NCBI RefSeq assembly: GCF_000025345.1 | Contig: NC_013757.1 | Span: 310,001-374,000, forward strand | Length of the DNA stretch: 64,000 nucleotides | Direction: 5' to 3' | From: Geodermatophilus obscurus DSM 43160 | GTDB lineage: Bacteria; Actinomycetota; Actinomycetes; Mycobacteriales; Geodermatophilaceae | The notes under the pieces: generated by a model | The model's input: only the letters and a program-made list of their open reading frames with translations | What the model was told of the DNA's origin: nothing | Databases searched by the model: none | Translations under genes and position numbers: made by a program | Part shown: positions 1-64,000 of the stretch, piece by piece | Position numbering within the stretch: the stretch's first letter is position 1 | Layout: every line of letters begins with the position of its first letter

Positions 1-1195
1 GGTTGTTCAGGTAGCCCTTCATGACGTTCGGGCCGCGGACCCACAGCTCGCCGCGGGTGCCCGGGGCGGCGTCCTCACCGGTGGCCGGGTCGACCAGCCG
101 GCACTCGGAGTTCGGGACGGCGAAGCCGACGGAGCCCTTGGGCACCGAGCCCGGGGCTGCACCCGGCGGCTCCGCGCCGAGGTCGGGGGTGGTGTGCGAG
201 ACCGGTGACAGCTCGGTCATGCCGTAGCCCTGGGCCACCGTGACGCCGCTGTCGGCGCCCTTGCGCAGCCGCTTCTCGGCGGCGAGGGCGAGCTGCTCGT
301 CCAGCGGGGCGGCACCCGAGAGGACCGAGGTCAGCGACGACAGGTCGTACTGGTCGACCAGCGGGTGCTTCGCCAGCGCCAGCACGATGGGCGGCGCCAC
401 GAACGCCCGGGTGATCTTGTGGTCCTGGATGGTGCGCAGGAAGTCCTCGAGGTCGAAGCGGGGCAGCGTCACGACCGCGCCGCCCCACGCGAGGCCCTGG
501 TTCATCAGCACGGTGAGGCCGTAGATGTGGAAGAACGGCAGGACGGCGATGATTCGCTCGTCCGCGCCGAGCTGGATCAGCGGCCGGCACTGCGCCACGT
601 TGGCCACCAGGTTTCGGTGGGTGAGCATGACTCCCTTGGGCAGGCCCGTGGTGCCGCTGGAGTAGGGGAGCGTGACCAGGTCGTCGGCCGGGTCGAAGTC
701 GACCTGCGCCGACGGTGCATCGGTGCTCAGCAGGTCGACCAGGGAGGCGTGGCCCTCGGCGCCGTCCATGACGACGATCTCGCCGACCGGCGCCTTCTCG
801 ACGGCGGCCAGCGCCCGGTCGAGGAACGGCGAGACGGTGATCAGGATCTTCGCGCCCGAGTCGCGCAGCTGGAAGGCGATCTCGTCGGGCGTGTACAGCG
901 AGTTGATCGGTGACATGACGCAGCCGGCGGCGGCGATGCCGTGGAAGACCACCGGGTACCAGGGGGTGTTGGGGCAGAACATCGCGACGACGTCGCCCTT
1001 GCGCAGGCCCCGGGCGTGCAGTGCGGCGGCCACCCGGTCGACGTAGGCGGCCAGCTGGCCGTGGGTGATGACGTCGCCCCTGAGGCCGTCGATGAGCGCG
1101 GGCGCGTCGGGCTTGTCCCGACCGGCGGCGAGGACGAACTCGGGGACGGAGACGTCGGGGATCTCGACGTCGGGGTAACGGCTGGCCAGCGCCAC
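1..1195 (-). CDS. 4-coumarate--CoA ligase family protein (C-terminus cut by window edge)
   Basis: Acyl-activating enzyme that uses ATP to turn a carboxylic acid into an acyl-adenylate and then a CoA thioester. Only the first 398 residues are in the window. The nucleotide-binding loop YSSGTTGLPKGVMLTH is at about residues 178-193. It is followed by LPFFHIYG and, further on, the QGYGMTELSP motif typical of the family. The C-terminal lid with the catalytic lysine lies off the edge. The GTG start at 1195 is chosen because AAGGAG lies 8 bases upstream. The substrate (aryl acid or fatty acid) cannot be told from the visible part; the neighbouring thioesterase and MaoC genes fit acyl-CoA metabolism. 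Confidence 0.9.
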   Translation of the reverse strand, partial: MALASRYPDVEIPDVSVPEFVLAAGRDKPDAPALIDGLRGDVITHGQLAAYVDRVAAALHARGLRKGDVVAMFCPNTPWYPVVFHGIAAAGCVMSPINSLYTPDEIAFQLRDSGAKILITVSPFLDRALAAVEKAPVGEIVVMDGAEGHASLVDLLSTDAPSAQVDFDPADDLVTLPYSSGTTGLPKGVMLTHRNLVANVAQCRPLIQLGADERIIAVLPFFHIYGLTVLMNQGLAWGGAVVTLPRFDLEDFLRTIQDHKITRAFVAPPIVLALAKHPLVDQYDLSSLTSVLSGAAPLDEQLALAAEKRLRKGADSGVTVAQGYGMTELSPVSHTTPDLGAEPPGAAPGSVPKGSVGFAVPNSECRLVDPATGEDAAPGTRGELWVRGPNVMKGYLNN

Positions 1196-1310
1196 GGGTT
1201 GAACTCCTTCGCACGTCGGTGTGGCGCCAGTCTCACATCCCTGGTGACCCGGGCCAAAGGGGGTTACCGGCTGGTACTCCGGACGTGTGGTCAGCGCGGC
1301 CCGCCTGCGG

Positions 1311-1356
1311 AGGGCCCGCCGCGAGCGGGCGAGGGGTGGGGCAGTGGGGTCCTCCC
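1311..1356 (-). repeat. Post-stop hairpin module, copy 1 of 8
   Basis: Immediately 3' of the thioesterase stop on the minus strand. It reads AGGACCCC, then CCCCACCCCTCGC, CGCTCGCGG and GGGCCCTCC, so the ends can pair with each other and the inside forms a second stem. The same layout recurs at seven other places in the window, mostly just after stop codons, which suggests a terminator-like role. There is no U-tract. Confidence 0.55.
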
Positions 1357-1782
1357 TCACCGCGGCCACAGCACGGACTGGGTGCAGCGGAACAGGGCGA
1401 CGGTCTTGCCGGACCCCGCCGCGGTCACCACGGCGTCCCACACCTGCGTCGTCCGGCCGGCGTGCGCGTTGGTGGCCACGGTCATGACCCGGCCCTCCCG
1501 CAGCGTGCCGAGGAAGTTGCTCTTCAGCTCGATGGTGGTGAAGCCGCTCGACCCCTCCGGCAGCAGCGCCCGGGTGGCCAGCCCGCAGGCGGTGTCGGCC
1601 AGCCCGACGACGGTCGCGGCGTGCAGGTAGCCGTTGGGGGCCAGCAGTTCGGGGCGGACGTCGAGCGCGGCCTCCAGCCGGCCGGGCTCGTGGGCGGTGA
1701 TCGTCAGCCCGAGCAGGCCCGGCAGGGTGCCCGGCAGCAGCGCGTTGAGCTCGTCGGCGGTGTGGAACCCGGTGGCGGCCAT
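1357..1782 (-). CDS. PaaI family (hotdog fold) thioesterase
   Basis: A 141-residue single hotdog domain, the usual length for PaaI-type acyl-CoA thioesterases, which hydrolyse aryl- or medium-chain acyl-CoA in the cytoplasm. Visible family features are the LAPNGYLHAATVVGLADTA segment around residues 47-65, in the position of the N/HxGxxhaga active-site helix, and the ELKSNFLGTLREGRV strand region. It lies downstream of the CoA ligase on the same strand with about 160 bases between them, so it could serve to release acids from the products of that pathway. Exact substrate unknown. Confidence 0.85.
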   Translation of the reverse strand: MAATGFHTADELNALLPGTLPGLLGLTITAHEPGRLEAALDVRPELLAPNGYLHAATVVGLADTACGLATRALLPEGSSGFTTIELKSNFLGTLREGRVMTVATNAHAGRTTQVWDAVVTAAGSGKTVALFRCTQSVLWPR

Positions 1783-1813
1783 GACGGGGAAGGTAGCCGG
1801 GCGGCCGACCCGA

Positions 1814-1895
1814 TGATCAGGTCAGCTGGTCGTCCCTGCTCCTCCCTCAGGACCGGTGGTGAGGGAGGAACCGCGATGACCAGGTCAGCTGATCA
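1814..1895. repeat. Nested palindromic intergenic element, copy 1 of 2
   Basis: An 82-base element bounded by TGATCA at both ends. The left arm is TGATCAGGTCAGCTGGTC and the right arm GACCAGGTCAGCTGATCA. Inside is an imperfect stem around CTCCTCCCTCAGGACC and GGTGGTGAGGGAGGAA. It lies between the start of the thioesterase gene and the end of the FolP2-like gene, both on the minus strand. The related second copy is at 3318-3400. Confidence 0.7.
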
Positions 1896-1898
1896 TCT

Positions 1899-2759
1899 TC
1901 ACGCCAGGCCGCGGGTGGTGCGCGCGGGCGGCCGGTCGCCGCGGATGGAGGCCACCATGTCCAGCGTCTGCCGGGTCGCCGCGACGTCGTGCGCGCGGAA
2001 CACCGTCGCCCCGAGCCAGGCGCTGACCGCCGTCGCCGCCAGGGTGCCGGTCAGCCGCTGGTCCAGCGGGACGTCGAGGGTCTCGCCGACGAAGTCCTTG
2101 TTCGACAGCGCCACCAGCACCGGCCAGCCGGTCGCGACCAGCTCGTCCAGCCGCCGGGTGGCCTCCAGCGAGTGCCGGGTGTTCTTGCCGAAGTCGTGCC
2201 CCGGGTCGACCAGCACCCGGTCGCGGTCCACGCCCGCGGCGACCGCGGCCTCCGCGAGCGCCGTCGTCCGGGCCACCACGTCGGCCACGACGTCGTCGTA
2301 GGCGACCCGGTGCGGGCGGGTGCGCGGCGGCAGCCCGCCGGCGTGCGTGCAGACGATCCCGGCGCCGCACTCGGCCGCCACCGCCGCGAGCTCCGGCTCG
2401 ACGCCGCCCCACGCGTCGTTGACGACGTCGGCGCCGGCGGCCAGCGCCTCCCGCGCCACCTCCGCCCGCCAGGTGTCGATCGAGATCGGCAGGGTGGGGT
2501 GCGCGGCGCGGATCGCGGCGACCAGGTCGACCGTGCGGCGGATCTCCTCGGCGGCGTCGACCTCCTCGCCGGGCGCGGCCTTGACGCCGCCGACGTCCAC
2601 CATGTCCGCGCCCTCGGCGACCACCCGGTCGACCCGCTCGACGGCGGCGGCGAGCTCGTAGGTGGCGCCGCGGTCGTAGAAGGAGTCCGGGGTGCGGTTG
2701 ACGATGGCCATCACGACCAGGGCGCCGTCCGGCACGGACAGGGCACCGAGCCGCAGCAA
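1899..2759 (-). CDS. folP2: Dihydropteroate synthase-like protein, FolP2 type
   Basis: A pterin-binding TIM barrel of 286 residues, the normal length. The first-strand signature here is VMAIVNRTPDSFYDRG, and VDVGGVKAAPGE follows. These match the mycobacterial FolP2 (Rv1207) branch more than classical FolP, which has NVTPDSFSDGG. FolP2 of mycobacteria has been reported not to replace true dihydropteroate synthase, so a folate role should not be assumed. The TTG start at 2759 is preferred because GAGGGGAG lies just upstream; longer in-frame starts would run into the divergent MaoC gene. It is divergent from that gene with 72 bases between. Confidence 0.82.
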   Translation of the reverse strand: MLRLGALSVPDGALVVMAIVNRTPDSFYDRGATYELAAAVERVDRVVAEGADMVDVGGVKAAPGEEVDAAEEIRRTVDLVAAIRAAHPTLPISIDTWRAEVAREALAAGADVVNDAWGGVEPELAAVAAECGAGIVCTHAGGLPPRTRPHRVAYDDVVADVVARTTALAEAAVAAGVDRDRVLVDPGHDFGKNTRHSLEATRRLDELVATGWPVLVALSNKDFVGETLDVPLDQRLTGTLAATAVSAWLGATVFRAHDVAATRQTLDMVASIRGDRPPARTTRGLA

Positions 2760-2831
2760 CCCCGCTCCCCTCACCGTCGTGCCGTGTGGTGGAGTCAGCA
2801 AACCAGACCCGCGGATCAGGAGGAGGAGCTC

Positions 2832-3293
2832 ATGGCGCAGACCACTGTCGAGGGCGTCGAGGGCGTGCTGGCGAAGGTCGGCCAGCACCTCGGGCACAGC
2901 GACTGGGTGGAGATCACCCAGGAGCAGGTGGACAAGTTCGCCGAGGCCACCCACGACCACCAGTGGATCCACGTCGACGTGGAGCGGGCGAAGAGGGAGA
3001 GCCCCTTCGGTGGCCCCATCGCCCACGGCTACCTGACGTTGTCATTGGTGTCGGCGCTGTCCGGGCAGATCATCGAGGCGACGGGCTTCCGGATGGGCGT
3101 CAACTACGGCGCCGACAAGATCCGCTTCATGTCGCCGGTGCCGGTCGGCGCCCGCGTCCGCGCCTCCGCGACCCTCGACGAGGCCAAGCAGTTCGAGGGC
3201 GGCGTGCAGATGAACCTGGGCATCACGATGGAGATCGAGAACCAGAGCAAGCCGGCGATGGTCGCCTCGATCCTCTTCCGCCGCTACCTCTGA
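2832..3293 (+). CDS. MaoC family dehydratase
   Basis: A 153-residue single-domain hotdog hydratase that adds water to enoyl-CoA (R-specific hydration). The hydratase motif is clear: FAEATHDHQWIHVD at about residues 36-49, followed by GGPIAHGYLTLSL, which supplies the catalytic Asp/His pair. Start at ATG 2832 with AGGAGGAG directly upstream. Similar to the Rv0130/HtdZ type of small MaoC protein. Divergent from the FolP2-like gene; likely fatty acid or polyketide-like acyl-CoA metabolism, substrate chain length unknown. Confidence 0.88.
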   Translation: MAQTTVEGVEGVLAKVGQHLGHSDWVEITQEQVDKFAEATHDHQWIHVDVERAKRESPFGGPIAHGYLTLSLVSALSGQIIEATGFRMGVNYGADKIRFMSPVPVGARVRASATLDEAKQFEGGVQMNLGITMEIENQSKPAMVASILFRRYL

Positions 3294-3317
3294 GGGAGGC
3301 CCTCGACGGCGCCTCGG

Positions 3318-3400
3318 TGATCAGCTGAGCTGGTCGACCACGGTCCTGGCTCACCACCGGTGGTGAGCCAGGACCGGGCACCGTGGTCTCAGCTGGTCAC
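3318..3400. repeat. Nested palindromic intergenic element, copy 2 of 2, with perfect 34-bp palindrome
   Basis: Lies between the convergent MaoC and serine-hydrolase genes. The outer arms are TGATCAGCTGAGCTGGTC and GTGGTCTCAGCTGGTCAC. The core at 3342-3375 is a perfect palindrome with no loop, each half being GGTCCTGGCTCACCACC or its complement. It shares the TGATCAG...CAGCTGGTC plan and the ACCGGTGGTGAG centre with the copy at 1814-1895. It could act as a bidirectional terminator here; the family relation suggests a repeat element. Confidence 0.72.
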
Positions 3401-3410
3401 CCGCCGCTGA

Positions 3411-3464
3411 CGGCCCCTGCCGGGACCCACCGCGAGCCTGCGGGTGGTGAGGGCAGAAGGTCCT
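3411..3464 (-). repeat. Post-stop hairpin module, copy 2 of 8
   Basis: Directly after the stop of the beta-lactamase-fold gene on the minus strand. It reads AAGGACC, CTCACCACCCGC, GGCTCGCGGTGGG, then CCCGGCAGGGGCC. Same plan as the other seven modules. Confidence 0.5.
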
Positions 3465-4718
3465 TCAGTCGGCCAGCGCCTGGTTGACCAGCTGGCGCAG
3501 GTGGTTGCGGATCGGCAGCGTGCTCGAGGGGAGCAGCTGGGTGTAGAAGCCGACGGTCACGTCCTCCACCGGGTCGACGTAGAACGCCGTGGACGCCGCC
3601 CCGCCCCAGCTGTAGTCGCCGAGGCTGGACAGCACGCCGTAGCGCACCGGGTCGATGACCATCGAGAACCCGAGCCCGAAGCCCACCCCGCGCAGCGGCG
3701 TCTCGGCGAACAGCGGCCGGCCGAAGGTCTCCAGGTCCTGGTCGCCGGGCAGGTGGTTGCGGGTCATGTAGCCGATCGTGCGGGTGCTGAGCAGCCGGCC
3801 GCCGTCGTAGGAGCCGCCGCGCCGGAGCAGCTCGACGAACCGCAGGTAGTCCCCGGCCGTGGAGACCAGCCCGCCGCCGCCGGAGAGGAAGGCCGGCTTG
3901 GCGTGCGCAGCGGCGCCCATCGCGTCGTAGGGGGCGAAGCGGGTCGGCGCACCGCCGGGCTGCCCCGGGACGGCGGCGTAGAGCCGGGCGAGCGAGTCGA
4001 CGTCGTCCCCCTCGCGCAGCCCGAAGGACGTGTCGGTCATGCCCAGCGGGCGGAAGATGCGCTGCTCGAAGAACTCGTCGAGCGGGAGGCCGGAGACCAC
4101 CTCGACCAGCCGGCCCAGGACGTCGGTGGAGACGCCGTAGTTCCACTCCGACCCGGGCTGGAAGACCAGCGGGATCACGGCCCACTGCCGGCAGACCTCC
4201 GCGGAGTCCGCGCCGGCGGGGGTGCCCCACTCGTGCCCGGCGGCCCGGTACATCGCGTCGACCGGGTGGGCGTGGTGGAAGCCGTAGGTCAGCCCGGAGG
4301 TGTGGGTGAGCAGGTGCCGCACCCGGATGGGCTCGACCTGGGGCTGGGTGACCGGCTTCAGTGCCGAGCCGGCCACGTAGACGCGGGTCTCGGCGAACTC
4401 GGGCAGCCACTTCGCGATCGGGTCGGAGAGCTCGAAGGCACCCTCCTCGTACAGCATCATCGCCGCGACCGAGGTGATCGGCTTGGTCATCGAGTAGATG
4501 CGCCAGCGGGTGTCCCGCTCGACGGGCAGGCCGGCCTCGACGTCGCGGTACCCGGCCGAGCTGACGTGCACCAGGTGACCGTGCCGGGCCACGGTCACCA
4601 GGTAGCCGGGCAGCTGGCCGTCGTCCACCCAGCGCGCCAGCCGTCGGTCCAGCCGGGCGAGCCGGGCGGCGTCGAAGCCGACCTCGGCCGGGTCGGTGTC
4701 CACCTCGAGTGCCGTCAC
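3465..4718 (-). CDS. Beta-lactamase family serine hydrolase (class C / EstB-like)
   Basis: A 417-residue penicillin-binding-protein-like hydrolase, usual length for the family. The nucleophile motif SxxK is SMTK in RIYSMTKPITSVAAM near residue 77. The second Tyr-containing motif lies in WNYGVSTDVLGRLVEV, and a WGG in YSWGGAAST stands in the KTG position. LLTHTSGL, a hallmark of this family, is present. No signal peptide is seen, so it is probably a cytoplasmic esterase or peptidase, not a resistance enzyme. Convergent with the MaoC gene. Confidence 0.9.
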   Translation of the reverse strand: MTALEVDTDPAEVGFDAARLARLDRRLARWVDDGQLPGYLVTVARHGHLVHVSSAGYRDVEAGLPVERDTRWRIYSMTKPITSVAAMMLYEEGAFELSDPIAKWLPEFAETRVYVAGSALKPVTQPQVEPIRVRHLLTHTSGLTYGFHHAHPVDAMYRAAGHEWGTPAGADSAEVCRQWAVIPLVFQPGSEWNYGVSTDVLGRLVEVVSGLPLDEFFEQRIFRPLGMTDTSFGLREGDDVDSLARLYAAVPGQPGGAPTRFAPYDAMGAAAHAKPAFLSGGGGLVSTAGDYLRFVELLRRGGSYDGGRLLSTRTIGYMTRNHLPGDQDLETFGRPLFAETPLRGVGFGLGFSMVIDPVRYGVLSSLGDYSWGGAASTAFYVDPVEDVTVGFYTQLLPSSTLPIRNHLRQLVNQALAD

Positions 4719-4828
4719 GGGTCCTCCGTCCCTCGCGCCGCCCGCCGTCGGACGGCGACTGCCCAGGCATCCTGACCCACGCGGTCGTGGGCCCGGCCAC
4801 AGGGGCAGCCGCCGACCCGACCCGGAGG

Positions 4829-4890
4829 ACGGCCCCCTTGCAGGGTCCCGCCGCGAGCGTGCGAGCGGTGGGGGGCAAGGGGGTCCTTGC
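4829..4890 (-). repeat. Post-stop hairpin module, copy 3 of 8
   Basis: Directly after the HU stop on the minus strand: AAGGACCCCCTTGCCCCCC, then CGCTCGCACGCTCGCGG, then GGGACCCTGCAAGGGGGCC. The ends CCCCCTTGC and GCAAGGGGG pair perfectly. Good candidate for the HU gene terminator. Confidence 0.55.
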
Positions 4891-5175
4891 TCAGACGGGG
4901 ACGTTGCTGGCGGCCTTCTTCAGGTTCGAGCCCGCGGTGACCTTGACCGTGTTGGCGGCGGGGATGTCGATCGACTCGCCGGTCTGCGGGTTGCGGCCGG
5001 TGCGCGCGGAGCGCTGGGTGCGCTCGACGGTCAGCAGGCCGGAGACGGCGACCTTCTCGCCGCGGGTGATGGCGTCGACGAGCTCGTCCTGGAGCCCGGT
5101 GAGCACCGAGTCGACGGTCGAGGTGGGCACGTCGGCCCGCTTGGCGATGGCGGAGACGAGTTCGGCCTTGTTCAC
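4891..5175 (-). CDS. hup: HU family DNA-binding protein
   Basis: A 94-residue histone-like protein that bends DNA and organises the nucleoid. It begins NKAELVSAIAKRADVP and contains the beta-arm sequence ARTGRNPQTGESIDIPAA at about residues 55-72, including the NP pair whose proline intercalates into DNA. It lacks the long lysine/alanine-rich tail found in mycobacterial HupB. GTG start at 5175, preceded by GGAAGGA with 5 bases of spacing. Stands alone, flanked by hairpin modules on both sides. Confidence 0.95.
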   Translation of the reverse strand: MNKAELVSAIAKRADVPTSTVDSVLTGLQDELVDAITRGEKVAVSGLLTVERTQRSARTGRNPQTGESIDIPAANTVKVTAGSNLKKAASNVPV

Positions 5176-5335
5176 GGGGTTCCTTCCGTGTCGATGACAG
5201 AGCGTGGCTGACCGCGCCGGACGGCGGGTCGGACCGCAGGCACGGTGCCATGCCGTACCGACAGCCCGCCACCGAGGGGGGTCGAAGGACCCTGTCGCCA
5301 GCCCCGTTCCGGGTCCTGCTGGCCTCCCTGCAGGC

Positions 5336-5426
5336 GGAAGAACCCCCTCCTCCCGACCGCTCGCACGCTCGCGGTGGTGCCCGGGAGGGGGCCGAGCGAC
5401 GGGGGGGCAGGGAGGTCCTTCCTCTA
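5336..5426 (+). repeat. Post-stop-type hairpin module, copy 4 of 8
   Basis: Between the divergent HU and aldo/keto reductase genes, so this copy does not follow a stop codon. It reads GAACCCCCTCCTCCC, CGCTCGCACGCTCGCGG, GCCCGGGAGGGGGCC, ending AGGTCCTTCCTC. A second half-copy (GAAGGACCCTGTC ... GGGTCC) precedes it at about 5285-5325. Being upstream of both genes, it weakens a terminator-only explanation of the family. Confidence 0.45.
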
Positions 5427-5436
5427 GCGTGAGGGG

Positions 5437-6360
5437 GTGCCAGTGATCCCCGGGACCGACCTCACCGTCAGCGACCTCTGCCTGGGCGGCAACGTGTTCG
5501 GCTGGACGGCGGACGAGCCGACGTCCTTCGCCGTGCTGGACCGGTTCACCGACGCGACGGTCAGCACCCTGGCCCCGTTCGTCGACACCGCGGAGTCCTA
5601 CGGCCGAGGCGCGTCGGAGGAGATCCTCGGCAACTGGATGACCGAGCGGGGCCTGCACGACCGGATGGTGGTGGCGACCAAGGCGTCGCGCCTGGAGAAG
5701 GAGCACCCGCTGTCGGCGGCGGAGATCCGGACGGCGGTCGAGGGGTCGCTGCGCCGGCTGCAGACCGACCGGATCGACCTCTACTACGCGCACTACGACG
5801 ACGGGAGCACGCCGCTCGAGGAGACGCTGCGTGCCTTCGACGAGCTCGTGCAGGCGGGCAAGGTCCGGTACGTCGCGGCGTCGAACTACTCGCCGGACCG
5901 GCTCACCGAGGCGCTGGAGACCTCCGGGCGGCGTGGGCTGACCCGGTACGTGGCGCTGCAGCCGCACTACAACCTCATGGAGCGGGCGGTCTACGAGGAC
6001 GGGCTGCGCGACGTCGTGGCCGCCCACGAGCTGGGCGTGCTGCCCTACTACGCGCTGGCCAAGGGCTTCCTGACCGGCAAGTACCGGGCCGGTGAGCAGG
6101 TCGACTCGCCGCGGGCGGAGGGCGCCTCGGCCTACGTGGGGGAGCGCGGCGACCGGGTGCTGGCCGCGCTGCGGCAGGTGGCGGAGGCGCACGGGGTGAC
6201 GGTCGCCGCGGTGGCGCTGCGCTGGCTGGCCGACCGTCCGACCGTCGTCTCGCCGATCGCCAGCGGCCGGTCGGTGGAGCAGCTGGCCGACCTGCTGCCC
6301 ATGCAGGACCTGGTGCTCACCGAGGAGCAGACGCAGGCGCTGGACACCGCCTCCGCCTGA
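5437..6360 (+). CDS. Aldo/keto reductase
   Basis: NADPH-dependent (beta/alpha)8 oxidoreductase of 307 residues. Family features seen: FVDTAESYGRGASEEILG (catalytic Asp and Tyr), VVATKAS (catalytic Lys), IDLYYAHYDD in the place of the catalytic His strand, and a C-terminal IASGRSVEQLADLL cofactor-binding segment. This is the Tas/YajO-like branch with no obvious specific substrate. GTG start at 5437 has only a weak upstream AGGG. Monocistronic, convergent with the EAL gene. Confidence 0.9.
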   Translation: MPVIPGTDLTVSDLCLGGNVFGWTADEPTSFAVLDRFTDATVSTLAPFVDTAESYGRGASEEILGNWMTERGLHDRMVVATKASRLEKEHPLSAAEIRTAVEGSLRRLQTDRIDLYYAHYDDGSTPLEETLRAFDELVQAGKVRYVAASNYSPDRLTEALETSGRRGLTRYVALQPHYNLMERAVYEDGLRDVVAAHELGVLPYYALAKGFLTGKYRAGEQVDSPRAEGASAYVGERGDRVLAALRQVAEAHGVTVAAVALRWLADRPTVVSPIASGRSVEQLADLLPMQDLVLTEEQTQALDTASA

Positions 6361-6442
6361 GAGAGGACGCCGTCCTCCCCACCGTTCGCAGGCTCAGGGC
6401 GGGGCCCGGGACGGGGCCGACGAAGGCAGGGGAGGTCCTCTC
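6361..6442. repeat. Hairpin module between convergent genes, copy 5 of 8
   Basis: Fills the gap between two convergent stops. An outer inverted repeat GAGAGAGGAC / GTCCTCTCTC brackets GTCCTCCCCACC, CGGGGCCCGGGACGGGGCC. Symmetric position and structure fit a bidirectional terminator. Confidence 0.6.
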
Positions 6443-7531
6443 TCAGGAGCGGGCGACGGCCGTGGCGAGGTCCTCGACGCGCAGCAGGCCCACCACCGCG
6501 CCGGAGGCGTCGGTGCACAGCACCGGGTCGAAGCGCTGCGCGGCGGGCCGCGTCACCGCCCGCTGCAGCGTGGCGGCGACGTCGTCCGTGGGGGAGGCCT
6601 GGAGCGACACCGGCGCCAGGTACGGCGCCCCGGTCCGCGGGCAGGCCAGCCACAGCGCCACGGGCTCGCCCCGTCCGCCCACCAGCACCGCCGGCGGGAC
6701 GGCGGACGGCGGCTCGCCGGCGTCGGACTGGCGCACCGGCCGCACGAGGGCGGCCACCCCGCGGGTCACCTGCGCCCGGGCGGCGTGCGTGCGGACCAGG
6801 GCGGCGACCTCGGGCGCCAGCGGCGCGAAGCCGGACGCTGGCCGGCCGAGCAGCCAGCCCTGCGCCAGCGGCACGCCGAGCCGGGTCAGCGCGGCCAGCT
6901 CCGCGACGGTCTCGACACCCTCGGCCAGCAGCCGGGCGTCGATGCGCCCGGCGAACTCGCCCACCACCTCGGCGAGCGCGGTGCGGACCGGGTCGGTGTC
7001 CACGCCGGTCACCAGGGCCCGGTCCAGCGTCACCAGCCGAGGGCGGACGGCGGCCATCTGCTGCAGGCCCGAACCGGCGTCGTCCAGCGCGACGAGGGCC
7101 CCGCGGGTGCGCAGCGCGTCGGTCTGCCGGCGCAGCGCGTCGAGGTCGTCGGCGGGCGTGTGCCCGGTGAGCTGGACGACGACGCGGTGCAGGTTCGGCC
7201 GGGCGGCGAGGGCCTCCTGGACCGGGGCGCTGCCGAGCAGGTGCGGACTGACGTTGACGGTGAGGAACGTGTCGGCGGGCAGCAGCGGGACGACGGCCAG
7301 GGCCTTGGCGATCGCCAGTGCCTCCAGCTCGGCGGCCAGGCCGCAGTCGGAAGCGGCGGCGGACCAGACGCCGGGGCCGGCGGTGCCGGGGAAGCGGGAG
7401 AGCGCCTCGTAGCCCACGACGCGCACCGCGGCGAGGTCGACGATCGGCTGGAACACCAGCGTCAGGTCGTCGGGGTCGGCGAGCAGCGGACGGCAGTCGG
7501 GCAGGCTGCTCACCGGGGGGCCGTCATGCAC
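6443..7531 (-). CDS. EAL domain protein, probably catalytically inactive
   Basis: A 362-residue protein whose N-terminal two thirds is an EAL (c-di-GMP phosphodiesterase) fold: FQPIVDLAAVRVVGYEALSR at about residues 27-46, then LDDAGSG, and LAEGVETVAELAALTRLGVPLAQGWLLGRP. Two positions normally needed for metal binding or catalysis look changed: the strand usually ExTE reads VVQLTG, and the lysine of KIDR reads TLDR. It may therefore bind rather than cleave c-di-GMP. The last ~100 residues look like a small CBS-like ligand domain ending DASGAVVGLLRVEDLA. GTG start at 7531 (alternative 7513). Divergent from the sensor phosphatase gene. Confidence 0.8.
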   Translation of the reverse strand: MHDGPPVSSLPDCRPLLADPDDLTLVFQPIVDLAAVRVVGYEALSRFPGTAGPGVWSAAASDCGLAAELEALAIAKALAVVPLLPADTFLTVNVSPHLLGSAPVQEALAARPNLHRVVVQLTGHTPADDLDALRRQTDALRTRGALVALDDAGSGLQQMAAVRPRLVTLDRALVTGVDTDPVRTALAEVVGEFAGRIDARLLAEGVETVAELAALTRLGVPLAQGWLLGRPASGFAPLAPEVAALVRTHAARAQVTRGVAALVRPVRQSDAGEPPSAVPPAVLVGGRGEPVALWLACPRTGAPYLAPVSLQASPTDDVAATLQRAVTRPAAQRFDPVLCTDASGAVVGLLRVEDLATAVARS

Positions 7532-7713
7532 CGCCCATCGGCTCCCGCGCCGCCGCGCTCGACCCGGGACCGGCCGCACTCACCCCACCGGGTGGGCGGA
7601 TGGCGGCGACACGACCGAGGAACGATCCCGTTCCCCGACGGGTCGCCGTGTCAGGATGTGCGGTCGACGTGGCCGGCGCATCCGCCGCCCACAGCGGACG
7701 AGGGAGCGCGGGC

Positions 7714-10546
7714 ATGACGTCGGCACCCCCGTCCCTCCGGTCCGACGTGCTCACCGACCCCGGGCGGGTCGCCGCGGCGCGCCGGCTGCTCGCCGAGGCG
7801 TCCCCCGGCGTCCACGACCGGCTCGCGCAGCTCGCCGCGCGGCTGACGCAGGCCCCGGCGGCGCTGGTCTGCCTGGTCACCGACGCCGAGGTGCCCGTGG
7901 GGTCCTGCGGACTGCCGGCGTCGGTCGTCAGCGGTCCGCTGCCGCTCGAGGGCTCCCCGTGCGCGGTGACCGTCGGGCTGGGCGTCCCCGTCCCCGTCGT
8001 CGTCCCGGACGCGGCGCAGGACGAACGGCTGGCCGCGCTCCCCGCGGCGGCCGACGGGTCGCTCGTCGCCTACCTCGGCGTCCCGCTGCGGGCACGGTCC
8101 GGGCAGGTCGTCGGGGCGCTCGCGGTGTTCGACGGCGTCCGGCGCGACTGGTCGTCGGACCAGGTCGCCTCCCTCGAGCAGCTGGCCGCCTCGGTGGTCG
8201 CCGAGCTCGAGCTGTCCGCAGCCCGGTCGACCGCGGACGCCTCCCTGATGCGCCTGGAGCTGGCCCTGGAGGCCAGCGCCGTGGGCGCCTGGGAGGTCGA
8301 CCTGCGGGGGCACACCATCGACTGGGACGAGCGCTGCGCGGCGATCTTCGGCTACGACTCCACCGTCCGGCTGGGGATGGACCGGCTGTTCGCCGAGCAC
8401 GTGCACCCCGACGACCGGGAGCGCGCGCAGGCGGAAATGCAGGCCGCCGTCGACGCGCTGGCCCGGTACACGATCGAGCTGCGCGTGGTCCGCACCGACG
8501 GCGCGGTGCGCTGGACGGTCAGCCGCGGCCGGGTCCCCTGCCGGCCCGGACGGCGGGCCGGCGCGGATCGTGGGCACGGTCGTCGACGTCACGGAGGCCC
8601 ACGAGCAGGCCGACCGGGAGCTCGACGCCGTCCGCCGCGCCGCCGCGATCGCCGAGGTTGCCGCCGAGCTGGCCGGCGCCACGCGGGTCACCCAGCTGGC
8701 CGAGATCGCGCTGCGCGCCGCTGCGGTGCTGGGCGCGGAGTCGATCGGGCTGGCGGTGTTCGACCCGCGCGACGACCGGCTGTACCTGCACCTGACCCGC
8801 CGCATCGTCGACACCGTGGCCAGCACGGCCGACGTCCAGCTGCCGGCCGGCGGGGTCGAGACGCCGCTGGACGACGAGCTGCCCACCCAGTGGGTCGCCC
8901 GGCACGGGGAGCCGCTGCTGTTCCCCGACGCGGCCGCGGCCGAGGCGCGCTTCCCCCGGATGGCCCGGGTCAACGAGGTGCTCGGCAGCCGGGCACTGGC
9001 CGCGCTGCCACTGCGGGTCGAGGGGCGGCTGCTGGGCAGCTTCGTCGTCGTCTGGACGACCGAGCGCGCCTTCCCCGACCGCGACGTCGAGCTGCTGGAG
9101 GGGCTGACCGCGCAGATCGCGCTGACCGCCTCGCGGCTGCGGGCCGACACCGTGCGCGCCGACGCCGTCGCAGCGATGGCCGAGGCCACCGCCCGGCTGC
9201 AGCTGCTCGCCGACACCGGGCGGGTGCTGTCGGGGACCCTGGACGTCAGCCTGCAGGTCGGCCAGCTCGCCGACGTCGTCGTCCCCACCCTGGCCGACTG
9301 GTGCTGGCTGGTGGTCACCGACGAGCAGGGGCGGCTGCACGAGGTGGCCTCCGCGCACCGCGACCCCGCGCTGCGCGCCGAGCTGGAGCTGTACGTGCAC
9401 TCGATGGTCGCGGTGATGACCGACGAGGCCGCCGCGCCGTTGGTGACCCGCACCGGCCGCCCGCTGGTGCTGCCCAGGATGGACCCCGCGCGGGTCGAGC
9501 GCTCCATCCCGGAGCCCGCCACCCGTGAGCTGCTGGGCCGGCTGGCACCGGACTCCGGCGTGATCGTGCCGCTGGTGGCCCGCGGTCAGTCCCTCGGCGC
9601 GCTGGGGCTGTTCAACGGCGCCGAGCGGGGGCCGCACACACCGGCCGAGGTCGAGACCGCGGTCGAGGTGGGCCGCCGGGCCGGCCTCGCGCTGCACCAC
9701 GCCCGGCTCTACGGCCAGCAGCGGGAGCTGGCCGGTGCGCTCCAGCACAGCATGCTCACCGCGCCACCGCAGCCGGACCACTGCGAGATCGTCGTCCGGT
9801 ACGTGCCCGCGGCGGAGGGCGCGGAGATCGGTGGCGACTGGTACGACGCGTTCCTCGAGCCCGGCGGCGCGACCGTGCTGGCCATCGGCGACGTCGTCGG
9901 CCACGACACCGGGGCCGCCGCCTCCATGGGGCAGCTGCGCGGCCTGCTGCGCGGGATCAGCTACTCCAGCGGCGCACCGCCGGCGCAGGTGCTCACCCAG
10001 CTCGACTGCGCCGTCCACGGGCTGGGGCTGGACACGATGGCCACCGCGCTGGTCGCCCGGCTCGAGCAGGAGCACGCCGACCTGCGCGCCGGCGTCACCA
10101 GGCTCCGCTGGTCGAGCGCCGGCCACCCACCACCGGTGCTGCTGCTGCCCGACGGCCGGGTGCAGGTGCTCGACGAGCTGCCCGACCTGCTGCTCGGGGT
10201 CGACCCGTCGGCCGCGCGCCGGGACCGCGTCGCCGTCCTCCCCGCGGGCAGCACGGTCCTGCTGTACACCGACGGGCTGGTCGAGCGCCGCGACCGCGAC
10301 CTCGACGCCGGCACCACGGAGCTGGTGGCCGTGCTGGCCGAGTACGCCGCGCTGCCGCTGGCCGACCTGTGCGACCGGGTGCTCGAGCGGCTCTTCCCGC
10401 CCGACGCGGAGGACGACGTCGCGCTGCTCGCCGTCCGGCTGCACTCCCAGGCCCGCCCGCGCCCCCCGGAGGCCGGCCCGCAGCTGCTCCCGCGGGGCAT
10501 CCCGCCGGCACCGGCGGTGCGCCCCGAGGCCGGCGCCGCGACCTGA
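7714..10546 (+). pseudogene. GAF-PAS-GAF-SpoIIE (PP2C-type) sensor phosphatase, split by a frameshift
   Basis: One gene read in two frames. From ATG 7714 the first frame gives a GAF domain (about residues 15-170) and most of a PAS domain (about 180-275), ending RWTVSRGRV at about 8535. The second frame, clear from 8570, resumes the PAS tail GTVVDVTEAHEQ, then GAF-type domains, then a SpoIIE/RsbU phosphatase with IGGDWYDAF, GDVVGHDTGAAA, SSAGHPPP and YTDGLVERRD. Removing one C from the CCCC run at about 8535-8538 restores the continuous protein. Such enzymes dephosphorylate anti-anti-sigma factors in partner-switching stress control. It is either a sequencing error or a truncated gene. Confidence 0.8.
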
Positions 10547-10568
10547 GCGAGGCCCCCGACCCCCTGAC

Positions 10569-10692
10569 CGTGGAAGGACCCCGTCCTCCCCACCCCTCGC
10601 ACACTCGGGGCGGGACCCGGGACGGGCCACGGCGAGCCTCTGGACGGGGCCGGCCCGGGACGGGGCCCTGCCGGGGGACCGGGGTCCTTCCT
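10569..10692. repeat. Hairpin module between convergent genes, copy 6 of 8 (double)
   Basis: Gap between the convergent phosphatase and TRIC genes. Outer arms GGAAGGACCCCGTCC and GGGGTCCTTCC face each other. Inside, CTCGCACACTCGGGGCGGG and GACGGGGCC occur, the last motif repeated. Looks like two modules back to back; plausible bidirectional terminator. Confidence 0.55.
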
Positions 10693-11412
10693 TCAGCGGC
10701 GGTCGCGGCGGCGCCAGCGGGCCGGGCGCCCGGCCCGCTGGCGCCGCAGCCGGCGACGGGCCCGGCCGGGCAGGTCCACGGCGACCGGGGCCTCCCAGCC
10801 GCGCCACACCGAGAGCACCCGCAGCGCGGCGACCAGCACGATGACCAGCGCCGCCACCGGGATCGGGTCCAGGCCGACCGGGCCGGCGAGCACGGTGAGC
10901 GCGATGGCCCCGAGCAGCGCGGCGACCGCGTTGTACGGGCCGGGCTGCACGATGTCGGCGCGCTGGGCCAGCAGCACGTCCCGGATGACCGCGCCGCCGA
11001 CCGCGGTGAGCGTGCCGACGAAGACCACGCTGGCGCTGGGCAGGGCGGCCAGCTGCGCCTTCTGCGCGCCGATGACGGTGAAGAAGCCCAGCGTGACGGC
11101 GTCGAGGACGACGAGCAGGCCGGTCAGCCGGGACAGCCAGCCGGAGAAGTAGAACGTCACCGCCGCGGTGATGGCCACCGTGGGGAGGTAGGCGGGGTTG
11201 GTCAGGGCGACCGGCGGCAGGTCGCCCAGAAGCACGTCGCGGACGAGCCCGCCGCCGAGCCCGCCGCTGACGGCCAGGAGCAGGACGCCGGACACGGCGA
11301 ACCCCTCGCGGGCGGCGAGCAGGCCGCCGGTCAGCGCGCCGATGACGATCGCGGCGAGGTCGACCGGCGCCGGCACCCGCAGCGTCTCCGCGGCCGCGGC
11401 CAGGATCTCCAC
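10693..11412 (-). CDS. Trimeric intracellular cation channel (TRIC/UPF0126) family membrane protein
   Basis: A 239-residue integral membrane protein. Two glycine-rich repeats characteristic of the family are seen: SGGLGGGLVRDVLLGDLPP at about residues 49-67 and VGGAVIRDVLLAQ at about 138-150, giving the internal two-fold repeat of bacterial TRIC channels (potassium-permeable). About seven hydrophobic segments precede a very basic tail (RRRLRRQRAGRPARWRRRDRR region) that should be cytoplasmic. ATG start at 11412. Alone on its strand. Confidence 0.88.
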   Translation of the reverse strand: MEILAAAAETLRVPAPVDLAAIVIGALTGGLLAAREGFAVSGVLLLAVSGGLGGGLVRDVLLGDLPPVALTNPAYLPTVAITAAVTFYFSGWLSRLTGLLVVLDAVTLGFFTVIGAQKAQLAALPSASVVFVGTLTAVGGAVIRDVLLAQRADIVQPGPYNAVAALLGAIALTVLAGPVGLDPIPVAALVIVLVAALRVLSVWRGWEAPVAVDLPGRARRRLRRQRAGRPARWRRRDRR

Positions 11413-11478
11413 GGCCGCATCCTCCCGCGCCGTCCGCAGACCCCGGCCGCAGCCTCCCGCACCCCTCCCTCGTCCCGG

Positions 11479-11546
11479 TGATCACGGGGTCGTTGCACGC
11501 ACCGAAGGCGTGTCGAGCGGTGGCGGCGACGACAACCTCATGATCA
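11479..11546. repeat. 68-bp inverted-repeat element, copy A
   Basis: Starts TGATCACGGGGTCGTTGC and ends GACAACCTCATGATCA, 68 bases from TGATCA to TGATCA. It sits in a divergent intergenic space (TRIC gene and amidase gene). Arms are the most diverged of the seven copies. Confidence 0.75.
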
Positions 11547-11635
11547 ACACCGTGAGGAGGCCGTCACCGCGGGTGACAGGAGGGCCCGGACGTCGCTAGC
11601 TTGCGGCTCCACCCGCCGCTCACCTGGAGGCCGCC

Positions 11636-13171
11636 GTGCCCGTACGCCCGCCGGACGAGAACGAGGTGGCCGCGCTCGCGGCCAGCTACGGCATGAAGCC
11701 CACCGCCGAGGAGGTGGCCGCCTACACGCCCATCGTCGCGGCCTTCCTCACCTCCTACGACGCGGTCGAGGAGCTCTACGCCGGGATCGCCCCGCAGGCG
11801 CCCGACGACCGGCCGAGCACCCGCCCCGCGGAGGCCGACAACCCGCTCGGTGCCTGGTACGTGACCACCGAGATCCGCGGCGCGGCCGAGGGCCCGCTGG
11901 CCGGCCGGACGGTGGCGGTCAAGGACAACGTCGAGGTCGCCGGCGTCCCGATGATGAACGGGTCGCACACCGTCGAGGGCTTCGTCCCGCGGGAGGACGC
12001 CACCGTCGTCACCCGTCTGCTGGAGGCCGGCGCGACGATCACCGGCAAGTCCGTCTGCGAGGACCTCTGCTTCTCCGGCGGCAGCCACACCTCCGTCACC
12101 GGGCCGGTGCGCAACCCGTGGGACCCGTCGCGGACGACCGGTGGCAGCTCCAGCGGCAGCGCCGCGCTGGTGGCATCAGGGGAGGTCGACCTGGCGGTCG
12201 GCGGGGACCAGGGCGGCTCGATCCGCATGCCCGCGGCCTTCTCCGGCATCGTCGGCCACAAGCCCACGCACGGGCTGGTGCCCTACACCGGCGCGTTCCC
12301 CATCGAGCTGACCCTCGACCACCTGGGGCCGATGACCCGCACGGTCGCCGACGCGGCAGCCATGCTCGACGTCCTCGCCGGCCGGGACGGCGACGACCCG
12401 CGCCAGCCCGCCGACGTGGTGCCCGAGCAGTACGCCGCCGCGCTGGACGGGGACGTCGCGGGCCTGCGGGTCGGGGTCGTCGCCCAGGGCTTCGGCTGGG
12501 AGGAGCTCTCCGAGGACGGCGTCGACGACACCGTCCGGGCGGCCGCCGAGCGGCTGCGGGAGCTGGGCATCGAGGTGGTGGACGTCGACCTGCCCTGGCA
12601 CCGGCACGCGCTGCACGTCTGGAACGTCATCGCCACCGACGGCGCCACGGTGCAGATGGTCGAGGGCAACGGCTACGGCTGGAACTACGAGGGCCGTTAC
12701 GACCCCGAGCTGATCGCCCACTACGGCCGCCAGCGCCGTGAGGTGGTCGACCGGTGGTCGCCGACGGTGACGGCGGTGGCGCTGACCGGCCGCTGGTCGC
12801 TGGAGCGCGAGCAGACCCGGCACTACGCGATGGCGCAGAATCTGGCCACCGAGGTGCGCCGGCAGTACGACGCCGCGCTGGCCGACGTCGACCTGCTGGT
12901 GATGCCGACCGTGCCGATGGTGGCCCCGGAGATCCCGGCACCGGACGACCCGGTGGAGACCCGCGTCGCCCGTGCGCTGGAGATGATCGTCAACTGCGCG
13001 CCGTTCGACGTCAGCGGCCACCCGGCCACGAGCGTCCCGGCCGGGCTCTCGCAGGGGTTGCCGGTCGGGATGATGCTGGTCGGCCGCCGGTTCGAGGACA
13101 CCACCCCGCTGAAGGTGGCGCACGCCTTCGAGCAGCTGGTGGGCGGTTTCCCGCGGCCACCGGCCCGCTGA
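11636..13171 (+). CDS. Amidase (amidase signature family)
   Basis: Hydrolyses amide bonds with a Ser-cisSer-Lys triad. All three parts are visible: VAVKDNV (Lys) at about residue 98, TTGGSSSGSAALVASG (cis-Ser) at about 167-182, and GGDQGGSIRMPAAFSG (nucleophile Ser). Length 511 residues is normal. The N-terminal 80 residues form an alpha-helical extension seen in nitrile-pathway and 6-aminohexanoate-type amidases, so a small aliphatic or aromatic amide is more likely than a GatA role. GTG start at 11636 follows GGAGG with 5-6 bases between. Confidence 0.92.
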   Translation: MPVRPPDENEVAALAASYGMKPTAEEVAAYTPIVAAFLTSYDAVEELYAGIAPQAPDDRPSTRPAEADNPLGAWYVTTEIRGAAEGPLAGRTVAVKDNVEVAGVPMMNGSHTVEGFVPREDATVVTRLLEAGATITGKSVCEDLCFSGGSHTSVTGPVRNPWDPSRTTGGSSSGSAALVASGEVDLAVGGDQGGSIRMPAAFSGIVGHKPTHGLVPYTGAFPIELTLDHLGPMTRTVADAAAMLDVLAGRDGDDPRQPADVVPEQYAAALDGDVAGLRVGVVAQGFGWEELSEDGVDDTVRAAAERLRELGIEVVDVDLPWHRHALHVWNVIATDGATVQMVEGNGYGWNYEGRYDPELIAHYGRQRREVVDRWSPTVTAVALTGRWSLEREQTRHYAMAQNLATEVRRQYDAALADVDLLVMPTVPMVAPEIPAPDDPVETRVARALEMIVNCAPFDVSGHPATSVPAGLSQGLPVGMMLVGRRFEDTTPLKVAHAFEQLVGGFPRPPAR

Positions 13172-13207
13172 CGCCCTCGCGGCCGACCCCGCCGTCTCCT
13201 CCGCAGT

Positions 13208-13275
13208 TGATCATGAGGTTGTCGCCGACCGCAGCGGCGTGTCCAGCCGTGTCGGCGTCGACAACCCCATGATCA
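13208..13275. repeat. 68-bp inverted-repeat element, copy B
   Basis: TGATCATGAGGTTGTCGC ... GACAACCCCATGATCA, 68 bases, between convergent amidase and FadE5 genes. Confidence 0.8.
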
Positions 13276-13296
13276 ACTCGGGGGGGGCTCCCCGGG

Positions 13297-15309
13297 TCAC
13301 TGGCCGGGCGGGACCTCCACCGAGGTCGCCGTCCCGCGGCGCAGCTCGGCGTCACCGGTCGCCATGGCCTCCTGGCGGGCGGGCTCCTCGCGCAGGATCG
13401 CCGCGCCCTTCCAGTCCTCCGGGATGGCGAAGGCGTCGACCAGCGTGACCAGGTGCGGCCGCAGCTCCTTGAGCACGCCGTTCACCGTGGCGGTGAGCGC
13501 CTTGGAGCGGTTCGGGGTGAGCCGCCCGTGCTCGAGGAACCAGGCCCGGTCGGCCTCGATGGTGGTGAGCGCGTACAGGTCGCAGACCCGCTCGAGCAGG
13601 GCCTTCGCGCCGGCGTCCGTCGTCCGCTCGATGCCCGCGACGAAGGCCTCCAGCACGATCCGGTCGGTGTGCGCCTGCGCCGTCCGGAGCACGTGGTCCT
13701 GGACGTCGTTGAAGACGTCGAAGGGCCGGGCGCCGGGGGTCTCCGCGCCGCGCCGCAGCCGCCGGATCGCGCCCTCGAGCAGGTGCTTCTCGCGGTCCTC
13801 GAGCATCTTCAGCTGCCAGCCGCGGTCGAGCAGCGGCACCTCGTCCTCCCGGCCGGGGACGGCGTCGACGAGCCGGGCGATCAGGCCGCGGGCCGCCGTC
13901 CGCTCGAGCACGGTCTCGCGGACCATGTCGGCGATGAAGCCCACCTTGCCCCAGCCGTCGAGCGAGCCGAAGGCGTCGCGGTAGCCGGTGAGCAGGCCCT
14001 TGGCGACCAGCTGCAGCAGGACGGTGTTGTCGCCCTCGAAGGTGGTGAAGACGTCGGTGTCGGCCTTGAGGTGCGGCAGCCGGTTCTCCTGCAGGTAGCC
14101 GGCACCCCCGCAGGCCTCGCGGGCCGTCTGGATGGTCCGCGTGGCGTGCCAGGTCTGGGCGGCCTTGAGCCCGGCGGCCCGGGACTCCAGCTCGCGCTGC
14201 GCGCCCTCGTCGAGGTCCTCCGCGCCCTGGACGTCGTGCATCGTGCCGACCAGCTCCTCCTGCGCGAAGGAGTAGGCGTAGGTGGCCGCCAGGGCCGGCA
14301 GCAGCTTGCGCTGGTGCACGAGGTAGTCGTTGAGCAGGACCTCGCGGTCGGCGCCGGGCGCGGAGAACTGCCGGCGGGTCTGGCCGTAGCGGACGGCGAT
14401 GTCCAGGGCGAGCTTGGTGGCCGCCGCTGCGGAGCCGCCGACGCTCACCCGGCCGCGCACCAGGGTGCCCAGCATGGTGAAGAAACGCCGGGTCTCGTTC
14501 TCGATCGAGCTGGTGTAGGTGCCGTCCTCGGCGACCTGGCCGTACCGGTCGAGCAGCATGTCCCGCGGCACGGTCACGTGGTCGAAGGACAGCCGGCCGT
14601 TGTCGACGCCGAGCAGCCCCGCCTTCGGGCCGTCGTCGCCGATGGTGACGCCGGGCATCGGGGCGCCCTGCTCGTCGCGGATCGGCACCAGCCAGGCGTG
14701 CACGCCGTGCCGCTCGCCCTTGGTGACCAGCTGGGCGAAGACGACCGCCATCCGGCCGTCCTTCGCCGCGTTGCCGATGTAGTCCTTGCGCGCGGCCTCG
14801 TGCGGCGTGTGCAGGTCGAAGGTCCGCGTCCCGGGGTCGTAGGTGCACGTCGTCCGCAGCTGCTGGACGTCGGAGCCGTGCCCGGTCTCGGTCATGGCGA
14901 AGCAGCCGGGCAGGTCGAAGCCCATGATGTCGCGCAGGTACGCGTCGTGGTGCCGCTCGGTGCCGAGCGCCTGGACGGCGCCGCCGAACAGCCCCCACTG
15001 GACGCCGGCCTTGACCATCAGCGACAGGTCGGTGAAGGCCAGCATCTCGATCGCGGTGACCGAGCCGCCGGCGTCGCCCTCGCCGCCGTACTCCTTGGGG
15101 AACCCAAGGGTGACCCGGCCGGACGCGGCGATCTTCTCCGCCATCCGGGTGACCCGCTCGCGGGCCTCCTGCACGTTCTCGCCGTAGACCGGCAGCAGGT
15201 CCGGGTCGTGCAGGTTCTCCCGCGCGTCGTGGCGGACGTGGCCCCAGCGGCCGTCGAGCACCTCGGTGAGCGTCCTCGGGTCCACCGCGTGCGGCAGGCT
15301 CGTGGTCAT
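13297..15309 (-). CDS. fadE5: Acyl-CoA dehydrogenase, FadE5-like long form
   Basis: FAD-dependent dehydrogenase catalysing the first step of fatty acyl-CoA beta-oxidation, 670 residues. Central features: CFAMTETGHGSDVQQLRTT (flavin/substrate-binding ACAD signature) near residue 140, RRQFSAPGADREVLL, and a C-terminal EACGGAGYLQENRLPHLKADTDVFTTFEGDN region holding the catalytic position typical of long FadE5/acyl-CoA-oxidase-like enzymes. ATG at 15309 with AAGGAGG upstream; it overlaps the TetR stop by ATGA, so the two are translationally coupled. The gene set TetR/FadE5 opposite FadA2-FabG4-HtdX resembles the M. tuberculosis Rv0241c-Rv0244c locus. Confidence 0.9.
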   Translation of the reverse strand: MTTSLPHAVDPRTLTEVLDGRWGHVRHDARENLHDPDLLPVYGENVQEARERVTRMAEKIAASGRVTLGFPKEYGGEGDAGGSVTAIEMLAFTDLSLMVKAGVQWGLFGGAVQALGTERHHDAYLRDIMGFDLPGCFAMTETGHGSDVQQLRTTCTYDPGTRTFDLHTPHEAARKDYIGNAAKDGRMAVVFAQLVTKGERHGVHAWLVPIRDEQGAPMPGVTIGDDGPKAGLLGVDNGRLSFDHVTVPRDMLLDRYGQVAEDGTYTSSIENETRRFFTMLGTLVRGRVSVGGSAAAATKLALDIAVRYGQTRRQFSAPGADREVLLNDYLVHQRKLLPALAATYAYSFAQEELVGTMHDVQGAEDLDEGAQRELESRAAGLKAAQTWHATRTIQTAREACGGAGYLQENRLPHLKADTDVFTTFEGDNTVLLQLVAKGLLTGYRDAFGSLDGWGKVGFIADMVRETVLERTAARGLIARLVDAVPGREDEVPLLDRGWQLKMLEDREKHLLEGAIRRLRRGAETPGARPFDVFNDVQDHVLRTAQAHTDRIVLEAFVAGIERTTDAGAKALLERVCDLYALTTIEADRAWFLEHGRLTPNRSKALTATVNGVLKELRPHLVTLVDAFAIPEDWKGAAILREEPARQEAMATGDAELRRGTATSVEVPPGQ

Positions 15310-15953
15310 GCGTTGTCCTCCTTGCGGGTCACGACGCCGGAGAGGCCGGCCCAGGTGAGATCGGTCAGGTGGGCGGCGAGCTCCACCCGGGGCATCGGGC
15401 GGTCGGCCTGCAGCCACCAGTCGGCAGCCGAGCGGACCAGGCCGACCAGGCCGTGCCCCCAGGGCCGGGCGGCCGCAGGATCCCGACCGGCCTGCTCGAG
15501 GACGACCGCCACCAGCGCCGCGGCCTGGTCGCCGACGAGGTGGGACAGGTTCGCGATCGGGTCGCTGTCGGCCGGGTGGCCGACCGGCGGCCCCTGGACG
15601 ACGAAGCGGTAGAGCTCGAGGTCGGCCTCGAGGAAGGCCAGGTAGGTCTCCACGGCGGCGGTGAGCATCTGCCGCGGGTCGGTGGTGGTGTCCATCGCCT
15701 CGCGCAGCCGGTCGGTGAGGTTGGCCGCCACCCGGGCGCAGACGGCGACGTGCAGCTCGCTGCGGTCGGCGAAGTGCCGGTAGACGACGGCCTTGCTGGT
15801 GCCGGCCGCGGTGGCGATCTCCTCCATGCCGACGCCGGCGCCGTGCCGGCCCACTGCGGTGATCGTGGCGTCGACCAGCTGCTCCCGGCGGGCGCGGCGG
15901 TGCTCGTCCCACCGCGAGTCGCGGCGGTCACGCCTCGACGTCTCCGACTTCAC
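15306..15953 (-). CDS. TetR/AcrR family transcriptional regulator
   Basis: A 215-residue repressor-type protein. The N-terminal helix-turn-helix is clear: RREQLVDATITAVGRHGAGVGMEEIATAAGTSKAVVYRHFADRSELHVAV at about residues 21-70. The C-terminal ligand domain carries a WGHGLVGLVRSAADWWL segment common in fatty-acyl-responsive members. It is first in a two-gene operon with fadE5 (4-base overlap) and divergent from fadA2. A 25-bp palindrome just upstream of its GTG start is the likely operator, so it should control both arms and itself, probably sensing a long-chain acyl-CoA (inference). Confidence 0.88.
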   Translation of the reverse strand: MKSETSRRDRRDSRWDEHRRARREQLVDATITAVGRHGAGVGMEEIATAAGTSKAVVYRHFADRSELHVAVCARVAANLTDRLREAMDTTTDPRQMLTAAVETYLAFLEADLELYRFVVQGPPVGHPADSDPIANLSHLVGDQAAALVAVVLEQAGRDPAAARPWGHGLVGLVRSAADWWLQADRPMPRVELAAHLTDLTWAGLSGVVTRKEDNA

Positions 15954-15956
15954 GAC

Positions 15957-15981
15957 ACCGACAGTACTTGATACCGTCGGT
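15957..15981. promoter_or_regulatory. Palindromic TetR operator between fadE5/tetR and fadA2
   Basis: An inverted repeat of 25 bases: ACCGACAGTA, five centre bases, TACCGTCGGT. Nine of twelve paired positions match. It begins 4 bases from the TetR start codon and lies about 70 bases before fadA2, where a repressor would block both divergent promoters. Confidence 0.75.
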
Positions 15982-16049
15982 CTCAGACATCTTGCGGGAC
16001 GGTGCTCCGCCGTCCCTGCCTCCATCCAGTGATCCGGGAGGTCACCCCG

Positions 16050-17336
16050 ATGGCTCCGCAGACCCGGAGGGCCGCGATCGTCGGCGGCAACCGCATCCCC
16101 TTCGCCCGCTCGAACTCCGCGTACGCGCAGGCGTCCAACCAGGACATGCTCACCGCGACGCTGGACGGGCTGGTCGCCCGCTTCGGGCTGCAGGGCGCGC
16201 AGGTCGGCGAGGTCGTCGCCGGCGCCGTCCTCAAGCACTCCCGCGACTTCAACCTGACCCGCGAGGCGGTGCTGGGCTCGCGGCTGTCGGCCGCCACCCC
16301 GGCCTACGACGTGCAGCAGGCCTGCGGCACCGGGCTCGAGGCCGCGGTCCTGGTCGCCAACAAGATCGCGCTGGGGCAGATCGAGTCCGGCATCGCCGGC
16401 GGCGTCGACACCACCTCCGACGCGCCGCTGGCCATCCACGACGAGATGCGCCGCGTTCTGATCACGCTCAGCAGCGCCAGGACCCTCCGGCAGCGGCTCG
16501 AGGCCCTCGCCGGCGTGCGACCCGGGATGTTCGTGCCCGAGGCCCCGCGCAACACCGAGCCGCGCACCGGCCTGTCGATGGGCGACCACCAGGCGATCAC
16601 CGCCAAGGAGTGGGGGGTCAGCCGCGAGGCCCAGGACGAGCTGACCGTCCGGTCGCACCAGAACCTCGCCGCCGCCTACGAGCGCGGCTTCTTCGACGAC
16701 CTGGTCACCCCCTACCTGGGGCTGACCCGCGACGAGAACCTGCGGCCGGACACCTCGATGGAGAAGCTGGCGAAGCTGAAGCCGGTGTTCGGCACGGGCG
16801 ACCCCGACGCCACCATGACCGCGGGCAATTCCACGCCGCTGTCCGACGGCGCCTCCGCCGTCCTGCTGGCCTCCGACGCGTGGGCCGCCGAGCGCGGCCT
16901 GCCGGTGCTCGCCCACCTCGTCGACGCGCAGACCGCCGCCGTCGACCACGTGCACGGCGGTGAGGGCCTGCTGATGGCCCCGGCGTACGCCGTCCCGGTC
17001 CTGCTGGCCCGCAACGGACTGACGCTGCAGGACTTCGACTTCTACGAGATCCACGAGGCGTTCGCCTCGACGGTGCTCGCCACGCTGGAGGCCTGGGAGG
17101 ACCCGGCGTTCTGCAAGGAGCGGCTGGGCCTGGACGCCCCGCTCGGCGCCATCGACCGCTCGAAGCTCAACGTCAACGGCTCATCACTGGCGGCCGGCCA
17201 CCCGTTCGCGGCGACCGGCGGGCGCATCGTCGCCTCGCTGGCCAAGCAGCTGCACCAGGAGGGGCCCGGCAGGCGCGGCCTGGTCTCCATCTGCGCAGCT
17301 GGCGGCCAGGGTGTCGTCGCCATCCTCGAGTCCTGA
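16050..17336 (+). CDS. fadA2: Acetyl-CoA C-acyltransferase (FadA2/FadI-like thiolase)
   Basis: Thiolytic cleavage of 3-ketoacyl-CoA, the last beta-oxidation step; 428 residues. The acyl-carrying cysteine is C92 in QQACGTGLEAAV. The second active-site pair is in LNVNGSSLAAGHPFAATGGR (His) and the C-terminal SICAAGGQGVVAIL (Cys). The GDHQAITAKEWGVSREAQDELTVRSH stretch is typical of the FadI/FadA2 branch. ATG at 16050 follows GGGAGG with 7 bases. First gene of an operon with fabG4 (14 bases on) and htdX. Confidence 0.93.
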   Translation: MAPQTRRAAIVGGNRIPFARSNSAYAQASNQDMLTATLDGLVARFGLQGAQVGEVVAGAVLKHSRDFNLTREAVLGSRLSAATPAYDVQQACGTGLEAAVLVANKIALGQIESGIAGGVDTTSDAPLAIHDEMRRVLITLSSARTLRQRLEALAGVRPGMFVPEAPRNTEPRTGLSMGDHQAITAKEWGVSREAQDELTVRSHQNLAAAYERGFFDDLVTPYLGLTRDENLRPDTSMEKLAKLKPVFGTGDPDATMTAGNSTPLSDGASAVLLASDAWAAERGLPVLAHLVDAQTAAVDHVHGGEGLLMAPAYAVPVLLARNGLTLQDFDFYEIHEAFASTVLATLEAWEDPAFCKERLGLDAPLGAIDRSKLNVNGSSLAAGHPFAATGGRIVASLAKQLHQEGPGRRGLVSICAAGGQGVVAILES

Positions 17337-17350
17337 AGGAGCCGCATCCC

Positions 17351-18694
17351 GTGACTGACTGGTACCGCGACCTCGCCAACTCCGGCGTCGGTTCGACCCT
17401 CGTCGAGCAGCTAGGCCTGCCCCGACCGGCCGTGCTGCGCCGCTACGAGCCGGGCGCACCGCTGCTGACCGGCCCGGCCGTGGTCGGCACCGCCGGCGGG
17501 GGCGGGTTGCACGAGATCCTGACCCGCGTGCTCGAGGACGCCGGCGTCCCCGTGCGGTCGTCTGCGGCCACCGACGGCGAGCGGCTGGGCGCCGTGCTGC
17601 TCGACGCCACCGGCGGAACCGGCCCCGCCGACCTCGCCGCGGCGCACGAGGTGCTGGCGCCGGCGGTCAAGCGGCTCGGCCCCTCCGGCCGGGTGCTCGT
17701 GCTGGCCCACCCGCCGTCGGACGCCGACTCCCCGGCGCAGGCCGCCGCCCGGCAGGCGCTGGAGGGGCTGGTCCGCTCGCTCGCCAAGGAGCTGCGCAAC
17801 GGCGCGACGGCGAACCTCCTGTTCGTGCCGGTCGGTGCGGAGGCCTCGGTGCCCGGCCCGGTCCGCTTCTTCCTCTCCGGCCGGTCGGCCTACGTCGACG
17901 GCCAGGTGGTCACCCTGACGGCCGCCGACGTACCGGCGGGCGAGGACGCGGAGCGCCCGCTGGCCGGGAAGGTCGCCGTCGTCACCGGTGCGGCCCGCGG
18001 CATCGGCGCGGCGATCGCTCGCGTGGTGGCTCGCGACGGCGCGCACGTGGTCGCCGTCGACGTCCCCGCCGCCGGCCAGTCGCTGGCCGAGGTGGCCAAC
18101 GAGATCGGCGGGACGGCGTTCCAGCTCGACATCACCGCGCCCGACGCCGCGCAGCGGCTGATCGCGCACCTGCGGGAGCGGCACGGCGGGGTGGACGTCG
18201 TCGTCCACAACGCCGGCATCACCCGCGACAAGTTGCTGGTGAACATGGACGCCGCCCGCTGGAACTCGGTCATGGCGGTCAACCTGCAGGCCCAGCTCGA
18301 CGTCACCCAGGCGCTGCTGGACGCCCATGGCGTGCTGCGCCCCGGCGCGCGCGTGGTCTGCGTGAGCTCGCAGTCGGGCATCGCCGGCAACCGCGGGCAG
18401 ACCAACTACGCGGCGTCCAAGGCCGGCATCATCGGCATGGTGCGGGCATGGGCGCCGGCGTTCGCCGAGCGCGGCGCGACGATCAACGCGGTCGCGCCGG
18501 GGTTCATCGTCACCGAGATGACGGCGAAGATGCCCTTCGGCACCCGCGAGATCGGCTCCCGGATCAACTCGCTGCAGCAGGGCGGCCTGCCGGTCGACGT
18601 CGCCGAGACGATCGCCTGGCTGTCCCAGCCCAGCGCCGCCGGGGTGAACGGCCAGGTGGTGCGGGTGTGCGGCCAGTCGTTCCTGGGGGCGTGA
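17351..18694 (+). CDS. fabG4: 3-oxoacyl-ACP reductase, FabG4-like high-molecular-weight form
   Basis: NAD(P)H-dependent reductase/dehydrogenase of the SDR superfamily with an extra N-terminal Rossmann-like domain; 447 residues, matching M. tuberculosis FabG4 and about twice normal FabG. The C-terminal half holds VTGAARGIGAAIARVV (cofactor binding) near residue 212, VVHNAGITRDKLL, CVSSQSG (Ser) and NYAASKAG (Tyr, Lys), then NAVAPGFIVTEMT. The first ~200 residues lack a nucleotide motif and are structural. GTG start with AAGGAG upstream. It most likely interconverts 3-hydroxy- and 3-keto-acyl-CoA with its operon partners. Confidence 0.92.
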   Translation: MTDWYRDLANSGVGSTLVEQLGLPRPAVLRRYEPGAPLLTGPAVVGTAGGGGLHEILTRVLEDAGVPVRSSAATDGERLGAVLLDATGGTGPADLAAAHEVLAPAVKRLGPSGRVLVLAHPPSDADSPAQAAARQALEGLVRSLAKELRNGATANLLFVPVGAEASVPGPVRFFLSGRSAYVDGQVVTLTAADVPAGEDAERPLAGKVAVVTGAARGIGAAIARVVARDGAHVVAVDVPAAGQSLAEVANEIGGTAFQLDITAPDAAQRLIAHLRERHGGVDVVVHNAGITRDKLLVNMDAARWNSVMAVNLQAQLDVTQALLDAHGVLRPGARVVCVSSQSGIAGNRGQTNYAASKAGIIGMVRAWAPAFAERGATINAVAPGFIVTEMTAKMPFGTREIGSRINSLQQGGLPVDVAETIAWLSQPSAAGVNGQVVRVCGQSFLGA

Positions 18695-19548
18695 TGGCCC
18701 GCACCGTGCTGGAGGCCGCGCCGTCGATGCCGGCGCTGTTCGCCCGGGCCGTGGCCACCGCGCGCGGCCGCGGCGGCGACCTGCCCGACACCCGGCTGGC
18801 CCGCACCGGCGTCCGCGTGGAGGCCGCCGACCTGGCCGCCTACGACCGGGTCTGCGGTTTCCCGCTGGCCGACACGCTGCCGCCCACCCACCCGCACGTG
18901 CTCACGTTCCCGCTGCAGCTGGCGCTGATGAGCGACCGGTCGTTCCCGCTGGCGCTGCCGGGCCTGGTGCACGTGCGCAACCGGGTCGAGGTGCTGCGGC
19001 CGGTGCAGGCCGACGAGGCGCTCGACCTGGAGGTGTGGGCCGAGCGGTTCGCCCGGCACCCACGCGGGGCGACGGTGGACCTGTGCGCGTCGGTCTCCGC
19101 CGGCGGCGCCGAGGTGTGGCGCTCGCGGTCGACGTACCTGGCCCGCGGCGCCAGAGCCCCCGAAGGCGCGCCGGGGTCCGACCTCGACCTGGCGGTCGGC
19201 GACCTGGCGCGTCCCGTCGCCACCTGGCGGGTGCCGGACGACGCCGGGCGCCGCTACGCGCGGGTCTCCGGCGACGTGAACCCGATCCACCTCTCCGGGC
19301 TGACCGCCAAGGCGTTCGGCTTCAAGCGGGCCATCGCGCACGGCATGTGGGTCAAGGCCCGCGCGCTCGCGACGCTGACCGGACGGCTGCCCGACGCGAT
19401 GACGGTGGACGTGGTGTTCCGGAAGCCGCTGCTCCTGCCCTCGACGGTCACGCTCTCGACCGCCGCGGTCGGCGGCGGCTGGGACCTCGCCGTCCGCAAC
19501 GCGAGGAGCGGCGCCGAGCACCTGCTGGGGACCGTCCGCCCGCGCTGA
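18694..19548 (+). CDS. htdX: MaoC/HtdX-like double-hotdog hydratase
   Basis: A 284-residue double hotdog. The N-terminal half is a degenerate hotdog (LPPTHPHVLTFPLQLALM) and the C-terminal half carries the active hydratase motif YARVSGDVNPIHLS followed by KAFGFKRAIAHGMWVKA. Same size and arrangement as mycobacterial HtdX (Rv0241c), a 3-hydroxyacyl dehydratase. ATG overlaps the fabG4 stop (TGATG), implying coupled translation. With FadE5, FadA2 and FabG4 this gives dehydrogenation, hydration, keto-formation and thiolysis in one locus. Confidence 0.9.
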   Translation: MARTVLEAAPSMPALFARAVATARGRGGDLPDTRLARTGVRVEAADLAAYDRVCGFPLADTLPPTHPHVLTFPLQLALMSDRSFPLALPGLVHVRNRVEVLRPVQADEALDLEVWAERFARHPRGATVDLCASVSAGGAEVWRSRSTYLARGARAPEGAPGSDLDLAVGDLARPVATWRVPDDAGRRYARVSGDVNPIHLSGLTAKAFGFKRAIAHGMWVKARALATLTGRLPDAMTVDVVFRKPLLLPSTVTLSTAAVGGGWDLAVRNARSGAEHLLGTVRPR

Positions 19549-19652
19549 CCTCGCGCCGTCACCGGCGCGTGGCTGCCCGACACGCCGTCAGGGGCAGCTC
19601 TCCGCCGCTGAGCGACTGGAAGGGCGTGGCACCCGTCCGGTGAGGTGGGTCC

Positions 19653-21467
19653 GTGGAGCACACGGACCCGACCGAACACCCCCGGCCGCTGCTGCGCCGT
19701 CCCTGGACCTCGCTCGACGGCGAGTGGGAGTTCGCCGCCGACCCCGACCTCGTCGGCACCGTCGGCGGCATCGCGTTCGACCGCACGATCCGGGTGCCCT
19801 ACGCCCCGGAGACACCGGCGAGCGGCGTGACCTGGCCCGGCCGGCTCAACCGCGCGTGGTACCGCCGCCGGCTGCCCGGCCGCGCCGGCGACCGGCGCAC
19901 CGTCCTCCACTTCGGTGCCGTCGACCGCATCTGCGACGTGTGGGTCGGTGGCGCGCACGTCACCTCCCACGAGGGCGGCTACACACCGTTCAGCGTCGAC
20001 GTCACCGACTTCCTCGGGGACGACGGCGCAGACCTCGTGGTCCGGGCCGACGACGACCCCCTGGACCTCGAGGCGCCGCGCGGCAAGCAGGACTGGCGGG
20101 ACGAGCCGCACGAGATCTGGTACCCCCGCACCACCGGCATCTGGCGCACGGTCTGGCTGGAGCAGGTGGGGTCGCGGCGCATCGCCGACGTCCAGTGGCG
20201 CGCCCACCCGCGGACGATGCAGCTCGACGTCCGCGTGGAGCTCGCCGCCCCCCTGGCCGGTGCCCGGCTGCACCTGCGGCTGCGCGCCGGCGACCGGCTG
20301 CTGGTCGACGACTCGGTGCGCGTGGACGGCCGGGTCGTCGAGCGCACCGTGCAGGTGGGGGACGGCGGCATCGACGACCGCAGCCGGCTGCTGTGGCGAC
20401 CCGGGCCGGACCCGGTGCTGCTCGACGCCGAGCTGACGCTGGTCGCCGACGACGGCGAGCTGCTCGACGAGGTCGAGAGCTACACCGCGCTGCGCTCGGT
20501 CGAGGTCGGCGACGGGCGGCTGCTGGTCAACGGCCGTCCGGCGCCGCTGCGGCTGGTGCTCGACCAGGGCTACTGGCCCGACACCGGTGCCACCCCGCCC
20601 GACGTCGCGGCGCTGCGGCGGGACCTGGAGCTCACCCGGGCGCTGGGTTTCACCGGGGCCCGCAAGCACCAGAAGACCGAGGACCCGCGCTACCTCGCCC
20701 TCGCCGACCGGATGGGCCTGGTGGTGTGGGCGGAGATGCCGTCGGCGTACCGGCCCGGCCCGACGGCGAGCGCCCGGCTGCTGCGCGAGTGGGCCGACGT
20801 GGTGGTCGCCCACCGCGGGTTCCCGAGCGTGGTGGCGTGGGTGCCGCTCAACGAGTCGTGGGGTGTGCAGGAAGCCGAGGTCGACGAGCGGCAGCGCGGG
20901 CTGATCCGGGCGATGGCGGCGACGGCGGACGCGCTCGACGGCACCCGCCCGGTCTCGGCCAACGACGGCTGGGAGACCCTCGGCGGCGACATCCTGGGCG
21001 TCCACGACTACGAGCAGGACCCCGCGGTGCTCGGCGAGCGCTACGCCACGGCCGAGGACCTCGAGCGGCTGGCCACCGGACGCCGTCCCGACGGGTACCT
21101 GGCCGACCTGGAGCGGGCCGGCGTCGCGGGCCGGGCCGTCGTCCTCTCGGAGTTCGGCGGCGTGGCGCTGCGCTCCCCGGAGGACGAGGGCTGGGGCTAC
21201 GCCGACGCCACCTCGCCGGAGGACCTGCTGGCCCGCTACCGCGCCCAGTGGGCCGCGGTGCACGGCAGCACCGCGCTCGCCGGCGCCTGCTGGACGCAGC
21301 TGACCGACACGTACCAGGAGGTCAACGGGCTGCTGGGCATGGACCGGGTGCCCAAGGTCGACATCGAGGCGCTGCGCCGGGCCACCCTCGGTGAGCCGGA
21401 GGCACCGCCCGCGCCGCCCGCGCCGCCCGCCCCGCCCATCCAGCCGACCCGCCTCTCTCCGAGCTGA
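19653..21467 (+). CDS. Glycoside hydrolase family 2 protein
   Basis: Retaining glycosidase of the beta-galactosidase/glucuronidase/mannosidase family, 604 residues, without a signal peptide so probably cytoplasmic. N-terminal sugar-binding jelly roll (WTSLDGEWEFAADPD; AWYRRRLPG), Ig-like domain, then the TIM barrel. The acid/base is E401 in VPLNESWG and the nucleophile E500 in VLSEFGG. Ends in a proline-alanine-rich tail; its TGA stop is the first three bases of the 68-bp repeat copy C. It precedes an ABC importer, so the transported compound might be a glycoside (inference). Confidence 0.9.
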   Translation: MEHTDPTEHPRPLLRRPWTSLDGEWEFAADPDLVGTVGGIAFDRTIRVPYAPETPASGVTWPGRLNRAWYRRRLPGRAGDRRTVLHFGAVDRICDVWVGGAHVTSHEGGYTPFSVDVTDFLGDDGADLVVRADDDPLDLEAPRGKQDWRDEPHEIWYPRTTGIWRTVWLEQVGSRRIADVQWRAHPRTMQLDVRVELAAPLAGARLHLRLRAGDRLLVDDSVRVDGRVVERTVQVGDGGIDDRSRLLWRPGPDPVLLDAELTLVADDGELLDEVESYTALRSVEVGDGRLLVNGRPAPLRLVLDQGYWPDTGATPPDVAALRRDLELTRALGFTGARKHQKTEDPRYLALADRMGLVVWAEMPSAYRPGPTASARLLREWADVVVAHRGFPSVVAWVPLNESWGVQEAEVDERQRGLIRAMAATADALDGTRPVSANDGWETLGGDILGVHDYEQDPAVLGERYATAEDLERLATGRRPDGYLADLERAGVAGRAVVLSEFGGVALRSPEDEGWGYADATSPEDLLARYRAQWAAVHGSTALAGACWTQLTDTYQEVNGLLGMDRVPKVDIEALRRATLGEPEAPPAPPAPPAPPIQPTRLSPS

Positions 21468-21532
21468 TCATGGGGTTGTTGCTCGGCGACACGCTGCGGA
21501 CGGCGCGTCCTCCGGCAACGAGCCCATGATCA
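21465..21532. repeat. 68-bp inverted-repeat element, copy C
   Basis: TGATCATGGGGTTGTTGC ... GGCAACGAGCCCATGATCA, 68 bases. Its first TGA is the stop codon of the GH2 gene. Lies between two genes on the same strand. Confidence 0.85.
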
Positions 21533-21693
21533 ACGGCGGAGGACGAGGACTGAGCAGGCCAGGTCACGCCTGCGTGCGGTGTCGTTCCGTCTCGGTCACG
21601 GGTAGGCAACGATCACCGTCCCGACCTGCGAGCCGGGACGGTCCGGGCCAGGGTCGGGCGCAGACCGCGACAGTCGAGCCGCCGGAGGTCCCC

Positions 21694-23232
21694 GTGCGCA
21701 GCAACCGACTCCTGCCCCTGCTCGCCGCCGGTGCCCTGGTGCTCAGCGCCTGCGGCGGCGGTGGGGAGAGCGTCGACACCGGAACCGGCGGAGGCGGAGG
21801 CGGAGGCGGCGGGGGCAGCACGCTCGTCGCGGCGGTGTCCGCCCAGCCCGACCAGTTCGACCCGCACGTGACCACGGCCTACCCGAGCTTCCAGGTCCTG
21901 GAGAACGTCTACGACACCCTCGTGGTGCCGAACGCCGAGGACCTCACGATGGAGCCGAGCCTCGCCGAGAGCTGGGAGACCAGCGAGGACCAGCTGACCT
22001 GGACGTTCACGCTGCGGGACGGCGTGACCTTCCACGACGGCAGCGCGTTCGACTCCGCCGACGTCGTCTACTCCTACCGGCGGATCATCGACGAGCAGCT
22101 GAGCAACTCGTTCCGGTTCCAGAACGTCGCGTCCGTCGAGGGGCCCGACCCGCGGACCGTCGTCATCACGCTCACCCAGCCGACGCCGAACCTGCTGGAG
22201 CGGATCGGCTCCTTCAAGGGGATGGCGATCCTGCCGGAGAACGCCGCGGCGGACCTCGACCTCACCACCGAGGCCAACGGCACCGGCCCCTTCCAGCTCG
22301 AGAGCTCCGACGCCAGCAGCACCGTGCTGACCGCCTACCAGGAGCACTGGGGCGGCGCGCCGAGCGTCGACGGGGTCGAGTTCCGCTACATCACCGAGCC
22401 GGCGGCGGCCCTGACCGCGCTGCAGAACGGTGAGGTGCAGTGGACCGACAACGTCCCGCCGCAGCAGATCGAGTCGCTGGGCGGCGACGACACCGTCGAG
22501 CTGCAGACGACGCCCAGCGTCGACTACTGGTACCTGTCCATGAATTACGCGCGCCCGCCGTTCGACAACCGCGACGTGCGGCGCGCGATCTCCTTCGCCG
22601 TCGACCGCGAGGCGGTGGCCGAGGCGGCGTGGTTCGGGGCGGCCCAGCCGAACCAGACCGCGATCCCCGAGGACAGCTTCTTCCACACCGACTACGCGCC
22701 GTTCCAGCCCGACCCCGACCAGGCCCGCCAGCTGCTCGAGCAGGCCGGCGTCCAGACGCCGCTGACGATGGGCCTGATGGTCACCGACGAGTTCCCGGAG
22801 ACGGTGACCGCCGCGCAGGTGATCGCCAGCCAGCTCGAGCCGATCGGGATCAACGTGGAGATCGAGACCCTGGACTTCGCCACCTGGCTGGACCGGCAGG
22901 GTCAGGGCGACTTCGACGCCTTCTACCTCGGCTGGCTCGGCAACCTCGACCCGGCGGCCTACTACCAAGAGCAGCACCAGACCGACGGGCCGAACAACTA
23001 CCAGGGCTACAGCAACCCGCAGGTCGACCAGCTGCTGCAGGCGGGCGCGACGGAGACCGACGACAACGCCCGCAAGCAGATCTACGACCAGGCCGCGCAA
23101 CTCATCGTCGACGACGTCTCCTACCTGTACCTCTACAACCCCGACGTGGTGCAGGCGTGGGCGCCGGGGCTGTCGGGCTACCAGATCCGGGCGGACAAGG
23201 CGATCAACTTCGAGAGCGTGGAGCTGCCCTGA
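21694..23232 (+). CDS. ABC transporter substrate-binding lipoprotein (SBP family 5, DppA/OppA-like)
   Basis: Captures peptides or oligosaccharides at the outer face of the membrane; 512 residues. Lipoprotein signal with lipobox LSAC, the lipidated cysteine being residue 20, followed by a long glycine linker (about residues 33-43). The family core follows: PSLAESWETSEDQLTWTFTLRDGVTFHDG and ANGTGPFQLE. GTG 21694 is chosen because GGAGG precedes it and the signal peptide then has normal length; a longer in-frame reading would bury the signal. First gene of a five-gene importer operon. Confidence 0.92.
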   Translation: MRSNRLLPLLAAGALVLSACGGGGESVDTGTGGGGGGGGGGSTLVAAVSAQPDQFDPHVTTAYPSFQVLENVYDTLVVPNAEDLTMEPSLAESWETSEDQLTWTFTLRDGVTFHDGSAFDSADVVYSYRRIIDEQLSNSFRFQNVASVEGPDPRTVVITLTQPTPNLLERIGSFKGMAILPENAAADLDLTTEANGTGPFQLESSDASSTVLTAYQEHWGGAPSVDGVEFRYITEPAAALTALQNGEVQWTDNVPPQQIESLGGDDTVELQTTPSVDYWYLSMNYARPPFDNRDVRRAISFAVDREAVAEAAWFGAAQPNQTAIPEDSFFHTDYAPFQPDPDQARQLLEQAGVQTPLTMGLMVTDEFPETVTAAQVIASQLEPIGINVEIETLDFATWLDRQGQGDFDAFYLGWLGNLDPAAYYQEQHQTDGPNNYQGYSNPQVDQLLQAGATETDDNARKQIYDQAAQLIVDDVSYLYLYNPDVVQAWAPGLSGYQIRADKAINFESVELP

Positions 23233-24170
23233 CCGGCTACCTCCTCCGCCGGGTCGGCCAGTCGCTCGTCGTCCTGGCGGGGGTGAGCGTCATCGTGTTC
23301 GGCCTGGTCCAGCTGGTGCCGGGCGATCCGATCCGGCTGGCCCTCGGCACGCGTTTCGACCAGGAGACCTACGACGCGCTCCTCGCACGGTCCGGCCTGG
23401 ACCAGCCGCTGGTCACGCAGTACTTCGGCTGGGCGGGCCGGGCCCTCACCGGGGACCTCGGGGTCAGCTTCCGCAGCGGGGAGACGGTCACCTCGCTGAT
23501 CGGCGAGCGGCTGCCCGCGACGCTGACCCTGGCATTCGCCTCGATCCTGGTGGCGCTGCTCATCGCCGTCCCGCTGGGCACCCTGTCGGCGCTGCGGCCC
23601 CGGTCGGTCGTCGACCGGGTCGCGACGGTGCTCAGCCAGATCGGGATCTCGGTGCCGGAGTTCTGGATGGCGATCGTGCTCATCCTGGTCTTCGCCGGGA
23701 CGCTGGGCTGGCTCCCCTCGGGCGGCTACGTCCCGCTCACGGAGGACCCGGGCGGCTGGGCCCGGCGGCTGCTGATGCCGGCGGTGGTCACCGGGGTGGT
23801 GTCCGGCTCGGTGATCACCCGGTTCGTGCGGTCGAGCGTCCTCGAGGCGCTCGGGGCCGACCACGTCCGGACGGCGCAGGCCAAGGGGCTGCCGGCGCGG
23901 CAGGTCTTCACCTGGCACGTGCTGCGCAACGCGCTGCTGCCCCTGGTCACCGTCACCGGCGTGCAGCTGGCCTACCTGCTGTCGGGAGTGGTGGTCGTGG
24001 AGATCGTCTTCTCCTGGCCGGGGCTCGGCCAGCTGGCCCTGCAGGCGGTCCAGTCGCGCGACTACCCGGTCCTCCAGGGGGCGATCCTGCTCTTCGCCGT
24101 GGTCTTCCTGCTGATCAACCTGGTGGTGGACCTGCTCTACACCGCCATCGACCCACGGATCCGACGATGA
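23229..24170 (+). CDS. dppB: ABC transporter permease (DppB-like), probable CTG start
   Basis: Inner-membrane channel subunit, 313 residues with about six membrane segments. Starts TGYLLRRVGQSLVVLAGVSVIVFGLVQLVPGDP, the standard DppB N-terminus. The EAA-loop region is SSVLEALGADHVRTAQAKGLPARQVF. No ATG, GTG or TTG exists at the expected start. CTG at 23229 overlaps the stop of the binding-protein gene and has GGAG 5 bases upstream. The nearest standard starts are GTG 23157, which adds 24 residues inside the previous gene, and GTG 23283, which removes most of the first membrane helix. Confidence 0.85.
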   Translation: MTGYLLRRVGQSLVVLAGVSVIVFGLVQLVPGDPIRLALGTRFDQETYDALLARSGLDQPLVTQYFGWAGRALTGDLGVSFRSGETVTSLIGERLPATLTLAFASILVALLIAVPLGTLSALRPRSVVDRVATVLSQIGISVPEFWMAIVLILVFAGTLGWLPSGGYVPLTEDPGGWARRLLMPAVVTGVVSGSVITRFVRSSVLEALGADHVRTAQAKGLPARQVFTWHVLRNALLPLVTVTGVQLAYLLSGVVVVEIVFSWPGLGQLALQAVQSRDYPVLQGAILLFAVVFLLINLVVDLLYTAIDPRIRR

Positions 24171-24219
24171 GACCCCAGCCGCGTCCTGCTGCGATGATCC
24201 ACAGCCGAGGCCTGCTGCC

Positions 24220-25161
24220 ATGACCGGCGCGCCGCTGCCCGAGCCGGCAGCCTCCCCGACCGCCACCGACGCCGGCGTCCCCTCGACGGCGCGGCCCCCG
24301 CGGCCGCGCTGGCGGCAGACCCTGGGCCTGCTCGCCCGAAACCCCACGGCGGCGGTCGCGGCGACGGTCCTGCTCGGCATCGTCCTGATGGCCGTCTTCG
24401 ACGAGAGCCTGGCGCCCGAAGGGCCCAACGTCATCGCGGTCGAGGACCGCCTGCAGCCGCCGAGCCTGGACCACCCGTTCGGCACCGACGACCTCGGCCG
24501 GGACATCCTCAGCCGGGTGATCCTGGGGGCGGCCGTCTCGCTGCGGGTGGGGTTCCTGGCGGTCGCCTTCGCGCTGGTCGTCGGAGCCCTCATCGGCCTG
24601 CTGGCCGGCTACTACGGCCGCTGGGTGGACGACGTCCTGATGCGGTTCATGGACGTCCTCTTCGCCTTCCCGGCGGTGCTGCTGGCGATCGCGGTGCTCG
24701 CCGTCCGTGGCCCCGGGGCCGGCAACACCGCCCTGGCCATCGGGATCGTCTACATCCCCGTCTTCGCCCGGGTGACCCGCGCCAGCGTGCTCGGCGTCCG
24801 GGAGGAGGTGTACGTGCGGGCGTCGCGGTCGGTGGGTGCATCGGACTTCCGGCTGCTGACCCGGCACGTGCTGCCCAACGCGGCGCCGCCGATCATCGTG
24901 CAGACCTCGATCAGCCTGGCCTTCGCCGTCCTGGCCGAGGCGGCGCTGTCCTTCCTCGGGTTGGGCACCCAGCCGCCCAACCCGTCGTGGGGGCTCATGC
25001 TGGCCGAGGGCCGCGGCTTCATCGACCTGGCCTGGTGGCTGGCCTTCTTCCCGGGGATGGCGATCTTCCTGACCGTGCTGTGCTTCAACCTGCTCGGCGA
25101 CGGGCTGCGGGACGTCCTCGACCCGCGCCAGCGCACCCTGATGGCCGGGAGCGGCAGGTGA
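24220..25161 (+). CDS. dppC: ABC transporter permease (DppC-like)
   Basis: Second membrane subunit of the importer, 313 residues. Cytoplasmic N-terminus of about 45 residues with the RNPTAAVAATVLLGIVLMA helix; DHPFGTDDLGRDILSRVILGAAVSLRVGF is a hallmark of DppC/OppC. The EAA loop is VYVRASRSVGASDFRLLTRHVLPNAAPPIIV, which contacts the ATPases. Its stop overlaps the next gene's start (GTGA). The 49-base gap after dppB carries no clear promoter. Confidence 0.93.
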   Translation: MTGAPLPEPAASPTATDAGVPSTARPPRPRWRQTLGLLARNPTAAVAATVLLGIVLMAVFDESLAPEGPNVIAVEDRLQPPSLDHPFGTDDLGRDILSRVILGAAVSLRVGFLAVAFALVVGALIGLLAGYYGRWVDDVLMRFMDVLFAFPAVLLAIAVLAVRGPGAGNTALAIGIVYIPVFARVTRASVLGVREEVYVRASRSVGASDFRLLTRHVLPNAAPPIIVQTSISLAFAVLAEAALSFLGLGTQPPNPSWGLMLAEGRGFIDLAWWLAFFPGMAIFLTVLCFNLLGDGLRDVLDPRQRTLMAGSGR

Positions 25162-26156
25162 GCGCGCCGCTGCTGGAGGTGGAGGACCTCCGGGTGCGGC
25201 TGCGCACGCCGCGCGGTCCGGCCGAGGTCGTCAACGGGCTGAGCTACACCGTCGGGCGCGGCGAGACGGTGGCGGTGGTGGGGGAGTCCGGCAGCGGCAA
25301 GAGCGTCTCGGTCCTGGCCCTGCTCGGGCTGCTCCCCGCCCGGGTGGCGACGGTGACCGGCGCCGCGCGGCTGGACGGCGAGGACCTGCTCACCATGCCG
25401 CCCGAGCGGCTGCGCCAGGTGCGCGGCCCCGGCGTCGGGATGGTCTTCCAGGACCCGATGACCTCGCTGAACCCGGTCCTGACGATCGGCCGGCAGTTGA
25501 TCGAGGGGATCCGCGCCCACGGTGAGGTGTCCAAGGCCGAGGCGCGGGACCGGGCGGCCGGACTGCTGGCCGAGGTGGGCCTGCCCGACCCGCAGCGCGC
25601 CCTGGACCGCTACCCGCACGAGCTGTCGGGGGGCATGCGCCAGCGGGTGGTCATCGCGATCGCGCTCGCCAACAACCCCTCGCTGCTCATCGCCGACGAG
25701 GCCACCACGGCCCTCGACGTCACCGTGCAGGCGCAGATCCTCGACCTGGTGGCGGAGCTGCAGAGCGAGCACGGCACCGGGGTCATCTGGATCACCCACG
25801 ACCTGGGCGTGGTCGCCGGCATCGCCGACCGGGTGCTGGTCATGTACGGCGGCCGCTGCGTGGAGGACGGCTCGGTGGACGACGTCCTGGAGCGTCCGGC
25901 GCACCCCTACACGCGCGGCCTGCTCGGGGCGCTGCCCGACCTGGCCTCGTCCGGCGACGGCGAGCTCGCGACCGTGCCGGGCACCCCACCCGCCCCCACC
26001 GCCCTGCCTGCCGGCTGCGTGTTCTGGCCGCGCTGCCCGGTGCGTTCCGACCCGCGCTGCGAGACCGAGCAGCCGCCACTGGCGGTGGTCGGCGCGTCGA
26101 CGGGCGGCCTGCCGCACCGCGCGGCGACCTGGTGCAGTGAGGGGAGCTCACGATGA
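25158..26156 (+). CDS. dppD: ABC transporter ATP-binding protein (DppD-like)
   Basis: ATPase subunit, 332 residues. Walker [12 protein letters not shown] at about residues 41-51, Q-loop [11 protein letters not shown], signature [16 protein letters not shown], Walker [14 protein letters not shown] and H-loop WITHDLG are all intact. The C-terminal oligopeptide-transporter extension contains the cysteine cluster [20 protein letters not shown] that binds an Fe-S cluster in some DppD proteins. GTG start overlaps the dppC stop. Confidence 0.93.
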
Positions 26157-27265
26157 CCGACCTGCCGCAGGGGCCGACCGCCCACGCCCGGGGCGTCCCC
26201 GCCTCTGACGTCCCGGCCTCCCGGGTGCCCGCGTCCGACGTCCTCGTCTCCGCGCGGGGGCTGGAGGTGCACTTCCCGGTCCGGTCCGGCAGCGCCCTGC
26301 GGCGGACGACGGGGCTGCTGCGCGCCGTCGACGGCGTGGACCTCGACATCCGCCGCGGGGAGACGCTGGGGCTGGTCGGGGAGTCCGGCTGCGGCAAGTC
26401 GACGCTGGGCAACGCGCTGCTGCGGCTGGTGGAGCCCACCGGCGGGACGGTGACCTTCGACGGCACCGACGTGACCGGGCTGGACCGGCGCGGGCTGCGC
26501 GACCTGCGCCGGCGGGCCGGGATGGTCTTCCAGGACCCGTTCGCCTCCCTCGACCCGCGCCGGACGGTGCGGCAGACGGTGTCCGAGCCGTTGGAGGTGC
26601 ACGGCCTGCGGTCGGGACGGCAGGAGCGCTCCGCGCGGGTCGCCGAGCTGCTGGAGCTGGTCGGCCTGGACCCCGCGGTCGCCGACCGCTACCCGCACGA
26701 GTTCTCCGGCGGGCAGCGGCAGCGGGTCGGCATCGCCCGCGCGCTGGCCGGCGAGCCGGACTTCCTGGTCTGCGACGAGGCGATCGCGTCGCTGGACGTC
26801 AGCGTGCAGGCGCAGGTGCTCAACCTGCTCCGCCGGCTGCAGCGTCAGCTCGGGCTCACGCTGCTGTTCATCTCGCACGACCTCTCCGCCGTCCGGCACG
26901 TCTCCGACCGGATCGCGGTGATGTACCTGGGACGGGTGGTCGAGGTCGGCCCCGCGGCGGCGGTCGGCTCGGACCCGAAGATGCCCTACACGCAGGCGCT
27001 GCTCTCGGCGGTGCCCGTGCCGCACCCGGCCCTCGAGCGGACGCGGCAGCGGATCGTGCTGGGCGGCGACGTCCCCTCGCCGGCGAACGTCCCCAGCGGC
27101 TGCCGGTTCCGCACCCGCTGCCCGTACGTCTTCGAGCCCTGCCCGGACGTCGACCCGGCGCTGCAGCCGGTCGGCGCGCCCGGGCAGCACGCCGCCTGCC
27201 ACCTGCACGGCGTCGTCGGCCGCCCGGTCGAGCGGGAGGACGCCGCTCCCGCACCCGCCGACTGA
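26153..27265 (+). CDS. dppF: ABC transporter ATP-binding protein (DppF-like)
   Basis: Second ATPase of the importer, 370 residues. Walker [13 protein letters not shown]-loop [12 protein letters not shown], signature [16 protein letters not shown], Walker [14 protein letters not shown] and H-loop FISHDLS are intact. The C-terminal extension has the [19 protein letters not shown] cysteine pattern. The N-terminal 25 residues contain a short repeat ([19 protein letters not shown]) unlike the family. ATG overlaps the dppD stop (ATGA). Confidence 0.93.
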
Positions 27266-27331
27266 CCCGCCGACTGGCCGGCCGCGTCGTCCGCCCCACC
27301 CCCGCTGCCCCTCCCACTCCCCTCCTCGAGT

Positions 27332-27399
27332 CGATCATGGGGTTGTTGCTCGACAACACGCCGTGTGGAGCGGGTCCTGCGGCAACAACCCCGTGATCA
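27332..27399. repeat. 68-bp inverted-repeat element, copy D
   Basis: CGATCATGGGGTTGTTGC ... GGCAACAACCCCGTGATCA, 68 bases, between two same-strand genes (dppF and the PPOX oxidoreductase). Confidence 0.85.
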
Positions 27400-27566
27400 A
27401 CGGACGAAGGGAAGCGCGGCGGGGGACGGCGACGTCACCCAGCAGATGCGCAAGGACCTCGGCGCGTAGGGCACGCCCCGTGCCGTCCGCGGCGCGTCGG
27501 GCGGGTCGCCGACCAGCGCGCACCGGGGCATGGCTGGTGCGGCGCCGTCCCTGGTAGGACAGGCCC

Positions 27567-27980
27567 GTGCGGACGGTGGAACTGCGCAGGCGCTTCGCCT
27601 CGAGCGCGGTGGCCCGCCTGGCGACGGTGCGGCCGGACGGCGCACCCCACCTGGTACCGCTGGTGTTCGCCCTGGTCGACGGCACGGTCTACTCGGCGGT
27701 CGACGCCAAGCCGAAGCGCACGTCCCGGCTGCAGCGACTGGCGAACGTCCGCGTCGAGCCGCGCTGCGCCCTGCTCGTCGACCACTACGAGGACGACTGG
27801 TCGCACCTGTGGTGGGTCCGGGCGGACGGCACGGCCACGGTGGTGGACGACCCCCCGGCCACGCACCCCGGCCTGGCGGCGCTCGCCGAGCGGCACCCGC
27901 AGTACCGCGAGCAGCCCCCCGCGGGGCCGCTGCTGGTGGTCACGGTCCAGCAGTGGAGTGGTTGGTCGAGCACGACCTGA
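27567..27980 (+). CDS. PPOX-class (TIGR03668-like) F420-dependent oxidoreductase
   Basis: A 137-residue split-barrel flavin/deazaflavin-binding protein. The barrel begins FASSAVARLATVRPDGAPHLVPLVFALVDGTVYSAVD and includes the cofactor-loop basic patch KPKRTSRLQRLANVRV, then WSHLWWVRADGTATVV. Proteins with this size and pattern in actinobacteria are annotated as F420-dependent PPOX-class enzymes of unknown substrate. GTG start at 27567. The next gene, 14 bases on, is a luciferase-like oxidoreductase. Confidence 0.83.
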   Translation: MRTVELRRRFASSAVARLATVRPDGAPHLVPLVFALVDGTVYSAVDAKPKRTSRLQRLANVRVEPRCALLVDHYEDDWSHLWWVRADGTATVVDDPPATHPGLAALAERHPQYREQPPAGPLLVVTVQQWSGWSSTT

Positions 27981-27994
27981 GGAGAGGACCCGGC

Positions 27995-28854
27995 ATGGAG
28001 ATCGGCATCGGCATCCCCAACAGCGTCCGAGGCACCACGGGTGCCCAGCTGCTGGACTGGGCGAGACGGGCGGAGGCGGCCGGCTTCTCCAGCCTGGCCT
28101 CGATCGGCGCGGTCTCCTACCCCTCCTACGAGGAGCTCACCGTGTTCGCCGCCGCCGGTGCGGTGACCGAGCGCATCCGGTTCCTGCCGAACGTGCTGAT
28201 CGCGCCCGCCCGCAGCACCGCCGAGCTGGCCAAGCAGGCCGCCACCGTGCAGGAGCTCACCGGCGGGCGGTTGACGCTGGGCCTCGGGGTCGGGTGGCGG
28301 GAGGCGGACTACACGCTGACCGGGCGAGACTTCGCCGGCCGCGGCCGGCTGTTCGACCAGCAGCTGGCCGACCTCCGGCGCGCCTGGGCGGGGGAGCCGC
28401 TCGTCGAGGGGACCCGCCCGGCGGCACCCGAGACCGGCCACCACGGGGTCCCGTCCTCGTCGGCGGCAACACCGACGCGGCGATCCGGCGGACGGTGGAG
28501 CACGGCATCGGCTGGACGGCGGGCGGCCTGCCGCCAGAGGCGACCGCGCCGTTCGTCGAGCGGGTCCGCGCCGCCTGGGCGGAGGCCGGTCGCGAGGGCT
28601 CCCCGCGCATCGCCGCGCTCAACTACTTCTCCCTCGGCGACACCGAGGAGCAGTCTCGCGCCTACCTGCTGGACTACTACGAGCCGATGGGCAGGGAGAC
28701 GGCCGAGTACATCGCCGGGAGCGCGCACCGCTCCCCGCAGGCGATCAAGGAGGTCATCGCGGCCTTCGCCGAGATCGGGGTGGACGAGCTGATCCTCGAT
28801 CCGACGGTCTCCGACCCGGACCAGGTGGAGATGCTGGCCGAGGTCGCCCTCTAG
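27995..28854 (+). pseudogene. LLM-class flavin/F420-dependent oxidoreductase, frameshifted
   Basis: Luciferase-like TIM-barrel oxidoreductase. From ATG 27995 (GGAGAGG upstream) the first frame gives EIGIGIPNSVRGTTGAQLL and GGRLTLGLGVGWREADY up to ETGHHGVP near 28450. The rest of the protein, VLVGGNTDAAIRRTVEHGIGWTAGG onward to 28854, is in another frame. Adding one base in the CCC run at about 28449-28451 rebuilds GVPVLVGGN and one continuous ~287-residue protein. All core residues otherwise look intact, so a base-call error is more likely than decay. Ends in TAG. Probably co-transcribed with the PPOX gene. Confidence 0.8.
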
Positions 28855-28929
28855 GTCGGGTGGGCCGTCCGGCCGCCCGCCCGCCGACCGGCCCGGTCGC
28901 CAGGCGGGCCGGTGTGCCAGGGTGGCCCG

Positions 28930-29637
28930 ATGGCGGGTGTCGAGCAGAGGAGCGGCCGCCGGACGGCGGCTCACGGGTACTACGCGGGCCACAGCGTCCA
29001 CGCCGCGCCGGGTGTGCACGAGTACGCCGTGGAGCTGGTGCGGGCAGCGCTGCCGCAGGGCGGCCGGGTGCTGGAGGTCGGCGCCGGCTGCGGTGCCCTC
29101 GCGTTGCGGCTGCGCGACGCCGGCCTCGACGTCGTCCCCACCGACCTGGACCCGCCGCACGACTGGATCCACCGGCTGGACCTCGACGACCCGCAGTGGA
29201 CCGACGAGACCCAGGGTCCGTTCGACATGGTCGTCTGCGTCGAGACGCTCGAGCACGTGGAGAACCCGCGGCAGGTGCTGCGCTCGATCCGCTCGCTGCT
29301 GCGGCCGGGGGACAAGCTGCTGGTCAGCACGCCGAACGTGACGCACCCGCACTCACGGCTGAAGATGCTGCTCCGCGGCGCGCCGTACATCTTCGGCCCG
29401 AAGCACTACCACCAGCCCGGGCACATCACGATCCTCCCGGACTGGATGCTCACCGAGCACGTGCGGCTGGCCGGGTTCGGCTCCATCGAGGTCCGCACCG
29501 GCGGCGACACCTTCTACCGCGGCGTCGTCCGGCTGGCGTACCGCGTCGAGATCGCGCTGCTCGCGCTCCTCGGCGTCCGGCAGCGAGCCGACTCCGGGCA
29601 GGGCATCTGCACGTTCGTCACCGCCGTCGCGGTCTGA
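28930..29637 (+). CDS. Class I SAM-dependent methyltransferase
   Basis: A 235-residue methyltransferase. The SAM-binding motif I is VLEVGAGCGALALRLRDAG at about residues 45-63; motif II is VPTDLDPP, and FDMVVCVETLEHVENPRQVL is the MetW/UbiG-like motif 4. The C-terminal half, with KHYHQPGHITILPDWMLTEHVRLAGF, resembles methyltransferases acting on cell-envelope sugars or lipids; the actual acceptor is not known. ATG 28930 is preferred to GTG 28912, which adds six residues. Stand-alone gene. Confidence 0.85.
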   Translation: MAGVEQRSGRRTAAHGYYAGHSVHAAPGVHEYAVELVRAALPQGGRVLEVGAGCGALALRLRDAGLDVVPTDLDPPHDWIHRLDLDDPQWTDETQGPFDMVVCVETLEHVENPRQVLRSIRSLLRPGDKLLVSTPNVTHPHSRLKMLLRGAPYIFGPKHYHQPGHITILPDWMLTEHVRLAGFGSIEVRTGGDTFYRGVVRLAYRVEIALLALLGVRQRADSGQGICTFVTAVAV

Positions 29638-29931
29638 CACGCCGGGGCGCGCGTGGTCCTGTTGAGGTGACCGACCCGTCGGGAGGCGCCGGCACGCTCG
29701 CCGGGCGGCGGAACGGTCGACATGTGGGTGCGCGCTGCGACCGGTCACCGTGGTCGTTGTGGCGGATGGCAACGATTCGGCGTCGCGGGCGCGGGGGCAC
29801 GTCGCGCGCGTCCCGGAGAACCGAGCTGCGACACCTATCGTTCTCGCACCGCCGCCGGTACGCCGACGGCGCACGGGAACCTGTCGCCCTTCCCCGGTGA
29901 CGGCCCGTTGTCGGGGGAGGTTTGGTCGCCG

Positions 29932-30564
29932 GTGAGCAGCATCGTGGGCACCCGGTTCAACGAGGTGGTCCTGGGTGGCGTCGTCCGCCAGGGCTGGTGG
30001 CTGGTCGTCGACGAGGAGGACGGCTCCGGGTTCGTCCTGGACGGTCCCTTCGGCGACCGCGACGAGGCCGTGTGGGCCCTCGACGACCTCGAGGACGCCC
30101 CGGCCGGTCTGCACCCGGTCTACGGCGTCCGGCGGGCCGACGGCCTGCTGCGCCGCCGGTCCTCGCCCCAGGACCGCACGTGGTGGTCCTTCCTCGGCGA
30201 GCAGGTGGACCGGCTGCCCGAGGGGTGGGACGCCGACCTGGACGACGAGCACCCGCTGCCCGGCCTGGTCGTCGAGGTGGTCGCGGTGCTGGCCGAGGCG
30301 GGGCTGTTCCTCTACGACCCCTCCGGTGCCGACGGCGAGCTGGGCGGGGTGTGCCTGACCCCGGAGGCGACGCTGGACGGCGTCGTCGTCAGCTGGCGGC
30401 AGCACGACCGGATGAGCCTGGACCAGCTGCACGGCGCCGCCGCCGACGCACTGGTGCAGCAGGTGATGAACCGGGCGCTGGCCGAGGTGCTGAGCGTGCG
30501 CGGCTTCGCGGTCGAGCCGCTCGGCGGCGCCTGCGTGGTCCGCGAGGGGGAGCTGCCCGAGTAG
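29932..30564 (+). CDS. Hypothetical protein (acidic, ~210 residues)
   Basis: Not recognised. It starts SSIVGTRFNEVVLGGVVRQGWWLVVDEEDG and has strong coding character: aspartate/glutamate-rich, no membrane segment, no signal peptide. A WALDDLEDAPAGLHPVYGVRRADGLLRRRS stretch suggests a beta-rich N-terminal half, and LHGAAADALVQQVMNRALAEVLSVRGF a helical C-terminal half. GTG 29932 has GGGGGAGG about 12 bases upstream, a long spacing. Ends TAG. The 294 bases before it hold no recognisable gene. It is followed by repeat copy E. Confidence 0.65.
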   Translation: MSSIVGTRFNEVVLGGVVRQGWWLVVDEEDGSGFVLDGPFGDRDEAVWALDDLEDAPAGLHPVYGVRRADGLLRRRSSPQDRTWWSFLGEQVDRLPEGWDADLDDEHPLPGLVVEVVAVLAEAGLFLYDPSGADGELGGVCLTPEATLDGVVVSWRQHDRMSLDQLHGAAADALVQQVMNRALAEVLSVRGFAVEPLGGACVVREGELPE

Positions 30565-30636
30565 TCAGCGGCCGGAGAGGGACGTCGACGGCGCGGGGAC
30601 CGAGGTCCCCGGCCGGGTGCCGCCCCCTCCAGCGGT

Positions 30637-30705
30637 TGATCATGGGGTTGTCTCAGGAGGACCCGCCGCGACACGGCGAGGCGTGCGGCAACGACCCCAT
30701 GATCA
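30637..30705. repeat. 68-bp inverted-repeat element, copy E (69 bases)
   Basis: TGATCATGGGGTTGTCTC ... GGCAACGACCCCATGATCA, 69 bases, the only copy not exactly 68. Lies between two same-strand genes. Confidence 0.82.
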
Positions 30706-30772
30706 ACGGGGGAAGAGTGGCAGGCGGACGGCTCCGCCGGGCGGTCCTCGCGTGCCCGGCTAGCGTGGCGCC

Positions 30773-31012
30773 GTGGCCGCCACCCCGTTCCGTCCGCCCT
30801 GGTTCGGCAACCGAGGCGTGCAGGTGCTCGCCGGCGGAGCGCTCGCCTACTGCCTCGTGCAGCTGGTGGTGCAGCTCGTCGACGGCCTGTGGGCGCAGGC
30901 GTTCCTGAACTTCGCCTGGAGCGTGCTGTTCGGCTACGTGCTCGTCGAGTCGCTGCGCTTCCGCCGCGAGCAGGACGCGGCTCCGGGCGGGCCGGTGGAG
31001 CCCGGCGACTGA
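30773..31012 (+). CDS. Small membrane protein of unknown function
   Basis: A 79-residue protein beginning AATPFRPPWFGNRGVQVLAGGALAYCLVQLVVQLVDGLW. Two hydrophobic helices (about residues 16-36 and 42-58) are followed by a charged cytoplasmic tail (SLRFRREQD). GTG start at 30773 next to a CTAGCGTGGC sequence that may include the -10 region. Nothing in the neighbourhood suggests a function. Confidence 0.6.
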   Translation: MAATPFRPPWFGNRGVQVLAGGALAYCLVQLVVQLVDGLWAQAFLNFAWSVLFGYVLVESLRFRREQDAAPGGPVEPGD

Positions 31013-31068
31013 CCCCGTCGCGGTGTGGGCCGTGCGTGACGGCCCGACGGGATAGCCTCGACCCGCCA

Positions 31069-31155
31069 GGAGGGCTCGCCTAGTGGCCGATGGCGGCGGT
31101 CTTGAAAACCGCTATGGGGTGACACCCATCGTGGGTTCGAATCCCACGCCCTCCG
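31069..31155 (+). tRNA. tRNA-Ser (anticodon UGA)
   Basis: 87 bases. The acceptor stem GGAGGGC / GCCCTCC closes fully. Anticodon loop CTTGAAA in stem GCGGT/ACCGC places TGA at 31103-31105. A long variable arm (GGGGTGACACCC region), as in class II tRNAs, separates it from the T arm GTGGGTTCGAATCCCAC. CCA is not encoded. This is an ordinary serine tRNA reading UCA, not tRNA-Sec: the arms have normal lengths. Confidence 0.97.
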
Positions 31156-31370
31156 CTCCTGACCTGCGGTCGTGCGTTGCCCGGAGAGCTCCGGGGAGGG
31201 ACGTCGGGCACTGCCGACCGCTCGCGTGCCCGCTGCGAGGCGCTCCACGCGGGTTACGACCTCGACGTCGCGCCGCTCGGCTGCGTGCTGGTGGATCATC
31301 GCGGCGCGGGACGACGAGTGGCCGGCTCGTCGCACGACCTCGGACACCACTCACGGTCGGGGGTGGAAGG

Positions 31371-32156
31371 TCAGACCGGGGTCGGCCTCAGCGCCGTGAC
31401 CGCGGCGGGGAACACATCTCGCACCAGTTCATAGGCGGTGTCACCAGGACAAGTGGTGAGAGACATGTCCCGGTGTCCAGCGATCGTCGTGGTCGTCACC
31501 GTGGTCCCGGCCGGCCAGCGGTTGGACCCACGGGACACGAAGGTGGTCGTGGAACCCGGCGCGGTCTCGATGGCATAGGTGTCCGCAAGTGCTGCCAGCA
31601 GGGCTGTCATGGAGCGCTGAGCTTCCGGAGTCGGAGCCTCGACCTGGTGGTTCCCGATGAAGCAGCACAACTGGGCGAACCCCTGGCTGCCACCGGTCGC
31701 ATCGGCCATCACGGGACCGGCCAAGCTGCCGGTGCGTCCCTCCCACACCGTGCCGTACCGATCGACGAAGAAGTTGTAGGCAACGTCCGGCCACTTCCTG
31801 TCCGGGCCGGTGTGGAACCGGTAGAAGCCGCGGAGCAGACCGGGCACATCGCCGGGGTCATAGTCGTTCGTGGACGCGGTGTGGTGGACGAGCAGGAAGC
31901 GGGTGTCGCCTGGTCGCTCCTGCTGCAACGGACCCGTGGGAGCCAGGCCCTGCGCCCAATCGGCTCGCGGACGCACGTCGACCCCTCTGAAGGGGGTCCG
32001 GGCTCGAGCCTCCTCAGGCATCACTGCGATGAGTGAGATCGCCAGAGCTGTCGCAGACGAGCCGACGAGCAAGGCACGTCGACTCAGGGCCCGTGGCGAC
32101 GCAGCGACGGCGTCTCCAGCCGCCGGTGTGCCCTGACGCTGATCGGTCATCTCCAC
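31371..32156 (-). CDS. Tat-exported N-acetylmuramoyl-L-alanine amidase / PGRP domain protein
   Basis: Zn-dependent peptidoglycan amidase cleaving the lactyl-L-alanine bond, 261 residues. A twin-arginine signal SRRALLVGSSATALAISL lies at about residues 25-42, so it is exported folded. The amidase_2/PGRP domain has the zinc ligands in FLLVHHTAS, AGHRDMS and TTCPGDTAY, plus YNFFVDRYGTVWEGR. GTG start at 32156; ATG 32150 is an equal alternative. Codon use has fewer G/C third positions than its neighbours, which could mark transfer. Faces the tRNA-Ser gene. Confidence 0.88.
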   Translation of the reverse strand: MEMTDQRQGTPAAGDAVAASPRALSRRALLVGSSATALAISLIAVMPEEARARTPFRGVDVRPRADWAQGLAPTGPLQQERPGDTRFLLVHHTASTNDYDPGDVPGLLRGFYRFHTGPDRKWPDVAYNFFVDRYGTVWEGRTGSLAGPVMADATGGSQGFAQLCCFIGNHQVEAPTPEAQRSMTALLAALADTYAIETAPGSTTTFVSRGSNRWPAGTTVTTTTIAGHRDMSLTTCPGDTAYELVRDVFPAAVTALRPTPV

Positions 32157-32656
32157 ACCTGCTCGCTGGGCGTTGCGTTGGCGGGCACCTCGACGTGGTC
32201 ACCGTCGCCCACCCCGCCACGCACGGCGGGGACGACCGACTGGGAGGAGCAGGGGCCGAGGAAAGACGGGGTCGAGCATGCTCCCGCCCGGGAGAGACCG
32301 GCGCAGCCCCTCGCTGGTGCTCCAGAGCGGTGATACACCCCCGCCCGAGTCGCTGGCAATGCCCTGCACGTGCCGACGCCGCACAGCGGGCCGGCGTCGG
32401 GGCTGACGGCGCCCGTCGGCTGTCCGCGGCTGTGGACCTCACGCCGCTACTCGGCTGCTGGCGGCGGTCTCCGACCAACCGTCGAGGTCGCGTCCACCGA
32501 CGTGGGCTCCTCGTCACCTTCCTCGCGCAGGGTTCCCGGCTGTCGTGTCGAGCTGCCGCCGTGGTCCCCTCACGGTCGCGCGGCTTCCGGGGGTCGGCAC
32601 GAGCCAGTCGTGCATCGTGGTCAGGCCACGGTGAGAGGCGCTGCAGGCAGTCGAGC
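32157..32656. other. 500-base stretch without a convincing gene
   Basis: Between the peptidoglycan amidase start and the tctA stop. Open frames exist on both strands but are arginine/serine-rich, match no family and lack ribosome-binding sites. No repeat of the three families in this window is present. Confidence 0.5.
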
Positions 32657-34162
32657 TCAGACGTCCGCTCGACGGCGCTCGGCGACGCGACGCCAGGCCG
32701 CAAAGCCCAGACCGGCGAGCAACAAGACGTAGAGGCCGATGGTGATGGGGCTGCTGACCAGCACCGCAGGGTCGTTCTCGGAGTTGGCCATCGCGTCGCG
32801 GAGCGAGTACTCGGCGAGCGGGCCGAGGATCACCGCGATCAGCACCGGTGCGATCGGGATGTCGTAGAGCCGCATGGCCAGGCCGAGGACGCCGATCACC
32901 AGCATGATCACCAGGTCGATGATGCTGGCTCCGGCGGCGTACACGCCGAACGAAGCGAAGACCGCGATGCCGGCATACAGGTAGGACTTCGGCACCCGCA
33001 GCAGCTGCGCCCACAGCGGCGCGAACGGCAGGTTCAGGATCAGCAGCACGACCATCGCGAGGAAGAACCCGGCGAGCAGCGGCCAGACGATGTCGCCGCT
33101 GCGCTCCAGCAGCAGCGGGCCCGGCTGCAGCCCGTACTGCTGGAAGGCCGCCAGCAGCAGCGCGGCGGTCGCCGAGGTCGGCAGCCCGAGCGCGAGCAGC
33201 GCGCCCATCGCGGTGCCGGCGGTGGCGTTGCCGGCGGCCTCCGGGCCGGCGACGCCCTGGATGGCGCCGCGGCCGAACATCGGCTTCGCCCGCCGCCGAT
33301 CGAGCCGGCGCTCGGTGCCGTAGGACAGGAACGTCGGCACCTCCGCGCCCCCGGCCGGGATGACGCCGAACGGCAGGCCGTAGCCGGTGCCGCGCAGCCA
33401 CGCCGGCAACGCCGCGCGGAACTCCGACCCGGACAGCCAGGGCCGCCCGCTGGGCAGCACCGTGTCCTGGGTGCCGCGCCCACCCGCCTTGGCGGCCTGG
33501 TGGAAGACCTCGCCCAGTGCCAGGAGCGACACGGTGATGACGACGATCGGGATGCCGTCCAGCAGCGCCGAGGAGCCGAAGGAGAACCGCGCGGTGCCGG
33601 TCGGCTGGTCGATCCCGATCATGGCGAGCACCAGCCCGATCGCCAGCGCCGCGAGGCCGCGCACGGCCGAGTCCGTGACGACGGCGGAGATCGCGATGAA
33701 CGCGAGGACGGCGAGCGCGAAGAACTCGGCCGGCCCGAACCCGGTCGCCAGCTCCGCCAGCGTCGGGGCGAAGAACACCACGAGCACCGAGGCGACCGTG
33801 CCGCCGATGAAGGCGCCGATCGCCGCGGTGGCGAGCGCCTGCGCCGCACGGCCGCTCTGCGCCATCCGGTAGCCCTCGAAGGCGCTCGCGATCGCCGTCG
33901 AGTTGCCCGGGGTGTTCATCAGGATGCCGGAGATCGAGTCGCCGAAGAGACCGCCGAAGTAGATGCCGGTGAACATGATGAGCGCGTTCGTCGGCTCCAG
34001 CACGAACGTCAGCGGCAGCAGCAGCGCGACAGCCATCGCCGAGCCCAAGCCGGGCAGCACTCCGACCGCCGTGCCGAGCAAGGCTCCGATCAGCACGAAC
34101 AGCAGCGCGGACGGGCTGAGGATGTCCCCGAACCCGCCGATCAGGTTGGACAGCTGCTCCAC
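32657..34162 (-). CDS. tctA: Tripartite tricarboxylate transporter, large permease (TctA)
   Basis: A 501-residue, roughly 12-helix membrane protein, the usual size. Family hallmarks are seen: GTAVGVLPGLGSAMAVALLLPLT near residue 28, GIYFGGLFGDSISGILMNTPGNS at about 66-88, and the mirrored AGTAMGALLALGLPTSATAALLLAA in the second half. Third gene of tctCBA, 4 bases after tctB. With TctB and TctC it imports carboxylates (citrate-like or other) using an ion gradient; the solute cannot be read from sequence. Confidence 0.95.
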   Translation of the reverse strand: MEQLSNLIGGFGDILSPSALLFVLIGALLGTAVGVLPGLGSAMAVALLLPLTFVLEPTNALIMFTGIYFGGLFGDSISGILMNTPGNSTAIASAFEGYRMAQSGRAAQALATAAIGAFIGGTVASVLVVFFAPTLAELATGFGPAEFFALAVLAFIAISAVVTDSAVRGLAALAIGLVLAMIGIDQPTGTARFSFGSSALLDGIPIVVITVSLLALGEVFHQAAKAGGRGTQDTVLPSGRPWLSGSEFRAALPAWLRGTGYGLPFGVIPAGGAEVPTFLSYGTERRLDRRRAKPMFGRGAIQGVAGPEAAGNATAGTAMGALLALGLPTSATAALLLAAFQQYGLQPGPLLLERSGDIVWPLLAGFFLAMVVLLILNLPFAPLWAQLLRVPKSYLYAGIAVFASFGVYAAGASIIDLVIMLVIGVLGLAMRLYDIPIAPVLIAVILGPLAEYSLRDAMANSENDPAVLVSSPITIGLYVLLLAGLGFAAWRRVAERRRADV

Positions 34163-34166
34163 GTCC

Positions 34167-34742
34167 TCAGAACCCCCCGACGAAGCCGGCGGGCAGGGAG
34201 ATGCCGAGCAGCCCGCTGAACACGATCTGGATGACCGACGCCAGCGCGAGCCCCGCCAGCAGGCAGGTCACGAACTTCCGGTTGCCGAGCGCGATCGCGA
34301 CCGCGGCGAACAGCAGCGTCGCCGACAGGATCCAGCCCAGCCACGGCAGCACCGCGATGAACACGACGACCCCGCCGATCGCGGTCCCGACGGCCGCTGC
34401 GTTGACGGTGTCGGGCCCGATCTCGTCCGAGCCGTCCGAGGAGTCGGCCGCGGCTCGCGACCCAGCCCCGAACGCGGGGTCGTACTCGGGCCGCGGCCGC
34501 AGGATGTCCACGGCGAGGAAGACCGCCACGACGAAGCAGATCGCCGCGACCGCCCAGGGCATCACGGTCGGGCCGAACAGCCCGCCTTCCCCGACGACGT
34601 CCATCGTCGCCGTGCCGGTCACCAGGAAGATGCCGAGCGCCACGAGGACCGCCGGGACGACCAGGGCTCCCTTCGACAGGTGCGCGGGCCGCGGGCGTCG
34701 CCGCGGGGTGGTCGCGGCCGTGGCGCGGGGCACCTCGCTCAT
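34167..34742 (-). CDS. tctB: Tripartite tricarboxylate transporter, small membrane subunit (TctB)
   Basis: A 191-residue protein with four predicted membrane helices, including GALVVPAVLVALGIFLVTGT, FGPTVMPWAVAAICFVVAVFLAVDIL, a GTAIGGVVVFIAVLPWLGWILSATLLF pair and a final hydrophobic segment, the standard TctB plan. ATG 34742 overlaps the tctC stop (TGATG). A hydrophilic insertion of about 30 residues rich in Asp and Ser separates helices two and three. Confidence 0.88.
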   Translation of the reverse strand: MSEVPRATAATTPRRRPRPAHLSKGALVVPAVLVALGIFLVTGTATMDVVGEGGLFGPTVMPWAVAAICFVVAVFLAVDILRPRPEYDPAFGAGSRAAADSSDGSDEIGPDTVNAAAVGTAIGGVVVFIAVLPWLGWILSATLLFAAVAIALGNRKFVTCLLAGLALASVIQIVFSGLLGISLPAGFVGGF

Positions 34743-35737
34743 CACAGCCCCAGCTCCTCGAGGAGTGCGTCGATCCGGCGCTGCTCCTCGACGAGGAACT
34801 GTTCGAAGTCCTCGCCGTAGATCTCGCTGCGCACCCACCGATTGCGCTCGACCGCCTCGGACCAGGACTCGGTGGCGACCATCTCGCGCACGATCTGCTC
34901 CAGCTCGGTCCGCTGCGCGTCGGTGATCCCCTGTGGGGCGACCAGGCCGCGCCAGTTGACCAGATCGACTTCCGGCAGGCCGAGCTCGGTCATCGTGGGC
35001 GCGTCGATCCCGGCCAGGCGCTCCGGTGCCACGACGGCGAGCACCCGCAGCTGGCCGCCGTCGACGAGGTCGGCGAAGTCGTTGTAGCCGCTGATCCCGA
35101 CCCCGACGGTGCCGGCCGCGGTGGACAGCAGGCTCAGCGTGAGCTCGCCGCCGCCGGCATGCGCCGTGTACTGCACGGTCTCGACCGGAATTCCAGCGGC
35201 CTGCGCCACCTGGGCGGCCACCATGTGGTCGATGCCACCGGCCGACCCGCCGCCGATCGGCACCGCGGCCGGGTTTGCAGCCCAGGCCTGCACGAAGTCG
35301 TCGAAGGTGCGGAACGGCGACTCCGCAGGCACCGCGATGACCTCGAAGTCCTCGGCCAGCCGGGCGATCGGAGTGGTGTCCTGCATGCCGATCCCACTGC
35401 CGGACTGGCTGATCCCGCCGAGCATCACCGTGCCGGTCACCATCATCGTGGTGCCCTGGCCGGTCAGGCCGGCCAGCTGGTTCAGCCCGATGGTCCCGGC
35501 AGCGCCGGGGATGTTGACCACCTGGACGGTGTTGACGATGTTGCCGGTGCGCATCGCCTGCTGGCCCTCGCGGGCGACCAGGTCCCAACCGCCGCCGGCC
35601 GCGGCCGGGGCGATCAGCGTGAGACTGGCACGTGCGGCCTGACCCTCCCCTGACCGGGCGGCATCGGTGAAGGCCGTGACCGCGAGCGCGGCGACGAGCA
35701 GGATTCCGAGAGTTGCGACGACCCGCCTCCGTGGCAT
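34742..35737 (-). CDS. tctC: Tripartite tricarboxylate transporter substrate-binding protein (TctC/Bug)
   Basis: Extracytoplasmic receptor of 331 residues. Signal peptide/anchor PRRRVVATLGILLVAALAVTAF at the N-terminus without a lipobox cysteine. The fold then begins SLTLIAPAAAGGGWDLVAREGQQAM, the Bug-family solute-binding motif, followed by VVNIPGAAGTIGLNQLAG. First gene of the operon; divergent from a universal stress protein gene with 148 bases between, which should hold the promoters of both. Confidence 0.93.
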   Translation of the reverse strand: MPRRRVVATLGILLVAALAVTAFTDAARSGEGQAARASLTLIAPAAAGGGWDLVAREGQQAMRTGNIVNTVQVVNIPGAAGTIGLNQLAGLTGQGTTMMVTGTVMLGGISQSGSGIGMQDTTPIARLAEDFEVIAVPAESPFRTFDDFVQAWAANPAAVPIGGGSAGGIDHMVAAQVAQAAGIPVETVQYTAHAGGGELTLSLLSTAAGTVGVGISGYNDFADLVDGGQLRVLAVVAPERLAGIDAPTMTELGLPEVDLVNWRGLVAPQGITDAQRTELEQIVREMVATESWSEAVERNRWVRSEIYGEDFEQFLVEEQRRIDALLEELGL

Positions 35738-35885
35738 GCCCGGTAACGCTATCGCCCGCCGCAGAGGAACCCAATGCCCGCGTTCGAGAACTCAAGAACC
35801 GTTGTGAACGCAATGGACGTCGCCCATTCCGCCACTCGCGAGGGCTTAGGGTTTGCGCCATCCGCACGCGCCTGACGGGAGCGAC
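35738..35885. promoter_or_regulatory. Divergent promoter region of tctCBA and the universal stress gene
   Basis: 148 bases, visibly less GC-rich than the surroundings. A TTCGAGAACTC / GAACCGTTGTGAAC stretch near 35785-35815 has partial symmetry and could be a regulator site. No firm -35/-10 pair is assigned. Confidence 0.4.
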
Positions 35886-36302
35886 ATGACGATCTGTGTG
35901 GCGTACGGCCCGACACCGGAGGGCGCTGCCGCGCTCGCTCTAGCGGTGCATGAGGCACGGTTGCGCGGGACCTCGCTGGTGGCACTCGCGACCGACAGGC
36001 AGGAGCGGTTCGAGCACGACCACGCGACCGACGACCGGGCGCTGCGCGAGGAGATCGAGCGGCAACTCGCAGAGCTGCGGGTGGCGGGCGACCCGGAGAT
36101 GGAGGTGCGCGTCGTCGACGACGGTGGCGACGCTGCGGAGGCGATCATCGACCTGGCCGTCGGGGCGGACGCAGAGCTGCTCGTCCTCGGTCTGAAGCGG
36201 CGCAGCCCGGTCAGCAAGCTGCTCACCGGCAGCATCGCGCAGCGGATCATCCTGGACTCGCCGATGCCGGTGCTGGTCACCCACGCGGCCCGGTCGTCGT
36301 AG
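35886..36302 (+). CDS. Universal stress protein (UspA family)
   Basis: A single Usp domain of 138 residues. It begins MTICVAYGPTPEGAAALALAVHEA and ends with the ATP-binding signature: GLKRRSPVSKLLTGSIAQRIILDSPMPVLVTH. The G-2x-G-9x-G(S/T) spacing is only partly kept because the first glycine pair reads GLKRRS, so nucleotide binding is probable, not certain. ATG 35886 after CGGGAG. Stop codon is TAG. Divergent from the Tct transporter, suggesting shared regulation. Confidence 0.88.
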   Translation: MTICVAYGPTPEGAAALALAVHEARLRGTSLVALATDRQERFEHDHATDDRALREEIERQLAELRVAGDPEMEVRVVDDGGDAAEAIIDLAVGADAELLVLGLKRRSPVSKLLTGSIAQRIILDSPMPVLVTHAARSS

Positions 36303-36994
36303 CCGGACCGCGCTGCAACTCGCACGACCTGAGCGACTGAAGCCAGGCTGCGGGTCGGGGCACCACCTGTCGGCGGGCATCGAGGTCGTGCTCCGACCGT
36401 GCCAGATGAACGGGTCGAGTCCTGTGGTCGGCTGTCGACAGAGGTCGGCGTCCCTGAGGCATCGAGAGAGGCGCGCACGCCGTTCTGGATCGGGCACACG
36501 GACAAGGTGAGCTGGTCAGTACATGGAGCGGGTGACGGGAATCGGACCCCAATGGCCAGTTCGGCCGCCGAACACTTCGGTGAGCCCACCGTCCAGCGGA
36601 GCCATCCCGACCAGCACGGCCTCCGGAGCTGCCACTCTCAGCCGGGCGTCCCCGGGCGGGGCGTCCTCGCTTCCTGGACGGTTGCTCATGGGCGACGCGA
36701 CCTGGGTCCACAGCAGGGTCGCAGCGCACCCAGCAGCGGCCATGACCAGTCCCCGTCAGCTGGATCGTCCTCGGCTTGCCGCTCGCGGCCGTGCCGGGTG
36801 CTGCATGACGGTCGTGCCCACTGCCTGCCCGTACGACGGGCACGAAGGGTGAGCAGACGTCGACAGGGGCGAGGTGCACGACGCCTCTGAGCTGCCATGG
36901 CGACCTGGAGCCCATGTCCCGACGGCCTCGAGCAGTAGTGAGACACCTGTCCGGTGTGTCCTGATCCACGACACCAAGCCCTCCGCCTCAGCGA
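36303..36994. other. 692-base region with no firm gene
   Basis: Between the universal stress gene and the STAS gene, with lower GC than the flanks. Contains one possible small ORF (36516-36743, minus strand). A GATTCCCGTCACCCGCTCC string on the minus strand near 36535 looks like a tRNA 3' half, but the arms do not fold. No recognised repeat. Confidence 0.45.
36516..36743 (-). CDS. Possible small protein, 75 residues, unknown
   Basis: Starts MAAAGCAATLLWTQVASP, which could be a short signal or membrane segment, then a proline/glycine-rich region ending TGHWGPIPVTRSMY. No family match and no strong ribosome-binding site. Third codon positions are only moderately GC-rich. Listed because it is the best frame in the region; it may be chance. 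Confidence 0.22.
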   Translation of the reverse strand: MAAAGCAATLLWTQVASPMSNRPGSEDAPPGDARLRVAAPEAVLVGMAPLDGGLTEVFGGRTGHWGPIPVTRSMY

Positions 36995-37240
36995 TCAGCC
37001 GCGGATCAGCAGCTCCCCACCGTCCACGCGGAAGTCGCGGTGCAGCTCGCGCAGCACCGCCAGGCCCTCGACGTCGACGGTGCCCACGCCGCGGAGGTCG
37101 AGCACCACGCGGGCGTGGCCGGCATCGCGCAGCCGGTCGGCCGTGCCCCGCACCAGGTCCGCGCCGCTCGAGGTCAGGTGGCCGCGCACGGTGATCAGAC
37201 CTGCCCGCCGGTCGACGACCTCGCTCAGCACCCCGCTCAC
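36995..37240 (-). CDS. STAS domain protein (anti-anti-sigma factor-like), short
   Basis: An 81-residue STAS domain: LSEVVDRRAGLITVRGHLTSSGADLVRGTADRL, then ARVVLDLRGVGTVDVEGLAVLRELHRDF. In true antagonists the phosphorylated serine sits in the loop after LDLRGV; here that loop reads GTVDVEG with no serine, so it may not be phosphorylatable. Shorter than the usual ~105 residues, ending at LLIRG. GTG start overlaps the stop of the upstream STAS gene (GTGA). Confidence 0.75.
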   Translation of the reverse strand: MSGVLSEVVDRRAGLITVRGHLTSSGADLVRGTADRLRDAGHARVVLDLRGVGTVDVEGLAVLRELHRDFRVDGGELLIRG

Positions 37241-37559
37241 GCGGCCGCCGGCGCGGGTTCGGCGACCAGGACCCGCCACAGGCCGGTGCGGCGCAGCAGC
37301 CCCTCGTGCGGAGGTCGGCCCCGCGCAGCACCACCGCGCCACCACGGGCCCGGCAGATGCGGTGCGCCGACACCAGGACGGCGACGGCGGCGTCGGGCAG
37401 GTGCTGCACCCGGGAGAGGTCGACGACGAGGGAGCGGGCCCCGGCGTGCAGCGTGCCGAGCAGCGCCCAGCGGACGTCGGCCAACCCCCCGGCGAGCAGG
37501 TCGTCGTCCAGGTGGATGGTCACCTCGTGCGCCCGAGCCGGTGCGGGGGCCATCGTCAC
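37237..37559 (-). pseudogene. STAS domain protein, frameshifted
   Basis: From GTG 37559 (AGGAGG upstream) the first frame reads HEVTIHLDDDLLAGGLADVRWALLG and SLVVDLSRVQHLPDAAVAVLVSAHRICRARGGAVVLRGADLRTR. The family C-terminus, GLLRRTGLWRVLVAEPAPAAA, follows in another frame. One missing G in the GGGG run near 37304-37307 explains the switch. The phosphoacceptor serine position reads PDAAVA, so again no serine. Overlaps the second STAS gene by 4 bases. With the SpoIIE phosphatase at 7.7-10.5 kb it hints at partner-switching signalling in this organism, though the genes are not adjacent. Confidence 0.68.
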
Positions 37560-37706
37560 AACCGTCCTCCTCGTGATCACTGCCCGCTATCCTGCGCGCA
37601 CGGTCTGACAGTTCTCTGGGCCCGACGTGGGAGTTCGCCGGACGGCGCGTCACCCGCACGGGGCAGGCGGACTGGAGCCACACCGTCCGGACGACGATGG
37701 AGGGGC

Positions 37707-38794
37707 ATGCGCTTCCCCGACTCCCTGCGTGCGCGGGAGCCACGCGCCACGGCGCACTCGATCGTCCTCATCATGGGCGTCTCGACCGTCGTGCTCGCGC
37801 TGCTGACGACGTTCGGGCCGAACTCGGTCAGCAGTGCCACGCGGGCCGCCTCCTGGGCGGGGGTCGCCGCGCTGGTCACGACGATCGCGGTGTGCGTCCT
37901 CGTCCCGGCCGAGCGGCTGGACCGCGCCGGGGCCTTCGTCCTCCTCGGTGTCTGCGGCGTGCTGTTGACCTGCGTCCTGAACGTGCTGACCGACGACCCG
38001 TCCGCCGGTGCGCAGGCGTTCCTCGCCTTCCCGGTGCTCTGGGCGGCGTCACACCTGGGCTGGGCCGCCGTCGCCCTGGTGACGGGGGCCGCCGTGGTGG
38101 GCAACGGGGTCACCCAGCTGCTGCTCCAGCCCGTCGAGCCGGCGATGCACGACCAGCTCGTCATCGGGACCGTGCTCGTCGTGGCGTCCGTGATCCTGGT
38201 CCGGACCGCCTCGGTGCAGGACCGCCTGGTCTCGGCGCTGCAGCAGCAGGCCGACGTGGACCCGCTCACCGGGCTGGTCACCCGCCGGGTCCTGGACGAC
38301 GCCCTCACCGGTGCCCTCGAGCGGGAGCCGACCGGCGACGGGACGGCGCTGGTGCTGGTGGACGTCGACTCGTTCAAGCAGATCAACGACGCGCACGGCC
38401 ACCCCGTGGGGGACGACGCGCTGGTCCACCTCTCCGGCCTGGTCCGCGGCAGGTGCGGGCCGGGGACGCCGTGGTCGGCCGGCTCGGCGGCGACGAGCTC
38501 GCGCTCCTGCTGCCCGGCTGCACCGCGGAGACCGCGGCCCGGCGCGCGCGGGAGCTGCTCGAGACGGTGCGCGCCTCACCACTGCCGCGCACCGACGGCG
38601 ACCTGCTGCCGCTGTCGATCAGCGTGGGGCTCGCCCACGCGCCGCTGCACGCGGACTCGGTGCGAGAGCTCTACGCGGCCGCCGACGCGGCGCTCTACCG
38701 GGCCAAGCGGGCCGGCCGCGACCGCGTCGAGGTCGCCGTCAGTCCCGCCCCCCGGCCAACCGACGGGCTGCCGCGGCAACGGTCCGTCCCGTGA
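37707..38794 (+). pseudogene. Membrane GGDEF (diguanylate cyclase) protein, frameshifted
   Basis: About 360 residues. From ATG 37707 (GGAGGGG near) come six hydrophobic helices (SIVLIMGVSTVVLALLTTF ... VIGTVLVVASVILV), then the cyclase start VDPLTGLVTRRVLDDAL and VDVDSFKQINDAHGHPVGDDAL. The catalytic GRLGGDELALLLPG and ISVGLAHAPLHADSVRELYAAADAALYRAKRAGRDR are in a second frame. Adding one G at AGGTG near 38450-38453 joins them (GRVRAGDAVVGRLGGDE). All catalytic residues are present, so the gene is probably functional and the break a base error. The last 56 bases overlap the convergent flavoenzyme gene. Confidence 0.8.
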
Positions 38795-39860
38795 GCCGCC
38801 CGTCGGACAGACCCAGCGCCACCACGTCGTCGAAGACCCGCTGGTCGGCGCCGGCCGCGCGCACGGCGGCGTCCATCACGGGCGGCCAGCGGGACAGCTC
38901 GGACGCCAGCCGTGATGCGCGCAGGTGCCCGGCCAGCCGCCGGCGCAGCAGCCGCCGGTAGCGCGCGCCGGCGCCGGCTCCGGCGGTCGCCGCCGTCCCG
39001 GCCAGGGCGCCGGAGAGGACGGCGTAGAAGATCCCCTCGCCGGTGAGCGGGTTGACGAGCGACGCGGCGTCGCCGGCCAGCAGCACCCGGCCGTCGGGCA
39101 GCCGCGGGCGGCCGGTCGACAGCGGCAGCCGATGCGCCCGCAGCGCTGCGGGCACCACCCCTGGCAGCAGCCGGTGCAGCCCGTCGACCAGCGCGGCCCT
39201 CGTCGCCCCGCCCGACACGAGTTCGCCGTAGCCGACGTTGGCCCGCCCGTCGCCGAGCGGGAACGACCACGCGTAGGCCGGCCAGCGCTGCTCGGTGGTC
39301 ACCAGCACCTGGGTCAGTCCCTGTGCGGGGAGCGCGGGGGCGTAGCCGCGGATCGCCACGGCCAGCCGGTCCGGGCGGTTGCTCGACAGCCCCAGCGCCC
39401 GGCGGACGACGGACTCCGCGCCGTCGGCCCCGATGAGCACCTCCGCGCGCAGCCCGCCGTCCACGGTGGCGCCGTCCGCGTCGACGGTGACCGTGCGGAC
39501 GGCGTGCCGGCGGAAGTGCGCGCCGGCCGCACGCGCCGCGGCGAGCAGCCGGGCGTCGAGGACCTCGCGCGGGACGACGTACGACGGCCGGTGCGTGTCG
39601 CGCTCGACGACCGCCCCGCCGGGCGAGCGCAGCGAGAGCCGGGGGACAGGCGGGTACCCGGCGACCAGCTCACCCGGGTCCGCGCCGAGGCCGGCGAGCA
39701 CGTCGAGCGCCTCGGGCGCGACGCCGTCCCCGCAGACCTTGTCGCGGGGGAAGTCGGCGCGGTCGACCACCAGCACCGAGGCGCCGGTGCGCCGGACGGC
39801 CAGCGCCGCGGCCGCGCCCGCTGGGCCGCCTCCGACGACCACGACGTCCCAACGCTCCAC
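38739..39860 (-). CDS. Geranylgeranyl reductase family flavoprotein
   Basis: FAD-dependent reductase of isoprenoid double bonds, 373 residues. Dinucleotide-binding start WDVVVVGGGPAGAAAALAVRRTGASVLVVDR at residues 4-34, then FPRDKVCGDGVAPEALDVL, the CxGG-like substrate-domain motif of the family, and RVLLAGDAASLVNPLTGEGIFYAV for FAD binding. In mycobacteria a homologue (MenJ) saturates one isoprene unit of menaquinone; the menB gene 2.3 kb away makes that role plausible (inference). ATG 39860. Confidence 0.88.
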   Translation of the reverse strand: MERWDVVVVGGGPAGAAAALAVRRTGASVLVVDRADFPRDKVCGDGVAPEALDVLAGLGADPGELVAGYPPVPRLSLRSPGGAVVERDTHRPSYVVPREVLDARLLAAARAAGAHFRRHAVRTVTVDADGATVDGGLRAEVLIGADGAESVVRRALGLSSNRPDRLAVAIRGYAPALPAQGLTQVLVTTEQRWPAYAWSFPLGDGRANVGYGELVSGGATRAALVDGLHRLLPGVVPAALRAHRLPLSTGRPRLPDGRVLLAGDAASLVNPLTGEGIFYAVLSGALAGTAATAGAGAGARYRRLLRRRLAGHLRASRLASELSRWPPVMDAAVRAAGADQRVFDDVVALGLSDGRLTGRTVAAAARRLAGGRD

Positions 39861-39886
39861 CGGCCCGACGCTACGGGCCCCCGCAG

Positions 39887-39950
39887 TAGAAGGACCTCGC
39901 CCCCCTCAACCCTCGCAAGCTCGGGTTGAGCCTCCGGGCGAGGCCAGCTC
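39887..39950. repeat. Hairpin module, copy 7 of 8
   Basis: AGAAGGACCTCGCCC, CTCAACCCTCGC, GCTCGGGTTGAG, GGGCGAGGCC: both the outer (CTCGCCC/GGGCGAG) and inner (CTCAACCC/GGGTTGAG) stems are perfect. It lies just 3' of the LOG-family stop on the minus strand. Confidence 0.6.
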
Positions 39951-39959
39951 GCGAGCTGC

Positions 39960-40529
39960 TCACGGCGGGGTCGGGGCCCACTTGCGGACCGGGTGCTCGT
40001 ACCGCTCGACGAAGGCCAGCAGCTCCGCGGGCTCGGTGACCACGCCCAGCGCGTCCAGCCGGCGGGCGTCGAGGTAGCCGTCGTCCACCATGCGGCGCAG
40101 CTGGGCCAGCAGCGGCTGCCAGAACCCGTCGACGTCCACGAGGACGGCCGGCTTGGCGTGCAGGCCGAGCATCCCCCAGGTCCAGGCCTCGAACAGCTCC
40201 TCCAGCGTGCCGGCGGCGCCGGGCAGCGCGACGAAGGCGTCGGCGAGCTCGGCCATGCGCGCCTTGCGCTCGTGCATGGAGGCGACCACCTCCAGCTGCG
40301 GCAGCCCGGGGTGCGCGAGTTCGTCGTCCACCAGGTGCTGGGGGATGACGCCGACGACGTCGCCGCCGGCGGCCAGGGCGGCGTCGGCGACCACGCCCAT
40401 CAGCCCGGCGCGCCCGCCGCCGTAGACGATGCCGACGCCCGCGCGGGCGAGCCCGGCGGCGAACTCGGCAACGGCGGACCGGTGGGACGGTGGCCCGCTC
40501 TGGGACCCGGTGAAGACGGCGACGCGCAC
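39960..40529 (-). CDS. LOG family / TIGR00730 Rossmann-fold protein
   Basis: A 189-residue lysine-decarboxylase-like fold; LOG enzymes release cytokinin bases from their ribotides, and bacterial ones may act on nucleotides generally. VRVAVFTGSQSGP opens it, GVGIVYGGGRAGLMGVVADAAL is the nucleotide-binding region, and VVASMHERKARMAELADAFVALPGAAGTLEELFEAW the catalytic one. The usual PGGxGTxxE reads PGAAGTLEE: the second glycine is alanine, though Thr and Glu are kept. GTG start at 40529; divergent from the Nudix gene with 54 bases between. Confidence 0.87.
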   Translation of the reverse strand: MRVAVFTGSQSGPPSHRSAVAEFAAGLARAGVGIVYGGGRAGLMGVVADAALAAGGDVVGVIPQHLVDDELAHPGLPQLEVVASMHERKARMAELADAFVALPGAAGTLEELFEAWTWGMLGLHAKPAVLVDVDGFWQPLLAQLRRMVDDGYLDARRLDALGVVTEPAELLAFVERYEHPVRKWAPTPP

Positions 40530-40583
40530 GACGCCGAGCCTGTCACGGCGGCGCCGGCACCCCGGACGGGGTTCACTGGGGGC

Positions 40584-41051
40584 GTGTTCTCTCCGACGGA
40601 CGGCTGGGTGACCTGCGCGCTGGGCCACCGGCACTGGGGCCGGGTCGGTGCGGCCGGGCTGCTGGTGCACCGCGTCGGGACGCAGGGTCCGGAGCTGCTG
40701 CTCCAGCACCGGGCGGTCTGGTCGCACCACGGCGGCACGTGGGGGACGCCGGGCGGCGCGCTGCACGCCGGGGAATCACCCGAGCACGGCGCCCTCCGCG
40801 AGGTGCAGGAGGAGCTCGGCCTGCTGCCCCAGGACCTGGAGCTCGGTCCCGCCTCGGTCGACGACCACGGCGGCTGGTCGTACACGACGGTGCTGGCCCG
40901 GCCGGTGCGCGACATCGAGCCGCGGGACCTGCAGCTGGACGGCGAGAGCGACGGCGTGGCCTGGATCGCGCTCGGTGACCTGGTGTCGGTGCCGCTGCAC
41001 CCGGGCTTCGAGGCGTCGCTGTACCGCCTGCACGACCTGCTGAGCGCCTGA
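40584..41051 (+). CDS. Nudix hydrolase
   Basis: A 155-residue Nudix protein hydrolysing a nucleoside diphosphate linked to another group. The Nudix box is complete: GALHAGESPEHGALREVQEELGL at about residues 58-80, matching Gx5Ex7REuxEExGu. The GVAWIALGDLVSVPLHPGFEASLYRL tail is typical of actinobacterial ADP-ribose/NTP-type enzymes. GTG start at 40584. The substrate is not indicated. Confidence 0.9.
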   Translation: MFSPTDGWVTCALGHRHWGRVGAAGLLVHRVGTQGPELLLQHRAVWSHHGGTWGTPGGALHAGESPEHGALREVQEELGLLPQDLELGPASVDDHGGWSYTTVLARPVRDIEPRDLQLDGESDGVAWIALGDLVSVPLHPGFEASLYRLHDLLSA

Positions 41052-41065
41052 CGTCCGGCGCCCGG

Positions 41066-41872
41066 TCAGGCCGGGGTCACCGTCACGGTGAGCGCGCGGT
41101 GGTCGCCGACCGGGAGCGTCGAGGCCTCGGCGTCCCGCCCGCGGAGCCCGTTCCCCACCGCCAGCAGGTGGTCCAGCTGCACCCGCGGGCCGGACGCCGG
41201 GAAGCTCGGCTCGCGCACCAGCGGGGTCGCCCGGAGCAGCCGGCCCGGGAGTGCGCCGGGCAGGTTCAGGTCCCCGGCCAGCACCACCGGCCCGGGCATC
41301 CCGGCGATCCACCGGCGCAGCCGCAGCAGCTGGCGGACGGCGGTGGGCGGGGCGAACGACAGGTGCGTGGCGACGACGGTGAGCGACCCCAGCCGGGCGG
41401 CGACGGCGGCTCGCGGTTCGTCGGGGAACCACCACCACCGGACCCGGCCGGTGCGCGGGTCGGGGCCCTGCACCGGCAGCCGCGCCCGGCCGGCGCCCAG
41501 GTCGAGCACCGACCACTCGAGCACCGGCAGCCGGCTGAGCAGCGCGATGCCGTAGAGCGGGCCGTCGGCCGGGGTGTGCGGGCCGCGCAGCAGCGGACCG
41601 GCGGGGGACCAGCTGCGGAAGGGGTCGGGTGTGCCGGCCACCGTGGCCGCGCCGCGCCAGTCCGCGGCGCCGAGGCCGGCGGCCAGGGCGGCGGCCTGGT
41701 CGACCCCGTGGGAGCGCGGCTGCCCGGCGTCGACCTCCTGGACGGCCAGCACGTCGACGTCCAGGCCGGCGACCGCCTTCTCCAGCCCCGCGGCGTCGAG
41801 GACCGGACCGCCCGGGCTGCGACCCGAGGCGGTGTTCACGGTGCCGAGTCGCACGGCGGGCCCCCCGGACAC
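41066..41872 (-). CDS. Endonuclease/exonuclease/phosphatase family protein
   Basis: Mg-dependent phosphodiesterase fold of 268 residues. Motifs in order: RLGTVNTASGR (Asn), DVLAVQEVDAGQPRS (Glu), TVVATHLSF (His), VVLAGDLNLPGALPGRLL (Asp/Asn), and PVGDHRALTVTV (Asp-His at the C-terminus). All catalytic positions are present. No signal peptide is seen, so it acts in the cytoplasm; DNA, RNA or a phosphoester could be the target. GTG 41872; convergent with Nudix at 14 bases. Confidence 0.88.
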   Translation of the reverse strand: MSGGPAVRLGTVNTASGRSPGGPVLDAAGLEKAVAGLDVDVLAVQEVDAGQPRSHGVDQAAALAAGLGAADWRGAATVAGTPDPFRSWSPAGPLLRGPHTPADGPLYGIALLSRLPVLEWSVLDLGAGRARLPVQGPDPRTGRVRWWWFPDEPRAAVAARLGSLTVVATHLSFAPPTAVRQLLRLRRWIAGMPGPVVLAGDLNLPGALPGRLLRATPLVREPSFPASGPRVQLDHLLAVGNGLRGRDAEASTLPVGDHRALTVTVTPA

Positions 41873-42134
41873 CCCGGCGACGCTACCCGGGCGTCGCGTC
41901 CGGTGCCGTTCCGTTCGAGGTACTGCTGAGTGCGGGGAGGCCTACCCTCTGCACGCCCTGTCCCGCCGACGGAGGAGCCGGCCTTGTCCGACCGCCACCG
42001 CCCTACGGGTGCGACACGGTGGAGGAGACCACCGACGGCGTCGGCGGCGGCGTCGGCGAGGTGACCGAGGGCGCCGGCGGGCTGGCCGGCGGGCTCCTGC
42101 CGTGACCGTTCCGGGCCGGCGCTAGGTTCGGCCC
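41873..42134. other. Gap before menB with a glycine-rich open frame
   Basis: 262 bases. A plus-strand frame ending TGA at 42104 reads CDTVEETTDGVGGGVGEVTEGAGGLAGG, like the tails of small actinobacterial secreted proteins, but it has no start, signal or ribosome site. Treated as non-coding or a remnant; the menB promoter must lie here. Confidence 0.35.
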
Positions 42135-43025
42135 ATGACCGCCCGCGACGACGTCTCCGAGATCTTCGACAGCGCGGCGTGGCAGCCGGTCGAGGGCTTC
42201 GACTTCTCCGACATCACCTACCACCGCGCCGTCGACGCCGGCGTCGTCCGGATCGCGTTCGACCGGCCCGAGGTGCGCAACGCCTTCCGTCCGCAGACCG
42301 TCGACGAGCTGATCACCGCCCTGGAGCACGCCCGGCTGTCGACCGACGTCGGGTGCGTGCTGCTCACCGGCAACGGGCCCAGCCCCAGGGACGGCGGCTG
42401 GGCGTTCTGCTCCGGCGGCGACCAGCGGGTGCGCGGCAGGTACGGCTACGAGCACGACACGGGGCGCAGCAGCGGCCGGCTGCACGTGCTGGAGGCACAG
42501 CGGCTGATCCGCTTCATGCCCAAGGTCGTCGTCTGCGTCGTCCCGGGTTGGGCGGCCGGCGGCGGGCACAGCCTGCACGTCGTCGCCGACCTCACCCTCG
42601 CGTCGGCCGAGCACGCCCGCTTCAAGCAGACCGACGCCGACGTCGGCAGCTTCGACGGCGGCTTCGGCTCGGCCTACCTCGCGCGGCAGGTCGGCCAGAA
42701 GTTCGCCCGGGAGGTGTTCTTCCTGGGTCAGGAGTACTCCGCCGAGGACGCGCACCGCATGGGCATGGTCAACCGCGTCGTCCCGCACGCCGAGCTCGAG
42801 ACCACCGCCCTGGAATGGGGACGGCGGATCGTGGCCAAGAGCCCGACTGCGCAGCGGATGCTCAAGTACTCGTTCAACCTGATCGACGACGGGCTGGTGG
42901 GCCAGCAGCTGTTCGCCGGTGAGACGACGCGGCTGGCCTACATGGCCGAGGAGGCCGTGGAGGGCCGGGACGCGTTCCTGGAGAAGCGGGACCCGGACTT
43001 CAGCCGGTTCCCCTGGCACGTATAG
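42135..43025 (+). CDS. menB: 1,4-dihydroxy-2-naphthoyl-CoA synthase
   Basis: Crotonase-fold ring-closing enzyme of menaquinone synthesis (o-succinylbenzoyl-CoA to DHNA-CoA), 296 residues. MenB marks: VRNAFRPQTVDEL, GGWAFCSGGDQRVRGRYGYE at about residues 92-111 (the long MenB insert between oxyanion loops), CVVPGWAAGGGHSLHVVADLTLAS, and QTDADVGSFDGGFGSAYLARQVGQKFARE. ATG start 42135. Stop is TAG. No other men genes are adjacent, as is common in actinobacteria. Confidence 0.96.
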   Translation: MTARDDVSEIFDSAAWQPVEGFDFSDITYHRAVDAGVVRIAFDRPEVRNAFRPQTVDELITALEHARLSTDVGCVLLTGNGPSPRDGGWAFCSGGDQRVRGRYGYEHDTGRSSGRLHVLEAQRLIRFMPKVVVCVVPGWAAGGGHSLHVVADLTLASAEHARFKQTDADVGSFDGGFGSAYLARQVGQKFAREVFFLGQEYSAEDAHRMGMVNRVVPHAELETTALEWGRRIVAKSPTAQRMLKYSFNLIDDGLVGQQLFAGETTRLAYMAEEAVEGRDAFLEKRDPDFSRFPWHV

Positions 43026-43085
43026 CGGAAGGACCCCGTCCTCCTCACGCCTCGCGAGCTCGGCGCGAGCCTCTGGACGGGGCCA
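43026..43085 (+). repeat. Post-stop hairpin module, copy 8 of 8
   Basis: Directly after the menB stop: GGAAGGACCCCGTCC, CTCACGCCTCGCGAGCTCGG, CGCGAG, then GGACGGGGCC. The outer arms CCCCGTCC / GGACGGGG pair perfectly. Likely the menB terminator. Confidence 0.6.
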
Positions 43086-43118
43086 CAGTCAAGAAGTCGG
43101 TGTTCGAAGGAGGACGAG

Positions 43119-43451
43119 ATGATCGTCGAGGTGGTGGGCGGTGCCGACGAGCTGCCCGAGGTGCGGGTCGTGGACGTGGACGACCTGACCGCGCTGCAGC
43201 TGGCGCTGGGGGCGGTGACCGACGAGGAGGCCGACCAGGCCCTGCGGGACGCCGGTCTGGGCCGGGTGCAGGACGCGGACACCGGCGTCCTGGACCTGGC
43301 TGCGCTCCGAGCGGCAGCCGAGCCACAGGCCGGGAGCCACGACTGGGCGCAGCGCTGGGACGGCATGGTCGGCCAGGCGAGGGAGGCGGGGCGGCTGGTC
43401 GACGACGGCGCCGGCCTGCAGGTCCGGGTGGAGAGCGCCGCCGGCGCCTGA
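43119..43451 (+). CDS. Hypothetical acidic protein
   Basis: A 110-residue protein of unknown function, clearly coding: ATG with GAAGGAGG upstream and strong GC third positions. It starts MIVEVVGGADELPEVRVVDVDDLTALQLALG, followed by an amphipathic helical part (EEADQALRDAGL) and AQRWDGMVGQAREAGRLVDDG. Very acidic, without membrane segments. Sits after menB but is probably transcribed separately because the hairpin module lies between them. Confidence 0.7.
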   Translation: MIVEVVGGADELPEVRVVDVDDLTALQLALGAVTDEEADQALRDAGLGRVQDADTGVLDLAALRAAAEPQAGSHDWAQRWDGMVGQAREAGRLVDDGAGLQVRVESAAGA

Positions 43452-43480
43452 CCTCCAGGCGGCCGTCAGCCGATCCGGCC

Positions 43481-43492
43481 CGTTCCGGAACG
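43481..43492. promoter_or_regulatory. 12-bp perfect palindrome upstream of a TetR gene
   Basis: CGTTCCGGAACG, about 100 bases before the TetR start at 43592, with a weaker ATTTCGGAAAAT copy of similar plan 5 bases on. A possible autoregulatory operator; positional evidence only. Confidence 0.35.
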
Positions 43493-43591
43493 CGGGATTT
43501 CGGAAAATCGCGCAACCCGCGGTGTCGTCATTGTGGCGACCCCACCGGCACGTCACCATGACCCAGTGACCCGCATCGCATTGGTCTCGGC

Positions 43592-44185
43592 ATGAGCGGA
43601 ACGCCGGGGCGCCCGCTGAGCGCCGAACTGTCCGAGCAGCTGCTCACCGTCGCGGTCGACATCCTGGCCGACGAGGGGTGGGGCAAGCTCAACAGCGACC
43701 GCGTCGCCGCGCGCGCCCGCGCCGGCAAGGCCGGCATCTACCGGCGCTGGCCGACGATGGCGGCGATGGCTCGTTCGGCGGTGGGCCGGTTCACGCTGGT
43801 CCGGGTCCCGCCGGACCAGGGCTCGCTGCGTGACGACCTCGCCGCGCTGGTGGACCGATGGCGCCGGCCGCTGGACCGGGAGGAGCGGGCGGCCGCCAGC
43901 CTGGTCGGTGCGGCACGGCACGAGGAGGACCTCCGCGCCGGCCTGGACGCCGCACTGGTGCAGCCCCTGGCCGAAGCGATCCGGGCCATCGGCGCCCGGG
44001 CGGCCGAGCGGGGGCAGCAGGTCCCCGAGGCGCGCCTCGCGATGCTCTGCTCGGTCATCGAGGCATTCTGGTGGCAGCGCTACACCTCCGACCGCGGGGC
44101 CCTGAGCCGCGAGGAGGTGCAGCGCGTGCTCGACGAGGTGCTGCTGCCCGTGGTCGTGCCCGACTCGGAGCGGGCCACGGTCTGA
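43592..44185 (+). CDS. TetR family transcriptional regulator
   Basis: A 197-residue regulator. DNA-binding part: LLTVAVDILADEGWGKLNSDRVAARARAGKAGIYRRWPTMAAM at about residues 18-60; the YRRWP turn is typical of the subgroup related to TetR_C_16. The C-terminal domain (TetR-associated, ending EEVQRVLDEVLLPVV) would bind a ligand that cannot be guessed. ATG 43592. Convergent with the next TetR gene at 16 bases. Confidence 0.88.
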   Translation: MSGTPGRPLSAELSEQLLTVAVDILADEGWGKLNSDRVAARARAGKAGIYRRWPTMAAMARSAVGRFTLVRVPPDQGSLRDDLAALVDRWRRPLDREERAAASLVGAARHEEDLRAGLDAALVQPLAEAIRAIGARAAERGQQVPEARLAMLCSVIEAFWWQRYTSDRGALSREEVQRVLDEVLLPVVVPDSERATV

Positions 44186-44201
44186 CTCGGCGGGTGCGCC
44201 C

Positions 44202-44894
44202 TCAGCCGATGCGCCGCAGCCTGCCGCTGGTCGGCGGGGGCAGCGTGGAGCCGAGCCCGCTGAAGACCTGGTCGGCGACCGAGCAGGCGAGGGCGACGCC
44301 CTCCTCGGGGTCGGCCGGCAGCGCTCCGGCCGGTCCGGCGAGCAGCCGCCGGTGCTGCACGATGAGCGTCCGGACGGCGGCCAGCCAGACGGCGGCGGTC
44401 ACCGACGCTGCGGTGCGGACGTCGGTCGGCACCGGAGGCGCGCCCCCCTCGACCGTCCACGTCTCGAACAGCGCGTCGGCCAGGCGGGCCGTCGCCTCGT
44501 GCTGCAGCTCCCGCTCGCGGGCGCGCAGTGCGGGGGAGGCCTCCAGCGTCGCGTCGAACACCCGGCCGTCGCGGGTGGCGAGCTGCCGGGCGTGCACGGC
44601 GACCCGCTCGATGAGGTAGGCGTGCAGGGCCTCGAGGGGGGTGGTGCCCGGAGCGCGGGAGCGCACGGAGTCGGCGGCGCCGTCGACCCACGGGGTGTGC
44701 CCGTCGAAGAAGAGGTCCTCCTTCGTCGGGAAGTGGTTGAAGACGGTCTGGACGGCGACGTCCGCAGCCCCGGCGATGTCGGCGATCGTAACCGCCTCGA
44801 AGCCGCGCTCGGCGAACAGGGCCTGCGCGGTCTCACGGATGAGTGACCGGGTCTGCGCCTTCTTCCTCGCGCGCCGGTCCATTACCTCACTCAC
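44202..44894 (-). CDS. TetR/AcrR family transcriptional regulator
   Basis: A 230-residue regulator. Helix-turn-helix: RSLIRETAQALFAERGFEAVTIADIAGAADVAVQTVFNHFPTKEDLFF at about residues 16-63, where VQTVFNHF is the recognition helix. The ligand domain is TetR_C-type with a long helix ALRARERELQHEATARLADALF. ATG 44894. Its 5' side faces the Gfo/Idh/MocA gene across 270 bases, so it may control that gene as well as itself. Confidence 0.9.
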   Translation of the reverse strand: MSEVMDRRARKKAQTRSLIRETAQALFAERGFEAVTIADIAGAADVAVQTVFNHFPTKEDLFFDGHTPWVDGAADSVRSRAPGTTPLEALHAYLIERVAVHARQLATRDGRVFDATLEASPALRARERELQHEATARLADALFETWTVEGGAPPVPTDVRTAASVTAAVWLAAVRTLIVQHRRLLAGPAGALPADPEEGVALACSVADQVFSGLGSTLPPPTSGRLRRIG

Positions 44895-45164
44895 GGTAGA
44901 AGGTTAGCTCCACTCGGTAAGCACGGGCCGATGCCCGTGTCACCTGCCCATTGTGCGCCCGTACCGCCCGGGCAGCACCGCCCGAATCCCCCGTCCCGAC
45001 CCGGCGGTGCCGCCCGCGGGGCGGCCGGCGAGTCGGCGTGTCCGCGTCGCCCGATCGGGCGCACCCGCGGTGTCGACCGTCGGGGCGAGGAGCCGCCGCC
45101 GAGGCAGGGACTCCCGCTCCGACCTGCGCGGTTGCGTCGTCCGCGGGCGGGGCAGGACCGGGGC

Positions 45165-46136
45165 ATGGGCGACCCCCGCACCGGCAGCCGCGTCCGGATC
45201 GGACTCGTCGGCGCCGGGGGCGTCGGCGCCCGCCACGCGCGGACGCTGGCCGGCTTCCCCGACGTCGAGCTGGTCGGCGTCACCGATCTCGTCCCCGAGG
45301 CGGCGGACGTGCTCGCCGGAGAGCTCGGTGTGCCGGTCGTCGCGGACGTCGACCGGCTGCTCGGCCGGCCCCTGGACGGCGTCTGGCTGTGCGTGCCGCC
45401 CTTCGCCCACGGTGAGCTGGAGCTGGCCGCCGTCCGTGCGGGGATCCCCTTCTTCGTCGAGAAGCCGCTGGCCACCGGCGTCGAGGTCGCCGAGGAGGTG
45501 GCGGGCGCCGTGGCCGGAACCGGGTTGCCGACCGCGACCGGGTACCACTGGCGGCATCTGGACACCGTGGCCGTCGCGCGCGCCGTCTGTGCCGCGCACC
45601 GGCCCCGGCTGGTCGACGCCACCTGGCTGGACGAGGTGCCGCCGCCGGCGTGGTGGTCGAGTCGGGAGCGCTCGGGCGGGCAGGTGGTCGAGCAGCTGAC
45701 CCACGTGCTCGACCTGGCCCGGCTGCTGGTCGGCGAGGTGGCCGAGGTGCGCGCCACCGCCGCGCCGTCCACCGCGGAGGGCCGCGACGTCGACGACGCG
45801 ACCGCCGCGCTGCTGTCCTTCGACTCCGGCGCCGTCGGCACGGTGACCGCGGCCTGCTCGCTGCCGGGCAAGCTGGCCGCCGGGCTGGCCGTTGTGTGCG
45901 ACGGCGCGGCGGTCGAGCTCACCGAGACCTCGTTGACCGTCACCACCGCCGACGGGGCGGACCGCAGCGAGCCGCGGGTCGACGGGCGCACCGCCGTCGA
46001 CCGGGCGTTCGTCGACGTGCTGGCCGGCGGGGCGCCGGCCGCGGGGCTGGTCGACTACGCGGAGGCGCTGCGCACCCACCGGGTGGCGGTCGCGATCGCC
46101 GAGTCCGTCCGCACCAGGGACGCCGTGCGGCCCTGA
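45165..46136 (+). CDS. Gfo/Idh/MocA family oxidoreductase
   Basis: NAD(P)-dependent sugar or inositol dehydrogenase-type protein of 323 residues. Rossmann start VRIGLVGAGGVGARHARTLAGFPDVELVGVTD at residues 10-41, then the family EKPLA motif in IPFFVEKPLATGVEVAEEV at about residue 99 with its catalytic Lys. SGGQVVEQLTHVLDLARLLVGE holds the His and Asp of the active site. Start at ATG 45165; a longer reading is possible but lacks a ribosome-binding site. Substrate unknown. Confidence 0.88.
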   Translation: MGDPRTGSRVRIGLVGAGGVGARHARTLAGFPDVELVGVTDLVPEAADVLAGELGVPVVADVDRLLGRPLDGVWLCVPPFAHGELELAAVRAGIPFFVEKPLATGVEVAEEVAGAVAGTGLPTATGYHWRHLDTVAVARAVCAAHRPRLVDATWLDEVPPPAWWSSRERSGGQVVEQLTHVLDLARLLVGEVAEVRATAAPSTAEGRDVDDATAALLSFDSGAVGTVTAACSLPGKLAAGLAVVCDGAAVELTETSLTVTTADGADRSEPRVDGRTAVDRAFVDVLAGGAPAAGLVDYAEALRTHRVAVAIAESVRTRDAVRP

Positions 46137-46143
46137 CGGGCGG

Positions 46144-47346
46144 TCAGCGGAGGGCGCGCTGTCCGCGGGGAGCCGGCAGCCGGGGACGGGACCGGCGGCG
46201 GGCGCGGGCCAGCGTCTCGCCGTACAGCCGCTCGTAGCCGTCGGCCATCACCGCGGGGGCGAACCGGCGGCGGGCCTCGGCGGCGCAGGCCTCCGGGTCG
46301 ATCTCGTCCAGCCGGTTCAGCGCCGCGGTGAAGCCGGCCTCGTCGGCGGCCAGGAAGCCGGTGCGGCCGTCGTCCACCAGGGAGGGCAGGCAGCCGCGGG
46401 CCATGGCGACCACCGGCGTCCCCGCGGCCAGGGCCTCGCAGACGGCGGTGCCGCCGGGCTCCTCCCAGCGGACGGGGAACAGCACCGCGCGGGAGGTGCG
46501 CAGCAGCTCGTCCTTCGCCGCACCCCCGACGCTGCCGACCCAGCGCGCGGTGACGCCGTCCAGGTGCGGCTCGACGTGCTCCAGGAACCAGGCGACGTCG
46601 GGGTGCGAGCAGGCCGGGTGGCCGGGGGTGGCGAGGGCTGCCTCCAGAGCCTCCCGGTCAGGCAGGCCGCCCACCGGGCCGGCGAGCACCAGCGGCACCC
46701 CGGCGGCGCGACAGCTCCGCAGCGCCGTGTCGATGCCCTTGGCCTCGCACAGCCGGGCGAGCACCAGCACCGCGTCGGACCGGTCCGTCCGCCGTGCCGG
46801 GGGTGGGCCGTCGACCGGCACCGACAGCGGGACGACGCCGACGACCTGCCCGCGCAGCTGCGCCGGCGCCTGCGCCACCTGGGTGTCGGAGACCCCGGCG
46901 AACCACACCCGGCCGCCGCCGTCGAAGGTCGCCCAGAAGTCGGCGTTGCGGCCGGTGTCCCAGTGCAGCGTGGCGAGCGTCGGCGGCGCGGCGTCCCCCA
47001 GGCCGGCCAGCAGCGCCGGGCCCACCACCTCGACGTGGCTGTGAACGAGGTCGAACGGCTCGCCGGCCAGCGCGTGCTCAGCGAGGGTGGCCAGCGCCAC
47101 CTGCTCGTGCGCGTGCGCGGTGCCGACGACCTGCGGGTAGGGCCCGCCCAGCTGCTCGAAGCGGCCGGTGGGGAAGGCGCTGACCAGGCCGTCGACCGGC
47201 AGCGTCGAGTCGCCGACCGAGGCGAGGACGACCGTGTGCTCGCGGGCGCGCAGCTCGGCGGTCAGCGTGGCGACGACGTTCTCCAGGCCGCCGTAGCCCG
47301 GCGGCGGCACCGGCAGCCACGGGCCGGCGTCCATCAGGATCTTCAC
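46144..47346 (-). CDS. GT4 family glycosyltransferase
   Basis: A GT-B glycosyltransferase of 400 residues. N-terminal acceptor half: KILMDAGPWLPVPPPGYGGLENVVATLTAEL with the PYGG-type motif; the C-terminal donor half has VLVLARLCEAKGIDTALRSCRAAG, FPVRWEEPGGTAVCEALAAGTPVVAM (E-x7-E) and GFLAAD. GTG 47346 overlaps the stop of the GpgS gene upstream (GTGA), so they are translated together. Possibly extends the product of GpgS, as in mannosylglucosylglycerate or methylglucose polysaccharide routes (inference). Confidence 0.9.
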   Translation of the reverse strand: MKILMDAGPWLPVPPPGYGGLENVVATLTAELRAREHTVVLASVGDSTLPVDGLVSAFPTGRFEQLGGPYPQVVGTAHAHEQVALATLAEHALAGEPFDLVHSHVEVVGPALLAGLGDAAPPTLATLHWDTGRNADFWATFDGGGRVWFAGVSDTQVAQAPAQLRGQVVGVVPLSVPVDGPPPARRTDRSDAVLVLARLCEAKGIDTALRSCRAAGVPLVLAGPVGGLPDREALEAALATPGHPACSHPDVAWFLEHVEPHLDGVTARWVGSVGGAAKDELLRTSRAVLFPVRWEEPGGTAVCEALAAGTPVVAMARGCLPSLVDDGRTGFLAADEAGFTAALNRLDEIDPEACAAEARRRFAPAVMADGYERLYGETLARARRRSRPRLPAPRGQRALR

Positions 47347-48305
47347 GCCCGCCCCCTCCGTCCGCCCTCGACGGCGCGGACCGACCGCATCGGCGGCCGC
47401 TCCACCACGCCGACGTCCCAGCTGACGCCCTCGAGGCCGTCGGCGGTGCGCAGGAACTGCAGCAGCTCGCGCTTCGGGCGGCCGGCGCCGGGCCGGCGCG
47501 CCAGCGCGGTGTGCAGGATCTGCCCGGCCATGCGGCCGAGCGCGGCGTCGGCCTGGTGGGTGTGCTGCCGGGTGCCGAAGTCGACCTGGGCCAGGGCGTC
47601 GAGGCCGGCCAGCGCCGCGAGGTCGACCAGCAGGCCCAGCTCCACGCCGTAGCCGGAGACGAACGGCACCTGCTCGAGCAGCTCGCGACGGCCGGCGTAC
47701 TCGCCCGACAGCGGCTGCACGAAGCCGGCGAGCTCCGGCCAGAAGGCGTTGAGCAGCGGCCGGGCGACCAGCTCGGTGACCCGGCCGCCGCCGGAGGGGA
47801 CGATGCCGTCGGTGGTGGTCAGCGGCCGGTCGTAAAGGGCCTTGACGTAGCCGACGGTGGGGTCGGTGAGCAGCGGGCCGAGCAGGCCGACGACGAACCG
47901 CGGGTCGAAGGCGACCAGATCGGCGTCGATGAACACCAGCAGGTCGCCGCTGGTGACGTGCAGCGACTTCCACAGCGCCTCGCCCTTGCCCGGCCGGCTG
48001 CCGTGCCGGGGGAGCACCGTGTCGGCGGCGACGACGCGGGCGCCGGCCGCTGCCGCCACCTCCGCCGTCCGGTCGCTGGAGCCGCTGTCGACGACGACCA
48101 CCTCGTCGACCAGCGGGCAGCGCTCGACGAGGTGGTCGCGGATCGTGGCCACGATCGTGCCCACGGTGCGTTCCTCGTCGAGGGCGGGGAGCACCACGCT
48201 GACGGTGCAGCCGCGGGTGCCCTTGACGGCCACCAGGTCGGGTGCCGCCCAGGTCTCGGCGGCGAAGGTGCGGGAGTGGAGCCAGCGTCGGACGTCAGGT
48301 CGCAC
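47343..48305 (-). CDS. gpgS: Glucosyl-3-phosphoglycerate synthase
   Basis: GT81-type GT-A enzyme transferring glucose from an NDP-glucose to 3-phosphoglycerate, 320 residues. CTVSVVLPALDEERTVGTIV opens the nucleotide domain; GSRPGKGEALWKSL is the 3-phosphoglycerate/donor loop, VFIDADLVAFDP the metal-binding DxD region, and GEYAGRRELLEQVPFVSGYGVELGLLVD the family signature. GTG 48305 is chosen over TTG 48317 because GGGAAG precedes it and it aligns with the neighbouring paralogue's start. In actinobacteria this opens the pathway to glucosylglycerate and methylglucose lipopolysaccharide. Confidence 0.9.
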   Translation of the reverse strand: MRPDVRRWLHSRTFAAETWAAPDLVAVKGTRGCTVSVVLPALDEERTVGTIVATIRDHLVERCPLVDEVVVVDSGSSDRTAEVAAAAGARVVAADTVLPRHGSRPGKGEALWKSLHVTSGDLLVFIDADLVAFDPRFVVGLLGPLLTDPTVGYVKALYDRPLTTTDGIVPSGGGRVTELVARPLLNAFWPELAGFVQPLSGEYAGRRELLEQVPFVSGYGVELGLLVDLAALAGLDALAQVDFGTRQHTHQADAALGRMAGQILHTALARRPGAGRPKRELLQFLRTADGLEGVSWDVGVVERPPMRSVRAVEGGRRGRA

Positions 48306-48500
48306 GCGTCTTCCCAAGGCCGGGTGCCGACACCGGCGTCGGCACGGAGGTCCCCGTCGGGCGACAGGATGCAGGAGGAACGGCAGTTCCGGGCCGCTGT
48401 CCGCGTCGCGTCCCCGGCCTGCGGGTGTGCCTCCGGACGCTTCCTCCCTGCCCCGCGTGGTGGGCAGCGCCCCGGTCCGCGGGGGAGGAGGAGCCCGACG

Positions 48501-49475
48501 TCAGCCGACGACGACGACGTCCAGCAGCGCCCGGTACTCCGGCACGCTCACCATCGGCGGCCGCTCGTCGACGGCGACCGCGGTGCTGTGCGGCACGAAC
48601 CCGGTGCCGTCGTGGCGGAACTGGGTGAGCAGCCCGCCGGCCCACCCGCGCCCGGCCCGGGCGAGCACGGTGGAGACGACCTGCCCCGCCATCCGGCCCA
48701 GCGCCTCCTGGTCCTGCGAGGTGTGCCGGCGCACGCCGAGGTCGACCTGCGCGAGCCCGGCCAGTCCGCAGAGCTCCAGCAGGTCGACCAGCAGCCCGAC
48801 CTCCACGCCGTAGCCCGACACGAACGGCACCCGTTCCAGCGCGGACCGCCGTCCGGCGTACTCGCCGCCCAGCGGCTGCACGAACCCGGCGAGCTCCGGC
48901 CACAGCGCGTTGAGCAGCGGCCGCGCGGTCAGCTCGGTGACCCGCCCGCCGCCGGCCGGCACCGACGACCCGTCCACCTCGAGCGGCCGGGTGTAGCAGC
49001 CCTTGACGTAGTCGACCTGCGGGTCCGTCAGCAGCGGCGCGAGCAGCCCGGGCACGAAGTGCGGAACGTCGCCGAGCAGGTCGGCGTCGAGGAAGACGAC
49101 CAGGTCGCCGGTGGTCGCGGCCAGCGACTTCCACAGCGCCTCGCCCTTGCCGCGGCGGCTGCCGTGGCAGGGGAGCACGTCGGCGGTGGCGACGACGTCG
49201 GCCCCCGCGGCCCGGGCCACCGCGGCGGTCGCGTCGGTGGAGTCGGAGTCGACGACCAGCAGCTCGTCGACCAGCGGCGTCCGCCGCACCCAGTGCTCGT
49301 GCAGGTCGCCGACCAGCCGGCCCACCGTCGCCTCCTCGTCGCGGGCGGGGAGGACGACGCTCACCCGGTGCTGCCCGCGCCGCTTGGCGCGCAGCAGGGC
49401 GTCGAGGTCGAGCGCGTCCAGCGAGGGAGCCGAGGAGGTGCGGAGCTCGAACCAGGCGCGCGCGTCGGGTCGCAT
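48501..49475 (-). CDS. Second glucosyl-3-phosphoglycerate synthase-like GT81 protein
   Basis: A 324-residue paralogue of the preceding gene, same motifs: VSVVLPARDEEATVGRLV, GSRRGKGEALWKSL, VFLDADLLGDV, GEYAGRRSALERVPFVSGYGVEVGLLVD. It diverges in its N-terminal 45 residues and C-terminal ~40. ATG 49475, 195 bases upstream of the other copy. Whether both make glucosylglycerate or one uses another donor or acceptor is not clear; catalytic residues are kept in both. Confidence 0.85.
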   Translation of the reverse strand: MRPDARAWFELRTSSAPSLDALDLDALLRAKRRGQHRVSVVLPARDEEATVGRLVGDLHEHWVRRTPLVDELLVVDSDSTDATAAVARAAGADVVATADVLPCHGSRRGKGEALWKSLAATTGDLVVFLDADLLGDVPHFVPGLLAPLLTDPQVDYVKGCYTRPLEVDGSSVPAGGGRVTELTARPLLNALWPELAGFVQPLGGEYAGRRSALERVPFVSGYGVEVGLLVDLLELCGLAGLAQVDLGVRRHTSQDQEALGRMAGQVVSTVLARAGRGWAGGLLTQFRHDGTGFVPHSTAVAVDERPPMVSVPEYRALLDVVVVG

Positions 49476-49560
49476 ACCCCCACTCTCGGTGAGGTGATCA
49501 CCGGTGCGCCACGGAGCGCGACGGAGTTCACGCGGTCGTCACCACGCGTCCGGCGGCCGG

Positions 49561-51708
49561 TCACACCGGGACGTCGGAGGAGCGCAGTGCGGTCGCGCTG
49601 AGTGCCCCGACGGCGGCGCCGTCCCCCGTCGGCTCGGGGTGGCCCAGGTCGGTGAGCCAGCCGCGGAGGACCCGGTGCAGCTGCTCGGCGCCGACGACCT
49701 CGCCGGGCGGCCGGAACGAGCGCGGGTGCAGCAGGAAGGCGTGCTGCTGCGGCCCGCCGAGCCCGCCGTGGGAGCCGACGTGCGGCTCGAACGCCGAGGC
49801 CTCGTCGGTGGCCGGGTCGTAGCGGCTGTTGACGACGACGTCCGGGCAGTGCGGGAACGTCGAGGCGCGGGCCACCAGCCGGGCGGCGTGCGGGCCGTAG
49901 GGGAGCAGCGGGTCCTCGCCGAGGACCGTGCCCGACGCCAGCCGGTGCAGCCCGTCGCGGCCGAGCGCCACCGGCCCGTGCTCCTCGGAGTGCACGAGCA
50001 GGAAGCCGACGCCGTCGTGGTCGACCAGGCCGGGCAGCAGCGCCGGCCAGTGCCGCTCGATCTCCTCCAGCGACACCCGGCCGGGGATGTCGGCGAACGA
50101 GACCATCGCGGTGTGGCCGGAGACGGCGACGACCACGCCCGGGGCGACCCGCGGCACCCGGCCCTCCCGGTCGGTGGGCAGCTGGTGCGCGTGCGGCACC
50201 CCCTCGGCGCGTTCCACCCGCTCGCGCAGCCGGCGGGCGATGGGCCCGCCGCCCTCCGCGAGCGCCGCCCCGACCTGCCAGCCCTCGGTGAGCCGCCGGC
50301 TGTCCCGTGGGCCCGTGAGGTGCCGGTCCGGCAGGTCGCCGGGCCCGCCGCAGAGCTGGCCGACCAGCTGCTCGACGGTCTCCCCGAAGCGGGTGGCGAA
50401 GGACTCGCCCTGGGTCTGCCCGTGGTCGGAGAGGCACACCAGGTGGTACTCCCGCGGCGCCAGCTGGGCGGCGCGGTGCAGCCGGCCGATCTGCTGGTCG
50501 ATGCTGTGCAGCACGGCCAGGCTGTCGGCCCGCTCGAGCCCGCCATGGTGCGCCGCCTCGTCGTAGCCGAGAAAGTCGGCGTAGGCGACCGGCCGGCCGG
50601 CGAGCATGTCCTCCAGCAGCGCGAAGACGACGACGTCGCGGGAGACGACCGTCGTCCCCGGGCGGGCCAGCGGGTAGATGCCGCCGCGCGACACCCGCGG
50701 GCGGACGTCGTCGCGGCGTTCGCGGGCGGCGGCGACCAGCTCGCGGTACACGTCGACGAGGGAGACCGCGAGGGTGCGCAGGGCGTTCCCCGGGTTGGCG
50801 AAGTAGGCGTAGTACCCGGTGCCGGGCCGGTCGCGCCGCTGCCGGGCCCGGCGGCTGGCCGCGGGGACGACGTGCGCCAGCGAGCTCATCGTGAGGCTGA
50901 CGTGCGTGGCGTCGCCGGTGAACAGGTTGCCGTGGCCCGCCCCACCACCGGCCAGCAGCCCGCGGCCGTCGGAGTGCGCCCGCTCGATCTCGGCGGCGTC
51001 GGTCGGCGAGGAGACCCGGACGATCCGGTCGCGGTCCTTGTCGTACCAGCGGAAGCCCGGGATGTCGGCGTTGGAGCCGTGCAGGATGCCGCAGACCGAG
51101 GCGCCGGTCTGCGAGCTCCAGTCGGTGTGCCAGGAGGTCAGCACGTGGCTGCCCGAGCGCAGCCAGGCGGCCAGGTTGGGCATCGACCCGTCGCGGACGG
51201 CGCGCCGGGCGGTGTCGTGGGACAGCGCGTCGATCTGCAGGAACAGCACGCCGGGCGGGCACGGTGCGGCGTCCGCGGTCCCCCGGGCCCGGCGGCGCGC
51301 GCGGCGGAAGAACAGCTCGTCCTCGTCGAGGGCGAGCACGCTGCTGACCAGCCCGGAGACGCCGGCCATGGCGGCGCCGACGACGACCGCCGTGCGCAGG
51401 TCGGCGATGACGACGCCGGGCACGAGGAAGGACAGGCCGAGCACCGCGGCCCCCAGCAGCAGGAAGCTGCCCAGGCCCAGGGTGAAGAAGGCCAGCGGCA
51501 GCGCGACCCGCATGACCAGCGGCCACACGACGCCGGTGAGCAGGCCCAGCAGCAGCGCGATCAGCGGCGGCTGCCACCACGACGGCATCGTGAACGCACC
51601 GAGCCAGCGGTCGAGGACGACGAGCGCGGCGGTGCTGGCCGCCCAGGTGAGCAGGACGCGCGCCGGCGTCCGGCCCCGCTGGAGGACCCGCCCGGAGGGA
51701 GCGGTCAT
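49561..51708 (-). CDS. Membrane-anchored alkaline-phosphatase-superfamily protein with holin-like N-terminus
   Basis: A 715-residue two-part protein. Residues 20-130 form four hydrophobic helices resembling phage_holin_4_2 proteins (LLTWAASTAALVVLDRWLGAF, GLLTGVVWPLVMRVALPLAFFTLGL). From about 150 comes a type-I phosphodiesterase/nucleotide pyrophosphatase-like domain: GVLFLQIDALSHDTARRA, SWHTDWSSQTGASVCGILHG with the nucleophile Thr/Ser region, LGYDEAAHHGG and CLSDHGQTQGESFA metal ligands. Probably faces the outside; substrate unknown. ATG overlaps the DedA stop. Confidence 0.85.
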   Translation of the reverse strand: MTAPSGRVLQRGRTPARVLLTWAASTAALVVLDRWLGAFTMPSWWQPPLIALLLGLLTGVVWPLVMRVALPLAFFTLGLGSFLLLGAAVLGLSFLVPGVVIADLRTAVVVGAAMAGVSGLVSSVLALDEDELFFRRARRRARGTADAAPCPPGVLFLQIDALSHDTARRAVRDGSMPNLAAWLRSGSHVLTSWHTDWSSQTGASVCGILHGSNADIPGFRWYDKDRDRIVRVSSPTDAAEIERAHSDGRGLLAGGGAGHGNLFTGDATHVSLTMSSLAHVVPAASRRARQRRDRPGTGYYAYFANPGNALRTLAVSLVDVYRELVAAARERRDDVRPRVSRGGIYPLARPGTTVVSRDVVVFALLEDMLAGRPVAYADFLGYDEAAHHGGLERADSLAVLHSIDQQIGRLHRAAQLAPREYHLVCLSDHGQTQGESFATRFGETVEQLVGQLCGGPGDLPDRHLTGPRDSRRLTEGWQVGAALAEGGGPIARRLRERVERAEGVPHAHQLPTDREGRVPRVAPGVVVAVSGHTAMVSFADIPGRVSLEEIERHWPALLPGLVDHDGVGFLLVHSEEHGPVALGRDGLHRLASGTVLGEDPLLPYGPHAARLVARASTFPHCPDVVVNSRYDPATDEASAFEPHVGSHGGLGGPQQHAFLLHPRSFRPPGEVVGAEQLHRVLRGWLTDLGHPEPTGDGAAVGALSATALRSSDVPV

Positions 51709-52340
51709 GCCGGCCCGCAGGCCGAGGGGTCGGGCTCGGGCTCCGGGTCAGGGGTGCGCCGGCGCTGCGAGCCGACCGCGTTGAGCACCGCCCCCACGAT
51801 CAGCACCAGCACGGTGGCCAGCAGGACGGCGACCAGCGGGGAGTCGAAGATGCCGCCGCTGACCACGCCGAGGGTGGCGTAGGCGACGGCCCAGAGGAAG
51901 GCGGCGAGCAGGGACGCCGGCAGCAGCCGCCGCCACGGGTAGGCCAGCGCACCGGCCGCCAGCAGCACCGGGATGCGCCCCGCGGGCAGCAGCCGGCCGA
52001 CGACGACGATCTGCCAGCCGTGCCGGCGGAACTGCTCGCGGACCTCCTCGATCCGGTCGGCGTGCTGGCCGCGAGCGACCCAGCGGACCGCCGCGGGACC
52101 GCCGAACCGGCAGATCGCGAAGGTGACCAGGTCGCCGGCCCAGGCGCCGAGCGTGGCCACCAGCACGACCAGCGTGAGGTTGAGCTCGTGGGCGGTGACG
52201 GCGAACGCGGCGCCGGCGCCGACGACCGCTCCGGTCGGCACGACGGGCACGACCGAGCCGAGCAGCACGGCGCCGAAGAGGACCGGGTAGCCGATCGACG
52301 AGCCGTCGGTCCAGCCCGCGGCGAGCGCGCCGGCGCTCAC
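51705..52340 (-). CDS. DedA family (VTT domain) membrane protein
   Basis: A 211-residue DedA-like protein. Family segment VGAGAAFAVTAHELNLTLVVLVATLGAWAGDLVTFAICRFGG, then RFRRHGWQIVVVGRLLPAGRIPVLLAAGALAYPWRRLLPASLLAAFLWAVAYATLGVVSGG in fragments that match the re-entrant helix and G-x3-P motifs of flippase-type DedA proteins. GTG start overlaps the MBL stop; stop overlaps the phosphatase start (ATGA). Such proteins flip undecaprenyl phosphate or other phospholipids. It lies between a phosphatase and a hydrolase, so lipid-phosphate recycling is a reasonable guess. Confidence 0.86.
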   Translation of the reverse strand: MSAGALAAGWTDGSSIGYPVLFGAVLLGSVVPVVPTGAVVGAGAAFAVTAHELNLTLVVLVATLGAWAGDLVTFAICRFGGPAAVRWVARGQHADRIEEVREQFRRHGWQIVVVGRLLPAGRIPVLLAAGALAYPWRRLLPASLLAAFLWAVAYATLGVVSGGIFDSPLVAVLLATVLVLIVGAVLNAVGSQRRRTPDPEPEPDPSACGPA

Positions 52341-53131
52341 GACGTCGTCCCGACGGGCAGCGGCACCGGCTGCCCCGGCTCGGCTACCACCACGGCGGTG
52401 TCCAGGCCGCGGGCGGCGACGGCGGCGGCGAAGTCCCGCGGCGGGTCGGTGAGCAGCCGGCGCATCCGCGGCAGGTGTGCCACGCCGCGGAGCGCGAGGG
52501 TGCCCCAGTGCACGGGGACGGCGACCCGCGGCCGCAGCCGCGCGACCGCCTCGGCCGCGCCCGCCGGGTCGAGGTGGCCGGGGCCGAGCGTGAGGCCCCA
52601 GCTCCACACCGGTAGCAGCGCGACGTCGACCCCGCGCTCGCCCAGCAGGTCCATCGCGTCGGTCAGGTCGGTGTCGCCCGCGGCGTAGACGGTGCGCCCG
52701 CCGCCCTCGACCAGGTGGCCGACCGCGGGGGTGTCCGGGCCGTGGGTCAGCCGCGGGCCCCAGCGGTGCCCGGCGTGCTCGGCCGGGACGGCGGTGACCC
52801 GCAGTGCGCCGTGGGTGAGGCTCTCGCCGGGCAGCACCTCGGTCACGTGGCGGAGGCCCCGCGCGCGCAGCCACGCGCCGGCACCGCGGGGGGCGACGAC
52901 CCGCACGTCCGGGCCCAGCAGCCGCAGCGAGGGCAGGTGCAGGTGGTCGCCGTGCAGGTGGCTGAGGAGGACCAGGTCGACGCCGGCGTAGGTCTCCGAC
53001 GCGGGCACCGGCACCACGCGGCGCAGCGGCCCGACGCGGCCGGTGAGCAGCGGATCGGTCAGCACGACGTGCCCGGCGAGCTCGACGCGCACCGTCGAGT
53101 GGCCGAGGAAGTGCAGGTGCGGTCTGCCCAC
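52337..53131 (-). CDS. MBL-fold metal-dependent hydrolase (UlaG/NAPE-PLD-like)
   Basis: Metallo-beta-lactamase fold protein of 264 residues. Opens HLHFLGHSTVRVELAGHVVLTDPLL, typical of UlaG-like enzymes. Metal ligands: LLSHLHGDHLHLPSL (HxHxDH at about residue 60), PAEHAGH, VYAAGDTDLT and VPVHWGTLAL near the end. GTG 53131 chosen over longer readings, which would run into the repeat and the divergent gene. First of a three-gene overlapping operon with DedA and the phosphatase. Confidence 0.87.
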   Translation of the reverse strand: MGRPHLHFLGHSTVRVELAGHVVLTDPLLTGRVGPLRRVVPVPASETYAGVDLVLLSHLHGDHLHLPSLRLLGPDVRVVAPRGAGAWLRARGLRHVTEVLPGESLTHGALRVTAVPAEHAGHRWGPRLTHGPDTPAVGHLVEGGGRTVYAAGDTDLTDAMDLLGERGVDVALLPVWSWGLTLGPGHLDPAGAAEAVARLRPRVAVPVHWGTLALRGVAHLPRMRRLLTDPPRDFAAAVAARGLDTAVVVAEPGQPVPLPVGTTS

Positions 53132-53244
53132 TCGCCCAGTATCGACCGCGGGTCCGACGATCCGGCACCGGTTCGACCCCTGGGGGGCGTCGCCTCCGCC
53201 CCTCCCGACCACCCCGCCCGCTCCCGATCGACCCTCCTCCGCGT

Positions 53245-53312
53245 TGATCATGGGGTTGTTGCAGGTGACACGCGCCGACGCGCCGACGGAGCCGGCAACA
53301 ACCCCATGATCA
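53245..53312. repeat. 68-bp inverted-repeat element, copy F
   Basis: TGATCATGGGGTTGTTGC and GGCAACAACCCCATGATCA: perfect 18-base terminal inverted repeat. It lies in a divergent intergenic space and is nearly identical to copy G, which lies on the other side of the next gene. Confidence 0.9.
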
Positions 53313-53412
53313 ACCCCGAGGGGCAACGCCGACGGCGTCCACAGCGGGGACGGCGTCCACAGATGTCCGCCGTGGACGTCGAGCGGGCCACGAGGCCCTG
53401 ACGGTCGCCGGC

Positions 53413-54282
53413 ATGACGGACATCGACCTCGGCACCGCCTACACCTGGGACGACGCCCGGTCCCGAGGCGCTACCCGCGGGCAGATCGCCCAGGACGGCG
53501 TCCGGCTCGGCCGCGGCCTCTACCTCTCCTCCGTCGTCGAGCCGGACCTCGCCACCCGGTGTCGCGCGTGGCAGCTGGTGCTCCCGCGCGACGCCGCCTT
53601 CGGCCTGGGGACGGCGGCCCGGCTGCACGGAGCGCCGATCGCGGAGCCGCCCACCGTGCACGTCGTCGTCCCCTCGCGGCGGCAGCTGCCCAGGCGCGCG
53701 GGGCTGACCGTCCACGAGCGGCTCCTCGCCGAGGAGGACGTCGTCGTGGTCGGCGGGCTGTCGCTGACGTCGGGCCCGCAGACGTTCCTCGACCTCGCCG
53801 CCGGGCTGCCACCCGCGGAGCTCGTGGCGGCCGGCGACGCCCTGCTGCGCGCGGAGCGGATGGACGCCGCGTCGCTGGCCCGGCGCCTCGAGCGGGCCGA
53901 CCGCGTGCGGGGCGTCGTCCGTGCCCGTGGGTGCGCCCCGCGGCTCGACGGGCGAGCGGCTTCGCGGCCGGAGAGCCTGGTCCGCTACTGGCTGGCGATC
54001 AGCGACCTGCCCGACCCGCAGCTGCAGGTGCCGGTGCACGACCGGTGGGGTCGCGAGGTGACGCACGCCGACCTGGGCTACTCGGAGTGGAAGGTGGCGC
54101 TGGAGTACGAGGGGCGCCAGCACGCCGACCCCGACCAGTTCGGGCGGGACGTCGACCGCTACTCGCTGATGGCCGCCGACGGGTGGCTGGTCCTGCGCTT
54201 CGCCGGCCGGCACCTCGGCAGCCCCGTCGTCGTGGTGGACCGCACCCGGCGAGCGCTGTCCAGTCGCGGCTGGCGCCCCTGA
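53413..54282 (+). CDS. AbiEi-antitoxin-like / DUF559 endonuclease-domain protein
   Basis: A 289-residue protein of a large actinobacterial family. The N-terminal part WDDARSRGATRGQIAQDGVRLGRGLYLS is an AbiEi-type winged-helix-like domain. The C-terminal part from about 215 is a Vsr/DUF559-like PD-(D/E)xK nuclease: THADLGYSEWKVALEYEGRQHADPDQFGRDVDRYSLMAADGWLVLRF, with Asp and Glu/Gln positions in place. No partner toxin gene is next to it. Flanked on both sides by near-identical 68-bp elements. Confidence 0.8.
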   Translation: MTDIDLGTAYTWDDARSRGATRGQIAQDGVRLGRGLYLSSVVEPDLATRCRAWQLVLPRDAAFGLGTAARLHGAPIAEPPTVHVVVPSRRQLPRRAGLTVHERLLAEEDVVVVGGLSLTSGPQTFLDLAAGLPPAELVAAGDALLRAERMDAASLARRLERADRVRGVVRARGCAPRLDGRAASRPESLVRYWLAISDLPDPQLQVPVHDRWGREVTHADLGYSEWKVALEYEGRQHADPDQFGRDVDRYSLMAADGWLVLRFAGRHLGSPVVVVDRTRRALSSRGWRP

Positions 54283-54334
54283 CGCGAGGCGTCACCGATC
54301 GACCGCCTCGACCCGCGACCCCCTGTCCCCGAGT

Positions 54335-54402
54335 TGATCATGGGCTCGTTGCAGGCGACACGCGGCGACGCGCCGACGGAGCCGGCAACAACCCCATGAT
54401 CA
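54335..54402. repeat. 68-bp inverted-repeat element, copy G
   Basis: TGATCATGGGCTCGTTGC ... GGCAACAACCCCATGATCA, 68 bases. The inner 32 bases are almost the same as those of copy F, suggesting a recent shared origin. Upstream of the formate dehydrogenase operon. Confidence 0.88.
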
Positions 54403-54557
54403 CGGCCGAGGGGGAGGGGAAGGCGGAGGGGGATGGCGGGACGGGGAGGGGGACGTGCGGAGGTCAGGCCGGACGGCGGAACCGCAACGGACCGTTGTCG
54501 TCGGCGACCGCGGGTCCCGGAGCGCCGAGTGGGCCCAGGAGTGGCAGAGTTGCCGGT

Positions 54558-57500
54558 GTGAAGACCTGGCTCGACGCGTGGCCGGTGTTCCGGCAGCTGA
54601 CCGGTGCCGACCCCCTCGGACGCGGCCTGGCCGCGCGCAGCAAGGCGACGGAGAACGTGGTGAGCCGCACGGCCACCGCCGACCGCGTCGTGCAGAGCGT
54701 GTGCCCGTACTGCGCGGTGGGGTGCGGCCAGCGGATCTACGTCAAGGACGAGCAGATCGTCCAGATCGAGGGCGACCCGGACTCGCCGATCAGCCGCGGC
54801 CGGCTGTGCCCCAAGGGCAGCGCCAGCAAGCAGCTGGTCACCAGCCCGACCCGCGTGACGACGGTGAAGTACCGCCGTCCGTTCGGGACGGAGTGGGAGG
54901 ACCTCGAGCTCGACACGGCGATGGAGATGATCGCCGACCGCGTCCTCGAGGCCCGCCGCAAGGGCTGGCAGGACGAGAACGACGGCAAGCGCGTCAACCG
55001 CACCATGGGAGTAGCGAGCCTCGGAGGGGCGACCCTCGACAACGAGGAGAACTACCTCATGAAGAAGCTCTACAGCGCCCTGGGCGCGATCCAGATCGAG
55101 AACCAGGCCCGCATATAGCACTCCGCCACGGTGCCCGGTCTGGGTGCCACGTTCGGTCGTGGCGGTGCCACGAACTTCCAGGAAGACCTCGCGAACTCCG
55201 ACTGCATCGTCATCGAGGGTTCGAACATGGCCGAGTGCCACCCGGTGGGCTTCCAGTGGGTGAGCGAGGCCAAGGCGCGTGGCGCCAAGGTGATCCACAT
55301 CGATCCGCGGTTCACCCGCACCAGCGCGATCGCCGACCTGCACGTCCCGCTGCGGATCGGCACGGACATCGCCTTCCTCGGCGGCCTCATCCGGTACGTG
55401 CTGGACAACGACCTGTACTTCAAGGAGTACGTCGTCGCCTACACCAACGCCGCGGCGCTGGTCAGCGAGCAGTTCGTCGACTCCGAGGACCTCGACGGCC
55501 TGTTCTCCGGCTTCGACCCGGAGAGCAACACCTACGACGAGGCCAGCTGGCAGTACGAGCCGGAGGAGCCCCCGCACTCGGGCTCCGACGACCCGGCCGG
55601 GGCCGCGGCGCAGGACCGCAAGGAGCAGGACCCGGAGATCAAGAAGACCGACAAGGCCCAGGCGGCCGGCAGCGGCGGCCCGCCGATCGCGGCCAAGCCC
55701 AAGCGCGACGAGACGCTGCAGCACCCGCGGTCGGTGTTCCAGGTCCTCAAGCGGCACTTCGACCGCTACACCCCGGAGATGGTGGCCGAGGTCTGCGGCA
55801 TCGAGCCGGAGGTGTTCCTCCAGGTCGCCCGCTGGGTGACCGAGAACAGCGGCCGCGAGCGGACGACGGCGTGGGTGTACTCGGTGGGCTGGACGCAGCA
55901 CAGCGTCGGCGCGCAGTACATCCGCACCTGCTCGATCCTGCAGACGCTGCTGGGCAACATCGGCCGCCCCGGCGGCGGGATCCTGGCGTTGCGCGGGCAC
56001 GCCAGCATCCAGGGCTCGACCGACGTCCCGACGCTGTACAACCTGCTGCCGGGCTACCTGCCCATGCCGCACGCGCTGCAGCACGGCGACCTCGACGAGT
56101 ACTGCGCCGACGCGGCCGGCAAGGCCGGGTTCTGGGGCAACAAGCGCGCCTACATGACCAGCCTGCTCAAGGCCTGGTGGGGCGACGCCGCGACACCGGA
56201 GAACGACTTCGCGTTCGACTACCTCCCGAAGATCGACGGTGACCACAGCTCCTACCGGACGATCGCCGACATGATCCAGGGCAAGGTCTCTGGCTACTTC
56301 CTGGTCGGCGAGAACCCGACGGTCGGGCACCCCAACGGGCGCATGAACCGGTTCGGCCTGGCCAACCTGGACTGGCTGGTGGTCCGCGACCTGCAGATGA
56401 TCGAGTCGGCGACCTTCTGGAAGGAGTCCCCGGAGATCGAGACCGGGGAGCTGGCGCCCGAGACGATCGGCACCGAGGTCTTCTTCGTGCCCGCGGCCTC
56501 GCACGCGGAGAAGGAGGGGACCTTCACCCAGACGCAGCGGCTGCTGCAGTGGCGTCACAAGGCAGTCGAGCCGCCGGGTGACGCCAAGAGCGACCTGTGG
56601 TTCTACTTCCACCTCGGCCGCCTCCTGCGCGAGCGGCTGGCCGGCTCCACCGACCCGCGGGACCGGCCGCTGCTCGACCTCACGTGGGACTACCCGACCC
56701 ACGGGCACGACCAGGAGCCGAGTGCCGACGCCATCCTGCGAGAGATCAACGGCACCGGCCCGGACGGGCGTGCGGTGTCGGGCTACCTGGAGCTGAAGGA
56801 CGACGGCTCGACGTCGTGCGGCTGCTGGATCTACTCCGGCGTCTACGCCGACGAGGTGAACCAGGCCGCCCGCCGCAAGCCCGGCCGCGAGCAGGGCTCG
56901 GTGGCCTCCGAGTGGGGCTGGGCCTGGCCGTACAACCGGCGCATCCTCTACAACCGCGCCTCGGCCGACCCCGACGGCAAGCCGTGGAGCGAGCGCAAGA
57001 AGTACGTCTGGTGGGACGAGGGGGCCGGTCGCTGGACCGGTGCCGACAACCCGGACTTCGAGGCGACCAAGCGGCCGGACTACGTGCCGCCGGACGGCGC
57101 CAAGGCGCAGGACGCCATCGGCGGCGCCGACCCGTTCGTCATGCAGGGCGACGGCAAGGCGTGGCTGTTCGCGCCCGCGGGCGTGGTCGACGGCCCGCTG
57201 CCGACGCACTACGAGCCGGCGGAGTCCGTCGTCGAGAACGCCCTGTACAAGCAGCAGGCGAACCCGACGCTGGAGCACATCGAGGGGCCGTGGAACCGGG
57301 AGAACCCACCGCTCTCCGACGTCTTCCCGTTCCAGGTGACCACCTACCGGCTGACCGAGCACCACACCGCCGGCGGGATGAGCCGCACGCTGCCCTACCT
57401 GTCCGAGCTCCAGCCGGAGTTCTTCGTCGAGGTCAGCCCGGAGCTCGCCGAGCTGCGCGGCCTGACCAACGGCGAGTACGCCACGCTGGTCAGCTCGCGG

Positions 57501-57848
57501 ACGGCGATCGAGGCGAAGGTGCTGGTCACCGAGCGGATCCGCCCGATCCGGCTGCGGGACGGGCAGGTCGTGCACCAGATCGGGATGCCCTACCACTGGT
57601 CCTACAGCGGCATCTCGACCGGCGACGGGGCCAACGACCTGCTCGGGATCGTGCTCGACCCGAACACGCACATCCAGGAGGACAAGGTCAGCACCGCCGA
57701 CATCCGCCCGGGACGGCGACCGCGCGGGCCCGAGCTCATCGAGTTCGTGGAGGGCTACCGGCAGCGTGCCGGTGTGCCGTCCGGGCGGGTCGGGGTCAAC
57801 GGCCGCGACCCGGTCGCCGCCGAGGCCGGCGAGGGATCGAAGCTGTGA
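54558..57848 (+). CDS. fdhA: Formate dehydrogenase alpha subunit, selenoprotein with UAG-encoded selenocysteine
   Basis: Molybdopterin enzyme oxidising formate to CO2, FDH-N/O type, 1,096 residues if the single in-frame TAG (55116-55118, codon 187) is read. The N-terminal 4Fe-4S ligands are C49, C52, C56 and C84 (SVCPYCAVGCGQ; GRLCPKGS). The TAG follows IENQARI and precedes HSATVPGLGATFGRG, the exact place of selenocysteine in E. coli FdnG (NQARVU-H-GPTV). The frame then stays open for 910 codons, with GSNMAECHPVGFQWV, GWTQHSVGAQYIRT and NRRILYNRASADPDGKPW. A stem-loop with GGUCU loop follows (separate entry). No Tat motif is present, unlike FdnG. An Ala/Lys/Pro-rich insert of about 50 residues follows residue 330. 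GTG start 54558. First gene of fdhA-fdhB-nrfD. Confidence 0.93.
55116..55148 (+). promoter_or_regulatory. UAG selenocysteine codon and bacterial-type SECIS stem-loop
   Basis: TAG at 55116-55118. Then 55130-55136 GGTGCCC pairs with 55142-55148 GGGTGCC (five Watson-Crick pairs, two G-U) around the loop GGTCT at 55137-55141. The loop starts 18 bases after the codon, which by my recollection of the fdhF sequence is the same distance as in E. coli fdhF, whose GGUCU-containing loop is bound by SelB. Confidence 0.85.
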
Positions 57849-57900
57849 GCCCGCGAGGAACCGAAGCCGTGAGCACTCGAGCGGCAGACAGGAGACCGGC

Positions 57901-58968
57901 GTGACCTCGGTCAGTTCGGCGAGCCCGGCCTTCACCGGGCGCGATCCCGACAACCGGCTGTACGGGCCGCTGCCCGACGTCCAAGGCGAGGCCGGGTACG
58001 ACGGCGACCACCCGGCGCGGGTGGGCTTCTTCACCGACACCTCGGTGTGCATCGGCTGCAAGGCCTGCGAGGTGGCCTGCAAGGAGTGGAACTTCCTGCC
58101 GATGGACGACGCGCACGGCGTGCGCGATGTCATGGGGCTGTCCGGGATGTCCTACGACAACACCGGTCAGCTGGGCGCCAACTCCTGGCGGCACGTGGCG
58201 TTCATCGAGCAGACCCGCACCGTCGACCTGCCGATGCCGACGTTCGGCCGCCCGGGTGACGACCGCCAGGACCACGGTCGCTCGGTCACCGACGGCCCCA
58301 ACGACGAGAGCCTGGCGACGGCGCAGCAGTCCAGCGTGCTCAACGCGGAGGCGCTGAGCGAGTTCGACCCGCAGACCGGTCAGTCGGGCACGGACAAGCA
58401 GATCCGCTGGCTGATGAGCTCCGACGTGTGCAAGCACTGCACGCACGCCGGGTGCCTCGACGTCTGCCCGACCGGCGCGCTGTTCCGCACCGAGTTCGGC
58501 ACGGTGGTCGTCCAGGGCGACATCTGCAACGGCTGCGGCTACTGCGTGCCGTCCTGCCCGTACGGCGTCATCGAGCAGCGCAAGGGCGACGGCCGGGTCT
58601 TCAAGTGCACGATGTGCTACGACCGGCTCACCGACGGCCTGCAGCCCGCGTGCGCGACCGCCTGCCCGACGCAGTCGATCCAGTTCGGCAACCTCGACGA
58701 GCTGCAGGCCCGCGCCGACGCGCGGCTGGCCACGCTCAAGTCGCAGGGCGTCGAGACGGCTCGCCTCTACGGGCGCGACGAGGACGACGGCGTCGGTGGT
58801 GCAGGGGCGTTCTTCCTGCTGCTCGACGAGCCGGAGGTCTACGGCCTGCCGCCGGACCCGATCGTCACCACGCGCGACCTGCCCGCGATGTGGAAGTCCG
58901 CCGGCGCGGCTGCGGCGATGATCCTCGGGGTGGCGCTGTCCGCCGTCCTCGGCTCGCGGAGGAAGTAG
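57901..58968 (+). CDS. fdhB: Formate dehydrogenase iron-sulfur (beta) subunit
   Basis: Electron-transfer subunit with four 4Fe-4S clusters, 355 residues. Cysteine motifs in order: CIGCKACEVACKEWN (from C50), CKHCTHAGCLDVCPTGAL, CNGCGYCVPSCPYGV and CTMCYDRLTDGLQPACATACPT, as in FdnH. An extra segment of about 60 residues (GRPGDDRQDHGRSVTDGPND) separates clusters one and two. One C-terminal membrane helix, SAGAAAAMILGVALSAVLGSRRK, anchors it. GTG 57901 with AGGAG upstream. Its stop is TAG used as a normal terminator. Confidence 0.95.
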   Translation: MTSVSSASPAFTGRDPDNRLYGPLPDVQGEAGYDGDHPARVGFFTDTSVCIGCKACEVACKEWNFLPMDDAHGVRDVMGLSGMSYDNTGQLGANSWRHVAFIEQTRTVDLPMPTFGRPGDDRQDHGRSVTDGPNDESLATAQQSSVLNAEALSEFDPQTGQSGTDKQIRWLMSSDVCKHCTHAGCLDVCPTGALFRTEFGTVVVQGDICNGCGYCVPSCPYGVIEQRKGDGRVFKCTMCYDRLTDGLQPACATACPTQSIQFGNLDELQARADARLATLKSQGVETARLYGRDEDDGVGGAGAFFLLLDEPEVYGLPPDPIVTTRDLPAMWKSAGAAAAMILGVALSAVLGSRRK

Positions 58969-58972
58969 TCGC

Positions 58973-60013
58973 ATGACTGAGGGCATCACGACGCCGGGCG
59001 CCGGCTGGCGGCGGGCGGACGGGCCGCCGGCACAGAAGCGGCAGAAGCGCCGCCGCCGACGCGGCGGCGGACGCCCCGGCGGCGAGGTGGCGATGGTCGA
59101 GGAGGCCGAGTTCACCTCCTACTACGGCCGGCCGATCATCAAGCCGCCGGTGTGGAAGACGCCGGACGTGCCGCTGTACCTCTTCCTCGGCGGCGCGGCC
59201 GGTTCCTCGTCGATCATGGCGGCGCTGACCGACCTCACCGACCGGCCGGCGCTTACCCGCAACGCCCGCTACGTCTCCGGTGGCGCGGCGATCGCGTCGG
59301 TCGTGTTCCTGGTCCACGACCTCGGCCGGCCCGAGCGGTTCCTGCACATGCTGCGGGTGATCAAGCCGACGTCCCCGCTGTCCATCGGCTCGTACATCCT
59401 GGCGCCGTTCAGCGCAGCGGCCGGTGCGACGGCGGCGGTGGAGCTGCTGGGCTGGTTCCCGCGGCTCAAGCGCTTCGGCGGCGTGGTCGCGGCACTGTTC
59501 GGCGGCCCGCTGGCGACCTACACCGGGGTGCTGTTCTCCAACACCGCCGTCCCGTCGTGGCACGCTGCCTACAAGGAGCTGCCGTTCGTCTTCGGCGCCT
59601 CCGGGATGGCCGCCGGCGGCGGCATCACGATGGCGCTCAGCCCGATCGAGGAAGCCGGGCCCTCGCGCAAGATGGCGGTGGCCGGCGCGGCGATCGAGCT
59701 GGCCGCGATGCACCGGGTCGAGACCGGGTTCGGCATCGTCAGCGAGCCGTACCACGAGGGCAAGGCGGGCCGGCTGCTGCGCGCGGCGAAGTCCTGCACC
59801 GCGGCCGGCGCGGCGCTCACCGTCGTCGCCGGACGGCGGCGTGCGGGCGCGGTCGCCGCGGGCGCGCTGCTGGCGGCCGGGTCGCTGCTCACCCGCTTCG
59901 GCGTCTTCGAAGCGGGCATGGCCAGCGCCCGGGACCCGAAGTACACCGTCGTCCCGCAGCGCGAGCGGCTCGCCGCACGGGGGAACGGGCCCGCGCCCTC
60001 CGTCACGCGCTGA
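58973..60013 (+). CDS. nrfD: NrfD/PsrC-type membrane subunit of formate dehydrogenase
   Basis: Integral membrane protein of 346 residues likely passing electrons to (mena)quinone without the cytochrome b of FdnI. Eight or so helices begin after residue 66 (PLYLFLGGAAGSSSIMAALTDL), with the NrfD pattern VFLVHDLGRPERFLHMLRVIKPTSPLSIGSYIL and GPLATYTGVLFSNTAVPSWHAAYKELPFVFGAS. An unusual N-terminus carries a run of nine basic residues (KRQKRRRRR, from about residue 22). ATG 58973, 4 bases after the fdhB stop. Confidence 0.92.
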   Translation: MTEGITTPGAGWRRADGPPAQKRQKRRRRRGGGRPGGEVAMVEEAEFTSYYGRPIIKPPVWKTPDVPLYLFLGGAAGSSSIMAALTDLTDRPALTRNARYVSGGAAIASVVFLVHDLGRPERFLHMLRVIKPTSPLSIGSYILAPFSAAAGATAAVELLGWFPRLKRFGGVVAALFGGPLATYTGVLFSNTAVPSWHAAYKELPFVFGASGMAAGGGITMALSPIEEAGPSRKMAVAGAAIELAAMHRVETGFGIVSEPYHEGKAGRLLRAAKSCTAAGAALTVVAGRRRAGAVAAGALLAAGSLLTRFGVFEAGMASARDPKYTVVPQRERLAARGNGPAPSVTR

Positions 60014-60242
60014 GCCTCCGACGCGGTGCCATGCCTGCCCGAGGGTGGCGGCGTTCGCGTCACCGTGCTCGGGTAGCGACCGCCTCGCCGCAGGGCTGGC
60101 CCCATGGCATGTGCCGTCCAGCCGTGTTGCGACAAAGCGGAGACGAGCATGATCGCAGCCATGTCACATGCGGTGGTAGGCGGGCGTGCGATCCAACGGG
60201 TGGGCAGGTCGAGTCCGCTCACCGCTCCCAGCGTGGTGTCGC

Positions 60243-61055
60243 GTGGTTGACCTCGGCGGGCAGGTCGCTCTGGTCACCGGTGCGTCGGCAGGCATCGGAC
60301 GTCGTCTGACGGAGGGGTTGGCAGTCCGAGGCGTCACCGTCGCCGGAGTGGCTCGCGGAGGGGAGCGACTGACCCGGGCCATGGCCGAGGTCGCCGATGT
60401 CACGGGGGGACGAACCCTCGCGGTTCCGGCTGACGTCACGGATCGCGCCGCGGTGGAGGCAGCCATGGCGCGGGTGCAGGAGGAGTGCGGCCCGATCGAC
60501 CTGCTGGTGAACAACGCCGGCCTAGTCGACGCAGCGGAGGTCTCATTGTGGGAGGCCGACCCTGACCAGTGGTGGGACGTGGTGGAGAGCCATGTGCGGG
60601 GGGCTCTTCTGGTCAGCCGTGCGGTGGTCCCCACCATGGTCGCCCGTAGCAGCGGCAGCATCGTCAACCTGGCCAGCGGTTCGGGATTGCGCGCGAGGCC
60701 CGAGTACTCGGCGTACTCGGTGGCGAAGACCGGCCTGATGCGGATCACCGAGGCGCTGGCCGGCTCCCTGGCGGGTACCGGTGTGAGGGTCTTCGACCTG
60801 GCGCCCGGCGTGGTCGAGACCGACATGACCCGTTCGATGGCCATGTGGCGGGGGAAGACGGACTGGACCGACCCCGATCTCGTGGTCAGGTGGGTCGTCG
60901 CGATCGCAGAAGGACAGCTCGACCAGTGGTCGGGGCGGTTCCTGCACGCCGCGGCCGACAACGTCGACGTCCTGGCGCGCGTGGACGGGTTGAACGATGA
61001 CGCACGGCGACTGCGACTCTGTGAATGGGGACCCGAGGACACCTTCCGTCGGTGA
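60243..61055 (+). CDS. SDR family NAD(P)-dependent oxidoreductase
   Basis: Short-chain dehydrogenase of 270 residues. Cofactor motif VALVTGASAGIGRRLTEGLAVRG at about residues 7-29, NNAG in LLVNNAGLVDA, catalytic Ser in VNLASGSGL and YSAYSVAKTGLMR (Tyr-x3-Lys). GTG 60243 is taken because it puts the glycine motif at the usual distance from the N-terminus. The 229 bases between this gene and nrfD contain no repeat or gene and its base composition is slightly lower in GC, so it is probably its own transcript. Substrate unknown. Confidence 0.9.
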   Translation: MVDLGGQVALVTGASAGIGRRLTEGLAVRGVTVAGVARGGERLTRAMAEVADVTGGRTLAVPADVTDRAAVEAAMARVQEECGPIDLLVNNAGLVDAAEVSLWEADPDQWWDVVESHVRGALLVSRAVVPTMVARSSGSIVNLASGSGLRARPEYSAYSVAKTGLMRITEALAGSLAGTGVRVFDLAPGVVETDMTRSMAMWRGKTDWTDPDLVVRWVVAIAEGQLDQWSGRFLHAAADNVDVLARVDGLNDDARRLRLCEWGPEDTFRR

Positions 61056-61350
61056 CGTTCCGGCTCGGCTGACCGGGGACGGAGCCGACGGCGATGATCG
61101 GCACGTCACGCGGGACGCCGACGACCGCACCTCTGAGCCGGCGGTCACCACCACCATCCCGCTGAGACGGAGCTCCGGTGGCTGCACTGCTGATCGCGGT
61201 ACGGCCGGGTCCGCGCGACGAGGAGGTGGACGGTCGCGGTGGTGCAAGAGCATCGCAATACCCATAGCAGCTGCTGGCGATACCCTCAGCGACCCGGCCA
61301 CGCGTAGTCGTCGGCCGCCACCAGGATCCTCACGAGGGGGCCGCCGCCCG
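61056..61350. other. 295-base intergenic region before the GT4-GT2 fusion gene
   Basis: Includes AT-richer GCAATACCCATAGCAG and GCGATACCCTCAGCG near 61255-61293, where the first ten bases recur as a near-direct repeat (GCAATACCC / GCGATACCC) 27 bases apart. A promoter or regulator site is possible; nothing firm. Confidence 0.3.
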
Positions 61351-63570
61351 ATGAGCCATCTGTACCCAGTGCGGCTCCTGGTCTACTGCGGGGCGACGGA
61401 ATGGGGTGGCGCCGAGATCGTGCTCGGACACCTCTTGACCACGCTGTCCGACCGGTACGAGGTCCGGCTGCTCGGGGTCGACGACACCGTGCTGGAGCGC
61501 CTCGCGGCGCGACGCCCGGGCATCACCCACACCGTCCTGCCCCCCGTCCGGGGGCGGTGGGACCTGGCCGCGGCCAGGGCGCATCGACGGGCCATGGCGC
61601 GAGCCGGAGCCGATCTCGTGCACCTGAACCTCTCCGTGCCGTACGCGGACCCGTACACAGTCCTCGGAGCGACGACACTGCGGCACACCCCCACCGTGGC
61701 GGTCGTGCACCTACCCATGCCCAGTCCGGGGCCTCGCCTCGCCCGGATCGTGCGGTTCAACGCCACGCGGACTACTGCCGTCGTGGGGGTCAGCGCCGGG
61801 TCGGCACGCCCACTGGAGCAGGTCCTCGGCCTGCCACCGGGCAGGGTCCGTGTCGTGTGGAACGGGGTACCCACCCCGAGGGGGTCGCCCCTGCCCGTGG
61901 CGGCTCCCCCGGGTCGGCTGGTGGTCGGGGCCGTCGGCCGGCTCGACCGGCAGAAGGGCTTCGACGTGCTCATGCGGGCGATCGCGGACCTGCCGGCCGC
62001 CCACCTCGTGCTCATCGGGGACGGCCCCGAATGGGAGGCCCTCGAGGCGCTGGCGACCGACCTCGGCCTGAAAGGGCGCGTCACGATGGCCGGCTGGTCA
62101 GACGAGGCCCCCACCCTGATGCGCTCCTTCGACGTGCTGGCGGTACCGAGCCGGTGGGAGGGCCTGCCCCTGGTTGTCCTGGAGGCCATGCTCGGCGGCG
62201 TCCCAGTCGTCGCGACCCCGGTGGGCGGGATCCCCGACGCGGTGCGTCACGAGGAGACGGGACTGCTCGTCGAGGTCGAGGACCCCGCGGGTCTCGCCGC
62301 AGCGTTGAACCGGCTGGGTACCGATCCGGCGCTCCGCCGCCGACTCGCTGCTGCTGCGGCGGCGGAAGCCGCACGGCGCTTCACCGTCGAGGCCATGACG
62401 CGGTCGTTCGAGGCGCTCCACCACGAGATCCTGTCCCGGCGGGCGGAGCGATCCCTGCGGCGTCCATGGGGCCGACCCCGGCCGGGGGAGGAGGGCGGGT
62501 CCGCCGTTCCGTCGGACGCCCAGGTCGCGGCCGTCCCCGCGGGGGGTCCGTGGCCGGTTCTGGCACCGCCGCCGGCAGCGGCCGGGGTCAACCGGGCAGC
62601 CGGGCCACCCAGCTTCTCGGTCGTCATCGCGGCACACCAGGCGGAGGCCACCATCGCGGCGGCTGTCGCGTCGGCCCTGGAGCAGACGCACCCGCCGCTG
62701 GAGGTCGTGGTCTGCGATGACGGGTCGATCGACGGCACCGCGGACGTGCTGGCGAGCCTCGGGGACACCGTGCGCGTGGTGCGCCAGCCCAACCGGGGCG
62801 AGTCGGCCGCCAAGAACGCCGCCGTCGCCGCCGCACGAGGCGACTACGTGGTCGTGCTGGACGCCGACGACGTCTTCCACCCGCGTCGGCTCGAGGCCCT
62901 GGCCTGGTTCGCGCAGGAGCGACCGGACCTCGACGTCATCACCACGGACGCCATCGTGGAGGCCGACGGCGTCCCGGTGCGCCGGGCTTATCACTCGGAC
63001 TGGTCGTTCCCGGCGGACGACCAACGTGTCGCGATCCTGGACCGGAACTTCATCCTGGGGATGTGTGCGGTGCCTCGCAAGCGCTGGCTCGAGGTCGGCG
63101 GCTTCGACGAGTCCCTCTCGATCACCGCGGACTGGGAGTTCTGGCAGCGCATGGTGCTGGACGGCTCCCCAGTGGGGCTGGTGGATGCCCCTCTCGCTCG
63201 CTACCGCCTGACGTACGGCACGCTCAGCTCTGACCCGGTCCGGATGACCGAGGCCCGGCTGCAGGTGCTGGACCGCGCCACCGCGCGCACGGACCTCGAC
63301 CGGCACGAGCGGGAGGTCCTCGCCCGTGCGCGGATCCGTGCACACGGTGAGCGCCGGTGGCGGCTGCTCGCGCACAGCCTGGGCGAGAACGGGCGTGATG
63401 TGCGGAGGCATGCGTTCGCGGTGTTCGTCGGCCGACAGGAACGGCTGCGTACTCGCCTGGGCGCGCTGCTCGCCGTTGTCGCACCTGGCCTTGCCCGACG
63501 ACGGCGCCTGCGGCGGTTGGGTGACACGGTGGAGATCGGATCAGGCATCCGGGTCCCCCGGCGCAATTGA
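61351..63570 (+). CDS. Bifunctional glycosyltransferase: GT4 (GT-B) fused to GT2 (GT-A)
   Basis: A 739-residue fusion. The GT4 domain spans about residues 1-375: LLVYCGATEWGGAEIVLGHLL, GRLVVGAVGRLDRQKGFDVL, VPSRWEGLPLVVLEAMLGGVPVVATPVGG (E-x7-E) and GLLVEV. A proline/glycine-rich linker covers about 380-420. The GT2 domain follows: SVVIAAHQAEATIAAAVASALEQ, VVVCDDGSIDGTADVL, YVVVLDADDVFHPRRLEAL with DxD, GMCAVPRKRWLEVGGFDESL and ADWEFWQRMV. ATG 61351; upstream in-frame codons lack coding character. Likely builds a cell-surface glycan, with both sugar additions on one chain (inference). Confidence 0.9.
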   Translation: MSHLYPVRLLVYCGATEWGGAEIVLGHLLTTLSDRYEVRLLGVDDTVLERLAARRPGITHTVLPPVRGRWDLAAARAHRRAMARAGADLVHLNLSVPYADPYTVLGATTLRHTPTVAVVHLPMPSPGPRLARIVRFNATRTTAVVGVSAGSARPLEQVLGLPPGRVRVVWNGVPTPRGSPLPVAAPPGRLVVGAVGRLDRQKGFDVLMRAIADLPAAHLVLIGDGPEWEALEALATDLGLKGRVTMAGWSDEAPTLMRSFDVLAVPSRWEGLPLVVLEAMLGGVPVVATPVGGIPDAVRHEETGLLVEVEDPAGLAAALNRLGTDPALRRRLAAAAAAEAARRFTVEAMTRSFEALHHEILSRRAERSLRRPWGRPRPGEEGGSAVPSDAQVAAVPAGGPWPVLAPPPAAAGVNRAAGPPSFSVVIAAHQAEATIAAAVASALEQTHPPLEVVVCDDGSIDGTADVLASLGDTVRVVRQPNRGESAAKNAAVAAARGDYVVVLDADDVFHPRRLEALAWFAQERPDLDVITTDAIVEADGVPVRRAYHSDWSFPADDQRVAILDRNFILGMCAVPRKRWLEVGGFDESLSITADWEFWQRMVLDGSPVGLVDAPLARYRLTYGTLSSDPVRMTEARLQVLDRATARTDLDRHEREVLARARIRAHGERRWRLLAHSLGENGRDVRRHAFAVFVGRQERLRTRLGALLAVVAPGLARRRRLRRLGDTVEIGSGIRVPRRN

Positions 63571-64000
63571 TCGGCGCCCGTACCGCAGCGGCGGAGGGCG
63601 GCCCTCCGGCATGTCACCGTCCGTCACCCGCCTGGGACGACCGCTCGTAGGACACCGAGGTCGCGGGAGCGGGACCGACGCCGTGTTCTCCCCGGCGCGT
63701 CGGCGGGTGGGAGCGCGCGCCACCCCGGATCGGCACACCAGTCGTCCGGGACGACCGGGAGTCGGCGACAGCGGACGAGGGCATGGGCCGGCTGACGTCG
63801 TCCGAGGTGGATGTCGGCGCGGTGTTCGTGGCGAGTCCGTAGGCGCTGGCAGGCGTGCACCCGAGCGGAGCCGCGATCCACCACCTCAGGCTCCTCGTCC
63901 AGCCCGGAGCCGTGGGCGACGCCGCGCGCACGATCTACGGGACGATTCCGCGGTGGTGGGCCGACGAACTGATGCAACGTCTTCCTAGTCTGCACGCAAT
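63571..64000. other. 430-base right end with no recognisable gene
   Basis: Open frames exist on both strands but none is recognised. A plus-strand stretch from about 63856 to the edge (GVHPSGAAIHHLRLLVQPGAVG, then IYGTIPRWWADELMQRLP) has some coding look. It is preceded in frame by a TAG with no SECIS-like loop at the required distance. It may be the beginning of a gene that continues beyond the window. Confidence 0.35.

Follow-up and report, generated by a model that had tools for sequence, protein, structure and literature searches.

The window that we analysed is a stretch of 64,000 nucleotides from Geodermatophilus obscurus DSM 43160 (NC_013757.1, positions 310,001 to 374,000), a bacterium of soil and rock. 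It holds a gene for the alpha subunit of formate dehydrogenase (FDH; 54558–57848, plus strand), identified with Pfam and NCBIfam profiles, which encodes 1,096 residues with one UAG read through. The read-through protein contains the Pfam domains Molybdop_Fe4S4, Molybdopterin and Molydop_binding, and scored 1915.5 bits against NF041513 (formate_DH_Act; cut-off 1400) and 950.5 bits against TIGR01553 (cut-off 814.2). The GTG start at 54558 is placed solely by the alignment of most relatives from residue 1, and the open frame extends upstream. The same strand carries the FDH beta (4Fe-4S) subunit (57766–58968; Fer4_11 and TIGR01582), whose true start is not settled and whose top profile match, TIGR01582, reached 180.4 bits, under the cut-off of 334.7. 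An NrfD-type membrane anchor subunit follows (58973–60013, plus strand; PF03916 and PF14589), for which the profile search gave no NCBIfam match. Opposite the FDH gene, a 1,324-amino-acid antisense frame (54159–58133, minus strand) without a Pfam match is likely a shadow of GC-rich coding sequence. An ORF 5′ of FDH (53413–54282, plus strand) had a borderline match to an AbiEi antitoxin (22.2 bits, at the cut-off).

The single internal stop of the 1,097-codon FDH frame is a TAG at codon 187 (55116–55118, plus strand), which we predict to be a selenocysteine (Sec) codon from the frame, PDB alignment and the codons of relatives. It is preceded by the residues ENQARI and followed by HSATVPGLG. PDB alignments placed codon 187 opposite X of 1h0h, which we take to be Sec, and opposite C of 9qm0, read here as Sec from the entry name ‘selenocysteine-containing’, which puts the UAG at the Sec site of Desulfovibrio-type enzymes. 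The initial annotation had described both the lone TAG in this frame and its position at the Sec site of FDH relatives; re-reading the frame bore out the former, and the alignments to 1h0h and 9qm0 the latter. G. obscurus FDH shares its domains and Sec-site motif with the UGA-Sec enzymes E. coli FdnG and Desulfovibrio FdhA, but has UAG at this site and, judged by eye, lacks a twin-arginine pair before the Fe4S domain.

A mechanical ORF call yields 55131–57848 as an ORF of its own, and the genome report for G. obscurus G-20T lists 350 pseudogenes (PMC3035280). Both would suit a reading in which FDH is a pseudogene, or two genes that end and restart at the TAG. The comparison across Geodermatophilaceae speaks against this. 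FDH was present in 86 of 96 family genomes (E up to 1e-100). Among the 105 match rows listed, which were counted by hand, 99 span residue 187, and every one of these 99 has one TAG; four also have a TGA. Reading codon 187 directly in 37 family loci, including the four with both stops, gave TAG in 37/37. Full-length family rows other than the query are 64–98% identical to the FDH alpha subunit. The break also coincides with the Sec residue of relatives, and outside the family all 28 FDH loci that were read have TGA at the equivalent site. A decayed or split FDH gene is thus extremely unlikely, and we favour a single gene read through its UAG.

Several exceptions within these surveys were followed individually. 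Doubly recoded FDH was rejected for G019, G034, G091 and G030, where codon 187 is TAG and aligned residues 1–1086 contain no TGA; the TGA in these rows is most likely the gene end. In both FDH copies of G040 (L077 and L078), the DNA for approximately residues 169–201 and 180–201 is missing, and with it the Sec codon and the hairpin described below. The two gaps share their right-hand end point, where the frame changes, and G040 has a CUA tRNA. From the sequence, these gaps may reflect an assembly fault or a loss of the site. G084 has no readable FDH site because the contig ends there. In a class sample of 394 genomes, 109 had an FDH match at 1e-150, and beyond the 28 loci read directly, the remaining listed rows outside the family have TGA or no stop. 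UAG-encoded Sec outside the family was rejected for G465 and G404, both of which have TGA at 187; their TAG sits at 626 and 1080.

Bacterial SECIS elements typically have loops of the GGUCU type. Such a SECIS-like hairpin, GGUGCCC-GGUCU-GGGUGCC, with a 7-bp stem, lies at 55130–55148 (plus strand), +12 to +30 nucleotides past the codon, and is conserved in orthologues. It is found at the same position in UAG and UGA orthologues, including the UGA FDH orthologues of the same class, with the loop GGUCU in 56/59 and AGUCU in 3/59. Pairing was standard in 400 of 413 pair cells. In the 28 UGA orthologues paired changes preserve the stem, with one pair varying among G-U, C-G, U-G, U-A and G-C. When only distinct rows were counted, 248 of 259 cells were paired against a shuffle mean of 227, and none of 2,000 shuffles scored as high, with kinship between rows ignored. 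Covariation was weak in the UAG rows alone, where 31 of 2,000 shuffles reached the observed value, and 12 UGA rows have lost the outermost pair. In stability, the FDH hairpin exceeded neither shuffled sequence (z 0.53) nor synonymous controls (z 0.74).

We then turned to the genome for a tRNA that could read this codon. The top tRNA-Sec match, at 1689368–1689459, has the anticodon CUA and scored 65.1 bits (Rfam, cut-off 47). The sole other match above the cut-off (48.2 bits) is the window's tRNA-Ser(TGA). The CUA tRNA gene belongs to a sel cluster with the order selD (minus strand), selC, a substrate-binding protein (SBP) gene, selA and selB, and SelA, SelB and SelD scored 405, 277 and 382 bits, each above its curated cut-off. 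A genome search for a CUA tRNA-Sec together with selA, selB and selD had been set beforehand as the test on which the Sec reading could fall; all of them were found.

A different UAG-reading tRNA might instead insert pyrrolysine, serine or glutamine, in which case FDH would not be a selenoprotein. ARAGORN labels the CUA tRNA at 1689368–1689459 tRNA-Pyl, G. obscurus is entered in a pyrrolysine paper of 2013 as ‘Verified by Infernal’ with the footnote ‘No UAG-anticodon’ (PMC3639795), and Gln occupies the Sec site in one metagenome relative of the SBP family. Against this, PylS (TIGR02367) gave nothing above cut-off in the genome, where it had two weak matches (24–26 bits); it also gave matches in 13 of 14 control genomes, one of them above cut-off. 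The tRNA exceeds the Rfam tRNA-Sec cut-off by the scores given above, its gene neighbours selD with selA and selB further downstream, and FDH orthologues outside the family use UGA. We consider insertion of another amino acid very unlikely.

Together, the sequence comparisons make it very probable in our judgement that UAG 187 of the FDH alpha subunit is read as Sec by the CUA tRNA-Sec of the same genome, as we predict. SelA and SelD would load selenium onto the serylated tRNA, and SelB would bind the hairpin and bring Sec-tRNA to that UAG only, while other UAGs would still terminate genes. Of 29 long high-GC3 frames in the window, 27 end in UGA and two in UAG; this gene set is crude and counts the FDH portion 3′ of the UAG as one frame. 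Because UAG apparently still serves as a terminator, some early termination at codon 187 is expected. The codon might even act as a selenium- or growth-dependent switch, mostly terminating and read through as Sec only when selenium is ample. That some window frames still end in UAG fits this idea, as does the reported 30–40% efficiency of UGA recoding, which requires enough selenium (PMC4513850). It would apply, however, to any Sec codon and not to UAG in particular, and nothing in the sequence points to added regulation. We therefore regard such a switch as unlikely, and retain Sec insertion by the CUA tRNA-Sec as our reading of codon 187.

The CUA tRNA-Sec pattern was found in 87 of the 96 family genomes. 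The nine genomes without it all fall within the genera g5, g8 and g10, and none gave an FDH match at 1e-100; tRNA-Sec was read in seven of them (G024 and G033 are not among these), and its anticodon was UCA in all seven. Among the CUA genomes, only G072 (81% complete) gave no FDH match. Since TAG occurs with CUA inside the family and TGA stands at site 187 outside it, the codon follows the anticodon. One genome of the same genus, G015, has two tRNA-Sec genes (L080 1173–1263 and L081 3837–3928), one CUA and one UCA. The CUA copy adjoins selD, selA and selB, and the UCA copy is an orphan in a contig end that bears a transposase and is lower in GC than the remaining sequence of the contig (74–78% GC). 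No sel genes were found on this 69-kb UCA contig. FDH and UGSC have TAG in G015, and SBP is absent (three families were looked for). With TAG in both FDH and UGSC and a UCA contig on which no sel gene was found, dual coding in G015 is only a lead.

Beyond FDH, the G. obscurus genome contains two genes of the UGSC family, both of which carry D[UAG]GSC. The UGSC rows listed have one TAG or no stop, and TGA in none. A UGA form of UGSC was not seen inside the family, where the above-cut-off rows of the UCA genomes G018 and G031 have no stop.

The SBP gene of the sel cluster lies outside the window and belongs to a family in which 80/80 loci have a stop at the same fixed position (TGA in 67, TAG in 12 and TAA in 1). 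All 12 TAG loci are from Geodermatophilaceae, most of whose members of the family have TAG. The context of the site is GEGHW*VIDEPGPW, and the typical motif is HWU[VI]IDxPGPW. A fold test assigned the family to the SBP_bac_5 substrate-binding proteins. Members with the in-frame stop at the fixed site include L123 (6001–7698), L127 (approximately 5793–7490) and G000:C1:1689651–1691344. The G. obscurus gene, between selC and selA, carries UAG; relative to the 95% identical L123 it has a one-base gap that breaks the frame, so this copy is decayed or holds an error. The selC–SBP–selA operon occurs in two codes, UCA/TGA and CUA/TAG, and the UGA or UAG of the SBP site changes in step with the tRNA-Sec anticodon. 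In protein collections the family appears mostly as pieces, with 66–71% coverage in each of the 120 matches listed. P0125, a full-length metagenome relative, has Gln at the Sec site. An SBP search of the 394 class genomes at 1e-60 matched only the G. obscurus genome itself.

SBP, whose genes often lie beside sel genes, is probably an unlisted selenoprotein family, with Sec predicted at the stop. SaoB and SaoX, likewise predicted selenoproteins among the ABC-type substrate-binding proteins (PMC13188914), differ in their listed motifs, CUxxT and UxP. Neither of their profiles, NF040727 and NF040735, was listed for five SBP members at E up to 1, in a profile search that can drop weak matches. A SECIS common to the SBP family was not established from folds and synonymous controls. 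Individual members gave good folds (z −3.06 and −2.11); against synonymous controls, four UAG members gave −1.3 to −1.85 and three UGA members −0.46 to 0.04. For the UGA rows (67, of which 56 are distinct), the consensus fold was weak, at −3.8 kcal/mol. The lone TAA, at the SBP site of G008 (L167/L119), was considered as a UGA–UAA–UAG intermediate and rejected: the gene is taken as decayed because the tRNA-Sec there is UCA, the N terminus is broken and a further stop is present.

To examine how the codon changed, we compared tRNA-Sec and SelA across these loci. From UCA to CUA genomes, the tRNA-Sec genes differ, among other changes, in the anticodon and in one pair of the anticodon stem (U-A to C-G). 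A SelA tree was built from 32 of 37 loci, after five with incomplete selA were dropped. In it, one branch (support 100/99) splits 24 CUA-side rows, with CUA read in all except L124, which yielded no tRNA, from eight UCA/UGA-side rows. The latter are four UCA family members, two UCA plasmids and two Pseudonocardia rows, which were assigned by the TGA of their SBP as their tRNA was not found. The UCA family members cluster with Pseudonocardia. This SelA tree, whose root is not settled, fits one switch. We propose a single ancestral change of anticodon, UCA to CUA, accompanied by that of the Sec codons, which would have taken place on the stem leading to the main clade of Geodermatophilaceae. It appears probable that the whole selenoproteome was recoded at once: tRNA-Sec would have gone from UCA to CUA on that stem, and FDH, UGSC and SBP from UGA to UAG, with SBP occurring across Actinomycetota, Bacillota and Pseudomonadota and selC–SBP–selA kept in both codes as a before-and-after pair. 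The odds that we give to a switch of the whole selenoproteome were lowered because no UGA-form UGSC was seen inside the family. Two plasmids, L243 (Tsukamurella) and L244 (Arthrobacter, conjugative), carry selB–selA–selC(UCA)–selD beside nrfD and a 4Fe-4S gene. We regard this plasmid sel cluster as a mobile selenocysteine module.

The finding in the window is already known in kind and in family. According to PMC5330540, three genomes with CUA tRNA-Sec were found, all of them Geodermatophilaceae, and Mukai 2016, cited there, described CUA tRNA-Sec with FDH and UGSC selenoproteins in this family; PMC5330540 further describes AhpC of B. saxobsidens as such a case. The initial annotation's statement that UAG-Sec is known in the family agrees with this account. 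The published system and ours share the family, the CUA anticodon and UAG at the FDH and UGSC Sec sites. The window gene itself shows no difference from what the available portion of PMC5330540 describes, and that portion does not mention the SBP family. The part that looks unreported is the SBP family, so the apparent novelty lies outside the window. A published list holds 119 selenoprotein families or subfamilies (PMC13188914), to which SBP, if a true selenoprotein, would add a family. The FDH gene is a clean case in which a stop codon has a second meaning, and gene callers split such genes. With CUA in 87 of 96 Geodermatophilaceae genomes and the operon present in both codes, the path from UGA-encoded to UAG-encoded Sec can therefore be studied directly.
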